Positions 1 to 33,602 of a stretch of DNA of 33,602 nucleotides are shown one piece after another. Both the position numbers and the translations under genes were made by a program. The notes under the pieces are model-generated. The model ran no database searches and had not been told where the DNA came from. It saw only the letters and a list, made by a program, of their open reading frames with translations. The stretch lies in the NCBI GenBank assembly GCA_903872065.1, contig CAIQJJ010000772.1, forward strand, positions 1-33,602, in the 5' to 3' direction. The stretch's first letter is position 1. Each line of letters starts with the position of its first letter. This stretch comes from an uncultured Anaerolineales bacterium. Its GTDB lineage: Bacteria; Chloroflexota; Anaerolineae; Anaerolineales; UBA4823.

Positions 1-198
1 GCGCTAACCGCAATCCCCATTTTGACCAAAGCTATCCTGGAAAGCTGCCTGCGGCTGATTAATGTGGCGGACGACGACAGCCTGGCAGAGATTGCCCGCA
101 TGACCGAAGCCTACGCCCACAGCGACCTGCCAGGGGTGCGGGCAGTCGTCGCAAAAATCCAAAACCACTTGCTGATACGCCAACAGAGCGGGCTTTAA
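1..198 (+). CDS. C-terminal 65 residues of an unidentified protein (5' truncated)
   Basis: An open frame enters from the left edge in frame 1 and stops with TAA at 196-198. The visible tail is mostly helical and hydrophilic, ending in LIRQQSGL. It has no cysteines apart from one near the start and no membrane segment. The paired helices with alternating acidic and small residues faintly recall the C-terminal effector domain of GntR/FadR-type regulators, but no diagnostic motif is present, so I do not assign a function. A GC-rich hairpin lies a few bases after the stop, which supports this being a true gene end. Confidence 0.55.
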   Translation, partial: ALTAIPILTKAILESCLRLINVADDDSLAEIARMTEAYAHSDLPGVRAVVAKIQNHLLIRQQSGL

Positions 199-203
199 CA
201 GGC

Positions 204-236
204 GAGAGCCGGGTACGCCAGTCCCGGCTCTCTCTT
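204..236 (+). terminator. Hairpin terminator after the partial gene
   Basis: A perfect 10-bp inverted repeat (204-213 GAGAGCCGGG with 223-232 CCCGGCTCTC) and a 9-nt loop begin 5 nt after the stop codon. The following T-tract is weak (tctctt), so termination may be partly factor-dependent. Position and stem strength make it the likely end of the upstream transcript. Confidence 0.6.
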
Positions 237-295
237 AAGGAGGAGGAGAAGAGAAATCGCCCTTCGAGATTGATCATACCAGAGGGGGAAAAAGA

Positions 296-394
296 ATGCT
301 TGACGATTGCCCTACGATTGCCCTACGCGATCTATGCAAAGAGGCGCTCCGGATTTGCTCTGACAGAAAGAAAAGCGTCATCCATCCCAAATGA
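296..394 (+). CDS. Possible 32-codon small ORF with three cysteines
   Basis: ATG at 296 is preceded by a purine-rich GAGGGGG stretch about 6 nt upstream and reads 32 codons to TGA at 392-394. The peptide starts MLDDCPTIALRDLCKE and has cysteines at positions 5, 14 and 21. Its first third is encoded across a tandem 11-bp repeat (303-324), which may instead be a protein-binding site or chance duplication. No homology is recognised. The ORF lies alone in the gap between the partial gene and the Rrf2 regulator. I regard it as a candidate only. Confidence 0.2.
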   Translation: MLDDCPTIALRDLCKEALRICSDRKKSVIHPK

Positions 395-404
395 CCTCTG
401 TCAC

Positions 405-433
405 TTGTAAATTTGCCAAAGATACTCTAAAAT
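405..433 (+). promoter_or_regulatory. Sigma70-type promoter of the Rrf2 gene
   Basis: TTGTAA (405-410), a 17-nt spacer and TAAAAT (428-433) match the -35/-10 consensus well. They lie about 33 nt upstream of the chosen ATG. Rrf2-family regulators usually bind their own promoter, so the operator is likely here, but no clear palindrome was seen. Confidence 0.6.
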
Positions 434-466
434 AGCAACAATATCCTGATTACAATGGAGAGAGTT

Positions 467-871
467 ATGCAAATCACACGGCAAGCAGATTATGCGGTGA
501 GGGCGATGATTTACCTGGCCAAGCTTGGCCCCGATCAACGCGCTGCAACCAGCCAAATCGCGCAAGAAAAACAAATTCCGCCTTCCTTCCTGGCTAAGAT
601 CGTCTCCCAATTATCTGTGGCCGGTCTGTTGCAAACCTCGCGCGGCGCGCATGGGGGTGTCTCATTGGCAAAAGACCCAGAATCAATCAGCCTGCTGGAT
701 GTGGTAGAAGCTATTGATGGGCCGCTTCTGCTCAACGACTGCGTGGGCGATCATAACTCCTGTTCTTTCGGCAGTGAATGCCCCATCAAACCGATCTGGT
801 GCGAGGCGCAAACCGATCTGGTGAAACGCTTAAGAGGGACAAACTTTGCGCAGTTGATCCACACCGATTAA
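467..871 (+). CDS. Rrf2-family iron-sulfur transcriptional regulator
   Basis: The 134-residue protein begins [18 protein letters not shown], the standard Rrf2 N-terminus, followed by a winged helix-turn-helix (about residues 1-65, ending [11 protein letters not shown]). Cysteines at 92, 99 and 105, plus C112, fit the three-cysteine cluster-binding loop of IscR/NsrR/RsrR-type members. It is therefore likely an Fe-S sensing repressor rather than a cysteine-less CymR-type protein. ATG 467 is preferred over the in-frame ATG 455 because GGAGAGA sits at the right distance before 467 and homologues start there. The gene stands alone, with its own promoter and a terminator-like hairpin behind it. Which signal it senses (iron, NO, redox) cannot be told from sequence. 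Confidence 0.9.
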
Positions 872-909
872 TGGGTCTGCGCTTTCCCTTCCCCTCTCCC
901 AAGAACCTT

Positions 910-944
910 TCCTCCTGACGTATAATCGCCGGGAGGATTTTTTT
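910..944 (+). terminator. Probable terminator of the Rrf2 gene
   Basis: TCCTCC (910-915) can pair with GGAGGA (932-937), directly followed by seven T residues (938-944). The 16-nt loop contains TATAAT (921-926), which could also be a -10 element for hutU, although no good -35 is spaced with it. Both readings are possible. Confidence 0.5.
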
Positions 945-971
945 AAATTGAGTTCACTTCAGGAGGTTGTT

Positions 972-2639
972 ATGACCAATACCCAAACCAGCGGAGCGCG
1001 CCTCGTTCGCGCCCCGCGCGGCGCTCAATTACACTGCAAATCGTGGCTCAGCGAGGCTGCCTATCGCATGATCCAGAACAATCTTGACCCCGAGGTGGCG
1101 GAAAAACCGGACAACCTGGTGGTCTATGGGGGGCGCGGCCAGGCGGCGCGCAGTTGGGAAGCCTTCGATGCGATCCTGGCCGCCCTGCAAGCCCTGGAGG
1201 ACGACGAAACCCTGCTGGTGCAGTCCGGCAAGCCCGTGGCCGTCTTTCGCACCCATGCAGACGCCCCACGGGTTCTGATTGCCAATTCCAACCTTGTTCC
1301 GCACTGGGCGACACAAGAGCATTTTGATGACCTGGCAGCGCGCGGCCTGATCATGTACGGACAGATGACCGCCGGTTCGTGGATTTATATTGGGACGCAG
1401 GGCATTTTGCAAGGCACGTATGAAACCCTGGGGGCGCTGGCGCGGCAGCGCGGCTGGGGATCGCTGAAGGGAAAGTTCGTCCTCTCCGCCGGGTTGGGAG
1501 GTATGGGCGGGGCGCAGCCTCTGGCCATCACCATGAATGAGGGCGTCGGCCTCCTGGTGGAGGTTGACCCTCAGCGCGCCGCCCGCCGGCGTCAGATCGG
1601 CTACGTAGACCTGGTGGTGAATGAACTGGAAGAGGCGATGACCCTGGTCGAGGAATTCAAATCCCGCCAGGAGGCGAAGTCGGTGGCGCTGGTGGGCAAC
1701 GCCGCAGACATCTACACCGAACTGGCGCGGCGCGGCGTCATCCCCGATGTGGTCACCGATCAGACGCCGGCGCATGACGCCAGCATGTACATTCCGAGTG
1801 GTTTGAACGTCGCCGAGGCGGAAGCGCTGCGCCAGAGCGATCCCGCAGAATACCAGCGTCGTTCGATGCGTTCAATGGCGCAGCATGTACAGGCCATGCT
1901 GGAATTTCAGCGCGGCGGTGCGGAAGTCTTTGACTACGGCAACAACCTGCGCCAGCGCGCCTTCGATTACGGCGTAAAAGACGCCTTCAACTTCCCCGGT
2001 TTCGTGCCGGCCTATATCCGCCCTCTGTTTTGCGAGGGCAAAGGGCCATTCCGCTGGGTGGCGCTCTCCGGCGAGGCAGAGGACATTTACCGCACCGATG
2101 AAGCGGTGATGGAACTTTTCCCCGAGGATGCCCATTTGCATCGCTGGTTGAAGATGGCGCGCGAAAAGGTGCCTTTCCAGGGTCTGCCGGCGCGCATCTG
2201 CTGGCTGGGCTACGGCGAACGCGCCCGCGCTGGTTTGAAATTCAACGAACTGGTCGCGCGCGGGATCGTCAAAGCGCCGATTGTGATCGGGCGAGATCAC
2301 CTGGACGCTGGATCAGTGGCTTCACCCAACCGCGAGACGGAAGGGATGCAAGATGGCACTGACGCGATCAGCGATTGGGCGATTCTAAACGCTCTGATCA
2401 ACGCTGTGGGAGGGGCCACCTGGGTCTCCTTCCATCATGGCGGCGGGGTTGGCATCGGCTACAGCCAGCATGCCGGCCAGGTGATCGTGGCCGACGGCAC
2501 GCTGGCCGCCGCCAAACGCCTTGAACGGGTGCTGACCACCGATCCTGGCATGGGCGTCGTCCGCCACGCCGACGCCGGCTATCCGCTCGCGGTCGAGGCC
2601 GCCCGGCGGCACGGCATCAAAATCCCCATGCTGAAATAG
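972..2639 (+). CDS. hutU: Urocanate hydratase (urocanase)
   Basis: This 555-residue protein matches urocanase along its full length. The enzyme converts urocanate to 4-imidazolone-5-propionate in histidine degradation, using tightly bound NAD+ as an electrophile. Visible signatures are [31 protein letters not shown] and [12 protein letters not shown] near the middle, then [13 protein letters not shown] with the conserved active-site region cysteine, and [14 protein letters not shown] 972 is chosen over an upstream in-frame TTG at 948 because a perfect AGGAGG lies at 961-966. No other hut gene is adjacent, so the pathway partners must be elsewhere. The family's usual length is about 550 residues, so the gene looks intact. 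Confidence 0.96.
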
Positions 2640-2645
2640 ACCAAA

Positions 2646-2686
2646 AATAATATAATCTGGATTATAATAAACAGGATTATATTATT
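2646..2686. promoter_or_regulatory. AT-rich perfect palindrome with third half-site upstream of the ATPase
   Basis: AATAATATAATC (2646-2657) and GATTATATTATT (2675-2686) form a perfect 12-bp inverted repeat. A third partial copy, GATTATAAT, lies at 2660-2668. The block ends about 20 bp before the ATPase start and contains TATAAT-like -10 sequence. It looks like an operator/promoter rather than a terminator because the stems lack G+C and a T-tract. The binding protein is unknown. Confidence 0.5.
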
Positions 2687-2706
2687 TCTATCAGTAAGGC
2701 TGTAGC

Positions 2707-4146
2707 ATGTTCGTCGATCGAGAGCAAGAACTTAAATTTTTGAACGATCTATTAACCCGCAGCCATCCCGGCCCGGCGCAGTTAGTGCTATTGTACGGCC
2801 GGCGGCGCGTGGGCAAATCTGAACTGCTGCTCCACTGGGCAATGCAAAGCGGTCTCAAGTACACTTACTGGGAGGCGATCAAAGAGAGCGCGACAATGCA
2901 GCGCACTCACTTATTTGCTCGCCTGTTGGACATTCCCCCAAGCGGCGCGCCCAGCTTTCGCAGTTGGATAGACCTGTGGGAAGCCGCGGCTAAAGTGATG
3001 GGGAATGAGCAGCAGATCCTCATTTTTGACGAACTGCCTTATGCAGCCGACGCTGACCCTGCTTTTCTCTCAGCGTTGCAATATGCGTGGGATCAGTATT
3101 TTCAACGCTCGCGGGTCGTGATTGTGTTGTGCGGCTCCCACGTACGCACCATGCAAACCCTGCTTTCTATGCAGTCGCCGCTCTTCGGTCGCATGACCGC
3201 ACAGTGGCGGCTGCAACCCTTGCCTTTTTCCGCGCTGGCTGAGTTTTTTCCACGCTGGGGAGCTGATGAACGTGTCGCCGCCTATGCTATAGCAGGGGGG
3301 ATACCGGCTTATTTGAACTGGCTGGATCCAAAGCTGGATTTAGAGAACAATATTCGCAAAGTAATCCTGAATCCGGGCGGCATGTTTCTGGCAGAGCCAA
3401 ATTTCTTGCTGTATGATGAAGTTCGCGAACTCAACCACTACCTGGCCATCTTGAGAGCCATTGGAAGCGGGGCGCACACACTGGACGAGATCCGCACACA
3501 GTGTTTTCTTCCAACCACATCGGCTAATGCGTACCTGGCCACCCTTCAAGAATTGCACCTGGTCGAACGGAGGCTGCCGGTCACTGTGCATCCAAGCATG
3601 CGCGCCAAATCGCGCAGTGGACGTTATCATCTGAGCGATCCGTACTTCCGTTTCTATTTCCGTTTTTTGTCGCCCCATCTGGAAAGTCCACCCATAAAGC
3701 CCGATCAAATGCTGCTCGCCATCCGCGCCAACCTGCGTTCGTTCGTCGGCGCGACGGCCTTTGAGGAATTGTCACGACAATGGGTGCTGAAACAAGCTGA
3801 GAACGACCAATTGACCTTCCAACCCGAAGCCGTCGGCAGCCATTGGGAACGGGAGGCGCAAGTGGATGTCGTGGCGCTTAATTGGCAGACCCACGACATC
3901 TTACTTGGCGAGTGCAAATGGGGAACTGATCGCGTCGATCGTCAGGTAGTGCGCGAATTAATCGAAGATAAAACGCCCGTGGTGTTGAAAAACTTACCTG
4001 GAGAGGGCGCTGGATGGAAGGTGCAATACGTTTTATTTGGACGCAGTGGGTTCACGCCAGCGGCCAAAGCAGAAATGGACAAAGTTGCCGGCTTTCTGGT
4101 AGATTTGGACGCGCTGGACGCTCTTCTGGGTCGCAAAAACGCCTGA
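2707..4146 (+). CDS. Archaeal-type (DUF234) ATPase with nuclease-like C-terminal domain
   Basis: The 479-residue protein opens with a P-loop ATPase: Walker A GRRRVGKS at residues 31-38 and Walker B-like LIFDELPY near residue 110. A winged-helix region follows (RYHLSDPYFRFYFRFLSPH), the hallmark of DUF234 'archaeal ATPase' proteins. Near residues 386-404 the pattern QVDVVA...GECKW gives the D...E-x-K arrangement of a PD-(D/E)XK nuclease fold, typical of this family's C-terminus. Function is unknown in most hosts. The family is mobile and often patchily distributed, and some members are suspected of defence or addiction roles; that is inference here. It ends 7 bp from the convergent helicase gene. 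The start at ATG 2707 follows an AT-rich palindromic region, without a strong Shine-Dalgarno. Confidence 0.85.
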   Translation: MFVDREQELKFLNDLLTRSHPGPAQLVLLYGRRRVGKSELLLHWAMQSGLKYTYWEAIKESATMQRTHLFARLLDIPPSGAPSFRSWIDLWEAAAKVMGNEQQILIFDELPYAADADPAFLSALQYAWDQYFQRSRVVIVLCGSHVRTMQTLLSMQSPLFGRMTAQWRLQPLPFSALAEFFPRWGADERVAAYAIAGGIPAYLNWLDPKLDLENNIRKVILNPGGMFLAEPNFLLYDEVRELNHYLAILRAIGSGAHTLDEIRTQCFLPTTSANAYLATLQELHLVERRLPVTVHPSMRAKSRSGRYHLSDPYFRFYFRFLSPHLESPPIKPDQMLLAIRANLRSFVGATAFEELSRQWVLKQAENDQLTFQPEAVGSHWEREAQVDVVALNWQTHDILLGECKWGTDRVDRQVVRELIEDKTPVVLKNLPGEGAGWKVQYVLFGRSGFTPAAKAEMDKVAGFLVDLDALDALLGRKNA

Positions 4147-4169
4147 TTGAGCGTCAGGCGCGCTCAATC
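4140..4169. terminator. Overlapping alternative hairpins between convergent genes
   Basis: CGCCTGA (4140-4146) pairs with TCAGGCG (4154-4160), joining the two stop codons in one stem. Alternatively GATTGAGCG (4145-4153) pairs with CGCTCAATC (4161-4169), a 9-bp stem. The two share bases and exclude each other. Only 7 bp separate the convergent stop codons, so this probably serves as a compact bidirectional terminator, although neither side has a T-tract. Confidence 0.45.
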
Positions 4170-5947
4170 GTGAAGCTCTGTTTGCGAATGATGTATTTGC
4201 CAGTTTTGGCCAGCACCTGACCGACCAACTGTTCCGGCACATCCACCAGTGTATGTTTCTCAGCGATCTGAATCTTGCCGATGGTCGAACCGGGGATGTC
4301 AGCATGGTAGGCAATCGCCCCCACCACATCCGCCGGGCGGATGCCGTGTGATTTGCCCATGTTGAGTGTCAGGCGCACCATGCCCGGTTCATGCGAGATA
4401 TTGAAATCTGGGGCGCGTCCTTCCCCGCGATAGGGAGGGCGCATGCGTGGGCTGCCGGCGCGCGGCGCGTGGGGGGCATGCGCATCATGGCCCTCGCCAA
4501 ACTCGCGCCCGGTGTAGCGGGGATTGGGCGAACGCCGGCCAGCGCCGTGATCCTCGCCGCGGCCTTCGCGGTAGCCATCGCCGCGCTCATCGAAGCGGCG
4601 GCCTGCATAGCGGCGCGGCGCTTCCTCAACCACTTCCTGCACGTGGGCAATCGGGCGCTGCTTTTCTTCAGAACGGGCAATCTTCAGCGCCGCAGCGGCG
4701 ACCTCCAGGACATCGTTGCCCTGCGCCACGAGCGTCTCCACAATGGCGCGCTCCTGGCGACAGCGGCCGCGCTGCAGCCAGACGTTGAGCTGATTGACCA
4801 GTTGCGCTTCGCGGCGGGCGAGGATTTCCTCGGCGGTGGGCAGCTTCGCCATGGTCATTTTCTGGCGGGTGAAATATTCGATCTCGCGCAAGCGGCGGCG
4901 CTCAAAGGGCGTCGCCAGCGTAATGGCAATGCCGGTTCGGCCGGCGCGGCCGGTGCGCCCCACACGGTGAACGTAACCTTCGGCGTCATGCGGCAGATCG
5001 TAGTTAAAGACGTGCGTGATCCCCTCGATGTCCAGCCCGCGCGCCGCCACATCCGTCGCCACCAACACCTTAATATTCCCCTGGCGAAAACGGTTAAGCG
5101 TGTGTTCGCGCGCTTCCTGGCTGAGATCGCCATTGAGCGCCTCGGCCGGGAAGCCGCGCGTGGCCAGTTCGTTCGCCAGTTCGCCGGAAGCGGCGCGGGT
5201 GCGCACAAAGATCAAAGCCGAGGTAATTTCTTCCATCTCGAACAGGCGCGTCAGAGCGGCGGTCTTATCAGCCTGGTGAACGAGATAGCAGCGCTGCTCC
5301 AGTTCCGCAACCGTCACCTGTTCGCGCTGAATCGTGACCGACTGCGGCTGGCGCATATACTGGGCCGCCAGGTGGCGGATAGGCGTGGGCAGGGTGGCTG
5401 AGAACAAAGCCGTCTGGCGCTCGGTCGGGGTTGCCGCCAGGATCGCTTCGATATCCTCGATAAAGCCCATGCTGAGCATCTCATCCGCCTCATCCAACAC
5501 CAGGGTGCGAATGCTGCTCAGGTCCAGCAAACCGCGGTTGAGCAGGTCAAGCAAACGCCCCGGCGTGCCAACGACCACATCCACACCGCGTTTCAACTGC
5601 CAGATTTGCTGGCCGTAAGAAGAGCCGCCATAGATGGCGATACACTGCACATTGCCAAACTGGCCGAAAGCCGAAAAAGCCTCCGCCACCTGCAAGGCAA
5701 GTTCGCGGGTGGGGGCCATAATCAAGGCCTGAGGCGCACGGCGCGAGGGTTGTAAATTGTGAAGAATAGGGAGCGCAAAAGCGGCGGTTTTGCCAGTGCC
5801 GGTCTGGGCCTGCCCGATCACATCCAGCCCACTCATCATCAGAGGGATAATCCCCGTCTGGATCGGGGTCGGGTCCACATAGCCTAACGCGGCTACAGCC
5901 TGCACCAGTTCAGGGCGCAGGTTAAAAGAATCAAACTCAGTTGTCAT
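4154..5947 (-). CDS. deaD: DEAD-box ATP-dependent RNA helicase with DbpA-type RNA-binding domain
   Basis: The 597-residue protein carries all helicase motifs in order: Q-motif region DPTPIQ (25-30), Walker A AQTGTGKT (47-54), PTREL (79-83), TPGR (128-131), DEAD (152-155), SAT (183-185), then the second RecA domain ending HRVGRTGRAGR. A long Arg/Gly/Asp-rich linker (about 430-515) leads to a C-terminal DbpA-like RNA-binding domain (GMVRLTLNMGKSHGIRPADV onward). This layout is that of DeaD/CsdA helicases, which unwind structured RNA in ribosome assembly and cold adaptation. ATG at 5947 follows AGGAG about 5 nt upstream. The gene has an unusually structured 290-nt upstream region on the same strand. 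It converges on the DUF234 ATPase. Confidence 0.95.
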   Translation of the reverse strand: MTTEFDSFNLRPELVQAVAALGYVDPTPIQTGIIPLMMSGLDVIGQAQTGTGKTAAFALPILHNLQPSRRAPQALIMAPTRELALQVAEAFSAFGQFGNVQCIAIYGGSSYGQQIWQLKRGVDVVVGTPGRLLDLLNRGLLDLSSIRTLVLDEADEMLSMGFIEDIEAILAATPTERQTALFSATLPTPIRHLAAQYMRQPQSVTIQREQVTVAELEQRCYLVHQADKTAALTRLFEMEEITSALIFVRTRAASGELANELATRGFPAEALNGDLSQEAREHTLNRFRQGNIKVLVATDVAARGLDIEGITHVFNYDLPHDAEGYVHRVGRTGRAGRTGIAITLATPFERRRLREIEYFTRQKMTMAKLPTAEEILARREAQLVNQLNVWLQRGRCRQERAIVETLVAQGNDVLEVAAAALKIARSEEKQRPIAHVQEVVEEAPRRYAGRRFDERGDGYREGRGEDHGAGRRSPNPRYTGREFGEGHDAHAPHAPRAGSPRMRPPYRGEGRAPDFNISHEPGMVRLTLNMGKSHGIRPADVVGAIAYHADIPGSTIGKIQIAEKHTLVDVPEQLVGQVLAKTGKYIIRKQSFTIERA

Positions 5948-6066
5948 CGAAACTCCTGTTCATCCAATAAGTCCCTGTCCGGTGGATCGTACAAGCCCAA
6001 CCCGACCCAAACCAGGGGAAAATGGGACTTTGTGATGACTACAGTACAGAAGTTCTCGCTTGCACC

Positions 6067-6126
6067 GGCGCACCCTCGCGGGTACGCCGTCCCTGCCAGG
6101 GATGGGAAGAATATCCAAACCCATCC
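6067..6126 (-). promoter_or_regulatory. Structured leader of deaD with GNRA-loop hairpin
   Basis: On the minus strand, GGCGTACCC (6088-6080) pairs with GGGTGCGCC (6075-6067) across the tetraloop GCGA: nine pairs including one G-U, closed by a GNRA loop. Upstream in the same transcript, CCC ATCC and GGATGGG (6120-6126 with 6100-6106) form a 7-bp stem, and a small CCCTG/CAGGG hairpin lies between them. RNA helicase genes often have structured leaders that couple expression to cold or helicase activity; that role is inference here. Confidence 0.45.
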
Positions 6127-6138
6127 GCCATTTACAAC

Positions 6139-6163
6139 AAAAAAGCCCGACGCTACACCGGGC
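6139..6163 (-). terminator. Intrinsic terminator inside the deaD upstream region
   Basis: On the minus strand GCCCG (6163-6159) and CGGGC (6149-6145) flank a 9-nt loop and are followed by six T residues (6144-6139). It lies 192 nt upstream of the deaD ATG, pointing toward it. It would end a short RNA starting near 6235 or act as an attenuator of deaD. Confidence 0.65.
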
Positions 6164-6235
6164 AATCATTGAAAACGTCAAAACAATGTCCCAAGGCGAT
6201 ACGCTCCACACGGAGCGATTGCTCTATTCCAGAGC
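6139..6235 (-). ncRNA. Candidate ~97-nt small RNA or attenuated deaD leader
   Basis: A minus-strand extended -10 element TGGTATACT (TATACT at 6247-6242) predicts a start near 6235. The RNA would contain a GCTCT/AGAGC hairpin (6221-6235), a perfect CGCTCC/GGAGCG hairpin with a GTGT loop (6202-6217), and end at the terminator at 6139-6163. No ORF of note lies in it. Readthrough would continue into deaD. The unit matches no RNA family I recognise. Confidence 0.45.
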
Positions 6236-6281
6236 GGCGGGAGTATACCACAAAAATAGATTCGCGGGGGATTTTTTTGAT

Positions 6282-6289
6282 GATACAAT
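6282..6289 (+). promoter_or_regulatory. Extended -10 placing transcription start on the mpg start codon
   Basis: TGATACAAT contains TACAAT at 6284-6289 with a TG one base upstream. A start site seven bases further falls on the A of the ATG at 6297. No Shine-Dalgarno precedes that ATG, so the mRNA is predicted to be leaderless. Confidence 0.5.
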
Positions 6290-6296
6290 CCCTGTC

Positions 6297-6896
6297 ATGC
6301 TGCCGCGCTCGTTTTACGCCCAACCGACTCTCATGGTCGCCCGTCAACTGCTTGGGATGCGCCTGGCGCGCCTGGTCGAGACGCCCAACGGCGTTTTGTC
6401 CATCCACGGGATCATCACCGAAACGGAAGCCTATACCGGCAAGGATGACCTGGCCTGCCATGCCCGCGCCGGACGCACGCCGCGCACCCAGGTGATGTTT
6501 GGCCCGCCCGGCCATGCGTATGTCTATTTCACCTACGGGATGCACTGGTGCTTGAACTTCGTCACCGAAGAAGATGGGGTCGCCGGCGCGGCGCTGATCC
6601 GCGCCATCGAGCCGCTTGACAGCCAGGAATGGATCGCCGCGCGCCGCCCTGGCCGCCCACCCGCGGAATGGTGCAATGGGCCGGCCAAATTATGCCAGGC
6701 CCTGGCCATTGACGGCGCGCTCAACGCCCACGACTTATGCTCCGCCCAATCCAGGCTGTATGTCGAATCTGCGCCCCCAATCCCTGATTCCCGCGTGACG
6801 ATTGGCCCGCGTGTGGGTTTAAATAACACACCGGAGCCGTGGAAGTCCATTCCGTGGCGCTTTCGGGTGTCGCCGCCTGATCCATCCAACGGATAG
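6297..6896 (+). CDS. mpg: DNA-3-methyladenine glycosylase, AAG/MPG type
   Basis: The 199-residue protein matches the alkyladenine DNA glycosylase family, which removes 3-methyladenine, hypoxanthine and related lesions in base excision repair. Seen: LPRSFYAQPTLMVARQLLG at the N-terminus, TETEAY (41-46) with the catalytic glutamate, then YFTYGMHWCLNFV and the GPAKLCQAL motif. The long open frame upstream (from 6060) is not homologous and would run through hairpins. ATG 6297 gives the family's usual length of about 200 and the typical N-terminus. There is no ribosome-binding site; a -10 element ends 7 nt before the ATG, indicating a leaderless transcript. It is divergent from deaD and followed after 57 bp by fabI. 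Confidence 0.93.
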   Translation: MLPRSFYAQPTLMVARQLLGMRLARLVETPNGVLSIHGIITETEAYTGKDDLACHARAGRTPRTQVMFGPPGHAYVYFTYGMHWCLNFVTEEDGVAGAALIRAIEPLDSQEWIAARRPGRPPAEWCNGPAKLCQALAIDGALNAHDLCSAQSRLYVESAPPIPDSRVTIGPRVGLNNTPEPWKSIPWRFRVSPPDPSNG

Positions 6897-6953
6897 CCGT
6901 CCTATGGAGGAGCGCGGTGGGAACAGTTCAACACTATTTTCTCGGAGGAAACT

Positions 6954-7736
6954 ATGTCCCTTTTAGCTGGTAAAACGGCGCTGGTCTTCGGCGTAGCCAA
7001 TGATCGCTCAATTGCCTGGGGTATCACCAAGGCGTTTCACGAACAGGGCGCAACCATCGGGTTGAGCTATGCCGGAGAAGCGTTGGAAAAGCGCGTGCGG
7101 CCCCTGGCCGAATCCATCGGCGTAACCTTTGTCGAATCGTGCGATGTCGCCAAGGATGAAGACATTCAAGCAGTTGCCGCCAAGGCTGCTGCGACGTTTG
7201 GGCAGGTAGACATCCTGGTGCATTCGATCGGCTTTGCCAAGAAAGAAGAACTATCGGGCGCATATTACCGCACCAGCCGCGCCGGCTTTCACCTGGCCAT
7301 GGATATCAGCGTTTACTCATTCACCGCCCTGGCGCAGGCCTTTCAACCCATCTTGCGCCCCGGCGGCGCGCTGCTCACCCTGACCTATTACGGCTCCGAA
7401 AAGGTCGCCCCAAATTATAATGTCATGGGCGTCGCCAAAGCCGCGCTGGAAGCCTCCGTGCGCTACCTGGCCTACGATTTTGGCCCGCAAAACATTCGCG
7501 TCAACGCCATTTCGGCCGGCCCCATCCGCACCCTGGCCGCTATGGGCGTCACCGGATTCAAAGATATGTACAAGCACTTCACCGCCGTCGCCCCCTTGCA
7601 ACAAAACATCACGCCAGAAGATATTGGCGGCACGGCCGTCTACTTATGCTCTTCACTCTCCAGCAAAGTGACTGGCGAAGTGATCTACGTCGACTCAGGC
7701 TTCAGTATCGTTGGCATGCCTGAAAAAATGGAATAA
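6954..7736 (+). CDS. fabI: Enoyl-[acyl-carrier-protein] reductase (NADH)
   Basis: This 260-residue short-chain dehydrogenase carries the FabI-specific arrangement: an N-terminal VFGVANDRSIAWGI nucleotide-binding segment instead of the plain GxxxGxG, and the active-site Y145/Y146 region with Y155-x6-K162 (YNVMGVAK). FabI reduces trans-2-enoyl-ACP to acyl-ACP in the last step of each fatty-acid elongation cycle. ATG 6954 is preceded by GGAGGA at good distance. The C-terminus (EVIYVDSGFSIVGM) is intact and length is typical. The gene is co-oriented with mpg upstream and the bactofilin 8 bp downstream, likely in one transcript with the latter. Confidence 0.96.
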   Translation: MSLLAGKTALVFGVANDRSIAWGITKAFHEQGATIGLSYAGEALEKRVRPLAESIGVTFVESCDVAKDEDIQAVAAKAAATFGQVDILVHSIGFAKKEELSGAYYRTSRAGFHLAMDISVYSFTALAQAFQPILRPGGALLTLTYYGSEKVAPNYNVMGVAKAALEASVRYLAYDFGPQNIRVNAISAGPIRTLAAMGVTGFKDMYKHFTAVAPLQQNITPEDIGGTAVYLCSSLSSKVTGEVIYVDSGFSIVGMPEKME

Positions 7737-7744
7737 TCTCGTCT

Positions 7745-8194
7745 ATGTTTCGCAAACGCTCTTCCCCCGCTCCGACCTCAACCGCCGCCGCTCCCGCCGC
7801 CGCCGACCGGATCACTTCGGTATTGGGCCCCGGGATTACCTGGAAGGGACAGTTGGGCGGAAGCGGGGGTGTGCGTATCGAGGGCGCATTTGAAGGGGAT
7901 ATCGCCCTGCGCGGGCTGCTGGTTGTCGGCGAAACCGGGCGCGTCACCTGCCAGACGATCAAGGCGCACACCGTCATCATCGCCGGGCTGGTGCGCGGCG
8001 ACATTTTCGCCGAAAAGCTCGAAATCCGCGCCACGGGGCGCGTGTGGGGCAATGTCGTCTCAGTCGCTTTTACCACGGAAGAGGGCGCTTTCTTGCGCGG
8101 CCAGATTCGGATGGAAGAACAGGTAGATTTGGGCCTGGCTGCCCCCGCCGAAAGCGCCCCCTCGCCCGAAGAAGCGGGCGGCGGGGCGCCGTAG
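7745..8194 (+). CDS. Bactofilin (polymer-forming cytoskeletal protein)
   Basis: The 149-residue protein has a disordered Ala/Pro/Ser-rich N-terminus (1-24), then the bactofilin (DUF583) beta-helix core: VLGPGITWKGQLGGSGGVRIEGAFEGDI, followed by glycine-spaced repeats such as GLVRGDIFAEKLEIRATGRVWGNV. A Pro/Glu/Gly-rich tail follows. Bactofilins self-assemble into membrane-associated filaments without nucleotides and organise cell-shape or envelope enzymes. The gene starts 8 bp after fabI, with no strong Shine-Dalgarno, suggesting translational coupling. It converges with the zinc-ribbon membrane protein 20 bp away. No peptidase partner is adjacent, so its specific role here is unknown. Confidence 0.88.
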   Translation: MFRKRSSPAPTSTAAAPAAADRITSVLGPGITWKGQLGGSGGVRIEGAFEGDIALRGLLVVGETGRVTCQTIKAHTVIIAGLVRGDIFAEKLEIRATGRVWGNVVSVAFTTEEGAFLRGQIRMEEQVDLGLAAPAESAPSPEEAGGGAP

Positions 8195-8214
8195 GCCGGA
8201 GGCGGCGCGCCAGG

Positions 8215-8667
8215 CTACTGGTTGTGATGGTGATGCCGCCGCCGGTACAAATTGCTGCGCTTACAGTCAGAACAGCGATAACGTCCCAAATGGCCGCGCA
8301 GCACAACCGTAATCAGGCGATCGAGCGTCGTGCGGTGAACGCGATGGAGTGCTCCGTTGCAGTGCGGGCAAATATCTTGCGCAACGCGCGGAATGCGAGA
8401 TAAGCTCCACCTTCGCAGCGCCTCATAAACAGCCAGAAGAACGATCAGGCCGAGCAGAGCGCCCCACACCGCCAACGGAGTATTTCTGATACCGTCTTCA
8501 ATCGCCAGGCCGGCGTCTACAAACGTTTGCTTCAACCACCCTTTGAAATACCCCAACATCACCACACTGCCGATCACTGTGGCCGCGACCATCCCCCCAA
8601 TGATCAAAAACTTATTCCGCCTCTGACGCGACCGGTTTGTCAGGCGCTTTTTTGACTGGATTACCAT
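8215..8667 (-). CDS. Small membrane protein with C-terminal zinc ribbon
   Basis: The 150-residue protein has a basic N-terminus (residues 1-19), two transmembrane helices (about 20-41 and 65-84) and a cytoplasmic-looking tail with two CxxC pairs (C100/C103 and C132/C135), a likely zinc ribbon. It ends RRRHHHHNQ, an unusual natural His cluster that might also bind metal. It follows the deaminase by 2 bp with GAGGAG inside the upstream gene's end, so it is translationally coupled. No function is recognised. The positive-inside rule would put both ends in the cytoplasm. Confidence 0.75.
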   Translation of the reverse strand: MVIQSKKRLTNRSRQRRNKFLIIGGMVAATVIGSVVMLGYFKGWLKQTFVDAGLAIEDGIRNTPLAVWGALLGLIVLLAVYEALRRWSLSRIPRVAQDICPHCNGALHRVHRTTLDRLITVVLRGHLGRYRCSDCKRSNLYRRRHHHHNQ

Positions 8668-8669
8668 CC

Positions 8670-9362
8670 TTATACTCCTCGCTCAAGCCTCTGCCAGAGA
8701 ACCTCAAAAACTTGCTGCGCTGGCAGATCCGCTTCGGCCCAGCGGCGGAGTTCGCCGCTTTCATACAAATTGAAACCCAACTGAACGCCGGCCGGGTTGA
8801 ACTGTTCCATGCGCCGGCACCAGTCCGCTACCCGCCCTCCCGAACGCCCCATGTACCAGGCAATGCCTAAGCCAACGATACTATTTGGAACCGGGGAAGA
8901 CTCGGCGCGGCGCGCGGTAAAATCCGTCTCTCCAGGGCCAAACGTCTTAATTGGCTTGCGGCTAAGGTAAGGCGTCGTCCCTAGCAAATTAACGCTGCCC
9001 GACCAGACATCCTGGCTGCCATAATGCAAGGTGCGGATGCCGGACATATAAAACGCTCCCATGCACAAAGGGCAAGGCTCGGTGGTGGTGTATAAAGCCC
9101 ACTCGCGGCGGTCGCCCTGGTCAACGCCCAAGGCAAGCAGCGCATTCAACTCAGCGTGCGCCAGTTCCGTCTGGCAGACCTGGCCATCGGGCGCTGAGTC
9201 TGCATAGATCCGGTTGCGCCCACGAGCGAGAACCTGCCCCTGAGCATCAATCACCACCGCCCCAATCGGAATCGTCCCCTCGCAAAAAGCCTGCCAGCTT
9301 TCTTCCAGGCACGCCTGCCAATGCGGCGTCAACGAAGACCAACCTGCCTCAACCTGAGACAT
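8670..9362 (-). CDS. Zinc-dependent nucleoside/tRNA-adenosine-type deaminase
   Basis: The 230-residue protein has the cytidine-deaminase-fold zinc site: HAE at 69-71 and PCPLC at 96-100 within TTTEPCPLCMGAFYMSGI. This layout is closest to the TadA/guanine deaminase branch (hydrolytic deamination of a base in a nucleotide, nucleoside or tRNA). The C-terminal 90 residues extend past a minimal TadA, so its substrate is uncertain. I choose ATG 9362 because GGAG precedes it by about 8 nt; a GTG at 9389 is an alternative. The start overlaps the selD stop by 14 nt, which indicates coupled translation. The selD link is positional only. Confidence 0.8.
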   Translation of the reverse strand: MSQVEAGWSSLTPHWQACLEESWQAFCEGTIPIGAVVIDAQGQVLARGRNRIYADSAPDGQVCQTELAHAELNALLALGVDQGDRREWALYTTTEPCPLCMGAFYMSGIRTLHYGSQDVWSGSVNLLGTTPYLSRKPIKTFGPGETDFTARRAESSPVPNSIVGLGIAWYMGRSGGRVADWCRRMEQFNPAGVQLGFNLYESGELRRWAEADLPAQQVFEVLWQRLERGV

Positions 9363-10416
9363 CAATGCCATCTCCTGCAACAGCTTCACCGATCACCCAG
9401 GCCGGCTGATCAAGCGCCGCAGCCCGCGCCAGGAAAGAATCCACCTTGCCAGGCGCGAGCGCCAACAGCAATCCTCCGCTGGTCTGGGGATCAAAGAGAA
9501 GCATCTGCGCTGCTTCATCTGCCGCAGCCGGGTCAAACTGGACCCGTGGGCCATAATACAAGCGATTGTCCGACGCCCCGCCCGGAAAAGTCCACGCCTC
9601 TGCATAACGACGGGCGCAAGAGACAAACGGAATGCGACTGTACTCGAAACGCAGGCCAACCCTGGAAGCGTCAGCCATTTCCAGGGCATGTCCTAGCAGG
9701 CTGTATCCAGTAATATCGGTCCCACCACGCACGCCAAACTCAAGCGCCAACTTGCCGGCGCGATCGTTCAAGCGCGCCATCCAGTCCACCACCTCCGCCA
9801 CATCCTCCGGCGCGGCCAGTTCGCGCTTCAAAGCCGTGGTGGTCACGCCAAAACCCAACGGCTTAGTCAACACCAGCCGGTCGCCAACCCTGACACCGCC
9901 TTTGGTCACGGTCTGCGAGGGATTGACAAAACCGACCACGACCAGCCCAAATTTTGGATCTTTGTCTTGCACGGTGTGACCGCCAGCGATCACCACTCCC
10001 GCCTGCCGGCATTTCTCCGCTCCCCCGCGCAAAATCGCCGCCACAAGTTCTTCGGGCAGGTCGGGGGGCAAAGCAGCAATATTGAGCGCCAAAAACGGCT
10101 GCCCCCCCATGGCATACACATCGGAAAGCGCATTGGCGGCGGCAATCGCGCCGTAATCGTAGGCGTTATCCACCACCGGCGTGAAGAAATCGGTCGTTAA
10201 GACCAAAGCCCGCTCCTGGTCAAGCCGCCAGACGGCGGCGTCATCAGGATCGCCCAGGCCAACCAACAAATTGGGGTAATCGGCCGGGCTGAACAAGTTT
10301 TGCAAAGGGCGCAGCACGTGCGCCAGCGTCTCCGCATTCAATTTGGATGCTCAGCCCGCGCAACTGGACAAAGCAGTCAGGCGAATTTGACGGCCTGTCA
10401 CCGGAAGATCATTCAT
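9349..10416 (-). CDS. selD: Selenide, water dikinase, a selenoprotein with in-frame UGA
   Basis: SelD makes selenophosphate from selenide and ATP, the selenium donor for Sec-tRNA and selenouridine. The frame open from 10341 lacks the catalytic N-terminus. Extending upstream gives ATG 10416 with GAGGAG six bases before it, and 22 codons later a TGA (10353-10351) in the context SSCAG-Sec-ASKLN. Sec22 and Lys25 match the spacing of the essential Cys17 and Lys20 of E. coli SelD. Total length is 355 residues including Sec, as usual. Later motifs include TDFFTPVVDNAYDYGAIAA and GGHTVQDKDPKFG. A SECIS-like hairpin follows the UGA. Automated calls would start wrongly at the TTG at 10341. It heads an operon with the deaminase and the zinc-ribbon protein. 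Confidence 0.93.
10308..10324 (-). promoter_or_regulatory. Bacterial SECIS-like hairpin in selD
   Basis: On the minus strand GGCGCA (10324-10319) and TGCGCC (10313-10308) form a perfect 6-bp stem with a 5-nt loop, CGTGC, that has G as its second base. The loop begins about 33 nt after the UGA. This falls inside the loose bacterial SECIS rules (loop 16-37 nt downstream, early G in the loop) from family knowledge. Confidence 0.55.
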
Positions 10417-10443
10417 GCCAAACTCCTCATCAAATAATAGCAA

Positions 10444-10451
10444 ATTCTAGC
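10444..10451 (-). promoter_or_regulatory. Extended -10 promoter element for selD
   Basis: Minus-strand TGCTAGAAT has TAGAAT at 10449-10444 with a TG one base upstream. It predicts a start near 10437, leaving about 20 nt before the selD ATG. No convincing -35 is seen, as is common for extended -10 promoters. Confidence 0.4.
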
Positions 10452-10520
10452 ATACCTGTAGCAAGAATGGAGGATTTTGGCAGCAAAGTGAAAAATCGGT
10501 CAGCAGAAAACGAGATGTCT

Positions 10521-10529
10521 TGGTAAAAT
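10521..10529 (+). promoter_or_regulatory. Extended -10 giving a leaderless GNAT transcript
   Basis: TGGTAAAAT has TAAAAT at 10524-10529 with TG one base upstream. A start seven bases on falls at 10536, the A of the ATG. No Shine-Dalgarno is present. Confidence 0.45.
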
Positions 10530-10535
10530 TTGCTT

Positions 10536-11537
10536 ATGGCCGCCGTCACCGCACCTTTGACCGGGTCTACCAATCATCTTCGCCCGTTTAACTCCAGTCG
10601 CGACTTGAAATCCGCCGCCGATCTGGTAGATTTGTGTTTTTCCGCCACACTCGACCCAGACGGGCAGAGTTATTTGCGCCATTTGCGCGAAACCGCCAGC
10701 GGCCTCCCCTTCTTTGGGTTGGAAAAACTTTGGGGAATGTCCTCTTTGCCGCCGGTTGGCTATGTCTGGGAGGAAGAACAACGGCTGGTCGGTTATTTAA
10801 GTGTCATTCCGTTTATTTTTAGAAATCAGCGCCGTTATTTGATCGCCAATGTAGCCGTTCATCCCGACTGGCGCGGGCGCGGAATCGGCAAAGCGCTCAC
10901 CCACCGCGCCATCGAACACGCTCGTGAACACCACGCCCACTCCGCCTGGCTGCAAGTGCGCGACGACAACGCGCCAGCAGTTCATATTTACCAGGCGCTT
11001 GGATTTTTGGAACGAGCGCGCCGCACCACCTGGATCAGCGAGAGCCTGCAAGAAAAAGATGTCGCAGAAACAGGGGAACAAGTGGTGAGCATCAGCAAGC
11101 GTCATACCTGGCACTGGGATTTGCAGCGTCGTTGGTTGGATCGCATCTACCCGCTCGACTTATCCTGGCACATCCCATTCGATCGCCGGGTGATTGAACC
11201 AGGTTTCGTGGGCAGTCTGTACCGCTTCTTTACATTCGTTTATCCACGCCATTGGGTAGCCCAATACAAAAACAAAATCTGCGGCATTCTCACCTGCCTG
11301 CCCACAGATGGTTATGCAGATGGGCTTTGGCTGGCCGCGCCTGGCGAGGAAAACACCCTGCCAGACGAAGCCTGCCAAACGGCCATTCGGACTTTGCTGA
11401 TTCACGCCCGTAAGACGGTCTCGCCGCTGCGGCCGTTAAGCTTGAATTACCCGGCTGGCCTATGGGTTGACCCGATCCAGGCCGCCGGCTTCCACCTCCA
11501 ACAAACCTTAATCTGGATGGAGTACCCCCTGGGTTGA
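10536..11537 (+). CDS. GNAT-family N-acetyltransferase
   Basis: The 333-residue protein has one clear GNAT domain at about residues 15-165. The acetyl-CoA binding motif is VAVHPDWRGRGIGKALTHRA, preceded by the beta-strand RRYLIANVAV and followed by DDNAPAVHIYQALGFLERARRTTWI. The C-terminal half (about 170-333) resembles a second, degenerate acetyltransferase-like fold that lacks the CoA motif. The acceptor substrate is unknown. ATG 10536 is chosen because a -10 element lies 7 nt upstream, making the transcript leaderless; an in-frame TTG two codons earlier is less likely. It is divergent from selD. Its stop codon overlaps the -35 of the next promoter. Confidence 0.85.
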   Translation: MAAVTAPLTGSTNHLRPFNSSRDLKSAADLVDLCFSATLDPDGQSYLRHLRETASGLPFFGLEKLWGMSSLPPVGYVWEEEQRLVGYLSVIPFIFRNQRRYLIANVAVHPDWRGRGIGKALTHRAIEHAREHHAHSAWLQVRDDNAPAVHIYQALGFLERARRTTWISESLQEKDVAETGEQVVSISKRHTWHWDLQRRWLDRIYPLDLSWHIPFDRRVIEPGFVGSLYRFFTFVYPRHWVAQYKNKICGILTCLPTDGYADGLWLAAPGEENTLPDEACQTAIRTLLIHARKTVSPLRPLSLNYPAGLWVDPIQAAGFHLQQTLIWMEYPLG

Positions 11538-11562
11538 CTTTTCCTCTTTCCGCGTTTATACT
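11534..11562 (+). promoter_or_regulatory. Near-consensus sigma70 promoter at the end of the GNAT gene
   Basis: TTGACT (11534-11539), exactly 17 nt, and TATACT (11557-11562) give one of the best promoters in the window. The -35 overlaps the GNAT stop codon. It predicts a transcript from about 11569 that first passes through a structured region. Confidence 0.65.
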
Positions 11563-11568
11563 CATAGA

Positions 11569-11709
11569 AGAAGGGGCCTCCCTTGAATTAACCTTTCCCC
11601 TTCTAAGGTTTAACTTGACCCAAAGAGATTATCCCGCTATGCGATTCTTCGCTTCACCGACAATTGATCTACCTGAATAACAGAGGCACGCGTCCGCGCG
11701 TGCCTTTTT
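11569..11709 (+). ncRNA. Candidate ~140-nt structured RNA or riboregulatory leader
   Basis: Between the strong promoter and an intrinsic terminator there is no credible ORF. The RNA would start with AGAAGGGG (11569-11576), which can pair with CCCCTTCT (11597-11604). AACCTT (11590-11595) can pair with AAGGTT (11605-11610) in an alternative stem that interleaves with the first; with no linker between the right arms, the two probably exclude each other. The RNA ends at the 8-bp terminator at 11685-11709. Readthrough reaches the SWIM gene 33 nt later. It may be a free sRNA or a switch controlling that gene. I recognise no RNA family. Confidence 0.5.
11684..11709 (+). terminator. Strong intrinsic terminator before the SWIM protein gene
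   Basis: GGCACGCG (11685-11692), loop TCCG, and CGCGTGCC (11697-11704) form a perfect 8-bp stem (9 with the flanking A-T), followed by five T residues. It sits between the upstream promoter and the SWIM gene, so it either ends an sRNA or attenuates the gene. Confidence 0.75.
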
Positions 11710-11741
11710 CTATCTTTTCTAAAATAAAGGAGCGTATCAAT

Positions 11742-12002
11742 ATGATGGATTCTGCGATGACGAACAAAATTCAAAAGGCCAAGCGGTATGCCAGCGAAGA
11801 ACGTAACCGCATCCACATCCAAACACTTACTGTGAAATTCGATGGAGCCAATAACCCCCACGAAGTCACTTTTCAAAACGGCGCATGGCTTTGCGACTGC
11901 GATTTCTTTTCGACCCGCGGCACTTGCAGCCACACCATGGCCATCGAAATGATCCTGGAAGAAGCGAAACTTAATCTGCTTACCCCAAATTCAGGTTCCT
12001 AA
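11742..12002 (+). CDS. Small SWIM-type zinc-finger protein
   Basis: The 86-residue protein contains a SWIM motif: C51-x-C53-x8-C62-x-H64 (CDCDFFSTRGTCSH), preceded by two beta-strands (HIQTLTVKF and HEVTFQNGAWLC) that fit the SWIM fold. SWIM domains bind zinc and usually DNA, RNA or protein. Here the domain stands alone rather than attached to an SNF2 helicase, so the partner is unknown. ATG 11742 is supported by AAGGAG at 11727-11732; the longer upstream frame would cross the terminator hairpin. The gene lies behind a putative RNA switch and is ended by a bidirectional terminator. Confidence 0.75.
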   Translation: MMDSAMTNKIQKAKRYASEERNRIHIQTLTVKFDGANNPHEVTFQNGAWLCDCDFFSTRGTCSHTMAIEMILEEAKLNLLTPNSGS

Positions 12003-12046
12003 GAAACATAGCGCTTCATCAACCGGCGCACAAGCGCCTCGTAACC

Positions 12047-12081
12047 AAAAAAGACTGCCGCCCAAAGCGACAGTCTTTTTT
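12047..12081. terminator. Bidirectional intrinsic terminator between the SWIM gene and asd
   Basis: GACTGCCG (12053-12060) can pair with CGACAGTC (12068-12075) with one mismatch. The stem is flanked by six A residues on the left and six T residues on the right, so it can terminate transcripts from both convergent genes. Confidence 0.85.
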
Positions 12082-12101
12082 GATGAGCAAGCGCCGCCCA
12101 A

Positions 12102-13163
12102 TCAGGGGGCCGGAATCAAACCCATTTTCACCAGCAATTCCGCATTGAGCAGCGAACCGCCCGCCGCGCCGCGCACGGTGTTATGCGAAAAAACAACCAT
12201 TTTCAGGTGGAAGAGCGGGTCTGAGCGCAGCCGTCCCACCACCGTACTCATCCCCTTTCCCGTCCGGCGGTCGAGGCGCGGCTGCGGCCGGTCGGGTTCG
12301 CTGCGCAGATCGATCACCGGGTTCGGCGCCCAGGGCAGGTCGCGGGCGATCTCCGGGCCGCGATAGGCGCGCAATACCTGCGCGGCATCCTCCACCGAGG
12401 CCGGCTGCCCCAACTCAACGCTGATGCACAAGGTATGCCCGTCGCTGACCGGGACGCGGTTGGTATGCGCCGAGGCCTGAAAATCCGCCAGTTCGATGCT
12501 TTCGCCGGTAAATGTACCCAACATCTTACGCGGCTCCCATTCCACCTTGGCTTCTTCGTCCCCGATATAAGGCACGACATTGTCCAAAATATCATAGGAA
12601 GCGATCCCCGGGTAACCTGCCCCAGAAATCGCCTGCATCGAGACTGCAAAGAGCTTTTTCAGCCCAAAGGCGTCTTGCAGCGCCTTCAGAGCTACGGTCA
12701 TCCCCGTACTGGTGCAGTTAGGGTTCGTCACAATCAGCCCACTCCAGCCGCGGCGCTCTCGCTGCGCCTTCACGAGATTGGCGTGATCGGCGTTGACTTC
12801 GGGCAGAATGATCGGGACATCCGGCTCTTTGCGAAAGGCAGAAGCATTCGAACAAACCGCAATCCCTTTTTGCGCCAGGGCTGGCTCGGCCTCTTTGGCA
12901 ATCCCCGCCGGCAAAGCCGAAAATGCCACCGCCACATCATATTCGACCGGAGTAGTCGGCAGCACCTGCATTTTGGCCGCCCATTCGGGCATGGCAGTAT
13001 CCATCAACCAGTGGCACGCCTCTCCATAAGCATGCCCGACCGAACGATCGGAGCCGGTCAGGACAGCCACTTCAAACCACGGGTGATGATCCAATAATTG
13101 GACAAAGCGTTGTCCTACAGTGCCGGTGGCGCCGAGGATCGCAACAGGAATACGCTGAGACAT
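12102..13163 (-). CDS. asd: Aspartate-semialdehyde dehydrogenase, archaeal/fungal type
   Basis: The 353-residue enzyme reduces 4-aspartyl phosphate to aspartate semialdehyde with NADPH, the branch point to lysine, threonine and methionine. Seen: the NADP-binding GATGTVGQRF (11-20), catalytic Cys150 in NPNCTSTG, and later TGKGMSTVVGRLR and FSHNTVRGAAGG. The Cys environment and the C-terminal GASVLNAE-like end place it in the archaeal/fungal branch rather than the E. coli one. GAGGAG lies 6 nt before ATG 13163. It starts 24 bp after the PEP-binding protein gene on the same strand and is the last gene of the long minus-strand block, closed by the terminator at 12047-12081. Confidence 0.95.
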   Translation of the reverse strand: MSQRIPVAILGATGTVGQRFVQLLDHHPWFEVAVLTGSDRSVGHAYGEACHWLMDTAMPEWAAKMQVLPTTPVEYDVAVAFSALPAGIAKEAEPALAQKGIAVCSNASAFRKEPDVPIILPEVNADHANLVKAQRERRGWSGLIVTNPNCTSTGMTVALKALQDAFGLKKLFAVSMQAISGAGYPGIASYDILDNVVPYIGDEEAKVEWEPRKMLGTFTGESIELADFQASAHTNRVPVSDGHTLCISVELGQPASVEDAAQVLRAYRGPEIARDLPWAPNPVIDLRSEPDRPQPRLDRRTGKGMSTVVGRLRSDPLFHLKMVVFSHNTVRGAAGGSLLNAELLVKMGLIPAP

Positions 13164-13187
13164 ATAAAACTCCTCTTTCGGAAAATT

Positions 13188-15578
13188 CTAGGGTCTTCCC
13201 TCACTGAAATAGCCCAGGCCATATTCGCCATCCATCGCGATTTTGAGATGCCAGCCAGGGCGTTCCGTAGGAACGTGAATCACCTTCATGCAGCGGCTGG
13301 CGTTCGACGGTTTAAGGTCGAGCAAATGCGACATTTGGTCGGCAGACTGATTGAGGAAATCCCAATTCAAAATATCGCGCACGGGCAGCTTGCCCGGCGC
13401 AGACGAAACGTCATGCGCTGCCGCGCTGCCAGGGTCTTCGGGGTAAACCCCCAACGGGTAGATCTGCGTTTCGACCAGGTCTTGGAAGAAATGCGTCCCA
13501 TAAGATGGCTCTGAAGTGTAGCCGCCTTGTTTGACCGCCACCTCGACCAAAGCCCGCGTATTGAAAATATCCGCGTAGGTAACCGGGACGCCTTGCTGAT
13601 AGTCGGACGATCCCCAGCGACCAGGCCCGATCAGGACAAAAACCTTCCCCTCCAGCGTTTTGTTCAAATGCCCTACCAACCTGGCAACATCCGTATAATC
13701 GCGCGAGCTTTCTAACTGGCGATAGAGCAGGGGGTCAACATAGACCACATATTCCACCTGCTCCACCAATCCTTGCGGCGCCATTTGCGTACTCAAGAAA
13801 AGCCAGTCTCCGGTTGGAATATTCGCCAGCTTGATCTTCTCTACACCGCCGGTCTTGTGACCCAGGTTTTGCGGGCGGCACTGCAGCAGGTGAAAGTTCA
13901 AAGCCGGCCGGCCGGTCGGAGTGGGCGCCAGCGAAACAGCAAACTCCAGGTCTACCGGAAGCTGATACTGTTCCGCAACCCGCTTCAGCACTTCCTTGAC
14001 CAGGCGCACAAAATCGCTGCGCTGCAGCAGCCCGTCAAAAGTCAGCACCATCTGATCGGGCTGCAAGTGCGAACCAATGGACAGCGGCGGGCGAATGGTA
14101 TCGCCATCATCTACCGAGGCGATCCAACGCAAAGCTTGAAAATCTGGCCCCAACACCTCTTCAAGCGGCAGCGTCGCCAGCGAATTTTGTTTCAGGTTCA
14201 ACACATCCACAAAATGCTGTGAATAATAACGGATCGCTTTACGGGTCACCTCGGGACGCAGTTGCGGGTGGCTGAGGTTGATCAAACGCGGGTAGTCATT
14301 CGCTACCCGCTCAACCGCGCGCGTGCCAAGCCCCATCACCAGGCGCACAAAACCCTCTTCCCGCCGCAGCCGCGGATTCCAGACAATCGGGCTGAGGCTG
14401 TAAGCCACGCCGGCCAGGGTGGGGAAATAATAGTCACGGTGGCGCTCTCCCTGGACCTCTTGCAGCAAAATCGCCATGCGCTCATCATAATCAATCAAGC
14501 CCATCCGCCGGCGGTACATTAACGCGTCTGGGCTGTAGACACTGGCGTAAATGCGCCGGATCGCCAGCGTCAGATCGCGCAGGTTCTCTTTGACCGTCCC
14601 CTGGTTAGGGCAGAAGAAGCTGGCGTATTTGCCGGCAAACGAAGTGCCAAAATTGTCTTCAAGCAAACTGGAGGAGCGCACGATCAGCGGGGTCTTGCCG
14701 ACATCCGTCAGAATATCCCGCAATTGGTCCGCGATCTCCTCAGGAAACCGCCCCTGGGTATAGCGATCTTGAATTGATGGATACTCCGCCCGGATTTGGT
14801 CGGCAGACTTATATTTTTGATCCAGCAGTTCCACCCCGTTCAAAGCCAAAAAATCGTAGAACACATCCGCCGCCACAAAGTACGAGCGCGGGATGGTGAT
14901 GCGCTCAAAGATCTCAGGCGCGGTATTTTGCAAGATTTTGTAAGCCAGGAGCAAGCCGGCCGCTTTGCCGCCGATCTTGCCAGTGCCGATGCGATTGGTA
15001 AGAATGGTGCGAAAATCAGTGGTGGTAAACCAACGTTTGGCGATCCGAATGAACGCAAGCTGATCGCTGATCAGGCTTTTCAACAGCACAACCACCAATT
15101 CTTGCAAATGGTGGTTGATCGCTGCGCTTTGTTCGGCCGGCAGCGCCTCATATTTTTCCGCCTGCTTCAAGACCATCTCCAGCGGGGCCAGTTCCGGGTT
15201 GAAGGTCAGGTTAATATCCGACGAGAGACCCACCGCGTGCTGGACATTGATCAGCAGGTTATTGATAATCCGGTGCACCAGTTCCAACGGCAGGTTATAG
15301 GCAAAGTAGAAGTCCGTCAGATGATCGCGAATCAACCCCAGGCGCTGCTCCCACTGTTCAGCCGTCTCCTCCCAAAGCGGATTGCTCAAGCCCTCACGCT
15401 GCTGCGAAAGGACCGCTTTTTCTTGTACTTCTTGTTCAAAATGCGAGGTCGTAATAATGCCGCGATGAAAAAGCTCGGCGCGCATTTCTTCCCGAATCCG
15501 CCGCGCCAGCATGGGATATTGGGCAATCAACAAATAGATGTTTAAAATCTTGGGCGATTCGTTTGGAATACGGTGCAT
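13188..15578 (-). CDS. PEP/pyruvate-binding (PPDK/PpsA N-terminal-like) protein
   Basis: The 796-residue protein contains a PPDK_N ATP-grasp-like domain from about residue 200: GGKAAGLLLAYKILQ, then TPLIVRSSSLLEDNFGTSFAGKYASFF, then RMAILLQEVQG. A distinct C-terminal region carries KVFVLIGPGRWGSSDYQQG and GTHFFQDLVETQIYPLGVYP. The swivelling phosphohistidine domain (TSH motif) and the PEP-utilising TIM barrel of PEP synthase or PPDK are not visible, so it cannot be a complete dikinase. Such proteins are known from Chloroflexota and Bacteroidota, without a settled role. ATG 15578 has no clear Shine-Dalgarno; a TTG three codons earlier is an alternative. It lies between gdhA and asd on the same strand. 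Confidence 0.8.
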   Translation of the reverse strand: MHRIPNESPKILNIYLLIAQYPMLARRIREEMRAELFHRGIITTSHFEQEVQEKAVLSQQREGLSNPLWEETAEQWEQRLGLIRDHLTDFYFAYNLPLELVHRIINNLLINVQHAVGLSSDINLTFNPELAPLEMVLKQAEKYEALPAEQSAAINHHLQELVVVLLKSLISDQLAFIRIAKRWFTTTDFRTILTNRIGTGKIGGKAAGLLLAYKILQNTAPEIFERITIPRSYFVAADVFYDFLALNGVELLDQKYKSADQIRAEYPSIQDRYTQGRFPEEIADQLRDILTDVGKTPLIVRSSSLLEDNFGTSFAGKYASFFCPNQGTVKENLRDLTLAIRRIYASVYSPDALMYRRRMGLIDYDERMAILLQEVQGERHRDYYFPTLAGVAYSLSPIVWNPRLRREEGFVRLVMGLGTRAVERVANDYPRLINLSHPQLRPEVTRKAIRYYSQHFVDVLNLKQNSLATLPLEEVLGPDFQALRWIASVDDGDTIRPPLSIGSHLQPDQMVLTFDGLLQRSDFVRLVKEVLKRVAEQYQLPVDLEFAVSLAPTPTGRPALNFHLLQCRPQNLGHKTGGVEKIKLANIPTGDWLFLSTQMAPQGLVEQVEYVVYVDPLLYRQLESSRDYTDVARLVGHLNKTLEGKVFVLIGPGRWGSSDYQQGVPVTYADIFNTRALVEVAVKQGGYTSEPSYGTHFFQDLVETQIYPLGVYPEDPGSAAAHDVSSAPGKLPVRDILNWDFLNQSADQMSHLLDLKPSNASRCMKVIHVPTERPGWHLKIAMDGEYGLGYFSEGRP

Positions 15579-15606
15579 AGTGACCAATCAGTGACAAACA
15601 ATGCAA

Positions 15607-15641
15607 GGGCAAGCTGCGCAGGTAGACTGCGCAGCTTGCCC
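15607..15641 (-). terminator. 15-bp perfect hairpin after gdhA
   Basis: GGGCAAGCTGCGCAG (15607-15621) and its exact complement (15627-15641) enclose a 5-nt loop, starting 18 nt beyond the gdhA stop. There is no proper T-tract, so it may stabilise the gdhA mRNA 3' end or stop transcription only partly before the PEP-binding gene. Confidence 0.55.
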
Positions 15642-15658
15642 ACTTGAAAATAAATTTT

Positions 15659-16912
15659 TTAAGCCCAGCCGCGCAGACGCACCGCTTCCGCGACGCGCCC
15701 GACCGCGACCAGGTAAGCCGCCAGGCGATTGTGCACATTGCGCTCTTGCGCCATCTTGTGCACATTCCAAAAAGCGGCGGTCATTTTCTTATCCAGGCGC
15801 TGGTGAACATCCGCCTCTTCCCAGTAATAGTCGTAGGCGTTCTGCACCATCTCAAAGTACGAGACCGTCACACCGCCGGCGTTGCACAGGAAGTCCGGGA
15901 TCACGTAGGCGCCCTTGTCGTGCAAAATGCGATCGGCTTCGGGGGTTGTAGGGCCGTTGGCCAACTCCGCCACGAATTTCGCCTTAATGCGCGCCGCGTT
16001 GCCTTCGTTGATCACATTTTCCAGGGCGGCCGGGATCAACACCGTCACGTCCAGTTCCAGCAGTTCTTCATTGGTGACGAACTGCGCGCCGGGGAAGTTG
16101 ATCACTGAGCCAGTTTTGGCCTTGTGGGCTGAAACCTGCTTGAAATCCAGGCCATTCGGGTTATAGATGCCGCCCCTCGAGTCCGAGACAGCGACGACCT
16201 TCAGCCCGAAGAACTCCTCGCCCAGCTTGTGGGCGAACGAACCAGCGTTGCCATAGCCTTGAATGGCGGTGGTTGCGCCGGCCAGGTCAATATTGAGCGC
16301 CTTGCTGGCCTCGCGCAGGCAGTACATGCCGCCGCGGGCCGTGGCGTCGCCGCGCCCGGCCGAGCCGCCCAACGCCAGAGGTTTGCCGGTGATCATACCG
16401 AACTCATTATACCCCTGCATGAAGGCAAATTCATCCGCCATCCAGGCCATAATTTGCGGCGTGGTATACACATCCGGGGCCGGCACATCCTTCTCCAGGC
16501 CCAAAATGCGCCCCACCTGCCGGATATAAGCGCGGCTCAAGCGCTCCAATTCGCCAGGCGAGAGCGACTTGGGATCGCAGATCACGCCGCCTTTGCCGCC
16601 GCCAAGCGGAATATCCACCACCGCCGTCTTCCACGTCATCCAGGCGGCCAGGGCGCGCACCGTGTCAATCGTCTCGCCGCTGTGGAAGCGCAGCCCGCCT
16701 TTGGTCGGCCCACGCGAGTCGTTGTACTGGACGCGAAAACCATGAAAGATGCGGGTCGTCCCGTCATCCATCTTGACCGGCAGCGTCACATGCAGCTCAC
16801 GCAGCGGCCAGCGCAGCAGTTCATGCACTGCCGGATCAAGCTGAAGCAGTTCAGCCGCTTCGTCGAGCTGGCTTTGCGCCATCTCAAAGGGATTAAATAC
16901 TTTCTCGGACAT
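15659..16912 (-). CDS. gdhA: Glutamate dehydrogenase
   Basis: The 417-residue enzyme interconverts glutamate with 2-oxoglutarate and ammonia. Seen: [18 protein letters not shown] and PLGGGKGGV with the substrate-binding lysines, [19 protein letters not shown], and an NAD(P)-binding Rossmann region [16 protein letters not shown]. The fold is the 410-420 residue hexameric type common in Gram-positives, archaea and Chloroflexota. ATG 16912 is supported by AGGAG; a longer in-frame start upstream is not. It follows the glutamate synthase genes on the same strand after 90 bp that include a perfect hairpin. Its place next to glutamate synthase suggests shared control of ammonia assimilation. Cofactor preference is not readable. 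Confidence 0.95.
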
Positions 16913-16964
16913 CTGTTTACTCCTGATACGATGAGGTTGGAGCGACACTTCGCTCTGAAGTTAT

Positions 16965-16989
16965 GCGCTCTCCCCGCCGGGGAGAGCGC
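16965..16989 (-). terminator. 11-bp perfect hairpin between the gltD-like gene and gdhA
   Basis: GCGCTCTCCCC (16965-16975) and GGGGAGAGCGC (16979-16989) enclose a 3-nt loop, just after the upstream gene's stop. A smaller GAGCG/CGCTC hairpin follows toward gdhA. No T-tract exists on the minus strand, so partial termination or an mRNA-stability role is more likely than full stop. Confidence 0.5.
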
Positions 16990-17002
16990 AAATTTTTGTT
17001 CC

Positions 17003-19348
17003 TTATAACTCTTTCTCGGCGCCTTCCAAGAGATTAGGCACCATCGTCCAAATGCCGCAAGGACAGGCCGCGGCGCAGAACCCGCAGCCGATGCACAGTT
17101 CATCATCCACGCGGAACTCATACGCGCCGGAGGGATGCTCAGTGCGCGAAATCGCATTCTGTCCGCAAATGTGGACACAGATATTGCAATCGCGGCAGGT
17201 GCCGCAGGAAATACAGCGCTCGGTTTCGCTGAGAGGGTCAGTCGGGCATTGGTTCAGGCGCGGGGTGAAGTAGATCAACTTCAGGCGGTCTTTGGGAATG
17301 GCCTGCTTCTTGGGCAGCTCAAAACGCACACCGCTGACCTGCGCATGCAGCGCCAGGCCGGCCACCCGCCCCGCCCCAATCGCTTCGGTCAACAAGCCCG
17401 GCTTAACCACGTCGCCAATGGCGTAAATCTTGGGATCGCTGGTCTGCCATTTGTCGTTGGTCGCAATCCAGAAATTCTTGACGCGTTTGATATCTTCCGG
17501 CAGCCAGGTGCTGGCCGGCGTCTCGCCGATGGAGACGATGACAATATCCGCCGGCATAGGCTCGCCCTCTTCAAAGAAGAGATGCCCATCTTCAAAAGCC
17601 TTCACCACCCGCGGCCAGACGATCTTGGTGCCTAAGGCCGTCGCCGATTCTCGTTCACGGCTGGCGCTGGCCGGCTCACGGATGTCCACCGCGGTCACCC
17701 GCACTGCGCCCATCCGCCAGGCAGTCGAACACACATCCATACCCACATCACCCGCCCCCACCACCACCACCGACTTGCCCTTCGGGTTGACCAGCGATTG
17801 GCCAGCATTGGCGCTGGTCAAAAACGCCAGGGCCGACATGGTGGTCTCACTGCCTTTGAAGGGCAGCGAGCGCGGGTTGTGCGCCCCAATCGCTACCACC
17901 ACCCCATCATACTCACTGCGGATTTGCTCGAATTTCTCACGCGTGACTTCGTAGTTGTACTGAACCTTGACCCCCAGGTTGAGGATGCGCTGGATTTCAT
18001 TGCCGACAATCTCATTGGAAAGCCGGTCATGCGGAATGGCGCGCGCCATCTTGCCGCCCAGGGCCACACCGCGCTCAAAGATGGTCACCTCGTGGCCCTT
18101 AAGCGCCAACTGCCAGGCGGCGGATAGACCGCCCACCCCCGAACCGATCACCGCGAACTTTTTGCCTGTGCTGGGGGCCGGGCGCGGGGCGGGCAAATCC
18201 ATCGAGGCCTTGCCCAGCGGGCCGGCCAACACCGCAAAGTCAATCGTCTGCCGCGTGCAGGCGGTCATGCAAGGGTTCGGGCAGGCCGCCCCACAGACCG
18301 AACCGGGGAAAGGACTGTACTGCAAAACCAGTTCCAGCGCCTCGCGGATGCGCCCCTTGCGCAGCAAATTGATGCGATCCTGCGTCGGGATGCCGCTTGG
18401 GCAGGCATACTCGCAGGGCGCAGCAAAAACAGCATTATTCCACACCGGGGAATAGGCGCGATACGCGCCGCGCGCCACCAACGGCACGACCGACCCGGCG
18501 TCAATCACCACATCGCCAAACAGGCCGCCCTGGATCCAGCGCTCGGCGTGAAACTGCTGCAGCGTGCGCCTGGCTTTGGGCTTGGCCTCGCCGTAACTGC
18601 CGCCGTTGGGCGGTCGCACCGCCACGATCTTGCGCCAATCGCTTTGCACCAGCAAGCGGTCGTACAAATCCAGGCGCTCCACCGCTTGCAAAAACTTCGG
18701 CAGCCCGGCGCACAAGAAATCCCAATCCTCTTCACTGAGTTCTTCCTCAACGCGCACATTGGTCGAGAGGCCATCCACCGGGCCGCGCACGTAGACGACG
18801 CCGCCCACCATCCCGATGCAGGCGCGGTCGCCGATCACCGACGACAGATCGTCGCAATCATGGCCGCATACCACGGCGATGCCGCCGCCCATGAACTCAA
18901 ACGAGAACGAGCCGGTGGATTTGAGAATCCACAACTGCGGCGCGTCATAGGCTGGGTCATGCTTCATCAGCGAGCCGGAACGAGTGCCGGCGCGCCCGCC
19001 GATATAGATGACCCCATCCGCCGCGCAGTGACCGGTGGTATCCCCGCCGTCGCCGCGCACCGTGATCGTCGCCCCGGCGTTGAGCCAGCCGACATCGGCC
19101 GAGGCCGGGCCTTCTACCACAATCTCGGTGCCGGGCATACCCATTGAACCCACCCGTTGGCCGGGGTTGCGCACCAAAAACTTGAGCGAACGACCTTCGC
19201 TGTCCCACAGCGGGCCGCCGATGTCATGCTGCCCCGAAGCGTCAATCTCAAATTCGGTTTCGCCAGCTTGCATCGCGCTGTAAACCTGCTGCAGCAGCGC
19301 CTGCGTGGAAATACGCTTATTGTTGGAAAAAGTAGTCAGGTGTTTCAT
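17003..19348 (-). CDS. Glutamate synthase GXGXG domain fused to GltD-like flavoprotein and ferredoxin
   Basis: This 781-residue protein fuses three modules. Residues about 20-240 are the GXGXG beta-helix that normally ends the large GltB subunit (RVGSMGMPGTEIVVEGPASADVGWLNAG...). Residues about 300-700 are a GltD-like NAD(P)H oxidoreductase with an N-terminal cysteine-rich cluster domain (CEYACPSGIPTQ, CGAACPNPC), an FAD motif GSGVGG (402-407) and an NAD(P) motif GAGDVG (531-536). The C-terminus is a ferredoxin with CISCGTCRDCNIC and CIGCGFCAAACPCGIW. It would pass electrons from NAD(P)H to the FMN subunit encoded just upstream. ATG 19348 follows AGAGG, 22 bp after the previous stop. This split/fused layout is archaeal-like and differs from proteobacterial GltBD. 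Confidence 0.9.
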   Translation of the reverse strand: MKHLTTFSNNKRISTQALLQQVYSAMQAGETEFEIDASGQHDIGGPLWDSEGRSLKFLVRNPGQRVGSMGMPGTEIVVEGPASADVGWLNAGATITVRGDGGDTTGHCAADGVIYIGGRAGTRSGSLMKHDPAYDAPQLWILKSTGSFSFEFMGGGIAVVCGHDCDDLSSVIGDRACIGMVGGVVYVRGPVDGLSTNVRVEEELSEEDWDFLCAGLPKFLQAVERLDLYDRLLVQSDWRKIVAVRPPNGGSYGEAKPKARRTLQQFHAERWIQGGLFGDVVIDAGSVVPLVARGAYRAYSPVWNNAVFAAPCEYACPSGIPTQDRINLLRKGRIREALELVLQYSPFPGSVCGAACPNPCMTACTRQTIDFAVLAGPLGKASMDLPAPRPAPSTGKKFAVIGSGVGGLSAAWQLALKGHEVTIFERGVALGGKMARAIPHDRLSNEIVGNEIQRILNLGVKVQYNYEVTREKFEQIRSEYDGVVVAIGAHNPRSLPFKGSETTMSALAFLTSANAGQSLVNPKGKSVVVVGAGDVGMDVCSTAWRMGAVRVTAVDIREPASASRERESATALGTKIVWPRVVKAFEDGHLFFEEGEPMPADIVIVSIGETPASTWLPEDIKRVKNFWIATNDKWQTSDPKIYAIGDVVKPGLLTEAIGAGRVAGLALHAQVSGVRFELPKKQAIPKDRLKLIYFTPRLNQCPTDPLSETERCISCGTCRDCNICVHICGQNAISRTEHPSGAYEFRVDDELCIGCGFCAAACPCGIWTMVPNLLEGAEKEL

Positions 19349-19370
19349 CGCATACCTCTAAAAGCAAACC

Positions 19371-21146
19371 CTAGCACGCATACGCAATCTGCAAACGTTC
19401 GCTGACGCTCTTGTTCATGGCGATCAAAGCGTCCGAACGGCCAATCGGCAGGCTGGAGTTGCCAATCGGCGCCATTAATTTCTTCAGCTCAACATCCAGC
19501 GCCAGGAAATAATCCACAATATTTTGCGCCACTGCATCCACATCCAGGCGCGCTACCAGGCGCGGATCCTGTGTGCAGATGCCCACCGGGCAGTGGCCGG
19601 TGTTGCAGGCGTTGCAGCGACCTTTTTCGTTGCCCACGCAGCCTGCCAGTTGCAAGATAATCTTGGCGGCAAAGACGCCGCTCGCGCCCAGGCAGATCGC
19701 CTTGAAGGCGTCCGCCGCCAGGTCGCCGGTATCGCCAAAACCGCCGCCGGCAAACAGCGGAATTTGCCCCTGCCGTCCCTGGTCAACCGCCGCCAGGTAA
19801 CAATCGCGCAGCTTGGAGAGGATCGGGTGGCCGGTGTGATCGAGCGAGACCTCGTGCGCCGCGCCCGTGCCGCCCGAAATACCGTCCAGGAAGAAACCGC
19901 CGACGATATGATAGGGATCGCGCACCAGGTTGTTGAACACCGCCACGCTGGTGGCGCTGGCAGCGACCTTGATCGCCACCGGCACGCGGAACTTAAAGGC
20001 CGCGTTCATACTCAAAAACATCTTCTGCACCGATTCTTCAATCGAGTACAGGCCCTGGTGATTGGGCGGGGAGAGCAGGTCGGCCTTGGGCACGCCGCGG
20101 ATGGCCTGGATGTGCGGGGCGACCTTCTCCGCCGGCAGCAAGCCACCGTCGCCCGGCTTGGCTCCCTGGCCGATCTTGATCAAAACCGCCGCCGGGTCAG
20201 CAACCATCTCAGGCATGGCTTTGATAATGCGGTTCCAGCCAAAATGCCCGGAGGCGATCTGAATGATGAAATACTTCAAAAATTCCGACTTGAGCAAACG
20301 GCTGGGCATGCCGCCCTCGCCGGAAGACATGCGCACCGGCAAATGGTATTCCTCATTGAGGTAAGCCACCGCCATCGTCACCGCCTCCCACATGCGCCAG
20401 GAAAGCGCCCCCACCGACATATCGCCGATCATCACCGGGTAAATCCAGCGCAGCGGCGGGGCCCACCCATCCATCACCAGCTTGCCGTTCTCAACCTTAA
20501 AGGGCAGTTCGTCCGGCGGCAGGTTGCGCCCGAGCGGGGTGAGCAGGTCGAAGGTGTGGCGCGAGGCATCCAGCGAGGGGTCGGTCATCTGGCTGATGCG
20601 CCCGACCTTGATCGTATCCAGCACGCGGAAGGGCAGGTGATGGCCGCGCCCGCCGCGCTTGATCGGCGAGCCGCCCTGCCGCGCCACCAGCGGGAAGCGG
20701 TTGTGCTCGTTATACACCGGGCGGATCGAATTGGTGGGGCAAACCTTTTCACACATCATACAGCCGCGGCAGTAGTGCTTGGGGTCATTGACCTGCTTAA
20801 TGGCCATGATCACCTGGGAATTGTCCACCGGGTTGGGGAAGCTGCCCATTGAAAGCGTCTGCCCCTGGCGCTGCAAGCGCGGCTCAATCGAGCCAAATGT
20901 GCAGGTCGAGACGCAGGAGCCGCAGCGGATGCAGGTATCCGAATTCCACTTGATCTTCCAGGGAAAATCCACCGGGTTGACATCCCGCACATAAGTCGGT
21001 TGGATGGCGTAGGCGCGGTTGGCATCCAGGCCTTTGACGGCCGGCGCAGTGACCATATTGGCCGGCTTCTTTTCCAGGCCGTTGCCGTTGCTGCGCACTT
21101 TGACATCGTCAAGTTTCACATCAGGGATTTTATTTACTGGATCCAT
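19371..21146 (-). CDS. Glutamate synthase FMN-binding synthase subunit with ferredoxin domain
   Basis: The 591-residue protein is the archaeal-type central GltB unit. Near residues 68-140 it has two [4Fe-4S] motifs (CIRCGSCVSTC and CRGCMMCEKVCP). The FMN-binding barrel follows with PVMIGDMSVGALSW, SSGEGGMPSRLL, KIGQGAKPGDGGLLP and DGISGGTGAA. Near the end, CVGNEKGRCNACNTGHCP holds the [3Fe-4S] cysteines. It converts 2-oxoglutarate plus ammonia, delivered by the amidotransferase, to glutamate. ATG 21146 follows GGAG and overlaps the amidotransferase stop by 13 nt; the longer frame upstream is shadow. It works with the flanking amidotransferase and GXGXG/GltD genes as one enzyme. Confidence 0.93.
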   Translation of the reverse strand: MDPVNKIPDVKLDDVKVRSNGNGLEKKPANMVTAPAVKGLDANRAYAIQPTYVRDVNPVDFPWKIKWNSDTCIRCGSCVSTCTFGSIEPRLQRQGQTLSMGSFPNPVDNSQVIMAIKQVNDPKHYCRGCMMCEKVCPTNSIRPVYNEHNRFPLVARQGGSPIKRGGRGHHLPFRVLDTIKVGRISQMTDPSLDASRHTFDLLTPLGRNLPPDELPFKVENGKLVMDGWAPPLRWIYPVMIGDMSVGALSWRMWEAVTMAVAYLNEEYHLPVRMSSGEGGMPSRLLKSEFLKYFIIQIASGHFGWNRIIKAMPEMVADPAAVLIKIGQGAKPGDGGLLPAEKVAPHIQAIRGVPKADLLSPPNHQGLYSIEESVQKMFLSMNAAFKFRVPVAIKVAASATSVAVFNNLVRDPYHIVGGFFLDGISGGTGAAHEVSLDHTGHPILSKLRDCYLAAVDQGRQGQIPLFAGGGFGDTGDLAADAFKAICLGASGVFAAKIILQLAGCVGNEKGRCNACNTGHCPVGICTQDPRLVARLDVDAVAQNIVDYFLALDVELKKLMAPIGNSSLPIGRSDALIAMNKSVSERLQIAYAC

Positions 21147-22240
21147 TGCTGTATCTCCAGATTGTTGTTGATCATGACGGTTTCGCGTTCGGCCGGGTAC
21201 AGATCGCGATCGGTATTGCGCTTGGGCAGGATCATGTTGACGCCGCACACCTCAGACGCTACCGCAATCATGTCGCCATCGCGGCCGATCACCAATGGAC
21301 GCAGTTTCTTGGCGTCGGCGACAATGCCCATATTGCCCTCCGGGGTGACAAAAATAACCGTGTTCGGGCCATTGATCTCCAAATGCTGCAGTGACTGGCG
21401 GATGCGCTGCAAGACCGGCGCATCGGGCCGGCGGCTGATCTCTTCGTGCGACAAAGGCGTCACCACATGCTTGTAATAGGCGAGCGGCCAGCCCAGGACT
21501 TCGGTCACATAGTGCAAAGTGTACAGGAAGCACTGCGTATCCGACTCAAAACCGATGTAACCGGGGTGCTTGCCCTGCTGAAATTCTTTATTCTTCTGGT
21601 AAAAAGTGTTTTCGCCATTGCCCATCAACGTGTAGCCCCCCAGGAAAAACGGGTGCGCGGCGTAGCGCACAATGCGGTAATTGGTGTTCTGGCGGCACTG
21701 CGCCGAAATCACGCGCGCTTTCAACCAGTGATCCTCATTCCACAACTGGAAATAGGTGCCGATATCGCGCGGGTCGCCCACTTCCTTCAATGTCAGCACA
21801 TCCGGCCAAAAAGAGTAGACATAGCCCTGCCCATCCTGGTTGAGCAACTGCCGCAGCTTGAGACGGGTGTCCACCAGCAAGAGCTTTTTCTCATCCCAGG
21901 GCCGGTTGGTAAAATGCTCCGGGTAACGATAGTTGCGGAAGACGTAATGCGGCATCTTCTGAAAATCCAGCCCCGGCAGATCGTCCACATCGGGCTGATA
22001 GTCAAACTTGGGCGTAAAGCCCAGATCATCCAGAAATTTCTCGGCGCGGTACAGACCTTCCGAGGTGCAGGCCATCGAGAGCAGCGGAAAACGTTTGAAA
22101 TTGGCGAACGCCCCACCCAGGTCTTGCATCACCATCGCAAAGCCTGAGTTATCATGGCCTTTTTGCATCGCCAACATCATACGCAAAGCCAGCGCAGTCG
22201 AGACAGGTTCTTTAGACTTGATAGCAGCCATTCGACACAT
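21134..22240 (-). CDS. Glutamate synthase amidotransferase subunit (class II GATase)
   Basis: The 368-residue protein begins MCRMAAIKSKEPVSTALALR, exposing the catalytic Cys2 of an N-terminal-nucleophile glutamine amidotransferase, followed by GHDNSGFAMVMQDLGG. Later FVTPEGNMGIVADAKKLRPLVIGRDGDM fits the GltB/GlxB amidotransferase. It hydrolyses glutamine and channels ammonia to the FMN subunit. ATG 22240 is chosen because it leaves Cys at position 2 after Met removal and has AAGGAG at good distance; the longer frame would bury the nucleophile. It is the first gene of the nitrogen-assimilation operon and lies behind an attenuator-like leader. Confidence 0.93.
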   Translation of the reverse strand: MCRMAAIKSKEPVSTALALRMMLAMQKGHDNSGFAMVMQDLGGAFANFKRFPLLSMACTSEGLYRAEKFLDDLGFTPKFDYQPDVDDLPGLDFQKMPHYVFRNYRYPEHFTNRPWDEKKLLLVDTRLKLRQLLNQDGQGYVYSFWPDVLTLKEVGDPRDIGTYFQLWNEDHWLKARVISAQCRQNTNYRIVRYAAHPFFLGGYTLMGNGENTFYQKNKEFQQGKHPGYIGFESDTQCFLYTLHYVTEVLGWPLAYYKHVVTPLSHEEISRRPDAPVLQRIRQSLQHLEINGPNTVIFVTPEGNMGIVADAKKLRPLVIGRDGDMIAVASEVCGVNMILPKRNTDRDLYPAERETVMINNNLEIQQWIQ

Positions 22241-22335
22241 AAGCAAACTCCTTTTCCAGGGCAGATACTCTTTGCCCAAAATCGCAGCAGCGACAATGCG
22301 ACATTTGCACACCTATCGCCGCCGAGAATACCGAT

Positions 22336-22368
22336 AAAAAAAGGGCTGCTCTTTTGCTTGAGCAGCCC
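22336..22368 (-). terminator. Attenuator terminator in the glutamate synthase leader
   Basis: On the minus strand GGGCTGCTC (22368-22360), an 8-nt loop, and GAGCAGCCC (22351-22343) are followed by seven T residues (22342-22336). It lies about 95 nt upstream of the amidotransferase ATG, pointing into the operon, so it must be read through for expression. Confidence 0.85.
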
Positions 22369-22418
22369 CCGTAAATTCTGAGGATTTCTATTGCTACACC
22401 GATTCGATCAACAGGTAT

Positions 22419-22426
22419 GGCTGCTC
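22419..22426 (-). promoter_or_regulatory. Antiterminator segment overlapping the leader stop codon
   Basis: Minus-strand GAGCAGCC (22426-22419) is identical to the 3' arm of the terminator and can therefore capture its 5' arm, GGCTGCTC, preventing termination. It starts inside the leader-peptide stop codon, so a ribosome sitting at that stop would cover it. Confidence 0.6.
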
Positions 22427-22499
22427 AACACTGATGGATTACGCTCCCATCAGCGGCCATAGCACGGTCGGTCATAGCAGTCATAGAAACCAGATTCAT
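22425..22499 (-). CDS. Putative 24-residue leader peptide of the glutamate synthase operon
   Basis: ATG at 22499 is preceded by AGGA seven bases upstream and reads 24 codons to TGA (22427-22425): it begins MNLVSMTAMTDRAMAADG and ends VIHQC. Four Met and four Ala codons, and one Gln codon just before the end, are present; there is no run of Glu or Gln codons, so the regulatory signal is unclear. A perfect CTGATGG/CCATCAG hairpin (22431-22453) lies within its second half. The position of its stop on the antiterminator segment argues that its translation matters. Confidence 0.45.
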   Translation of the reverse strand: MNLVSMTAMTDRAMAADGSVIHQC

Positions 22500-22546
22500 G
22501 GTGTGATCCTGTTGCGAGAACTCTGAATAAAAACCTTACGAGCCTA

Positions 22547-22574
22547 AGTTTACTGTTTTGTCACAGAAAGTCCA
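22547..22574 (-). promoter_or_regulatory. Candidate promoter of the glutamate synthase operon
   Basis: Minus-strand TGGACT (22574-22569), a 16-nt spacer and TAAACT (22552-22547) give a moderate sigma70 match. A start near 22541 would leave about 40 nt before the leader peptide. An identical-quality alternative was not found. Confidence 0.35.
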
Positions 22575-23009
22575 TTGACATTAAACCTGAAATTTGTGGT
22601 TCACTTTTAGGTAATTTGCCTATACTTCCATCCGCGCGCGCCGAATCCACCGCGGGGACGCGGCGGGAAAACATGCGCGTTAGAATTCAGCTTTGCGCGG
22701 CGGCGTAGGCGTTGTTTTGCGCGGGATGTGGGGAAGCGTCCGCTGGTTCAAACCAGCGGTTGATATGGGAAACCAACTGAAGTTGGTTGGGAAGTCTGGC
22801 GCAGTGGGCGCGCTCGAGGTTGACCAGGGCATGGGAAGATCAGCCCTGGCGCGCCGATTGCATTATAATTATGAAGCAGATAGATGGATTTGACCTGCCG
22901 CGCCGCCGATGGCAAATCCGCAGGAAGTCTTGTGGGTTTGCTCATCTTCTGCGGGCGCTGCGTCAGAAGGCAGGAAAGCAAGGTATTTGGGTCATCAGCA
23001 GGAATTACC
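22575..23009. other. Intergenic region rich in hairpins between the glt operon and the CARF gene
   Basis: No gene is supported in this roughly 435-base gap. It holds GC-rich low-complexity sequence (22632-22740), three perfect short palindromes (22740-22855), and a -10-like TATAAT at 22864-22869 without a good -35. Open frames starting at 22871 and 22884 run through but show no coding character; the latter is merely the in-frame extension of the CARF gene. It holds no CRISPR repeats. Confidence 0.6.
22740..22855 (+). repeat. Cluster of three perfect palindromes upstream of the CARF-HTH gene
   Basis: CCGCTGGTT/AACCAGCGG (22740-22759), AACCAACT/AGTTGGTT with a GA loop (22771-22788), and CCAGGGC/GCCCTGG (22824-22849). 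The last sits within an outer GGCGCGC/GCGCGCC stem (22807-22855). Such short back-to-back hairpins look like dispersed palindromic repeats or a folded RNA. They lie immediately before the TATAAT at 22864. Confidence 0.5.
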
Positions 23010-23891
23010 ATGTCAGATCATCCTCAAACAAGTTTGGTTTGTACTCTGGGTGGGCAGCCGCAGATCGTAACGTTTACTTTGGATGCGCTCTTACAGCGCG
23101 GCGAAGCAATGGATGAGGTTTTTGTGGTGTATATGGCCGCCAATCCACGCTACCGCCAGGCTTATCAACGCCTGGCAGATGAGTTTGCCGGCGGCCGCTA
23201 CGCCGGCAGGCCCTGCCGCCTGCATGGGGAAGCAGTGCGGTTGGGAGACCAGGCTTTGGCAGAGGCGCGCCAGCCGGCGGAAGTAGACGCGGTCTGGCAG
23301 ACTTTTTACCGCTTGCTGGGTGGTTTGAAGGCGCAGAATCGGCATGTTCACTTGAGTTTGACAGGCGGACGGCGGGTGATGGCTCTATTGGCTTGCGCGG
23401 TGGCGCCCTTGCTCTTGACGCCTGGAGATAAAATCTGGCATCTTCATACCCCAGAGGAGGTCATCACCCTGGCGCAAGAGGGAGCGATGATGCACACGCC
23501 GCCGGAAACCGGGGTGCATTTGATTGAGGTGCCGTTGGTCGCGTGGGGATCCTACTTTCCGGGGGTGCGTGGGTTGTTGGGACGGTCGCCCCAAGAAGCG
23601 CGAGCCGTCCACCTGGGCTTATTGGACGAGAATGAACGTGCGCGCTGTCGCCAGGTGTGGGAGCAAATCAACCCGCGCCAACGAGATGCGCTGCGCGCCC
23701 TTTGCGAACATCCGACGCGAGAATTGGCCGCCAAAGAATTGTACATCAGCGTCGGCACCCTGGACGATCATAAGACGGAAATTCTGCGCCGCTGCCGCCA
23801 GGCCTGGCAGGTGGAGGCGGGGCAAAAATTGGATGTGGTTTTCTTGCGCCAAAAGTTCAAGCCTTTTTTGGCGCTGCTGAACGAAGGATAA
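23010..23891 (+). CDS. CARF-domain (NE0113/Csm6-like) protein with LuxR-type helix-turn-helix
   Basis: The 293-residue protein starts with TSLVCTLGGQPQIVTFTLDALL, the signature of the NE0113 CRISPR-associated family (often named ring nuclease Csm6), then LSLTGGRRVMALLACAVAPLL at about residues 115-135; this is a CARF fold for cyclic-oligoadenylate binding. Residues 220-265 (INPRQRDALRALCEH... YISVGTLDDHKTEILRRC) match a LuxR/GerE DNA-binding helix-turn-helix position by position. No HEPN RxxxxH site was seen. The likely role is a signal-dependent regulator, possibly also degrading the ligand. ATG 23010, with AGGAA upstream, is preferred over 22884, whose extra 42 residues look non-coding. It precedes cmr1 by 166 bp in the same direction. 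Confidence 0.82.
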   Translation: MSDHPQTSLVCTLGGQPQIVTFTLDALLQRGEAMDEVFVVYMAANPRYRQAYQRLADEFAGGRYAGRPCRLHGEAVRLGDQALAEARQPAEVDAVWQTFYRLLGGLKAQNRHVHLSLTGGRRVMALLACAVAPLLLTPGDKIWHLHTPEEVITLAQEGAMMHTPPETGVHLIEVPLVAWGSYFPGVRGLLGRSPQEARAVHLGLLDENERARCRQVWEQINPRQRDALRALCEHPTRELAAKELYISVGTLDDHKTEILRRCRQAWQVEAGQKLDVVFLRQKFKPFLALLNEG

Positions 23892-23911
23892 CCCTGCCGG
23901 TTGTGAGCATC

Positions 23912-23941
23912 ATCCGCGCCGGTTCGGAAATTTTTCCGCGC
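23912..23941 (+). repeat. Hairpin with 12-mer shared with the region before cas8b
   Basis: CGGAAA (23925-23930) and TTTCCG (23933-23938) form a short palindrome. The preceding ATCCGCGCCGGT (23912-23923) recurs exactly at 31845-31856. The site lies just after the CARF-HTH stop and before cmr1. It may be a shared regulator site, terminator remnant or dispersed repeat. Confidence 0.35.
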
Positions 23942-24057
23942 GACTGGGGATGACAAACAGAACCTGACAGGCTAAGATTTTGATCCACGCCGGGGCGATT
24001 TATGTCCCGAGGGCGGAGCGCGGCAGTTTATGAAGTCAATTTTTGGAAGGAGGCTAT

Positions 24058-25233
24058 ATGCAAAAGATCGATGTGACGTTGGAGACAATGACGCCGTTGT
24101 TTTTGGGCGGAGCAGGAGGTAAAACTGCCCCGCCGGAGTTGAGACCCCCTGCTTTTCGTGGAGCGATGCGCTACTGGCTACGCGCCGCGTTGGGCGGAAT
24201 AATAGGAGATGATGAGAACGCTATGAAAACAATCGTTCAATTAGAGGGAAAGGTCTTTGGCTCCGTTCGCGAGGAAAGTTCAAATGCCGCATCAGAAATC
24301 GTTACTCGCATAGCAAATTCTCAAATGATGCCATACATCACATACCAAAGAGAGTCAAGTAAGAACGCTCCTCCAACTGGGAAAGATTATTTATATTGGT
24401 CTATGTTTGTTGGAGAAAACGCTTATTACTATCCACCTGGTGGAAAATTTGACTTGATCTTAAATTCTCGGCCAGGTTTATCAGATTCGCAAGATTCTTT
24501 CACAAAAGCCATAGTTGCCTTATGGTTACTGATCCACTTAGGCGGCATTGGTTCACGTTCACATCGAACGGCCGGAAGCTTATCCGTCCAACAAGTTCAG
24601 ACTATTGAAAAGTTACAGTTTGGGTTGGTGAAAAACAGTTATGCTGAGATGGCAAAGCAACTGGGCGACAATATCTCTAAAATACGAGCAATACTGCAAA
24701 CACCTGGATCTACTGGAATTCAATGGGACAAACGGCAAGCAGAATTTGATATCTTACATCCAGATGTATGCCAGATTTGGCTTCTTGGAGCATGGGGATC
24801 TGCGGATGTAGCTATTGAAAATATAGGTAAACGTTTACAGGAATTCCGCAACCGCCGAGATCCGGATCACCGAAATGTCGCCAAGTGGTCGCAAGGGGAA
24901 AGCATACCTACAGTAGAAAGGGCCGCTTTTGGTCTGCCACTCGGCTATCGTTACACAAATGGCCTATCCGGTACTATACAAGGGCGCTTAGGGCGAGACA
25001 GTATTGAACGGCGGGCTTCACCGCTGTGGCTAAGTATTTCACGTATTGATTCTAAAGTGTGTATTGCAACCGCCACTCTTTTTAAATCACGTTTTTTGCC
25101 TGAAGGAGAAAAACTTTATGCTAAAAAATCATCTAATGAACGTTTAGGAATTGCAATACCTAAAGACTACACCTTGATTAACAAATGGATAACAGAGAGT
25201 TTTCCCAAGGCAGTGGAGGTCTATTATGTCTGA
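24058..25233 (+). CDS. cmr1: Type III-B CRISPR RAMP protein Cmr1
   Basis: The 391-residue protein is a RAMP with two RRM-like halves. The N-terminal MTPLFLGGAGGKTAPPELRP and PPAFRGAMRYWLRAALGG are the Cmr1 signature; GGIGSRSHRTAGSL near residue 165 is the glycine-rich loop. Cmr1 caps the 3' end of the Cmr filament near the target-RNA end. ATG 24058 has a strong AAGGAGG five bases upstream. Its base composition is visibly more A+T-rich than the surrounding chromosome, suggesting separate ancestry. It overlaps cmr2 by 8 nt and is the first gene of the cmr operon. Confidence 0.92.
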   Translation: MQKIDVTLETMTPLFLGGAGGKTAPPELRPPAFRGAMRYWLRAALGGIIGDDENAMKTIVQLEGKVFGSVREESSNAASEIVTRIANSQMMPYITYQRESSKNAPPTGKDYLYWSMFVGENAYYYPPGGKFDLILNSRPGLSDSQDSFTKAIVALWLLIHLGGIGSRSHRTAGSLSVQQVQTIEKLQFGLVKNSYAEMAKQLGDNISKIRAILQTPGSTGIQWDKRQAEFDILHPDVCQIWLLGAWGSADVAIENIGKRLQEFRNRRDPDHRNVAKWSQGESIPTVERAAFGLPLGYRYTNGLSGTIQGRLGRDSIERRASPLWLSISRIDSKVCIATATLFKSRFLPEGEKLYAKKSSNERLGIAIPKDYTLINKWITESFPKAVEVYYV

Positions 25234-26962
25234 CTCTGTCCTTCTCTTCACCTTCTCTCCCGTACAAACCTTTATTGCAGAGGCGCGGCGTGCAGAAGAT
25301 TTGTTTAATGGCAGCGCCATCTTGGTTAAACTGGCGGAAGCAGCAGGGCAAGCACTGGGTGTGAATAATTTGATCTATCCCGCCGATCTTAACAAAGGCG
25401 ACATTCCCAATGTGTTAACAGCAAAAATTCCAACCAACGAAGTGAAAACGCGTGCTGAGGCCGCCGGTAAGGCCCTGCTGCAATGCTGGCAATCTATCGC
25501 TGAACAAGCCCATAAGGCCGCTAAACTGCACGAGGATGATACCTGGAAAGCTATCTGGGAACGGCAAATTACCCAGAATCCACCCTGGCAAATTTTTTGG
25601 GCATCCGCAGAGATGAAAGATATTGCAGATTATGCCGGCGCCTACACACAAGCGCGCGAGAACCTGGATGCAATCAAACGCAGCCGCACTTTTGAACCAA
25701 TCGAAGAATTCGGTCAAAAAGACAGTCTCAGTGGACAGCGCGAGGCGTTGCACAAAAATAATATCAAGGCAAAAGCTTATTGGAAAGAAATGGCCAATTT
25801 GCCTGGAATCACTGCTTCCCGCTTGCGTCCGGAGGGTCGAGAATGCCTGGATTCGGTTGGGCTGGTGAAGCGTTTTGCTTCAATACGAAAGGACAATATT
25901 CCTTCAGTTAGCACAGCGGCTGCATGGGATTTTTATCAACGCTCAAAAAAAGAAGCCCCATTAGAACTAGAGGCCTATCGTCAGGCCATAGAAGATTTCA
26001 GACCAGCCCTATATAAACCGCGCAAAGATGATCCTGTTTGGCCTTTCGACGGCGACTTATTTTTCAAAGAAACGCTTACACCCGGGCGCATGAAAGACAG
26101 TTACGGTTTGGAAGTAGGACGCCCTGACCTGGAAGGATTACAAAAACTTCTTAAGACCCTGCACGAGAAGATTGGCAGCCCCTCTGCATATTATGCAATT
26201 ATTGTATTGGACGGCGATGACATGGGCAAACACTTGGAAAGACTTCTCGATCCAACAGAGAAAGCAGAAGAGGCCCATCGAACCTTCAGCGGTCGCTTGG
26301 CTGAATTTTCCCTGTCTGTACAAGAAATAACGACAGAACAGAATGGCGCTTTCAGAGTTTATAACGGCGGGGATGATGTGGTTTGCCTGGCAGCGCGAGA
26401 ACAGGCGATTGGGTTGGCACGCGATCTGGCGAGCAGATTCTACAAAGCCACAGGCTGCACCGCCTCAGCCGGGGTAGCGATTGCTCATCATTTAACACCA
26501 TTAGGACTGGCTTTGGAAGCCGCGCGTTATGCTGAAAAAGAGGCCAAGAAATTGGAGAAGAAGAATGCCATCTGCATAAATTTGCTCAAACGCAGCGGCA
26601 GCCCACTGATGGCGCGCAGCAAATGGGAAAACCTGGACATCTATGATGATGTGCTGAAGCAGATAGAAGACGATCACATTACTTCTCGCTTGCCTTATGC
26701 GCTAGAACGCGATGCCCCAACCCTGGCAGCGCTGGAGAAAGCTGGTCAGATTGCCGGGTTGAAATACTTATTAGGGCGACATTCTAAGGATGTTGTAAAC
26801 TTACCAGGACTGGCGGAACGATTACAAAGCTGGGCAGAGCATTTAAATCATGCGATGGAAAACGGATCACACCCAGACTCGTCAAAGCAAAAACTCGGTT
26901 TGCCAGAAGTTGCAAAATGGCTAGTAGCAGCGCGCTTCATGGTTTCTGGTGGAGGTGAGTGA
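25226..26962 (+). CDS. cmr2: Cmr2/Cas10 with cyclase motif, lacking the HD domain
   Basis: The 578-residue protein begins directly with SVLLFTFSPVQTFIAEARRA, the first palm-associated region of Cmr2; no N-terminal HD nuclease (HD motif) precedes it. The palm motifs are DGDD at 329-332 and an intact GGDD at 381-384 (VYNGGDDVVCLAA), followed by GVAIAHHLTPLGLALEAARYAEKEAKK. The protein should therefore synthesise cyclic oligoadenylate on target RNA binding but not cleave ssDNA through HD. Typical Cmr2 proteins with HD are about 700-900 residues, so this is a natural short form rather than a broken one. The start overlaps the end of cmr1; the stop overlaps the cmr3 start (TGATG). Confidence 0.93.
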   Translation: MSDSVLLFTFSPVQTFIAEARRAEDLFNGSAILVKLAEAAGQALGVNNLIYPADLNKGDIPNVLTAKIPTNEVKTRAEAAGKALLQCWQSIAEQAHKAAKLHEDDTWKAIWERQITQNPPWQIFWASAEMKDIADYAGAYTQARENLDAIKRSRTFEPIEEFGQKDSLSGQREALHKNNIKAKAYWKEMANLPGITASRLRPEGRECLDSVGLVKRFASIRKDNIPSVSTAAAWDFYQRSKKEAPLELEAYRQAIEDFRPALYKPRKDDPVWPFDGDLFFKETLTPGRMKDSYGLEVGRPDLEGLQKLLKTLHEKIGSPSAYYAIIVLDGDDMGKHLERLLDPTEKAEEAHRTFSGRLAEFSLSVQEITTEQNGAFRVYNGGDDVVCLAAREQAIGLARDLASRFYKATGCTASAGVAIAHHLTPLGLALEAARYAEKEAKKLEKKNAICINLLKRSGSPLMARSKWENLDIYDDVLKQIEDDHITSRLPYALERDAPTLAALEKAGQIAGLKYLLGRHSKDVVNLPGLAERLQSWAEHLNHAMENGSHPDSSKQKLGLPEVAKWLVAARFMVSGGGE

Positions 26963-28017
26963 TGTATATCTTTTTACAACCTGAAGATGTTCTCCTGTTT
27001 CGTGATGGGCGTCCTTTCAACCAGGGTGAAGATCATCACGCTCGCAGTGTTTTTCCACCCCTGCCCTCAGTCATGCAGGGCGCAATTCGTTCACATTACC
27101 TGGTGATACAAGGCATCCCGTTGGATGATAAGAAACGCATCATCGAAACAGTCGGAACAGCAGAAGATTATAAGGCATTACGTCTGCGCGGGCCATTCTT
27201 GTCGAAGCGCCAAAGCGAGGGGGTGACCCGCTACTTTCCCACCCCGGCAGATGCTTTTGTTCTGAAAAAAGAGGCAGGTATCATCTTACCAGCGACGCTG
27301 CAACCAAATTCCGGTATGAACAGCCATACCCATTTGCCTTACTTACTGTGCAAGCCGCAGCGCGTGCCCAGGACAAAAGATAAACCTGACGCCTGGTTGA
27401 GCGAAGCGCAATTGAAAAATTACCTGGTGGATGGTACAGAAGCCCAAACCACCCCTGAGAATGTTTTGTTTGTGCGTGAGACTCGCCTGGGTATTCAACT
27501 GGATCATTGGAGTCGCACGTCCAAAGACGAGATGCTCTACCAGGCCGAATTTATCCGCCCCATGGATGAAATTGGGTTATCCCTGGAAGTGAAGGGATAC
27601 CCTAACTGGCCTTCAAGCGGCCTGATGCGAATAGGCGGCGAGGGGCATGGCGTCTATTTCCTAGAAGTGGGCGCGCCAAAGGATGTATTCCCATGCCCTA
27701 AAACACTTTGGATGCGCTTCAAAGTCTATTTTGCTACCCCGGCTTATTTCAACGCCGGCTGGCAACCCCATGATTGGGGCGAGTTTTTTGAAGGCAATGT
27801 CACACTCCAGGCGGCAGCGATCTCTGGTTCGCTGGTTGCCAGTGGATTCGATTATGCCAGAAAGCAGGAAAAACCGGCGCGGCGTTATGTCCCGGCCGGA
27901 AGTGTCTATTACTTTTCTTGTAAAGGTCAGGCGCGTTTGAAAACCGACGCCATCAGTCAATATGGAGCCGAGATCGGCTTTGGTCAAATTTTCGTTACTG
28001 AGTGGAAGGAGAGATAA
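26962..28017 (+). CDS. cmr3: Type III-B CRISPR protein Cmr3
   Basis: The 351-residue RAMP shows the Cmr3 hallmark LLFRDGRPFNQGEDHHARSV near its start and PPLPSVMQGAIRSHYL after it. The C-terminal GFGQIFVTEWKE glycine-rich strand is in place. Cmr3 binds Cmr2 and the 5' handle of the crRNA at the base of the complex. ATG 26962 overlaps the cmr2 TGA by one base; an in-frame GTG one codon earlier is possible but less likely. GGAGGTGAG upstream is the Shine-Dalgarno. It is followed by cmr4 after 2 nt. Confidence 0.92.
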   Translation: MYIFLQPEDVLLFRDGRPFNQGEDHHARSVFPPLPSVMQGAIRSHYLVIQGIPLDDKKRIIETVGTAEDYKALRLRGPFLSKRQSEGVTRYFPTPADAFVLKKEAGIILPATLQPNSGMNSHTHLPYLLCKPQRVPRTKDKPDAWLSEAQLKNYLVDGTEAQTTPENVLFVRETRLGIQLDHWSRTSKDEMLYQAEFIRPMDEIGLSLEVKGYPNWPSSGLMRIGGEGHGVYFLEVGAPKDVFPCPKTLWMRFKVYFATPAYFNAGWQPHDWGEFFEGNVTLQAAAISGSLVASGFDYARKQEKPARRYVPAGSVYYFSCKGQARLKTDAISQYGAEIGFGQIFVTEWKER

Positions 28018-28019
28018 TC

Positions 28020-28934
28020 ATGTTTACTGAAAAACGTATCGTGTTCTTATATGTCGAAACGCCCTTGCACGTTGGCGCGGGGCGCGGCGCGGGCGCGGTA
28101 GATTTGCCCATTCAACGCGAGCGCGTAACCGGCTATCCAATGGTTCAGGCCGCCGGGTTGAAAGGCTGTTTGCGAGCGGCCTATCGCGATGAAAACAAAT
28201 TGAGTGATGAAGACGAAAAAGTAAAAGCCCTGTTTGGACAAGCGGGCGATAAAGGCGATAACTATGCTGGAGCGATCGTCCCCGGCGATGCACGGATTTT
28301 GCTCCTGCCGGTGCGATCTCTGGCGGGTGTTTTTGCCTGGGCAACAAGCTGTCACGCCCTGGCCTCTTTCCAACGAGCGACGCGGCTCGCCGCGCAGGAA
28401 GTCAAATGGACAATTCCTGTTTCGCCCTCAAAGGAAAACGCTCTGGTTTGCAAACCAAACGATTTACAAATTGATCAGAATATCGTTTTGGAAGAGTTTA
28501 GCTTCACAGCCAAAGATTCTGTCCAGGTCAATGAAATTGCCAAATGGCTGAAAGAGAATGCTTTGCCTGCCCTGCCAGAATACAGTTACTGGAAAGAATC
28601 CATCTCCAAACGCCTGTGCATTTTGTCCGAAGATGCTTTCCGCGACTTTTGCCTTTACGCTACCGAAGTGCAAACCCATGTCAACCTTGATCCGAAAAAG
28701 AAAACCGTGAAAAAAGGAGCCTTATGGACTACTGAGAGTTTACCCACCGATAGTTTGCTTTACGCGCCATTGATGGCAAGTCCTGTTCGCAATGGCAAGG
28801 ATGTACGTGAAGCATCTGCTGTGCTGAATGAGTTTGATACTCTTAATCTTACCCATCTGCAGCTCGGCGGCGATGAAACCACTGGGCAGGGATGGGTAGC
28901 AACTCGTTTTTATCCTGGATTGAAGAAAGCATAA
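28020..28934 (+). CDS. cmr4: Type III-B CRISPR backbone RNase Cmr4
   Basis: The 304-residue RAMP is the repeated backbone subunit that cuts target RNA at 6-nt steps. It begins with FLYVETPLHVGAGRGAGAVDLPIQRE; Asp28 in this loop corresponds by position to the catalytic aspartate of known Cmr4 proteins. GYPMVQAAGLKGCLRA and, near the C-terminus, LQLGGDETTGQGWV are further family marks. AAGGAGAG lies before ATG 28020. With Asp28 present, target-RNA cleavage should be intact. It is tightly coupled to cmr3 and cmr5. Confidence 0.92.
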   Translation: MFTEKRIVFLYVETPLHVGAGRGAGAVDLPIQRERVTGYPMVQAAGLKGCLRAAYRDENKLSDEDEKVKALFGQAGDKGDNYAGAIVPGDARILLLPVRSLAGVFAWATSCHALASFQRATRLAAQEVKWTIPVSPSKENALVCKPNDLQIDQNIVLEEFSFTAKDSVQVNEIAKWLKENALPALPEYSYWKESISKRLCILSEDAFRDFCLYATEVQTHVNLDPKKKTVKKGALWTTESLPTDSLLYAPLMASPVRNGKDVREASAVLNEFDTLNLTHLQLGGDETTGQGWVATRFYPGLKKA

Positions 28935-28945
28935 GGAGCGATGGA

Positions 28946-29332
28946 ATGGACGCAAAGATCAGCCAACAGCGCTCATTGGAACAAGAGCGCGCCAAAGCCG
29001 CCTGGGAAGAAGTGAAAAAGGCGAAAAACGCAGATTATCAGAAGAAATATAAATCCCTGGCACGTTCCGCGCCGGCAAGTATTCAACAAAATGGCTTGGG
29101 GCAAACCTTAGCGTTTTGGCGCGCCAGGCCAGACGAGAAACACCAGCAGGCTTTGTATGATGCTGTTTCCAATTGGGTTAAAAGCCAGATAAAGTGGCAG
29201 GGAAACAGCCATCTACTTGAATGGATTGTTAATCAAGCGCAATCGGATGAATACCGCCGGTCCACCGGTGAAGCGATTGCTTTTTTACAATGGGTTAAGC
29301 GCTTTGCTGAAGCAGAATTGGAAGGTGAGTAA
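28946..29332 (+). CDS. cmr5: Type III-B CRISPR small subunit Cmr5
   Basis: The 128-residue, all-helical, highly charged protein fits Cmr5: an N-terminal coil with RSLEQERAKAAWEEV, SLARSAPASIQQNGLGQTLAFW (the most conserved Cmr5 segment), and a helical C-terminus ending WVKRFAEAELEGE. Cmr5 stacks along the filament beside Cmr4 and holds the target strand. AAGGAG is seven bases before ATG 28946; an out-of-frame ATG at 28941 is ignored. It overlaps cmr6 by one base (TAATG). Confidence 0.9.
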   Translation: MDAKISQQRSLEQERAKAAWEEVKKAKNADYQKKYKSLARSAPASIQQNGLGQTLAFWRARPDEKHQQALYDAVSNWVKSQIKWQGNSHLLEWIVNQAQSDEYRRSTGEAIAFLQWVKRFAEAELEGE

Positions 29333-30198
29333 TGCCTGACAAACAATATCCCATTCCCCAAAAGAGTGCTATCGCAATCAACGCGATTAAGGCTCATCAA
29401 CCCCATAATCCTGGCCTGGTTTTTGAGCGTTTTGCTCCCAATTGGGGCGCAGCCCCAAAGAGAGAACAGCCACGTTGCAAGAAAGAAGGCCTGGAGGCTG
29501 TTACACAATATCAAGCAGATAAGGCCGCCTTGCAAGCTTACGGGCAGCGGTGGCAAGCAATCGCCGCCAAAATTCAAGCTATTCCTTTTTCACTCAAAAC
29601 TGATTGGCGATTCATTCCCGGGTTAGGGCGTAAAGGCCCATTGGAAGTAGGATTCTCGTTTCATCGTTACGGCTTTCCAATCCTGCCGGGCAGCAGCGTT
29701 AAAGGCCTGGCGCGCGCTTGGGCATTCTTCCAAATCGTTGAACTGGTAGGACAAACCAATCTGGAAGATTTGGAAAAAAACCTCTGCGACGGTGAAGAAG
29801 AGTGCAAAAAATTCCTGCTATGGCGTAAACAACAATCGCCAGCCGTTCAAAAAATGGGGGATGAATTTCGAACCATCTTCGGCACCACCACTGAATCAGG
29901 CAAAGCTGTCTTTCTAGACGCTATCCCTGCCAGCCCGCCTAAACTTGAACTGGATGTGATAAATCCGCACTTTCCGAAGTATTACAGCGGCGGGGAAAAT
30001 TACCCGACCGACTGGCAAAGCCCGGTGCCAGTCACATTCCTCACCGTTGCCGCCGGACAAGAATTTATGTTTGCTGTTGGTTGGAGTGACAAAGATAATT
30101 CTGAACTGCGCGGCAAAGCCAACGCATGGCTCAAAGAGAGTCTACAAAACTTGGGCGCCGGCGCAAAAACCAGCGCCGGGTATGGATATTTTGGGTAA
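29332..30198 (+). CDS. cmr6: Type III-B CRISPR RAMP protein Cmr6
   Basis: The 288-residue RAMP shows the Cmr6 pattern: SFHRYGFPILPGSSVKGLAR (about 105-125), FGTTTESGKAVFLDAIP, NPHFPKYYSGGENYPTDW, and a glycine-rich end GAGAKTSAGYGYFG. Cmr6 lies at the far end of the complex next to Cmr1 and contacts the crRNA 3' part. The ATG shares its A with the cmr5 stop, so they are translationally coupled. It is the last structural cmr gene; 65 bp separate it from the CARF-RelE-like gene. Confidence 0.92.
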   Translation: MPDKQYPIPQKSAIAINAIKAHQPHNPGLVFERFAPNWGAAPKREQPRCKKEGLEAVTQYQADKAALQAYGQRWQAIAAKIQAIPFSLKTDWRFIPGLGRKGPLEVGFSFHRYGFPILPGSSVKGLARAWAFFQIVELVGQTNLEDLEKNLCDGEEECKKFLLWRKQQSPAVQKMGDEFRTIFGTTTESGKAVFLDAIPASPPKLELDVINPHFPKYYSGGENYPTDWQSPVPVTFLTVAAGQEFMFAVGWSDKDNSELRGKANAWLKESLQNLGAGAKTSAGYGYFG

Positions 30199-30263
30199 AC
30201 TGTTAGCCATTCGGCGAATATTTACCACCGGAAGGCAAATTGAGAAACATGGAGAATGATGTC

Positions 30264-31085
30264 ATGCCTCGTCAACCCTACTTTGTACTTTCATTTTGCG
30301 GTACCAGTTTGTTAACAAATGGTCTGGAAAAGGTTGATCAACAATTATTAAGAGATCAGACAAATTCTAGATCAGAACAGGAAGTTCCAGCGGAATACAG
30401 AGCAAGAATGCGAGAACTTCTCGAAAAGCAAAAAGCTAATTTTTTAGCAGCGACAATTCAAAAAGCAGAAGAGCTTTCAGCCGAATTCAAAGGTATCTCC
30501 AAACTATATCAGGGAAACCTGGTATCTCCTCCCGGACAATCGCCTGATGAACATGTCTTGTTATGTACAGACACCTGGCAAGGAGAAATTGCCGCCCAAA
30601 GCGTGCGCGAGCGACTTCGACAACGGGGGTTCAACGCGCATGTGGAAAGAAGGAAGGATTTGCACACTGCTGAAATTGAGTCTTTCCAGTTAGCGTTAGC
30701 GGACTTGGTTATCTGGTGCGCTGACAACATTCCTAATTATCGTAAAGCGGGCTATCATATCATTTTCAACTTGACGGCTGGCTTCAAAAGTATTCAAGGA
30801 TTTCTGCAAACATTGGCAATGTTTCATGCAGATGAGAGTATCTATGTATTCGAAAGCAACACAGCGCCTTTGTTGGTTATTCCTCGACTGCCAATCAAAA
30901 TGCACCCCGACGACGCCATCCAGTCAAATTTGTATGTGTTTCGGCGTTTATGGTTAAAATTAGATGTAAGTCCAAATGAGCTTGAGAACGTCGCAGAAAC
31001 TTTGCTAATGCGCTTGGGAAACGAGTTTTCACTTTCGGCATGGGGGGACCCTGGTCTGGGAACAAACTTATCGTCAAATTTATGA
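30264..31085 (+). CDS. CARF-domain effector (Cas_APE2256-like), N-terminal part before frameshift
   Basis: This 273-residue open frame starts MPRQPYFVLSFCGTSLLTNG, a CARF strand-loop, and continues to NLTAGFKSIQGFLQTLAMFH and YVFESNTAPLLVIPRLPI, the pattern of the APE2256/TIGR02619 CRISPR-associated family. A helical linker follows. Translation ends at a TGA (31083-31085) soon after a G6 run at 31042-31047. Beyond that run the coding continues in another frame, so the predicted product loses its effector domain. ATG 30264 is preferred with GGAG nine bases upstream; ATG 30249 is an alternative. It is A+T-rich like cmr1 and probably co-transcribed with cmr genes. Confidence 0.75.
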   Translation: MPRQPYFVLSFCGTSLLTNGLEKVDQQLLRDQTNSRSEQEVPAEYRARMRELLEKQKANFLAATIQKAEELSAEFKGISKLYQGNLVSPPGQSPDEHVLLCTDTWQGEIAAQSVRERLRQRGFNAHVERRKDLHTAEIESFQLALADLVIWCADNIPNYRKAGYHIIFNLTAGFKSIQGFLQTLAMFHADESIYVFESNTAPLLVIPRLPIKMHPDDAIQSNLYVFRRLWLKLDVSPNELENVAETLLMRLGNEFSLSAWGDPGLGTNLSSNL

Positions 31086-31389
31086 ACAGAAAATTTGGCC
31101 TTCGCCAAGTCCGAAAATTCGGTACGGAAATAAATTTGAAGAAAGTGTTAAAAGCATTGAATCTCATCGCATTACTCAGGTTAACCAAAAAATAGATGAC
31201 TTATCTGCATACCTTGAGGGAAAGGGGGCAAATTTGCGATCACTTGATTTCAAAGAATTAAGGGGCAATCCTTTGCCCCCTAATACCCACGAAATGGATG
31301 CCTGGGCAGATCAAGACGCCAAACGCTTGTTCGGATATTTCGATGGAGAGGTCTTTGTCCTGGATCGTTTGGGTAAAGCTCTCCACTAA
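31009..31389 (+). pseudogene. Frameshifted C-terminal half of the CARF effector, RelE-like
   Basis: In the +1 frame an uninterrupted reading runs from 31009 to TAA at 31387-31389, with no start of its own. Removing one G from the G6 run fuses the two frames to a 374-residue protein reading WGTLVWEQTYRQIYEQK at the join. The final ~85 residues (KFEESVKSI, LDFKELRGNPLPPNTHEMDA, RLFGYFDGEVFVLDRL) look like a RelE-type fold: a helical pair, then a beta-sheet ending in a hydrophobic strand. CARF-RelE proteins such as Cami1 are cOA-activated ribosome-dependent mRNases. Whether this is mutation, phase variation, programmed frameshifting or assembly error cannot be decided here. Confidence 0.65.
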
Positions 31390-31440
31390 TTTCTCTATCC
31401 CCCCATCCCACTACCAAAAGTTACTCACTCAATAACCCCT

Positions 31441-31821
31441 ATGCTCCTCCTCAACTTCTCCCACCCCCTTACCCCCGCTCAACAGGCGCAGATCGAGACC
31501 CTCACCGGTCAGCCGGTGGAGCGAGTGATTGCTATCCCCAGCCAGGTAGATGTGCAGCAGCCGTTGGCGGCGCAAATCGCGCAAATGGTCGAAACCGCCG
31601 GGCTGTCAGCGCAAGAATGGCAGACTGCGCCGATCCTGCTCATCCTGCCGGCGTTGAACTTCAGCGCGGCGGCCCTGCTGGCCCATTTGCACGGCCTGAT
31701 GGGGTATTTCCCCCCTGTGACGCGCCTGCGCCCGGCGGCGGATGTGCTGCCGCCGCGCTACGAAGTGGCCGAGATTATGAATTTGCAGGCCATCCGCGAC
31801 TCCGCCAGGCAGAAACGTTGA
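31441..31821 (+). CDS. csx15: CRISPR-associated protein Csx15 (predicted ring nuclease)
   Basis: The 126-residue protein matches Csx15 throughout: [19 protein letters not shown], then [44 protein letters not shown], and a C-terminal [14 protein letters not shown]. Csx15 is predicted from CARF-superfamily analysis to degrade cyclic oligoadenylate and so switch off type III signalling; this is computational, not shown for this gene. No Shine-Dalgarno precedes ATG 31441, so translation may be leaderless or weak. It stands between the broken CARF effector and the cas8b-like gene, a fitting place for an off-switch. Confidence 0.82.
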
Positions 31822-31829
31822 AATCTCTG

Positions 31830-31856
31830 CCGGCTCGGAAGAAAATCCGCGCCGGT
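31830..31856 (+). repeat. Hairpin between csx15 and the cas8b-like gene
   Basis: CCGGC-T-CGGA (31830-31839), a 6-nt loop, and TCCG-C-GCCGG (31846-31855) form a nine-pair stem with one mismatch. It contains the 12-mer ATCCGCGCCGGT also present at 23912-23923. It starts 9 nt after the csx15 stop and has no T-tract. Confidence 0.4.
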
Positions 31857-31890
31857 GGAGATGTGCAGTAGTATTGAAAGGAATGAGTTT

Positions 31891-32691
31891 ATGTTGAAAT
31901 ACACCGGTCATCCGATGGTAGATGTCGGCCTGGCGACGATGACCGCCTTTGCCAACAAAGATTCGCCCGAGGAACTGAAAGATTCGGATTTAGATGCTGT
32001 TGCTCGATTCATGGAAAGAGAATATGTGCAGCAACCCCTTAAATCTTATCTGACAGTTGCATTTACCAGCAATGCCTGGTTTATCCAAGATGCTTACAAT
32101 CCTGAGCCAAAAGGAAGAATTATTTCTGCTCAAGACAAAGCGGACAGGTTGGCAAAACGTAAAGAATTATCGGATGCGCATTTGATGCAATGGAAAACGA
32201 CAAAGCCGCGCAAGGATGGCGCAGCCTGCGTTTTTACTGGATTGCCTGCTGTGACATCTGAATTATCCGGCAAATTATCATCGGGCAGGGCCGCACGCTG
32301 CCAGGTACCTTTATTGCAAGGCGATGAGGCGATCAATTTCTTTGTAAATGGCGATCCCGGCCTGGCGATCTCCGGCGAGGCGCTGCTGGCGATCCAGGCT
32401 TTACCGTTGGGCAGCGCCAAGTGCGCCGGGCGGCTGTTTTTTGTGCATTCTGATAACCCTGAAATCTTGCGCTATTTTGCCGGCCAGTTTTTGGATGAAA
32501 ACCGGCGCGCAATTCAACTGGCGCAAGCAAGCGGCGAAAGCAAGATGCCCGAACCAAAGCTCAAATATCGCACCCTGTTGATAGACATGCTGCTTGAAGC
32601 CTTGCGCGGGGGTGGCGGCGCGGCGTTTGCAGGAGAGTATCTGGCATCCAATGCAGAAGATCACGGTTGCAGATTTCTTTGGAGGCACTAA
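31891..32691 (+). CDS. Cas8b1/Cst1-like protein, shortened, zinc motifs eroded
   Basis: The 266-residue protein opens MLKYTGHPMVDVGLATMTAFA, the signature of the Cst1/Cas8b1 (CXXC_CXXC) family, the large subunit of type I-B Cascade. The central PLLQGDEAINFF and QALPLGSAKCAGRLFFVHSDNP also match. The first expected CxxC reads CVFTG and the second GLAISG, so the zinc-binding cysteines are mostly gone. The family normally runs well beyond 400 residues; this one stops after AFAGEYLASN without its C-terminal half. cas7 and cas5, which normally follow, are absent before cas3. AGGA lies eight bases before ATG 31891. It may be a decayed remnant or a reduced variant. Confidence 0.7.
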   Translation: MLKYTGHPMVDVGLATMTAFANKDSPEELKDSDLDAVARFMEREYVQQPLKSYLTVAFTSNAWFIQDAYNPEPKGRIISAQDKADRLAKRKELSDAHLMQWKTTKPRKDGAACVFTGLPAVTSELSGKLSSGRAARCQVPLLQGDEAINFFVNGDPGLAISGEALLAIQALPLGSAKCAGRLFFVHSDNPEILRYFAGQFLDENRRAIQLAQASGESKMPEPKLKYRTLLIDMLLEALRGGGGAAFAGEYLASNAEDHGCRFLWRH

Positions 32692-32694
32692 ACA

Positions 32695-33602
32695 ATGAGC
32701 GAGATCAAGCTCTATCCATATCAAAAACGCGTGGCGAGTTTAATTCTGAGCGGAAAAAACGTGATTTTGCAGGCCCCCACCGGCGCGGGAAAGACCACCG
32801 CCGCCTTACAGCCATTCTTGCAGGCCTGGAATGCAGAATTCAACGATTCATTCCCCACCAAGTGCATTTATACCGTACCTATGCGCATCCTGGCGCATCA
32901 ATTCGTACTGGAATACGAAAAGCGCGCCGATTCGATCAGCCGGCGTTCGCGCCGCAAACTGGATGTCCGTATCCAAACGGGCGAGGAGCCGAAGGATAAA
33001 GAGTTTGAAGGCGACCTTATCTTTTGCACCATCGATCAGTTTCTCAGCAGCTTTTTGACCATGCCTTATGGCCTCTCCAGGCGACTGGCCAACCTGAACG
33101 CCGGGGCAGCGGTGGGCAGTTACCTGGTGTTTGACGAGTTTCATCTGCTTGACCCTGAATCTACCCTGCCCTCCACCTGGTACGCCATCAAACAACTGAG
33201 CAAAGTTGCGCCAGTGCTGCTAATGACAGCCACCTTCAGCAAATCCATGCTGGAGGCGCTGGCGCAGGATTTGAAAGCCGAAATCGTCACCGTGCCGCCC
33301 GACGAGGCACGCGAAATTGAAAGCCGCATCCCCACCCCCCTGCCACGACAGCGCGCCTGGCGCGCGGCAGAAAACTTACTCTCGGCGGAGGCGATTTTAG
33401 AAAAACACCGGACGCGTTCACTGGTGTTGTGCAATACGGTTCAACGGGCGCAAAATCTATACAGCGACCTCAAACAAAAGATCGAGGGCGAAAACAAAGC
33501 CATCCGGTTGATCCTGCTGCACAGCCGCTTTTTGCGCGAAGACCGCCGCCGCATCGAAAATGAACTGCGCCGGCTGTTTGGCCAAAAAGCGGAAAGCGAC
33601 CA
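32695..33602 (+). CDS. cas3: CRISPR-associated helicase Cas3 (3' truncated by window edge)
   Basis: The open frame starts MSEIKLYPYQKRVASLILSG and continues through the right edge (302 residues visible). Helicase motifs: Walker A APTGAGKT, VFDEFHLL (DEFH in place of the usual DExH/D), TATFS (motif III-like), and the start of the second RecA domain SLVLCNTVQRAQNLY with LLHSRF. Cas3 unwinds and, with its HD domain, degrades DNA recruited by Cascade. No HD domain precedes the helicase, so it must be C-terminal or separate. GGAGG is nine bases upstream of ATG 32695, and the preceding stop is 3 bases away, so it is coupled to the cas8b-like gene. Confidence 0.9.
   Translation, partial: MSEIKLYPYQKRVASLILSGKNVILQAPTGAGKTTAALQPFLQAWNAEFNDSFPTKCIYTVPMRILAHQFVLEYEKRADSISRRSRRKLDVRIQTGEEPKDKEFEGDLIFCTIDQFLSSFLTMPYGLSRRLANLNAGAAVGSYLVFDEFHLLDPESTLPSTWYAIKQLSKVAPVLLMTATFSKSMLEALAQDLKAEIVTVPPDEAREIESRIPTPLPRQRAWRAAENLLSAEAILEKHRTRSLVLCNTVQRAQNLYSDLKQKIEGENKAIRLILLHSRFLREDRRRIENELRRLFGQKAESD

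Follow-up and report, generated by a model that had tools for sequence, protein, structure and literature searches.

A conserved leader RNA upstream of deaD in Anaerolineae, a candidate attenuator and translation switch for an RNA helicase gene

Here we describe a structured leader RNA that precedes deaD, the gene of a DEAD-box RNA helicase, on the minus strand of a 33,602-nt stretch of DNA from an uncultured Anaerolineales bacterium (the window; all positions are those of the whole stretch). At a rough probability of 0.62, the region is a cis-acting deaD leader that combines a transcription attenuator with a two-state translation switch and is controlled by DeaD; it is probably a self-control device for the helicase. 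Comparison of relatives establishes the conservation of the element and its association with deaD, together with two predicted pairings, the long-range helix P1 and, in a deeper type of the leader, the pairing of a strand D with the Shine-Dalgarno region.

Helicases of this type unfold RNA in general, and little is known of how their level is set in bacteria. A leader tied almost only to deaD, with two exclusive predicted folds around the translation start, would offer a testable route to a loop in which RNA reports RNA-remodelling activity, and it adds an unlisted RNA family to a large, mostly uncultured class, in a region currently annotated as intergenic. Attenuators and start-site-masking leaders are known as kinds; the present family and its tie to the helicase were found neither in Rfam 15 nor in the literature searched, in which coverage of subscription papers was thin and no leader of such kind in Chloroflexota was found.

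The leader in the window

The first-pass annotation, made from this sequence alone, had recognised an extended -10 promoter, two hairpins, an intrinsic terminator, a 7-bp stem and a GNRA hairpin upstream of deaD, and all of them lie where it placed them (Table 1). Transcription is expected to start near 6235, just downstream of 6242. The terminator stem consists of 8 pairs, 6 of which are G-C. Strand B begins with GUCAUC (6039-6034), the complement of GAUGAC at the deaD start codon. The complementarity between AACUUCUGU and ACAGGAGUU occurs in the window only and is not significant by itself. What the first-pass annotation overlooked were the important pairings: in the window's type, those that strand B makes with strand A (A:B) and with the start codon, and in deeper relatives the one between the Shine-Dalgarno sequence and a strand D.

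Table 1. Features of the deaD leader in the window
Feature	Position	Strand	Remarks
Extended -10 promoter TGTGGTATACT	6252-6242	minus	-10 hexamer TATACT 6247-6242; kept in relatives
5' hairpin 1	6235-6221	minus	variable among relatives
5' hairpin 2	6217-6202	minus	variable among relatives
Whole match to model R2, strand A to strand B	6193-6020	minus	65.1 bits, E 5e-11
Strand A GGGACAUUGUUUUGAC	6192-6177	minus	5' side of long-range helix P1
Intrinsic terminator	6163-6135	minus	stem 6163-6145, U-tract 6144-6139 (TTTTTT), then conserved UUG
7-bp stem	6126-6100	minus	insertion relative to family model
Hairpin H3, GCGA (GNRA) tetraloop	6089-6066	minus	conserved
AACUUCUGU	6054-6046	minus	9-pair complement of ACAGGAGUU at the Shine-Dalgarno site 5959-5951
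Strand B GUCAUCACAAAGUCCC	6039-6024	minus	3' side of P1
Translation initiation region	5959-5943	minus	Shine-Dalgarno AGGAG 5957-5953, start codon 5947-5945, codon 2
deaD, DEAD-box RNA helicase with DbpA RNA-binding domain	5947-4154	minus	597 aa

Taken by itself, the window sequence gives a structured leader and nothing further. The 294-nt leader folds with z -3.00 (200 dinucleotide shuffles, 2 as good), and terminator-like sites number 3 in the region, where shuffles average 1.6 (sd 1.0). The best downstream partner of strand A in the window is strand B, 6192-6177 with 6039-6024 at -20.0 kcal/mol, a value reached by 11 of 300 shuffles (better than 289 of 300). The start region likewise finds its best partner in strand B (-16.8), with 75 of 300 shuffles as good. 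In the consensus register of P1, 6 of the 15 pairs are non-standard in the window; the register is shifted by three bases, so that GGGAC/GUCCC, UUGU/ACAA and UGAC/GUCA pair instead. P1 is absent from the minimum-energy fold of the window leader at 37 °C, where single-sequence folding is uninformative because of long inserts such as the 7-bp stem. The window copy is thus a diverged member of the family described below, whose pairings are weak evidence when taken without its relatives. These window-only statistics are weak enough to suit a structured 5' UTR of the ordinary sort, in which one hairpin stabilises the mRNA and the terminator is incidental, a reading that is hardly credible in the face of conservation and covariation across many families.

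Distribution of the RNA family and its association with deaD

A nucleotide-level search matched 3 of 61 genomes, one of them the window's own; of the other two matches, one covered the promoter stretch alone and the second fell at the beginning of the coding sequence. After these sparse matches, protein and RNA models took over from the nucleotide search. The DeaD protein search gave matches in 22 of the 38 genomes of the family, and the leaders of the closest DeaD relatives share a series of elements at nearly equal spacing: the extended -10 TGTGGTATACT, a hairpin of variable sequence, the conserved GGGAAATTGTTTTGAT..TTCC, the terminator GCCCG...CGGGC-TTTTTT followed by TTG, a GNRA-loop hairpin, strand B GGAGTCATCAAAAC and, in many of them, AGGAGTTTTGATGAC at the start. 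Strand B in these relatives is the reverse complement of both strand A and the start region. A TGnTATACT-like sequence stands at the equivalent position in most of the leaders inspected, and also in distant relatives found with models that exclude the promoter.

The covariance model R1, which spans promoter to terminator, matched 91 of the 301 genomes of the order (93 matches; 68 of 174 among good-quality genomes). In 88 of the 93 matches a deaD 52-76% identical to that of the window follows, and at these 88 loci the start codon lies about 140-414 nt after the start of the element. Of the remaining matches, L065 and L087 run off the contig, and L118, L257 and L258 (the latter two second matches) have no deaD after them. 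Since R1 was built from leaders already seen before deaD, these counts within the order reflect related sequences, and the independent checks of the association are the matches outside the order. At L257 (3999-4110, minus strand), the deaD leader is preceded at a distance of about 1.8 kb by a second promoter, strand A and terminator, decayed-looking and with no clear strand B or deaD behind them. At L012 (1280-1488) the terminator stem is enlarged by tandem CCTGGC...GCCAGG repeats, with strands A and B kept.

The covariance model R2 covers strand A to strand B and leaves out the promoter and the 5' hairpin. Across the class it matched 20 of 298 sampled genomes, and outside the order (L216-L223) deaD follows directly in 8 of 8 cases. 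When 301 genomes sampled across the phylum were scanned, the 17 that matched all belonged to the class. At E < 0.01, R2 gave 14 matches in 80 named DeaD loci, all of them in the leader and on the coding strand, in records that are all named Chloroflexota or taxa within; they include Levilinea saccharolytica, an isolate of the Anaerolineae, and MAGs named Longilinea and Caldilineaceae. As a control within the window's family, 10 of 12 loci of the closest DeaD proteins were matched versus 0 of 16 other DEAD-box loci; the two closest-DeaD loci at which the R2 element is absent are L015 and L017. In its 7.49-Mb genome, the window copy, itself part of the R2 alignment, is the sole R2 match (E 1.1e-8).

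A third model, R3, matched 45 of 346 genomes of the class, and deaD lies downstream at 30 of the 30 loci fetched (29 by tblastn, L280 by reading). It also matches the window (E 7e-4) and ten leaders of family f12, and the window's type (type I) and the deeper type (type II) therefore form one RNA family. By all of these counts, the DEAD-box control included, the element is nearly confined to deaD. A deaD gene, 53% identical, preceded by a recognisable deeper-type leader is present in two MAGs named Desulfobulbus sp. (L146:2308-2479, R3 E 1.6e-4; L147:2327-2509, R3 E 1.8e-3), through transfer of gene and leader to another phylum or through a binning error.

Conserved pairings in the two leader types

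Type I was analysed in alignment A2, which holds 76 of 88 leaders; L037, L059, L064, L070, L080, L097, L099, L101, L104, L111, L116 and L122 were omitted because strand B was unclear or the leader was a near duplicate. With this alignment alone as input, RNAalifold predicts P1, hairpin H3 with its GNRA loop, and the stem of the terminator. The named structure pairs in 88.2% of the cells of A2, against 41.3-49.7% for slid versions, and 234 cells show changes on both sides of a pair against 84 (sd 12) in shuffles. In P1, strands A and B pair across about 140 nt, and strand B is the best downstream partner of strand A in most leaders. The inner part of P1 pairs in 95.0% of cells, a percentage that is favoured by the choice, for many rows, of strand A's best partner as the 3' end; the tests of own against swapped partners are affected less. 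In these tests (72 leaders) A:B reaches -19.0 kcal/mol with the own partner and -17.1 with swapped ones (z -8.3), and the control of strand A against the start region C gives z +0.9. Close relatives make up five of the 76 rows and occur in the deeper set too, and the shuffles ignore kinship, so that the test was also run on a set thinned to 21 dissimilar leaders, in which A:B keeps z -4.1 and the pairing of strand B with the start region (B:C) z -3.5.

The promoter, the terminator stem, its U-tract and the GNRA hairpin are conserved in the leaders. The 5' hairpins differ in sequence and number across species and are missing or very short in some (e.g. L112). A conserved role of the two 5' hairpins was rejected on the ground of this variability, and one of the 7-bp stem because it is an insertion relative to the family model. 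The conserved structured leader proposed in the first-pass annotation therefore stands for its promoter, terminator and GNRA hairpin, and falls for the two 5' hairpins and the 7-bp stem. Loss of the stems in relatives, or a deaD transcription start downstream of 6139, would speak against such a leader; covariance models find the terminator and GNRA stems kept, and the conserved promoter was computed to lie upstream of 6139. Attenuation with readthrough into deaD, which had also been put forward, is very likely given a conserved promoter before a conserved terminator, and would then take place in the cell. RNAalifold predicts no conserved antiterminator in the type I or the deeper-type alignment; by reading, an upstream GGG could pair weakly with the CCC of the terminator stem in some leaders only. 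A helix P2, formed in type I by the U-tract and an A/G-rich stretch, is 89-95% paired; the U-tract stays U while its P2 partners alternate between A and G, a constancy to be expected if the terminator must be kept.

A stable small RNA, the other product considered in the first-pass annotation, would follow from the terminator. That such a terminated product of 100 nt acts in trans, with strand A pairing with other mRNAs, is nevertheless highly improbable. The terminator is conserved, as is strand A (UUGUUUUGA), which would otherwise be unpaired in the terminated product; strand A is, however, accounted for by strand B of the same transcript, with compensatory changes, the 5' hairpins are unconserved, and the 100-nt piece up to the terminator folds with z -0.73, as well as 41 of 200 shuffles.

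Pairing of strand B with the start codon is supported less strongly by the comparison. Strand B forms the longest helix covering the AUG in 48 of 82 leaders, where about 9.6 would be expected by length, and in 71 of 72 leaders a pyrimidine (C or T) of strand B faces the G of the AUG, although this base is unpaired within P1 in 58 of 68. With own partners B:C reaches -13.1 kcal/mol against -11.7 with swapped ones (z -6.7, 72 leaders). In single-sequence ensembles of these 72 leaders at 37 °C, at least 5 A:B pairs are expected in 45 and at least 4 B:C pairs in 26, with neither in 4. Many f12 leaders have inserts between strand B and the start, and B:C is down to 5-9 pairs, which makes the arm of strand B and the start codon less certain in that group. 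Inserts of 60-150 nt between strand B and the start codon occur in L061, L062, L063, L066, L073 and L129; the insert ends in f12 leaders are palindromic, e.g. TGTCATTGCGAG...CGCAATGACA, and the inserts look like small mobile repeats tolerated only in the gap between B and the start.

Deeper-type leaders come from other orders of the class and, within the order, from L064, L107, L111 and L116. They differ from type I in the middle part, where strand D (GGCUCUU...) and the local partner of D, GGGUC/GAGUC (helix P2b), lie inside P2 (CAACAG..CUGUUG). A second complement of strand D is the Shine-Dalgarno region; in L064, for example, GGCUCUUGUUUACG can pair with CGUAAACAGGAGAC. In 31 leaders, D strands and Shine-Dalgarno windows were picked by eye according to position, as a GGCUC-like motif and the last 22-31 nt before the start, and own partners gave -15.7 against -11.2 for swapped ones (z -8.7, 0 of 20000 permutations); with the Shine-Dalgarno core removed, z was -6.4. 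The hold-out set consisted of ten leaders found later by R3 (10 of 14; L262 and L285 are repeats, L287 has no D and L280 was left out), of which L272 had previously been met as L219, though outside the set of 31. It gave -16.1 against -11.9 (z -4.7, 0 of 20000), with little or no gain from the own partner in two of the ten (L281 and L282). RNAalifold, run on 27 leaders, predicts the pairing of D with the Shine-Dalgarno region unaided; it pairs in 89.3% of cells, with both-side changes at 4 of 8 positions. P2b pairs in 90.4% of cells, and both-side changes are absent there.

By this comparison strand D has two exclusive conserved partners, one of which would mask the ribosome site. Exclusive, covarying pairings that would hide the start site are thus established for the deeper type, and carry less weight in the window's type. 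In the deeper-type alignment A:B pairs in 74% of cells and does not exceed its control. A third pairing in this type, E:B, was left out, with 62% of cells paired and both-side changes not in excess. L287, which lies outside the order, lacks D and has strand B and a GATTTTTTGATGACC start, which is the window's type; it may be an intermediate or reflect an independent loss.

Proposed mechanism and comparison with known leaders

The course of events that we infer for the cell, namely attenuation, two states and control by DeaD in a given direction, would be as follows. Transcription would begin just downstream of 6242, and a fraction of the transcripts would be terminated at 6163-6139, the remainder reading through into deaD. 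In the open state A:B would form P1, enclosing the terminator and GNRA hairpins and leaving the start codon free; in the closed state strand B would lie on the start-codon region and translation would be blocked. In the deeper relatives strand D would do the equivalent job, choosing between its own hairpin and the Shine-Dalgarno sequence. As the element is found almost only before deaD, DeaD itself is the most likely controller, with ample helicase activity leading to a closed start and a shortage, e.g. in the cold, to an open one. During transcription the local partner of D would be made first and the longer helix of D with the Shine-Dalgarno sequence later, so that closing of the open form could be accelerated by an unwinding enzyme. 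Closure accelerated by the helicase would give negative feedback, and deaD would be induced whenever helicase activity ran low, for example in the cold.

A tentative, more specific version treats the leader as a sensor of helicase activity, in which the nascent RNA would initially adopt a metastable open form and DeaD would catalyse its refolding to the closed form that hides the start. If this were true, helicase shortage of any cause (cold, an overload of misfolded RNA) would raise helicase synthesis, and the RNA would gauge an enzymatic activity, neither a ligand nor temperature.

Control responsive to the helicase or to temperature, as the first-pass annotation had suggested, is plausible, since the element stands almost only before deaD. 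Temperature as the sole signal, in the manner of an RNA thermometer or a cold-shock leader whose folds shift without DeaD, is rather unlikely. The gene class is linked to cold elsewhere, as with CrhR, which is induced by cold according to the accessible part of PMC3485376, and warming from 10 to 50 °C lowers the predicted number of A:B pairs in the window from 3.0 to 0.5. Melting, however, would hit every duplex, and two exclusive covarying partners exceed the needs of a thermometer; the predicted unpaired fraction of the window's start region is nearly flat, at 0.20-0.24 over 10-60 °C, although such predictions are unreliable for long-range helices.

With the 4227 families of Rfam 15, the window gave no match above the gathering cut-off; in the leader the best was anti-hemB, at 15.6 bits against a cut-off of 49.5. 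Among 20 relatives no leader match was obtained (one tRNA was found elsewhere in a locus), and two leaders searched in the sensitive mode gave sub-threshold matches or none. That the leader is a riboswitch, or that a ribosomal, cold-shock or other protein reads it instead of DeaD, is very unlikely. Like the riboswitch platforms that mask a Shine-Dalgarno sequence, this leader has one strand with two exclusive predicted partners, one of which would expose the ribosome site; its two-state masking and conserved junction resemble such platforms, and a binding site could be formed by its conserved loops and the hairpin with the GNRA loop. Against these readings stands the lack of an Rfam match. A ligand sensor would moreover be expected before several genes of a pathway, whereas nearly all matches lie before deaD. 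Unlike riboswitches, which have a conserved ligand-binding core before genes of one pathway, the present leader gave no such core or link to a metabolite pathway, and only deaD follows.

The reading as a DeaD-controlled leader has its closest likeness in the autogenous leaders of ribosomal-protein genes, which are controlled by their own products, such as the L20 leader of Bacillus subtilis as described in the available part of PMC6097659; both are structured, stand before one gene and belong to translation or transcription attenuation. As with those leaders, control by the product is suggested here by the exclusive association. Unlike them, the deaD leader serves an RNA helicase, whose binding to it is putative, and it has a terminator in addition to long-range, mutually exclusive pairings that would mask the start site. 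In Synechocystis, the gene of the DEAD-box helicase CrhR is expressed in a manner governed by temperature and by CrhR itself, with effects on mRNA and protein half-life measured; the part of that paper available (PMC3485376) contains neither a leader switch nor the term UTR, and for the deaD leader it is the conserved structure that is known, from sequences alone. For H. pylori, passages of PMC5874925 describe RhpA-dependent feedback on the gene of RNase J, RhpA being a helicase. The Chloroflexi-1 RNA (RF01698), a structured RNA named from the phylum (PMC2864571), is in Rfam and matches neither the window nor the 20 relatives. Searches through Rfam found no sequence or structure match between the deaD leader and the E. 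coli csdA/deaD and cspA cold-shock leaders, which are long leaders of cold-linked genes.

The deaD ORF encodes DEAD, Helicase_C, DeaD dimerisation and DbpA RNA-binding domains. Its closest NCBIfam models are CshA, the DeaD/CsdA type and DbpA, with all scores under their cut-offs; the model PRK11634, which we take to be linked to CsdA, is described merely as a DEAD/DEAH helicase. Mimicry of 23S rRNA as a bait for the DbpA domain may be mentioned as an idea only. Upstream of deaD lies a divergent methylpurine-DNA glycosylase gene (listed ORF 6060-6896, plus strand), whose true start, judged by domain position, is well inside the listed ORF near 6310, which places the deaD promoter in a gap of well under 100 bp. 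Within deaD, a 336-aa ORF (4391-5401, plus strand) runs antisense and is probably a by-product of codon use.

Follow-up and report, generated by a model that had tools for sequence, protein, structure and literature searches.

A CARF protein with a LuxR-type helix-turn-helix at the head of type III CRISPR operons in Chloroflexota: a candidate cA4-gated regulator with a conserved tandem operator

The route from a cyclic oligoadenylate signal to gene expression is poorly understood. A role in regulating transcription was predicted in 2014 for Csa3 and for the CARF proteins of the NE0113 family (PMC4012209), and surveys of type III effectors leave transcription factors aside (PMC11229360). Csa3a, the best-studied CARF transcription factor, bound DNA nonspecifically and independently of cA4 in vitro (PMC8699464), so that coupling between a CARF domain and a helix-turn-helix (HTH) is not to be assumed. 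In the literature searched, we found no paper joining CARF with LuxR or GerE, and as far as that search extends, the LuxR-type HTH, the operator, and the module described below are unreported, the transcriptional role itself having been predicted in 2014.

We analyzed a stretch of DNA of 33,602 nucleotides (here, the window) that carries a gene combining these two domains, with the following features:

23010..23891, + strand: CARF-LuxR regulator gene, 293 aa
23010..23579, + strand: CARF domain (residues 1-190), from Pfam PF09623, fold match, Sso2081 alignment, and conservation
23622..23888, + strand: LuxR/GerE tetrahelical HTH domain (residues 205-293), from Pfam, family profile, and fold
23751..23804, + strand: recognition helix (residues 248-265), with T250 and H254 near invariant

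The open reading frame begins with the ATG at 23010, behind an AGGA-type ribosome site, and ends with the stop codon at 23889-23891; the frame stays open 5' as far as an ATG at 22884, and homologues start at 23010. The initial annotation had read the N-terminus as a CARF domain of the NE0113 type, and this was confirmed by Pfam Cas_NE0113 (PF09623), which matched residues 16-187 of the window protein (2.5e-31; 109.5 bits versus a gathering score of 23) and all 57 of 57 members of the family. The PADLOC model CARF3--CARF (PDLC01855), which names no effector, matched residues 6-287 at 6.8e-97. The full-length AlphaFold model (mean pLDDT, 93) had as its closest CARF folds Cad1-CARF (Z, 18.6) and Sso2081, i.e., Crn1 (Z, 17.8). 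CARF motif I is T12-L-G-G-Q16 and motif II is G119-G-R-R122, and both TLGG and GGRR are conserved across the family. Motif II resembles the cA4-binding GRK of Sso2081, and together with the fold similarity to cA4-bound CARFs, it makes cA4 the predicted ligand. In the alignment to Sso2081, motif I corresponds to G14-G15-Q16 (family consensus, GGQ) in place of the G-T-S of Crn1-type proteins, and the NCBIfam model TIGR02584 (“CRISPR-associated ring nuclease Csm6”) reached 31 bits, below its curated cut-off of 80.65. With GGRR kept and GGQ in place of GTS, the CARF domain should therefore sense, and not destroy, cA4.

The C-terminus of the window protein alone gave weak NarL matches (E, 0.048-0.08) and no Pfam GerE match when searched singly. 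Therefore, we assembled a set of 57 homologues, all from one class. Within this set, PF00196 (GerE) was matched by 56 of the 57 members (best, 1.5e-14), the exception being the window protein, which fell below the limit and whose HTH departs from the consensus at several recognition-helix positions (G249 and D253). Compared with the PDB, the family profile matched a response-regulator HTH (4wt0, 2.1e-10), VraR (5.5e-10), and NarL (2.3e-9) over residues 218-264. When the C-terminal 90 residues were folded separately, the model was all helical (pLDDT, 95), with Z values of 10.3 for EL222, 9.7 for FixJ, 9.1 for VraR, and 8.9 for NarL. Since Foldseek E-values for the isolated HTH were poor (best, 0.12), the LuxR assignment rests on the VIA-align Z values, the family profile, and Pfam. 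The model has no beta strands in residues 204-293 and therefore no winged helix like that of Csa3. Searches of the window protein found no wHTH, HEPN, or WYL domain (HEPN in Pfam scans), and one PADLOC model over it bears the label “CARF+WYL C.” The match of the C-terminus to the LuxR type is far beyond chance, and the domain, as modeled, is a tetrahelical LuxR HTH, neither a winged helix nor a nuclease domain. The fusion proposed in the initial annotation, with its LuxR/GerE pattern near residues 220-265 and its distinction from the winged helix of Csa3, thus held in the Pfam, profile, and fold comparisons as well as in the survey of homologues; the HEPN or other nuclease at the C-terminus that would have spoken against it was not what these searches returned.

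Along similar lines, the position of the gene ahead of cmr1 was as first described, since a complete cmr1-6 operon follows it in the window:

24058..25233, + strand: cmr1 (ATG at 24058)
25226..26962, + strand: cmr2/cas10, with the cyclase motif GGDD at residues 381-384 and without an HD motif
26959..28017, + strand: cmr3
28002..28934, + strand: cmr4
28892..29332, + strand: cmr5
29332..30198, + strand: cmr6
30240..31085, + strand: CARF-RelE (Cami1-like) effector, shortened, its RelE end lying in another frame to about 31389
31441..31821, + strand: csx15

A frameshift splits the CARF-RelE effector (30240-31389), either by true decay or by assembly error. The effector types near CARF-LuxR genes were Can2, Csx1, and CARF-RelE, which are cA4 activated (PMC11229360). 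The gene csx15, whose function has been reported as open (PMC12409355), turns up repeatedly in CARF-LuxR loci. A 37-nt stretch between csx15 and cas8b (31820-31856; ATG of cas8b at 31892) recurs with 73% identity before cmr1 (23887-23923) and may be a second, degenerate operator tying the III-B to the I-B operon. In a relative (L141; G065:C107:9629-9644), the region from csx15 to cas8b contains a canonical dyad, TCAGAGGTTTTTCTGA, and the regulator may therefore control a type I operon too.

Given these features of the window, we looked at the genomic context of the family. A codirectional cas10 or cmr1 gene lay no more than 3.5 kb away in 45 of the 52 loci with enough sequence (19 Csm1, 19 Cas10d, and 7 Cmr2), although these loci are not independent, since they share ancestry. 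The CARF-LuxR gene therefore heads operons of three type III subtypes, III-A, III-B, and III-D. A csx3-AAA gene was divergent from the regulator gene in 47 of 58 loci; a strong “motif” 5' of the regulator turned out to be the coding sequence of this neighbor and was discarded. In a phylum-wide search, the protein was present in 45 of 301 genomes at an E-value of 1e-20 or better, with nearly all matches full length, and the loci in other classes of the phylum had mostly the same neighbors, that is, the same module. Outside the phylum, plasmid pRMAR01 of Rhodothermus marinus carries a homologue directly before csm1-5 (L133:8971-9876; WP_041806822.1), which has the HTH C-terminus yet is named “CRISPR-associated ring nuclease.” The genome of the window itself has a second copy, split at two overlapping contig ends (G000:C98:17237-17785 and G000:C541:3314-3787), with csx3-AAA divergent and csm1 downstream. 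No phage-borne copies with the conserved pattern were found in IMG/VR.

The operator was sought in 59 gaps downstream of the regulator gene (towards cas10). Counting gapped dyads, we found TCAGA-N6-TCTGA in 9 loci, versus a maximum of 2 after shuffling. An unseeded symmetric EM search for de novo palindromes in the same gaps converged on ATCAGARRWWYYTCTGAT, with a log-likelihood of 164 versus 39-46 in shuffles. The dyads are 18 bp long and stand in tandem, with 12 pairs spaced by 22 bp, 3 by 23 bp, and hardly any by another distance. When the dyad alone was used to align the sequences, a TAnnnT -10 box emerged at +22 to +27 (T in 20/30, A in 25/30, and T in 21/30), 21 nt past the proximal dyad. 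If this box is taken as -12 to -7, the dyad centers fall at about -42.5 and -64.5. Both the 22-bp dyad spacing and the 21 nt to the -10 box were exact in 27 of 39 promoters, and the -35 was weak (mean of 3.05 of 6 matches versus 2.39 at random). This geometry is that of a class II activator-dependent promoter, with its fixed position near -41/-42. Dyad bases 4/15 and 5/14 covaried as complements (P < 0.001), as is needed for recognition by a symmetric dimer.

The strength of the motif was evaluated in several ways. In left-out scoring, 17 of the 59 gaps reached at least 14 bits, versus 0.4% of random windows, and a joint operator/-10 model placed 28 loci above all shuffles (in sample). When the model was frozen and applied to 35 out-of-sample gaps, 12 passed the threshold of P < 0.01, of which 10 also passed P < 0.001. 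The motif recurred in untrained genomes from other classes, and a Chloroflexus-like group had a variant with the half-site ATCAG and 23-bp spacing. Genome-wide, across 19 genomes, roughly one in two distinct exact TCAGARNNNNYTCTGA sites adjoins a regulator gene. At csm1 genes, the operator was found in 1 of 11 cases without the regulator versus 7 of 17 with it, the latter figure being low because two known sites lay beyond the cut. Overall, the operator was detected in about half of the family only. One locus (L184; G171:C82) has a near-perfect tandem operator (joint score, 38) before csm1, with no CARF-LuxR gene in the G171 assembly, reflecting either recent loss or an assembly gap.

In the window itself, the candidate sites were as follows:

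23912..23929, + strand: candidate distal operator dyad ATCCGCGCCGGTTCGGAA, degenerate, from the joint operator/-10 model
23934..23951, + strand: candidate proximal operator dyad TTCCGCGCGACTGGGGAT, degenerate, 22 bp from the distal one
23923..23940, + strand: alternative-register dyad TTCGGAAATTTTTCCGCG, fourth in rank among all dyads of the window
23950..23978, + strand: sigma70-like promoter ATGACA-17-TAAGAT for the cmr operon, from an independent promoter scan
22740..22788, no strand: two perfect short inverted repeats upstream of the gene, not the conserved operator

The best joint placement had the canonical geometry, with the -10 box at 23973-23978 (P = 0.005 against its own shuffles and 0.017 against pooled ones). 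The promoter at 23950-23978 was the sole one in 22300-24100, where 1.1 are expected by chance, and sits where the geometry predicts. Two dyad registers compete here, both with ATCCG/TTCCG-like half-sites that are common to the closest relative (L035). There is one exact TCGGAAANNTTTCCGM site in the window's genome, where good sites were too few to call a whole-genome regulon. The palindromes upstream of the gene, CCGCTGGTT-CA-AACCAGCGG (22740-22759) and AACCAACT-GA-AGTTGGTT (22771-22788), were also considered as operators; they are real hairpins, but with one and two genomic occurrences, and relatives do not conserve them. The operator claim of the initial annotation was thus upheld for the gap downstream of the gene, where the evidence is strong in relatives and weak in the window, and was dropped for the upstream palindromes.

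Given that the gene fronts type III operons whose promoters often have a matching pair of sites, the alarm probably activates the immune system to which it belongs. We favor as the probable reading that the protein is a cA4-gated one-component activator of its own type III operon, acting as a feed-forward amplifier. Cas10 of the same locus would detect phage RNA and produce cyclic oligoadenylate, most likely cA4, which the CARF dimer would bind. The LuxR domains would then occupy the two tandem 18-bp dyads in the gap that separates the cas operon from its regulator, and the bound protein would help sigma70 RNA polymerase to initiate transcription where the -35 is weak. In this way, the alarm would boost the very complex that makes it. 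The Csx3 domain of the divergent csx3-AAA could be the brake, given that archaeal Csx3 is a ring nuclease for cA4 (PMC7371418). The broader proposal, that csx3-AAA, CARF-LuxR, and the tandem operator form a portable cassette serving in Chloroflexota as a self-amplifying switch of III-A, III-B, and III-D systems with a Csx3 brake, is one on which we are evenly divided.

The sign of the regulation could also be the reverse, although we consider this unlikely. As a repressor, the apo form would cover the -35 region by occupying the dyads, and cyclic oligoadenylate would release it, derepressing the operon on infection. The proximal dyad does overlap the -35 hexamer, a placement that would suit a repressor too, and in a few loci (L055, L071, L045, and L044), a dyad stands 14-22 nt ahead of the start codon of the regulator itself, hinting at self-repression. 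However, two dyads kept at a constant 22 bp from each other and a constant 21 nt from the -10 box, combined with a weak -35, are typical of an activator-dependent promoter, and the sites of repressors are usually less constant in position. It seems more doubtful that the protein activates without gating by cyclic oligoadenylate, its CARF pocket being a relic or reading another molecule. There are precedents, since Csa3a binds cA4 without a change in DNA affinity (PMC8699464) and the CARF domain of RtcR is described as serving RNA-repair signals (PMC9650030). Such a protein would fit poorly with the strict linkage to cas10 (45/52 loci), the conservation of GGRR and TLGG, the GGDD kept by Cas10 of the window, and the adjoining csx3. 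Finally, a protein that is mainly a ring nuclease, with the HTH as a structural appendage, is very improbable: the name of the R. marinus homologue and the nearest CARF folds (Crn1/Sso2081 and Cad1) point that way, but motif I is GGQ and not the GTS said to mark cyclic oligoadenylate-cleaving CARFs (PMC10018336), the TIGR02584 score is 31 versus 80.65, and a conserved operator would be senseless for a pure nuclease.

Because the family combines a soluble one-component protein with an explicit operator and a bacterial sigma70 promoter, it allows the question of whether the alarm amplifies its own system to be addressed with purified parts. The annotation of at least one “ring nuclease,” that of R. 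marinus, is also corrected, as the family profile has no aligned catalytic motif and the C-terminus is predicted to have a DNA-binding fold.

In order to put CARF-LuxR into perspective, we compared it with known systems. It is a member of the NE0113 (Cas_NE0113) family (PADLOC CARF3--CARF, PDLC01855), related proteins of which are annotated as ring nucleases; what is added here is the LuxR-type HTH, the operator, and the csx3-AAA partner. CalpL-CalpT-CalpS is likewise a cA4-triggered transcriptional response of bacteria, as proposed for CARF-LuxR, but it works through a SAVED-Lon protease and the release of a sigma factor and not through a one-component DNA-binding sensor (PMC11229360). Archaeal Csa3 shares with CARF-LuxR the combination of a CARF sensor with a DNA-binding domain, the association with CRISPR, and a palindromic promoter element (reported as CAPPa for Csa3). 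However, Csa3 has a winged HTH, acts at archaeal promoters, and is found mostly near type I adaptation genes, while CARF-LuxR has a tetrahelical LuxR HTH, a place at the head of type III operons, and a sigma70-type tandem operator. Crn1 (Sso2081) has the closest CARF fold, with GTS in motif I where CARF-LuxR has GGQ, and Sso1393, a CARF-wHTH ring nuclease, has a C-terminal HTH too, but one of another class. The HTH fold itself is shared with the NarL/FixJ/LuxR regulators, in which the sensor is a receiver or autoinducer-binding domain, whereas in CARF-LuxR it is a CARF domain. CARF-LuxR also has in common with these regulators a dyad near -42, the position of class II activators and of the lux box.
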